Source: Deltaproteobacteria bacterium (GTDB taxonomy: Bacteria; Myxococcota; Polyangia; Haliangiales; Haliangiaceae). From it: a stretch of DNA of 10,426 bases. Positions 1-10,426 of the stretch are shown one piece after another. The stretch is from positions 1-10,426 of the forward strand of contig JAGSPR010000231.1 in NCBI GenBank assembly GCA_018262455.1. The letters are read 5' to 3'. Within the stretch, counting starts at the first letter, position 1; each line of letters begins with the position of its first letter. The position numbers and the translations under genes were made by a program. The notes beneath the pieces were generated by a model. The model saw only the letters and a program-made list of their open reading frames with translations, was not told where the DNA came from and did no database searches.

Positions 1-4
1 GAGC

Positions 5-1093
5 TTGAAGATCCACCACAGCGTGTCGCGTGTGACGGTGATCGTGTGGCTGCTCGGCGCGTGCAGCAGCCCGACGGGCGGCGACCCGGCCGATCTTCCC
101 GACGCGGGGAACGTCGATCCGGGCGACGCGTCGCCGACGACGGATGCGACGACGGCCGCGGCGGCACTCGTCCCGGCCCTCGATGTCTCGGTGTGGACGC
201 GAACCCTCACCGATCCAGACGTCGACTGCATGTGGGCGCTCGGCTACCGCCACGTCATCGCGGGCACCCAGAACCTCGAGGTCACCCGGCAGCAGATCGA
301 GATCGCGACCCGTGGCGGCCTGACGATCGATCTCTACGTCTTCCTGTCGTGGGGACGCAGCATCGCCGCGCAGGTCGGAGAGGCGGTCGCGCTCAAACAG
401 GAGTTCCCGCAGATCGGTCGGATCTGGCTCGACATCGAGGAAGAGCCCGCGGGGCGAAGCCCGGCCACGCTGCGCGGCCTGATCGACCAGAGCATCGCCG
501 CGCTGGGTGACGCGCCGGGCGGGTTCTACACCGGCAAGGGCTGGTGGCAGAGCTATCTCGAGGACACCCTGGCCTACGCCGATCAGCCGCTGTGGTACGC
601 GCGCTACGACGAGAACGCGAGCCTGGCCGCGTGGGACGATCCGGCCTCCAAGGAGCGGTTCGGGGGCTGGCAAGCGCCGGTCGGCAAGCAGTACGGCGAC
701 TACCACAAGCACACCTGCGACCTCGCGGTCGATCGCAACCTCATGTGGGTGTCCGCGGTTCCCAGCGTCGTGGTGGATCGCTCGGTTCCCGCCGACGATG
801 GCACGCCTCCGGTTGCACCCACGGGCCTCCGCCCCGACGGTGGGCTGGTCGTCACGACCACGTACGTCCGTCCGACCGCGCCGGCGATCCGCGAGGCCAC
901 CTCGTACGAGCTCGAGCTGCAATCCTGGGATGGCAGCGCGTTCGTGCCGTACTGGACCACGACCCGGACGGTCTCCGATCTGTTGCTGTACCCCACGCTG
1001 AAAGCGCGCGACTACCGGTGGCGGATGCGGGCCTCCAACCCGCACGGGTTCGGCCCGTGGTCGGACTGGGCCGTGTTCAGCTTCCGAGGCTGA
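5..1093 (+). CDS. GH25-like (lysozyme-fold) secreted lipoprotein with C-terminal Fn3-like domain
   Basis: Predicted exported lipoprotein of 362 residues that probably cleaves peptidoglycan or a related glycan. The N-terminus is a short lipoprotein signal peptide: a hydrophobic stretch at residues 10-17 and a lipobox LGAC with the lipidated Cys at 20. A low-complexity Asp/Pro/Thr/Ala linker follows to about 55. Residues 57-248 resemble glycoside hydrolase family 25: ALDVS (Asp60), WLDIEEE (Asp143 and Glu145, the family's DxE catalytic pair), FYTGKGWW (174-181), PLWYARY (195-201), and a closing KQYGDY...DLAVDRN (Asp239/Asp243). Cys75 and Cys238 could form a disulfide. Residues about 268-361 look like a fibronectin-III domain (YRWRMRASN, then PWSDW). 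The TTG start fits the signal peptide exactly, but the frame stays open to the window edge and no ribosome site is visible, so an earlier start cannot be excluded. It ends 12 bp from the convergent ATP-grasp gene. The fold call is fairly sure; the substrate is inferred. Confidence 0.82.
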   Translation: MKIHHSVSRVTVIVWLLGACSSPTGGDPADLPDAGNVDPGDASPTTDATTAAAALVPALDVSVWTRTLTDPDVDCMWALGYRHVIAGTQNLEVTRQQIEIATRGGLTIDLYVFLSWGRSIAAQVGEAVALKQEFPQIGRIWLDIEEEPAGRSPATLRGLIDQSIAALGDAPGGFYTGKGWWQSYLEDTLAYADQPLWYARYDENASLAAWDDPASKERFGGWQAPVGKQYGDYHKHTCDLAVDRNLMWVSAVPSVVVDRSVPADDGTPPVAPTGLRPDGGLVVTTTYVRPTAPAIREATSYELELQSWDGSAFVPYWTTTRTVSDLLLYPTLKARDYRWRMRASNPHGFGPWSDWAVFSFRG

Positions 1094-1105
1094 CCACGCT
1101 CGGCG

Positions 1106-2323
1106 CTACTCGGCGTACAGCGTGATCTGCGTCGCGACGAGGTTCGCGAGCTCGCAGGTGGTCGCCCAGTCGGGATGGCGCAGCAGGAGGTAGCCGTCGG
1201 AGACCAGCGTGTGCTTCCAGTTGCGCCGCGGCGCGCCGATCGGCAACAGCTTCGACTCGACCACGTGCTCGCCGTGCGCGCGCAGGAACTCGCCAAGCCC
1301 GGTGATCCGCGTGATCCGGCCCTGCCCCACCGCACGCTTGAAGATGATCGCGGCGTTGTACTTGCGCCGGGTCGAGGCCTCGAAGGTCCCCCAGCACACC
1401 GCGCGGGCCCACTCGCGGAACAGGTCGATGTCGCACGTGTAGTTCATCTGGTCGACCAGGTGCGCGCCCGCCGGTCGACACCCGATCTCGCCGAACACGA
1501 CCTCGCCGCTCGGCTTGCGGAACCACTCCATGTGCGTGAAGCCATCGCCCATGCCGAGCGCGCCGAGCACCCGGTTACCGAGCGCGATGCCGTCCGCGAG
1601 CGCGGGTTGCGCCAGCTCGCGCACCGTGACGATCACCGGGCTGACCGACTCCTGCGTCCGCGCGATCAGCGGCTTCGGCAGGTACTGCGCGACGTTCGCA
1701 TAGACCGGCTTGCCGGCGATGCACACGGTGTCGTACGTGAACTCTTCGCCCTCGATGAACTCCTCGAGGCTGGCCTCCTCGACGTGGTGCATCCGGCCGA
1801 GCGCGTCCTCGAGCTCGCGGCCGCTGTCGACGCGGTAGGTATCCGCGCTGCCGGCGCCCGCGATCGGCTTGAGCACCAGCGGGTAGCCGAGCCGGGCCGC
1901 GCCCTCGCGCGCGTCGCTGGCGGTCCGCACGCGCACCGAGCGCGGCACGCGCAGGCCGGCGGCGGCGACCCGGTCCTTCATCAGCTGCTTGTCGCGAAAC
2001 CCGCGCACGGCATCGACCGACATCCCGGGCACGCCGAAGCGCTCGCGCAGCCTCGCCGCGGTGAGCACCATGACCTCCCAGTTCGAGAGCACGCGATCGA
2101 CCTGTCGCCCGCGCATCCAGCCATGGACCCGCGCGACCACGTCATCGTCGTCGAGCAGGCGCGGGACCTGGAGGTAGTCGTGGAGGTGCTGCCTGAGCGA
2201 GGCCGGGAGCGCGCGGGCCGGCTGATCGCCGACCCCGTAGACCGTCGCGCCGACCTCGGCCAGGCCGCGCGTGTACTGCTGCATCTCCGGTGGATAGCTC
2301 GGCGCGAGAAACACGACCTTCAT
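1106..2323 (-). CDS. ATP-grasp ligase (CarB/amino-acid-ligase type), paralogue A
   Basis: Cytosolic 405-residue ATP-grasp enzyme. The family joins a carboxylate, activated as acyl phosphate by ATP, to an amine or thiol; the substrate here is unknown. Residues 1-105 form a Rossmann-like pre-ATP domain (MKVVFLAPSYPP). The ATP-grasp core shows FRDKQLMKD (109-117), the nucleotide-binding Lys in LKPIAGAGS (Lys152), the hinge EEFIEGEEF (187-195), THMEWF (Glu266, metal ligand) and GEIGCRPAGAH (Glu279, Arg283). The usual Asn of the E-x-N-x-R metal motif is Gly281. A C-terminal 85 residues follow the core. The ATG start has a GGAG ribosome site (2335-2332) eight bases upstream. It is 34 bp from a divergent paralogue with collinear motifs, and convergent with the lipoprotein gene. 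It could be an amino-acid or dipeptide ligase. I see no precursor peptide to suggest RiPP maturation. The family is sure, the reaction is not. Confidence 0.93.
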   Translation of the reverse strand: MKVVFLAPSYPPEMQQYTRGLAEVGATVYGVGDQPARALPASLRQHLHDYLQVPRLLDDDDVVARVHGWMRGRQVDRVLSNWEVMVLTAARLRERFGVPGMSVDAVRGFRDKQLMKDRVAAAGLRVPRSVRVRTASDAREGAARLGYPLVLKPIAGAGSADTYRVDSGRELEDALGRMHHVEEASLEEFIEGEEFTYDTVCIAGKPVYANVAQYLPKPLIARTQESVSPVIVTVRELAQPALADGIALGNRVLGALGMGDGFTHMEWFRKPSGEVVFGEIGCRPAGAHLVDQMNYTCDIDLFREWARAVCWGTFEASTRRKYNAAIIFKRAVGQGRITRITGLGEFLRAHGEHVVESKLLPIGAPRRNWKHTLVSDGYLLLRHPDWATTCELANLVATQITLYAE

Positions 2324-2357
2324 CGGAGGAGCTCCACGGTCATGTTACAAGAGACCC
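2324..2357. promoter_or_regulatory. 34-bp divergent intergenic region between the ATP-grasp genes
   Basis: This is the whole non-coding space between the divergent ATG codons at 2323 (-) and 2358 (+). It contains the perfect 8-bp palindrome GGAGCTCC at 2328-2335; its left part on the minus strand supplies the GGAG ribosome site of paralogue A. An AT-richer patch (TGTTACAA, 2343-2350) stands out in this GC-rich DNA. The space is too short for two separate full promoters, so at least one promoter must lie in the opposite gene's first codons or overlap the other. No operator could be named. Confidence 0.5.
2332..2335 (-). promoter_or_regulatory. Ribosome binding site of ATP-grasp paralogue A
   Basis: Minus-strand GGAG lies 8 nt before the ATG at 2323. 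It supports this start for the 405-residue protein. Confidence 0.65.
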
Positions 2358-3572
2358 ATGCGGAACGTGATCTTCGCTGCCCCGTTTCCGCTCGAGACCA
2401 CGATGCGCTTCGCGCGCGCCGCGGCGAGTCTGACCGACGTTCGCCTGCTCGGCATCGCGCAGAGCGCGCCGACCGGCAAGGACCGCAAGCTGTTCGCCGA
2501 CGTCGTCGAGGTCGAGGATGGGCTCGACACCGCCCAGCTCTGCGAGGCCGCCACGATCCTCGAAGGCCGGCACGGCGACATCCACCGCATCCTCGGGATC
2601 CTCGAGCCGCTCCAGGTCCAGCTCGGCCTGGTCCGGCGCGCGCTCGGCATCGCCGGCACGAGCCCCGAGACCGCCGACCTGTTCCGCGACAAGGCGCGGA
2701 TGAAGGACGAGCTCCGGCGCCACGGCCTGCCGTGCGCCCGCCACCGCCTGATCCGGTCGTGGGCCGATGCCGAGGGCTTCGTCGCCGAGGTCGGGCTGCC
2801 GATCGTGCTCAAGCCGCCCGCCGGCATGGGCTGCAAGGCGACCTGGCGGATCAACTCGCTCGACGAGCTGCGCGCCGCCCTGCGCTCGCTCCACGCCGCG
2901 CCCGACCACCCGGCCCTCGCGGAAGAGTTCCTGCGCGGCCGCGAGTTCAGCTTCGAGACCATCACGATCGGCGGCGACATCCACTTCCAGTCCTGCACGC
3001 GTTACTACCCGAGCCCGCTCGAGGTCACCGAGTCGCCGTGGATCCAGTGGGTGGTCGTGCTCCCGCGTGACATCGACGGTCCCGACTTCGCCGATGCGCG
3101 CACGCTCGGCGTCCTCGCGGTCAAGGCGCTCGGGCTCGAGACCGGCATGACCCACATGGAATGGTTCCGCCGCGATGATGGCTCGCTCGCGATCGGCGAG
3201 ATCGCCGCCCGTCCGCCCGGTGCGCACATCGTGCTCGCCAACAGCTACGCGCACGACGTCGACATGTACAAGGCGTGGGCGCGCGCCACCGTGGATGACG
3301 CGTTCGATGGCCCGTTCGAGCGCAAGTACGCCGTCGGCGTCGCGTTCCTCCGCGGCGTCGGCCACGGCCGCGTCGTCCGGGTCTCCGGGGTCGAGCAGGC
3401 GAACGAGCGCCTCGGCCACCTGGTCGTCGAGTCCCGGCTCCCGGTGCGCGGCGCGTTCCGGTCCGATAGCTACGAGGGCGACGGCTACGTCATCGTCCGC
3501 GATCCCGACACCGAGGTCGTCAAGGCCGCGATGAAGGACGTGATCGAGACGATCCAGATCGAGTACGGCTGA
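2358..3572 (+). CDS. ATP-grasp ligase (CarB/amino-acid-ligase type), paralogue B
   Basis: Cytosolic 404-residue ATP-grasp enzyme, homologous end to end with the divergent neighbour and almost equal in length. Motifs sit at matching positions: FRDKARMKD (109-117), LKPPAGMGCK with Lys152, EEFLRGREF (189-197), THMEWFRR (Glu268) and GEIAARPPGAH (Glu281, Arg285). As in paralogue A, the Asn of the metal-binding E-x-N-x-R motif is replaced, here by Ala283. The N-terminal domains diverge far more than the cores (MRNVIFAAPFP against MKVVFLAPSYPP, then little obvious match), as expected if the two enzymes bind different substrates. The ATG is preceded only by a weak purine stretch (AAGAGA, 2349-2354). 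The stop lies 5 nt before the GTG of the large kinase, so the two are probably co-transcribed and translationally coupled. Substrate unknown; amide-bond formation is inferred from the family. Confidence 0.93.
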   Translation: MRNVIFAAPFPLETTMRFARAAASLTDVRLLGIAQSAPTGKDRKLFADVVEVEDGLDTAQLCEAATILEGRHGDIHRILGILEPLQVQLGLVRRALGIAGTSPETADLFRDKARMKDELRRHGLPCARHRLIRSWADAEGFVAEVGLPIVLKPPAGMGCKATWRINSLDELRAALRSLHAAPDHPALAEEFLRGREFSFETITIGGDIHFQSCTRYYPSPLEVTESPWIQWVVVLPRDIDGPDFADARTLGVLAVKALGLETGMTHMEWFRRDDGSLAIGEIAARPPGAHIVLANSYAHDVDMYKAWARATVDDAFDGPFERKYAVGVAFLRGVGHGRVVRVSGVEQANERLGHLVVESRLPVRGAFRSDSYEGDGYVIVRDPDTEVVKAAMKDVIETIQIEYG

Positions 3573-3577
3573 TCGCG

Positions 3578-6500
3578 GTGGACGAGTCGAGGTTCGAGAT
3601 CCGCCGCACCCTCGGCGAAGGCGGGATGGGCGTCGTCTACGAGGCGCGCGACTCGGCCCGCGACATGGTCGTCGCGCTCAAGACGTTGCGCACGCACGAC
3701 GCCAACCTCATCTATCACTTCAAGAACGAATTTCGCTCGCTCGCGGACCTGGCCCACGCCAACCTGTGCTCGCTCTACGAGCTGTTCGAGTCCAACGGAC
3801 AGTGGTTCTTCACGATGGAGCTCGTCGAGGGCTGCGACTTCTTGCAGTGGGTCCGGCCACGCGACGCGTCGACCGGAAACCAGATCGCGCCCACGCTAGA
3901 GGTCCAGCCCACGCCGAAAGGCGAGTCCGGCACGATCGTCGAGTGGGGAACCCCGACGCAACCCGGCCCCAGCCGGGGGCTCCCCGCTGCGCCCGCAGAC
4001 GGCGGCGGACCGTGCGGGTTCGACGAGGTACGGCTGCGAGATGCGCTCGCCCAGCTCGCCGGCGGGCTCGACGCGCTGCACGCGGCCGGCAAGGTCCACC
4101 GCGACATCAAGCCGGGCAACATCCTCGTCACGCGCGACGGCCGCGTCGTGATCATGGATTTCGGCCTCGTCGCTGACGCCGCGCTGCTCGCCGAGCTCGC
4201 CGCGATGCGCTCGATCGCCGGCACCCCGGTGTTCATGGCGCCCGAGCAGGGCGTGCCCGGCGCCTCGGTCGGCACCTCGGCGGACTGGTACGCGGTCGGC
4301 GTCATGCTGTACCAGGTGCTGACGAACAAGCTGCCGTTCGCGGGCGCGACGCTCCAGGAGCTCACGGAGGCCAAGCGCACGCAGCCGCCCGCCCCGACGG
4401 CGAGCGGCGTGCCCGACGATCTCGCCGAGCTCTGCGAGCTGCTGCTGGCTTTCGATCCCGCCGCGCGCCCGACGGGCCAGGAGATCCTGCGCCGGCTCGG
4501 CAGCAAGCGAGCGGCCACGAACCGTCACACCGCGGGTACCGGAGACGTGTTCGTCGGGCGGCGGGCCGAGCTCGGCGTGCTGCACGGCGCGCTCGCCGAC
4601 TCGCGGCGCGGTGCGATCACGGTGTTCGTCGAGGGCCCGTCGGGGCTCGGCAAGACCGCGCTCGTGCGCCGGTTCCTCGACGAGATCCAGGGCAGCGGGA
4701 CGATGATCCTCAAGGGCCGCTGCTACGCGGAGGAGACGGTGCCGTACAAGGCGTTCGACGGCATCGTCGATTCGCTGTCGCGCGACCTCGTCACGATGGA
4801 TCCGGATCGCGCCGCCGAGCTCGTCCCGCCGAGCGCGGTGCTGGCCGCGCGGCTGTTCCCCGTGCTGCGGCGCGTGCCGTGGTTCGCGGCGGCCGTGACG
4901 CCGGCGATGTCCGGCCCCGAGGGCAGCGGCCTCGAGCTGCGGGCCCGGGCGTTCGCCGCGCTGATCGACGTGTTCGGGCGCGTGGCGCACCGCCAGCCGC
5001 TGATCCTGTTCGTCGACGATCTGCAGTGGGCCGATGCCGACAGCCTGCTCCTGCTGCGCGAGCTGCTGCATCCTTCGAACGCGCCGCCGCTGGCGTTCGT
5101 GGCCTCGATCCGGACGAACGAGGCACGCGCCGACCTCGAAGCGGAGCTCGCGCGGTTCGCTCGCGAGCCGCGCTGGATCCGGCTCGGGCCGCTGGCCACG
5201 CAAGATGCGGCGCTGCTCGTCGATCAGCTGCTGCCTCGGCACGCCGCGACCGCCGAGCGACGGCTCGAGATCACGCGCGAGGCCGCCGGGCACCCGCTGT
5301 TCCTCGCCGAGCTCGCGCACCACCTCTCGACGCACAGCGGCGAAGGGCTCGCGATGCGGCTCGACGAGGCGCTGTGGGAGCGCGCGATGGCGCTCGAGCC
5401 CGATTCGCGCCACCTGCTCCAGATCATCGCGGTCGCGGGCACGCCGATCGACGAGCAGACCGTCGCCGACGCGAGCGGCTTGTCACCGACGCGCTGTGCG
5501 CCGTTGGTCGCGGCCCTGCGCGTCGCGCGGTTCGTCAAGACCTCGGTGACCTCGGCAGGCGACAGCGAGATCGAGCCCTATCACGATCGCGTCCGCGAAT
5601 CGGTCGTCACGCGGATGGAGCGGATGACGTTCGTCGCGATGTCGGGCCGGCTCGCGCACGCGATGCTGAGGGCCGGGATGGGCGAGACCTCGCCCGAGCT
5701 CGTCGTCCGTCACCTGTTCGCCGCCGGTGACGCCGGGCGCGGTCGAGATCTGGCCGAGCGCGCCGCCGAGCGCGCCCTGGGGACGCTCGCCTTCGATCGC
5801 GCGGCCGAGTTCTTGCGCGCCGCGCTCGGCGCTGGACCGCGCGACGCCGCACATGCGCGCTCGCTGCACCGCTCGCTCGCCGAGGCGCTCGCCAGCGGAG
5901 GCCGCGGTGCCGAGGCGGCCGACGAGTACCTGGCCGCTGGCGGCGAGATCGCCGACGAGATCCAGCTCGATTGCCGGCGCCACGCGTCGGATCAGCTGCT
6001 CGCGTCGGGTCACGTCGATCGTGGCCTGACCGAGCTCGCCGCGGTCCTGGCGCAGCTCGGCGAGCGCGTTCCCGAGAGCCCCAAGGAGTCGCTCGCGTCG
6101 CTGGAGGCAGGGCGCGCCGCGATCGATGCGACCGCGATCGTCCTCCACGAGCGCGCGACCGCCGACATCCCGGCGGGGCTGCTCCGCAAGCTCGATGTCT
6201 ACCAGTCCACGTCGCTCGGCCTGCTGCTCGTCGACAACGTGCGCGGGGCAGATTTCCAGGCGCGTGCGGTTCGGCTGGCGATCGGCGCCGGGGATCCGCG
6301 GCGCCTGCTCCGCGCCCTGGTGTTCGAGGCGATCTATCGCGCCCAGGAGAGCGCGACCGGCCGCGCTCACGCGACCAGGTTGCTCGCCACCGCCGGTGAG
6401 ATCGCGCGAGGACGTGGCGATCCGTGGATGGACGCCCACCTGGTGTTCGCCAGCGCCTTCCTGGCGTACTACCGCGGCCAGTTTCGCCGCGCGGTCGAGC

Positions 6501-7297
6501 TGTTCAAGGATGCCGACGGTAGGTTTCGCGTGCTGTCCGATGTCGCCTGGGAGCAGAACACGATCCGGCTCCACCGGCTGCGCGCGACCGATTATCAGGG
6601 CGCCTGGGGCGAGCTGCGCTCGCTGTACGACGAGTACCTGCGCGACGCCCAGCGCCGCGACGATCGCTACGTCGAGGCGAGCATCACCCGCTGGTTCAAT
6701 GTCCTGTGGCTCGCCCACGATCGCCCCGATCTCGCCGGCGCCGATCTCGATCGCAAGGTCTGGACGCCTCCCGAGGAGGGCCGCTATCACCTGCAGCACT
6801 TCCTCGAGCTGCGCGCGCGCGTCGAGCTCGCGCTCTATCGTGGCGACGGTGCCGCCCAGGGTGCGTGGGCGCGTCCCGGGCTCGAGTCCGCCGACCGATC
6901 GCTGCTGCTGCGGATCCAGATCGCGCGCGCGATCGCCGATTGGCTGCTCGGACGGATCGCCGCGTGCGAGGGCGACATCGGCGAGATCGAGCTCCGGGCG
7001 GGCCGCCTTACCGACCAGCAGCTCAACTACGCCTCGATCTGGAGCGGCCTGCTCGCCGCAGCGGCGATCGTGCAGCGCGGCGACCAGGCCGGGGCGATCG
7101 CGCAGCTCGAGGCCACGGCCGCGATGGCCGATGACCAGGACTTCCCGCTGTGCGCCGCGATCGCTCGCCTCCGCGCGGGCCAGCTGCAGCCCACGCCCGC
7201 CGGCGCGGCGCAGATCGCGCGTGCTACCGCGTGGATGAGCGGCCAAGACATTCGCGATCCGATCCGGATGTGCGACGTGTTCGCGCCCGGGTTCTAG
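3578..7297 (+). CDS. PknK-like Ser/Thr kinase fused to STAND/AAA ATPase and helical-repeat region
   Basis: Large cytosolic signalling protein of 1239 residues with no membrane segment. The kinase domain covers residues 6-305 and appears active: GEGGMG (13-18), Lys35, helix-C Glu51, HRDIKPGN (174-181, Asp176), DFG (194-196), APEQ (221-224), Asp236 and Arg297. A Pro/Gly-rich insert at about 93-148 separates the hinge from helix E. An AAA_16/STAND ATPase follows from 324: GRRAEL, Walker A GPSGLGKT (353-360), Walker B LILFVDDLQWAD (475-486), a sensor-like VASIRTNE (508-515), the lid motif GHPLFLAEL (571-579) and YHDRVRES (668-675), typical of the winged-helix part of these ATPases. The remainder, about 715-1239, is Ala/Leu/Arg-rich helical and TPR-like. 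GTG at 3578 is chosen because only nine codons precede the kinase fold. There is no clear ribosome site, so coupling to the ligase stop is likely. In the family, ligand binding to the ATPase/repeat part is thought to control the kinase; the ligand here is unknown. Confidence 0.93.
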   Translation: MDESRFEIRRTLGEGGMGVVYEARDSARDMVVALKTLRTHDANLIYHFKNEFRSLADLAHANLCSLYELFESNGQWFFTMELVEGCDFLQWVRPRDASTGNQIAPTLEVQPTPKGESGTIVEWGTPTQPGPSRGLPAAPADGGGPCGFDEVRLRDALAQLAGGLDALHAAGKVHRDIKPGNILVTRDGRVVIMDFGLVADAALLAELAAMRSIAGTPVFMAPEQGVPGASVGTSADWYAVGVMLYQVLTNKLPFAGATLQELTEAKRTQPPAPTASGVPDDLAELCELLLAFDPAARPTGQEILRRLGSKRAATNRHTAGTGDVFVGRRAELGVLHGALADSRRGAITVFVEGPSGLGKTALVRRFLDEIQGSGTMILKGRCYAEETVPYKAFDGIVDSLSRDLVTMDPDRAAELVPPSAVLAARLFPVLRRVPWFAAAVTPAMSGPEGSGLELRARAFAALIDVFGRVAHRQPLILFVDDLQWADADSLLLLRELLHPSNAPPLAFVASIRTNEARADLEAELARFAREPRWIRLGPLATQDAALLVDQLLPRHAATAERRLEITREAAGHPLFLAELAHHLSTHSGEGLAMRLDEALWERAMALEPDSRHLLQIIAVAGTPIDEQTVADASGLSPTRCAPLVAALRVARFVKTSVTSAGDSEIEPYHDRVRESVVTRMERMTFVAMSGRLAHAMLRAGMGETSPELVVRHLFAAGDAGRGRDLAERAAERALGTLAFDRAAEFLRAALGAGPRDAAHARSLHRSLAEALASGGRGAEAADEYLAAGGEIADEIQLDCRRHASDQLLASGHVDRGLTELAAVLAQLGERVPESPKESLASLEAGRAAIDATAIVLHERATADIPAGLLRKLDVYQSTSLGLLLVDNVRGADFQARAVRLAIGAGDPRRLLRALVFEAIYRAQESATGRAHATRLLATAGEIARGRGDPWMDAHLVFASAFLAYYRGQFRRAVELFKDADGRFRVLSDVAWEQNTIRLHRLRATDYQGAWGELRSLYDEYLRDAQRRDDRYVEASITRWFNVLWLAHDRPDLAGADLDRKVWTPPEEGRYHLQHFLELRARVELALYRGDGAAQGAWARPGLESADRSLLLRIQIARAIADWLLGRIAACEGDIGEIELRAGRLTDQQLNYASIWSGLLAAAAIVQRGDQAGAIAQLEATAAMADDQDFPLCAAIARLRAGQLQPTPAGAAQIARATAWMSGQDIRDPIRMCDVFAPGF

Positions 7298-7313
7298 TTT
7301 CCCCGCTCGCACT

Positions 7314-7329
7314 GCTCCCTGCCGGGAGC
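7314..7329. terminator. Hairpin downstream of the large kinase gene
   Basis: Perfect inverted repeat GCTCCC-TGCC-GGGAGC (6-bp stem, 4-nt loop) starting 17 bases after the stop codon at 7297. No T-run follows on either strand, so it is not a textbook intrinsic terminator. It may slow transcription or protect the 3' end. Confidence 0.4.
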
Positions 7330-7346
7330 GACGCGCCATCGCGAAG

Positions 7347-7361
7347 GCCTGGGGGCCAGGC
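7347..7361. terminator. Second hairpin in the convergent gap
   Basis: Perfect inverted repeat GCCTGG-GGG-CCAGGC (6-bp stem, 3-nt loop) near the middle of the 104-bp gap between the convergent kinase and sigma genes. The stem works on both strands and could serve either transcript. It lacks a T-run, and short GC stems arise often by chance at this base composition. Confidence 0.35.
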
Positions 7362-7401
7362 GGTGCGACGCGACACCTGTGGGCTGAGCTCGTCCGCCGC
7401 G

Positions 7402-8235
7402 TCAGCGCTGCCGGAGGCCGCCGGTCAGGCTGAGCTGGCTGCCCACCAGGCCGACCAGGCTGTCGAGCTCGTCGCCGTGGATCTTCTTGTGGCGCATGAG
7501 CGATCGACGAATTCCAGCCAGCAAGACCACGCGCGCCTTGCCGAGGCTCCGGCTGACGTTCGACGGTGCGAGGCTGAACAACTTGCCGAGCTCGACCACC
7601 CCCACGCCGTCGATGTAGTACTGCAGCAACAAGCTCCGCTCACGATCGGACAGCGTTTCGATCGCTTCCCGAAGCGCGGCCTGGAGCGTCCGCCGGGCGT
7701 CCTCCTTGAGGTGCGAGAGCGCGGGCCCGTGTCCGGGGTCGATGCCGATCGCGGTGAGCAGCGCGTCCTCGGTCGGAACCTCGCGCACCGCTCGAGCCAG
7801 GTCGATCGCGATCCGCGCGGCGGCGGCTCGGACCCAGCGCGCGAGATCGCCGCGACCCGCATACTGCGCGATCCGCGGGTTCGGGCCGACGAACAGCTTC
7901 TGGCGGAGCTCTTGCTTCGTGTCGTCGGAGGTCCGCGAATCGCCGGCGAGAAACGCGAGCTCGAAGGCGGCGAGCGCTTTCGGATCGCCAGCGGCACACG
8001 CGCACGCGAGGTAGAGATCGGCGAGCCGCAGGCCATCGAGCGCCTGCTCGAGGCTCGGCGGGCTCGTCGGGATGCGGATCGCGACGGCCGCGACGAACCT
8101 CGCCGGCTCCACCACCACGCCTGGCCACCGGCGATGCGCGTCCGCGATCGCCGTCGCGAGGCGCGCGTCGACCGTCGCCGGGTCGTGACACACGGTCTCG
8201 GCCAGGTGACCCAGCAGCAGGCGCGAGAGCTGCAC
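7402..8235 (-). CDS. ECF-like sigma-70 family RNA polymerase sigma factor (myxobacterial type)
   Basis: Predicted alternative sigma factor of 277 residues with the chosen GTG start. The first 70 residues are an extension before region 2. Region 2 spans about 72-150: LADLYLACACAAGDP (71-85), KLFVG (113-117), IAQYAGRGDLARWVR (122-136) and ARIAIDLAR (140-148). After a linker, region 4 at about 190-246 shows ETLSDRERSLLLQYYIDG (193-210) and the helix-turn-helix VVELGKLFSLAPSNVSRSL (213-231), which should read the -35 element. A C-terminal tail of about 30 residues follows. The layout resembles sigma factors I associate with myxobacteria; the exact subgroup is not assigned. The frame stays open to 8559, but that stretch lies over the divergent kinase, so I choose GTG at 8235. 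The nearest GGAG is too close to it to act as a normal ribosome site, and an in-frame GTG further upstream would overlap the kinase. The divergent kinase carries an anti-sigma-type zinc finger and is the likely partner. Confidence 0.87.
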   Translation of the reverse strand: MQLSRLLLGHLAETVCHDPATVDARLATAIADAHRRWPGVVVEPARFVAAVAIRIPTSPPSLEQALDGLRLADLYLACACAAGDPKALAAFELAFLAGDSRTSDDTKQELRQKLFVGPNPRIAQYAGRGDLARWVRAAAARIAIDLARAVREVPTEDALLTAIGIDPGHGPALSHLKEDARRTLQAALREAIETLSDRERSLLLQYYIDGVGVVELGKLFSLAPSNVSRSLGKARVVLLAGIRRSLMRHKKIHGDELDSLVGLVGSQLSLTGGLRQR

Positions 8236-8269
8236 CTCCGCATGGTAGCCTAGCCCACGGAGTATCCAG
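8236..8269. promoter_or_regulatory. 34-bp divergent region between sigma factor and zinc-finger kinase
   Basis: This is the space between the chosen GTG codons at 8235 (-) and 8270 (+). It holds the kinase's ribosome site (8259-8262) and an AT-richer core (TGGTAGCCTAG, 8243-8253) in which a -10 element could sit. It cannot hold two full promoters. The kinase promoter must extend into the first sigma codons, or the sigma promoter into the kinase's. I could not identify a convincing ECF-type -35/-10 pair by eye. Confidence 0.4.
8259..8262 (+). promoter_or_regulatory. Ribosome binding site of the zinc-finger kinase
   Basis: GGAG followed by a 7-nt spacer to GTG at 8270. It supports this start, which also places the zinc-binding Cys4 in the protein; the next in-frame starts would remove it. 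Confidence 0.65.
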
Positions 8270-10426
8270 GTGACGGAGTGCCTCGGCGAGAACACCGTCA
8301 CCGATCTGGTGGAGGCGCTGCTGGCGCCCGCCCGGCGCGTGGCGGTGGAAGCCCACGCCGCGCGATGCGAGCCCTGCCGACGGTTGATCTCCGAGCTGGT
8401 TCGCCGATCGCACGAGGTCGCGCAGGGGACTCCGCAAGCGGGACTCTCGACGCAGGGCAGTTTCGATCCTTGGTTCGCCGAGGACCGAACTGGAGCGATC
8501 GGGATCGGGCCGACCGGCATCGAGGCTCGCGGTCGCGACCGCACGATCGCGCCAGGCACGAGGGTCGGCCGCTACGTCGTCCGCGACCAGCTCGGCAGCG
8601 GTGCGATGGGCGCGGTGTTCGCGGCGTACGACCCCGAGCTCGACCGCGCGATCGCGCTCAAGCTGCTCCACCCGGGGAGCACGACGCAACGCGCTCGGAT
8701 CCGGCGCGAGGCGCGGGCGCTCGCGCGGTTGTCTCATCCCAATGTCGTCGCCGCGTACGATGTCGGCGAGCACGACGGCGACCTGTTCCTGGCGATGGAG
8801 CTCGTCGACGGCATGAGCCTGCGCGCGTGGGTGAAGCCGCAGCGCTCGACCGCCGACGTGCTCGACGTGTTCCGCCAGGCGGGCCGCGGGCTCGCCGCCG
8901 CCCACGCGGCCGGGCTCGTCCATCGCGACTTCAAGCCAGACAATGCCGTCGTCGGCAACGACGGCCGGGTCCGGGTCGTCGACTTCGGGCTCGCGGCAGG
9001 GCCCGATGGGGGCACCGCGCTGGTCGGGACGCCGGCCTACATGGCCCCCGAACAGTTCGAGGCCGGCGGCGCTGACGCCGCATCGGACCAGTTCGCGTTC
9101 TGCGTCGCGCTCCACGAGGCGCTGTTCGGCGACCGACCCTTCGCGGTGAACCTCGTCGAGGACGTGGCGCGCGGCCTCGGCAACGGCCCGCCGAAGCCAC
9201 GCGAGGTGCCGGCGTTCGTGCTGGTGGCGCTTGCCCGCGGGCTCGAGGTCCAGCCTGCCAACCGTCATCCGTCGATGGATGCCTTGCTCGCCGAGCTGTC
9301 CCGCGATCCCGGCAAGCTCCGCACCCGGGTCGTCGTCGGTGGGGCGGTCGTCGTCGCGAGCCTGATCGCGGGCGGCCTCGTGATGTCGGGACGAGCGGGG
9401 CCGCCGCTCTGTCAGGACTCGACGACGGTGTTTGCACGGGTGTGGAGCCCGGCGCGCGAGGCAGACCTCCATGCACGGTTCACCGCGGTCTCGGCACCGT
9501 TCGGCGAAGACGCCTGGCGCGCGGTCGAGCGCGGCATCGCCGGCTTCGGCGCGCGCTGGGTCGCCGCGCGCACCGAGTCGTGCGAGGCGACGCGCGTCCG
9601 CGGCGTCCAGTCGGACCAGATCTTCAGCCTTCGATCGTTATGCCTCGACCACGGCCTCGGCGAGCTCGATGCCCTCGCGACGCTGCTCGAGTCCGTCGAC
9701 CCCGCGTCGATCGCGCAGGCGCCGGCGGCGATCGACCGGCTGCCGTCGCTGGCCGAGTGCGCGAACCTCAAGGCGCTGCTCGCGCCGGTCCCGCTGCCGG
9801 TCGACAAGGACGCCGCGGCGGTCGCGGCGGTCAACCAGCAGCTCGCCCGGGGGCGGGCGCTTCGCGATGCCGCGCGCTGGGCCGAAGCCCGGTCGCTGGC
9901 GACCACGGCCGTCGAGGTAACCCGTACGATCGGCCACTCACCGACGCACGGCGCGGCGTTGTTCCTCCGCGGCGAAGCCGAGGAAGGCAGCGGCGACGCG
10001 AGGCAAGCCGAGGCGAGCCTGCGCGAGGCATTCGCGGCCGCCGAGGCGGGATCCGACGATCTGCTCGCCGCCCGCGCAGCCGCGGAGCTGGTGTTCGTCG
10101 TCGGCCAGATGCAGAACCGGACCGCCAACGGGCTCGACTGGGCATTTCATGCCGACACCGCGCTCAAGCGCGCGGGCGGTGACCTGGAGATCGAGGCGCG
10201 GATCGCTGGCAATCGCGCGACCCTCCGGGCTGCCCAGGACAACTTCGCCGAGGCCCGCGTGCTCTATCAGCGGGCGCTCGACCTCCGGATCAAGACCACC
10301 GGCCCCACCAGCGTCACGACCGCGCGCGCGCTGTTCAACCTCGGCTACGCGGTGATGGCGCAAGGCGACAACGCGCACGCGCTCGAGCTCGACACGCGCG
10401 CGCTCCACCTGATCGAAGCCGCGCTC
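8270..10426 (+). CDS. Membrane Ser/Thr kinase with N-terminal anti-sigma-type zinc finger and periplasmic TPR region (3' end cut)
   Basis: Partial gene: 719 codons, open to the window edge with no stop. Residues 4-36 form an anti-sigma-type zinc finger (zf-HC2/ZAS): Cys4, then His29-x3-Cys33-x2-Cys36. A linker to about 98 leads to a kinase domain (100-340) with GSGAMG (109-114), Lys131, Glu147, HRDFKPDN (218-225, Asp220), DFG (238-240) and APEQ (259-262), all consistent with activity. One membrane helix (about 354-373) follows, preceded by Lys/Arg, so the kinase is cytoplasmic and the rest periplasmic. The outer part has four cysteines (381, 438, 458, 497), with CEATRVRGVQS and LRSLCLDHGLGEL around two of them, a layout I recognise from myxobacterial TPR kinases. 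TPR-like helices run from about 510 to the edge. It lies divergent to the sigma gene, which suggests it binds or phosphorylates that factor. GTG at 8270 has a good GGAG site. Zinc-finger and kinase calls are strong; the sigma partnership is inferred. Confidence 0.9.
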   Translation, partial: MTECLGENTVTDLVEALLAPARRVAVEAHAARCEPCRRLISELVRRSHEVAQGTPQAGLSTQGSFDPWFAEDRTGAIGIGPTGIEARGRDRTIAPGTRVGRYVVRDQLGSGAMGAVFAAYDPELDRAIALKLLHPGSTTQRARIRREARALARLSHPNVVAAYDVGEHDGDLFLAMELVDGMSLRAWVKPQRSTADVLDVFRQAGRGLAAAHAAGLVHRDFKPDNAVVGNDGRVRVVDFGLAAGPDGGTALVGTPAYMAPEQFEAGGADAASDQFAFCVALHEALFGDRPFAVNLVEDVARGLGNGPPKPREVPAFVLVALARGLEVQPANRHPSMDALLAELSRDPGKLRTRVVVGGAVVVASLIAGGLVMSGRAGPPLCQDSTTVFARVWSPAREADLHARFTAVSAPFGEDAWRAVERGIAGFGARWVAARTESCEATRVRGVQSDQIFSLRSLCLDHGLGELDALATLLESVDPASIAQAPAAIDRLPSLAECANLKALLAPVPLPVDKDAAAVAAVNQQLARGRALRDAARWAEARSLATTAVEVTRTIGHSPTHGAALFLRGEAEEGSGDARQAEASLREAFAAAEAGSDDLLAARAAAELVFVVGQMQNRTANGLDWAFHADTALKRAGGDLEIEARIAGNRATLRAAQDNFAEARVLYQRALDLRIKTTGPTSVTTARALFNLGYAVMAQGDNAHALELDTRALHLIEAAL

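Follow-up and report, generated by a model that had tools for sequence, protein, structure and literature searches.

A sigma factor gene divergent from a kinase gene

The window, i.e., the whole stretch of 10,426 nucleotides that was analyzed, belongs to a soil myxobacterium. Two divergent genes occupy its last part. The first gene, at 7402..8235 on the reverse strand, starts with GTG and encodes a sigma factor of 277 aa. The second one, at 8270..10426 on the forward strand, also starts with GTG and encodes a kinase with an N-terminal zinc finger. It is open at the 3′ end of the window, leaving 719 aa to be seen. As the close full-length homologues that were read count 950–975 aa, the window lacks the end of the TPR region. 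A gap of 34 bp (8236..8269) separates the start codons. A promoter and terminator scan of 7250–8450 found nothing. A promoter in the 34-bp gap was considered and rejected, because the short TAnGCTAnCATG stretch that the window and its relative L001 have in common is too little.

The sigma factor is a member of TIGR03001 (Sig-70_gmx1, Myxococcales family 1), with 169.3 bits at a cut-off of 154.6. The general sigma70-ECF model stays under its cut-off (40.2 against 42.9 bits), and the Pfam region-4 models give matches solely below theirs. The protein is composed of an N-terminal helical extension (residues about 1–70), sigma2 (about 71–151), sigma4 (about 171–250) and a C-terminal helix (residues 254–273). 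Residues 102–105, T-S-D-D (codons at 7921..7932, reverse strand), line up with the region 2.2 core-binding motif DAED; in this alignment the acidic residues are at the third and fourth positions. Within the family, the window sigma factor belongs to a subgroup with L001–L005 and L054, from Kofleriaceae and Nannocystis, which is characterized by a 10-residue deletion in region 2.1. The best organism-named homologues of kinase and sigma factor come from Kofleriaceae bacteria (P0012, P0130), which places the window in a relative of that family.

The kinase, encoded on the forward strand throughout, begins with a zinc-finger domain of three predicted helices (residues 1–47, 8270..8410) that contains C4, H29, C33 and C36. 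It is followed by a linker (about residues 48–101, 8411..8572), a Hanks-type Ser/Thr kinase domain in which the catalytic residues are kept (about residues 102–348, 8573..9313), a single predicted membrane helix corresponding to the one hydrophobic stretch (about residues 354–372, 9329..9385) and an outer part with TPR repeats that runs off the window (9386..10426). Pkinase matches residues 102–292 with 127 bits and TPR_12 matches with 59 bits. The linker is shorter in close homologues, e.g., in P0004, where about 20 residues, Pro/Ala-rich by eye, lead to the kinase domain. K131, E147, D220, K222, N225 and D238-F239-G240 are invariant in the 23 sequences of profile A2, which covers finger and kinase domain; these positions presumably include the catalytic Lys, the Glu, the HRD Asp and DFG. 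By its conserved catalytic residues the protein is a Hanks-type Ser/Thr kinase, of which the activity is predicted. In 15/15 aligned sequences the outer-part cysteines 381, 438, 458 and 497 are conserved, and position 4 of the same sequences is occupied by Cys (10 sequences) or His (5 sequences). This Cys/His pattern fits zinc binding inside, and the cysteines of the outer part perhaps form disulfides.

The original prediction had described an ECF-like sigma factor encoded 34 bp from a kinase that carries a Cys4...His29-x3-Cys33-x2-Cys36 finger, an active-looking catalytic domain, one membrane helix and a TPR-rich outer part. All of these elements were recovered, the finger residues exactly as claimed.

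The zinc finger as an anti-sigma-type domain

The window finger has the spacing C4-x24-H29-x3-C33-x2-C36, which equals that of ChrR (H6, H31, C35, C38). Of 120 kinases among the matches listed, the one of the window included, 83 contain Hx3Cx2C in their first 150 residues, and every one of these 83 carries a Cys (78 cases) or a His (5 cases) precisely 25 residues upstream of the motif His. Likewise, a Cys or His is found at this distance in 50/50 locus kinases with the motif. By these counts the spacing is strict, beyond chance, and Cys and His are both possible zinc ligands. For the single sequence of the window the zf-HC2 match is weak (21.8 bits, cut-off 22.2); in the family as a whole, 48/51 fingers match this profile at E ≤ 0.01.

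Sequence and fold searches group the finger with the anti-sigma zinc domains of RslA, ChrR, RsiW and DdvA, the Foldseek E-values being weak (0.19 at best). Its model, which covers 60 residues, is a three-helix bundle as in class I zinc anti-sigma domains (ASDI/ZAS), and the models of the finger and of sigma4 are each similar to one half of the RslA:SigL-sigma4 complex. Profile and models thus support the earlier assignment of the finger to the ECF anti-sigma type, by which it may bind and inhibit a sigma factor. The likeness to the ASDI/ZAS proteins extends to the linkage with a sigma factor gene and the predicted membrane location. In contrast to these proteins, the window finger is joined to a kinase whose catalytic residues are intact, and it has no helix 4 in the modelled part. 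According to the sections of PMC7406223 consulted, class I anti-sigma domains contact sigma4 by helix 1 and sigma2 by helix 4, and helix 4 provides 12 of the top 14 coevolving contacts. The kinase model stops before residues 61–101. As helix 4 is unseen in the model, the classical grip on sigma2 would be missing, unless it is replaced by another part of the protein. For a finger with helices 1–3 only, and with a linker of about 20 residues as in P0004, a contact with sigma4 is the natural prediction.

The finger type is equal to that of the membrane anti-sigma factor DdvA of Myxococcus (PDB 8rlz, 8rot). The full-length DdvA entry, 8rot, differs from the window protein in that it is named a CHAT domain-containing protein, not a kinase.

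Recurrence and specificity of the pairing

The sigma/kinase pair is not special to this locus but constitutes a recurrent family. In a sigma scan of genome contigs, from which the best 80 of 123 relatives were retained, 51/80 sigma loci have a kinase within 2.5 kb, and a finger is detected by motif or profile in 48 of these 51 kinases. In one of the fingers (L040) a Tyr replaces one zinc Cys. The remaining 29 of the best 80 loci are without a kinase within 2.5 kb. These 29 loci mostly represent one group of similar sigma factors, and some are near contig edges.

Seven whole genomes were chosen via named loci, i.e., those of Nannocystis poenicansa FL3, Archangium lansinium, Sorangium cellulosum So ce26, N. 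exedens, Polyangium y55x31, Pyxidicoccus caerfyrddinensis and Citreicoccus inhibens. In these genomes TIGR03001 has 47 matches above its cut-off; one further match scores 136.8 bits, after which the scores drop to 47.8 bits. Across these myxobacterial genomes, 46/48 gmx1 sigma genes have a finger in a long ORF at most 5 kb away, or 45 if one weak finger partner (21.1 bits) is left out. Four gene orders occur among the 46 pairs: 17 are divergent, 14 have the kinase first, 14 have the sigma factor first and 1 is convergent. One of the two exceptions is a sigma gene with its start at base 298 of a contig; a different contig of the same genome has a finger-kinase without a partner that begins near base 219. 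The other exception (L086) has no kinase match in 12 kb. Up to 14 gmx1 sigma factors are present per genome among the genomes examined.

A replicate was drawn from an even sample of 117 genomes of the phylum, 57 of which have a TIGR03001 match at E 1e-25 and 56 one above the cut-off. It consists of 19 of the matching genomes, picked as most have few copies, and contains 46 sigma factors, 34 of them above the TIGR03001 cut-off. With the finger profile alone, a finger ORF is found within 5 kb for 28/34 sigma factors above the cut-off and for 6/12 below it, weaker fingers being entered in part. When all 46 loci were read, accepting any finger match at a domain E of 0.1 up to about 6 kb on each side, a finger-kinase was present in 39 (29/34 above and 10/12 below the cut-off). 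The exact motif occurs in 30 of these 39 finger-kinases and is absent from 9, including L093, L100 and L141, of which the fingers score only 15–18 bits. Among the other loci of the replicate, the kinases of L096 and L098 give no finger match, the kinase of L092 is cut by the contig start, and in L095 and L140 the contig ends close to the sigma gene; for L091 and L094 no kinase was found beside the sigma gene when the loci were read. Genes unlinked in relatives had been named as grounds for abandoning the original prediction. This refutation failed, since sigma and kinase genes are linked in relatives, with 46/48 and 39/46 sigma factors paired.

The reverse question is how often the finger occurs away from a gmx1 sigma factor. 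Among the matches listed for the seven genomes, in most of which 150 candidates each were scored, 45/50 finger ORFs of at least 500 aa and at least 33 bits adjoin a gmx1 sigma gene. Adding the weak partner and 18 weaker finger ORFs (<33 bits, at least 500 aa) makes this 46/69 among the matches listed; the weak partner of 21.1 bits was entered because it stands beside a sigma gene, and the 18 were counted by their finger match, a kinase domain not being part of the criterion. One of the five strong finger ORFs that are not partners is the contig-edge case mentioned above. L081, L082, L087 and L088 encode a kinase with a finger, but have no gmx1 sigma match in 10–11 kb. In the replicate, where 150 candidates were likewise scored for most genomes, 13/42 strong finger ORFs among the matches listed are not beside a gmx1 sigma gene, so exclusiveness is lower there than in the first seven genomes. 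Five of these 13 loci were read, of which L101–L103 and L105 encode kinase domains and L104 does not.

Kinases without a finger were surveyed with profile A2 by scoring 150 candidates per genome in three genomes. Among the matches listed, those that begin no later than profile position 7 number 10 (G002), 7 (G001) and 2 (G003), and adding a finger-profile scan brings the finger-kinases to 10, 8 and 3, respectively. None of the 429 finger-less kinases listed for these three genomes, to which three matches starting at profile positions 13–25 were counted, has a gmx1 sigma gene within 5 kb; the closest kinase among the matches listed ends at a distance of 5,013 bp. The finger is concentrated in sigma-paired kinases. 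Kinases resembling that of the window also occur on plasmids, with 119 matching records, 3 of which cover at least 80% of the query. The 30 plasmid matches listed all begin at query residue 54 or later and are therefore without the finger.

The divergence of the sigma factor is correlated with that of the finger (r 0.544) and with that of the kinase domain (r 0.442), the partial correlations being 0.417 and 0.235. The sigma–finger, sigma–kinase and partial sigma–finger values were each reached in 0/2000 permutations. Among the more distant half of the pairs the correlation is gone (r −0.16 and −0.08). In the sections of PMC7406223 consulted, non-interacting controls have correlations of 0.5–0.6, obtained by another method, and the sigma–finger correlation is not above these, in so far as values from differing methods can be set side by side. 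The co-divergence is modest, and compatible with sequestration or docking alike.

Possible mechanisms and relation to known systems

In reviews, control by membrane anti-sigma factors and control of ECFs by kinases appear as two distinct mechanisms (PMC8103513, PMC8999054). In the parts of these reviews consulted, the statement in the original prediction that the two control modes are usually kept apart is therefore confirmed. Serine/threonine protein kinase (STPK) neighbors are also known for ECF43. In the pairs EcfP-PknT and EcfK-PknS, the gene beside that of the sigma factor likewise encodes a Hanks kinase that crosses the membrane and has an outer domain (sections consulted of PMC8999054 and PMC13147305). 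The gmx1 sigma factors differ from ECF43 in belonging to another sigma family, TIGR03001, and in keeping the acidic residues of region 2.2, and the gmx1-linked kinases differ by their anti-sigma-type finger. Of the paired sigma factors, leaving aside L047 (sigma gene split) and L009 (misaligned), 46/48 are acidic at both region 2.2 positions and 0/48 have Ser/Thr at the ECF43 phosphosite. The T-S-D-D motif of the window is not the uncharged ECF43 motif with its phospho-acceptor Thr. Charge restoration of the ECF43 type was judged unlikely on these counts. Four positions are Ser/Thr in at least 75% of the paired sigma factors. As they are Ser/Thr in 27–31 of 32 unpaired sigma factors, a share that is roughly equal or higher, they point to no kinase-specific phosphosite.

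What was established directly concerns the architecture, the conserved zinc-ligand positions, the anti-sigma fold class, the pairing with gmx1 sigma factors and the acidic region 2.2. With regard to binding, inhibition, phosphorylation and the direction of its effect, membrane topology and signal, we infer the following. The kinase would span the inner membrane, with the TPR sensor outside and the zinc finger and kinase domain inside. The N-terminal finger would bind the cognate gmx1 sigma factor through region 4, like RslA on SigL sigma4, keeping it at the membrane and away from the −35 element. The sigma2 contact would be either absent, as the model suggests, or supplied by another part. A signal at the outer part would activate the kinase, and phosphorylation of the finger or linker, or of the sigma factor, would release the latter, already competent for core polymerase binding. 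On the basis of sequences and models, docking via sigma4 and sequestration are probable; for the complete sequence of events, in which kinase activation frees the sigma factor held via sigma4, the balance tips slightly in favor. The recurrence of the pairing in relatives suggests one protein with two jobs that are usually split between two families. We give even chances to the broader proposal that transmembrane switches made of a single protein form a large family in Myxococcota, with the receptor kinase acting as the anti-sigma factor and its grip on sigma4 being opened by kinase activation. The original idea that one protein would both hold and phosphorylate the sigma factor agrees with the finger type, the catalytic residues and the linkage, whereas activation of the ECF43 type at region 2.2 is unlikely.

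The main rival to sequestration via sigma4 is docking without inhibition, whereby the finger recruits the sigma factor and the kinase turns it on by phosphorylating a site different from that of ECF43. A finger of three modelled helices without helix 4, which may suffice for docking on sigma4 though not for the complete class I grip, would suit this explanation, as would the intact catalytic residues and the phosphosites that EcfK of ECF43 has in its sigma2–sigma4 linker as well (PMC13147305, sections consulted). However, paired sigma factors that keep their acidic region 2.2 residues should be active unless held, and their Ser/Thr-rich positions are at least about as frequent in unpaired ones, so that we regard docking alone as possible but rather doubtful. 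The finger might also regulate the kinase itself, as a structural element or a redox switch, the sigma factor being an untouched neighbor with the same signal. Some finger-bearing kinases indeed stand without a gmx1 sigma gene, and anti-sigma-type zinc sites can be redox-responsive (PMC8999054, sections consulted). The concentration of the finger in sigma-paired kinases, across several gene orders, and a covariation of the sigma factor that is stronger for the finger than for the kinase domain make this improbable. Least probable is an intrinsically inactive sigma factor that depends on the kinase for a negative charge lacking in its region 2.2. At the window locus an STPK gene is next door, as in ECF43, and T102, S103 and T106 are situated within the motif or next to it; the paired sigma factors, however, lack Ser/Thr at the site and already have the acidic residues, which makes such activation unlikely.

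Other ECF groups with an STPK neighbor are ECF59, 61, 62, 217 and 283, of which the representatives named in the sections of PMC8999054 consulted are, unlike the present host, from Planctomycetes and Nocardioides. The same source notes that STPK-linked groups other than ECF43 may work differently, and that their sigma factors have a DAED-like motif with a mechanism still to be worked out (section 3.4). No anti-sigma-finger kinases beside gmx1 sigma factors were encountered in the titles and abstract openings of the literature searched, and the pairing is not described in the sections consulted of PMC8103513, PMC7694542, PMC2877116, PMC7406223, PMC13147305 and PMC8999054; this leaves an earlier description possible in the ECF reclassification, in work on ECF evolution or in Iyer et al. 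(2020). Each half of the system is known, and the fusion, the pairing with one sigma family and the scale appear undescribed in the literature searched.

If sequestration via sigma4 is correct, it would add one more way for external signals to reach a sigma factor, next to proteolysed anti-sigma factors, partner switching and charge restoration of the ECF43 type, with up to 14 sigma/kinase pairs per genome. It would also offer a testable answer for STPK-linked ECFs with a DAED-like motif, i.e., that the kinase holds the sigma factor by its own anti-sigma-type finger. As the genes stand side by side, cognate partners can be proposed at once for many myxobacterial sigma factors and receptor kinases.

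Sigma factors with and without a kinase neighbour

The sigma factor encoded in the window (7402–8235, minus strand) belongs to a subgroup from Kofleriaceae and Nannocystis that carries a 10-residue deletion in region 2.1. The region is shortened by this length in the window protein, in its relatives at loci L001–L005 and in L054, as compared to the other kinase-paired sigma factors. One group of related sigma genes lacks an adjoining kinase gene, namely those at L011–L013, L017–L018, L020–L022, L025, L027–L028, L032–L033 and similar loci. Among the 31 unpaired sigma factors counted, the first position of DAED, the core-binding motif of region 2.2, is Arg in 24, and the third is Ser, Ala or Asn in 20.

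Finger proteins in related genomes

A finger-bearing kinase from Sorangium (L082, 4418–7093, plus strand) has no sigma gene of the gmx1 family (TIGR03001) nearby. Judged by eye, its C-terminal half appears to contain globin-like and hydrolase-like regions. At L104, an ORF of 1070 amino acids (4649–7861, plus strand) has the zinc finger and no kinase match, and is perhaps another fusion of finger and sensor; a weak sigma match (32 bits) adjoins it. In the sigma-paired kinase of L040 (817–4965, minus strand), one zinc-ligand Cys upstream of the kinase domain is replaced by Tyr, making this protein a natural case that bears on whether zinc is required.

The intergenic gap and the other genes of the window

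The gap between the divergent sigma and kinase genes (8236–8269) shares TAnGCTAnCATG with L001, at about 1510–1545. Beyond the sigma gene, on the side away from the finger-bearing kinase, the next large gene (3578–7297, plus strand) encodes a protein of 1239 amino acids in which another Ser/Thr kinase is joined to an AAA_16 ATPase domain. An ORF of 362 amino acids (5–1093, plus strand) gave no match at E ≤ 1 in the NCBIfam search. Two ATP-grasp-type ORFs (1106–2323, minus strand; 2358–3572, plus strand) have the same best NCBIfam model, PRK02186, each far below the cut-off. They are divergent with 34 bp between them, like the sigma/kinase pair.
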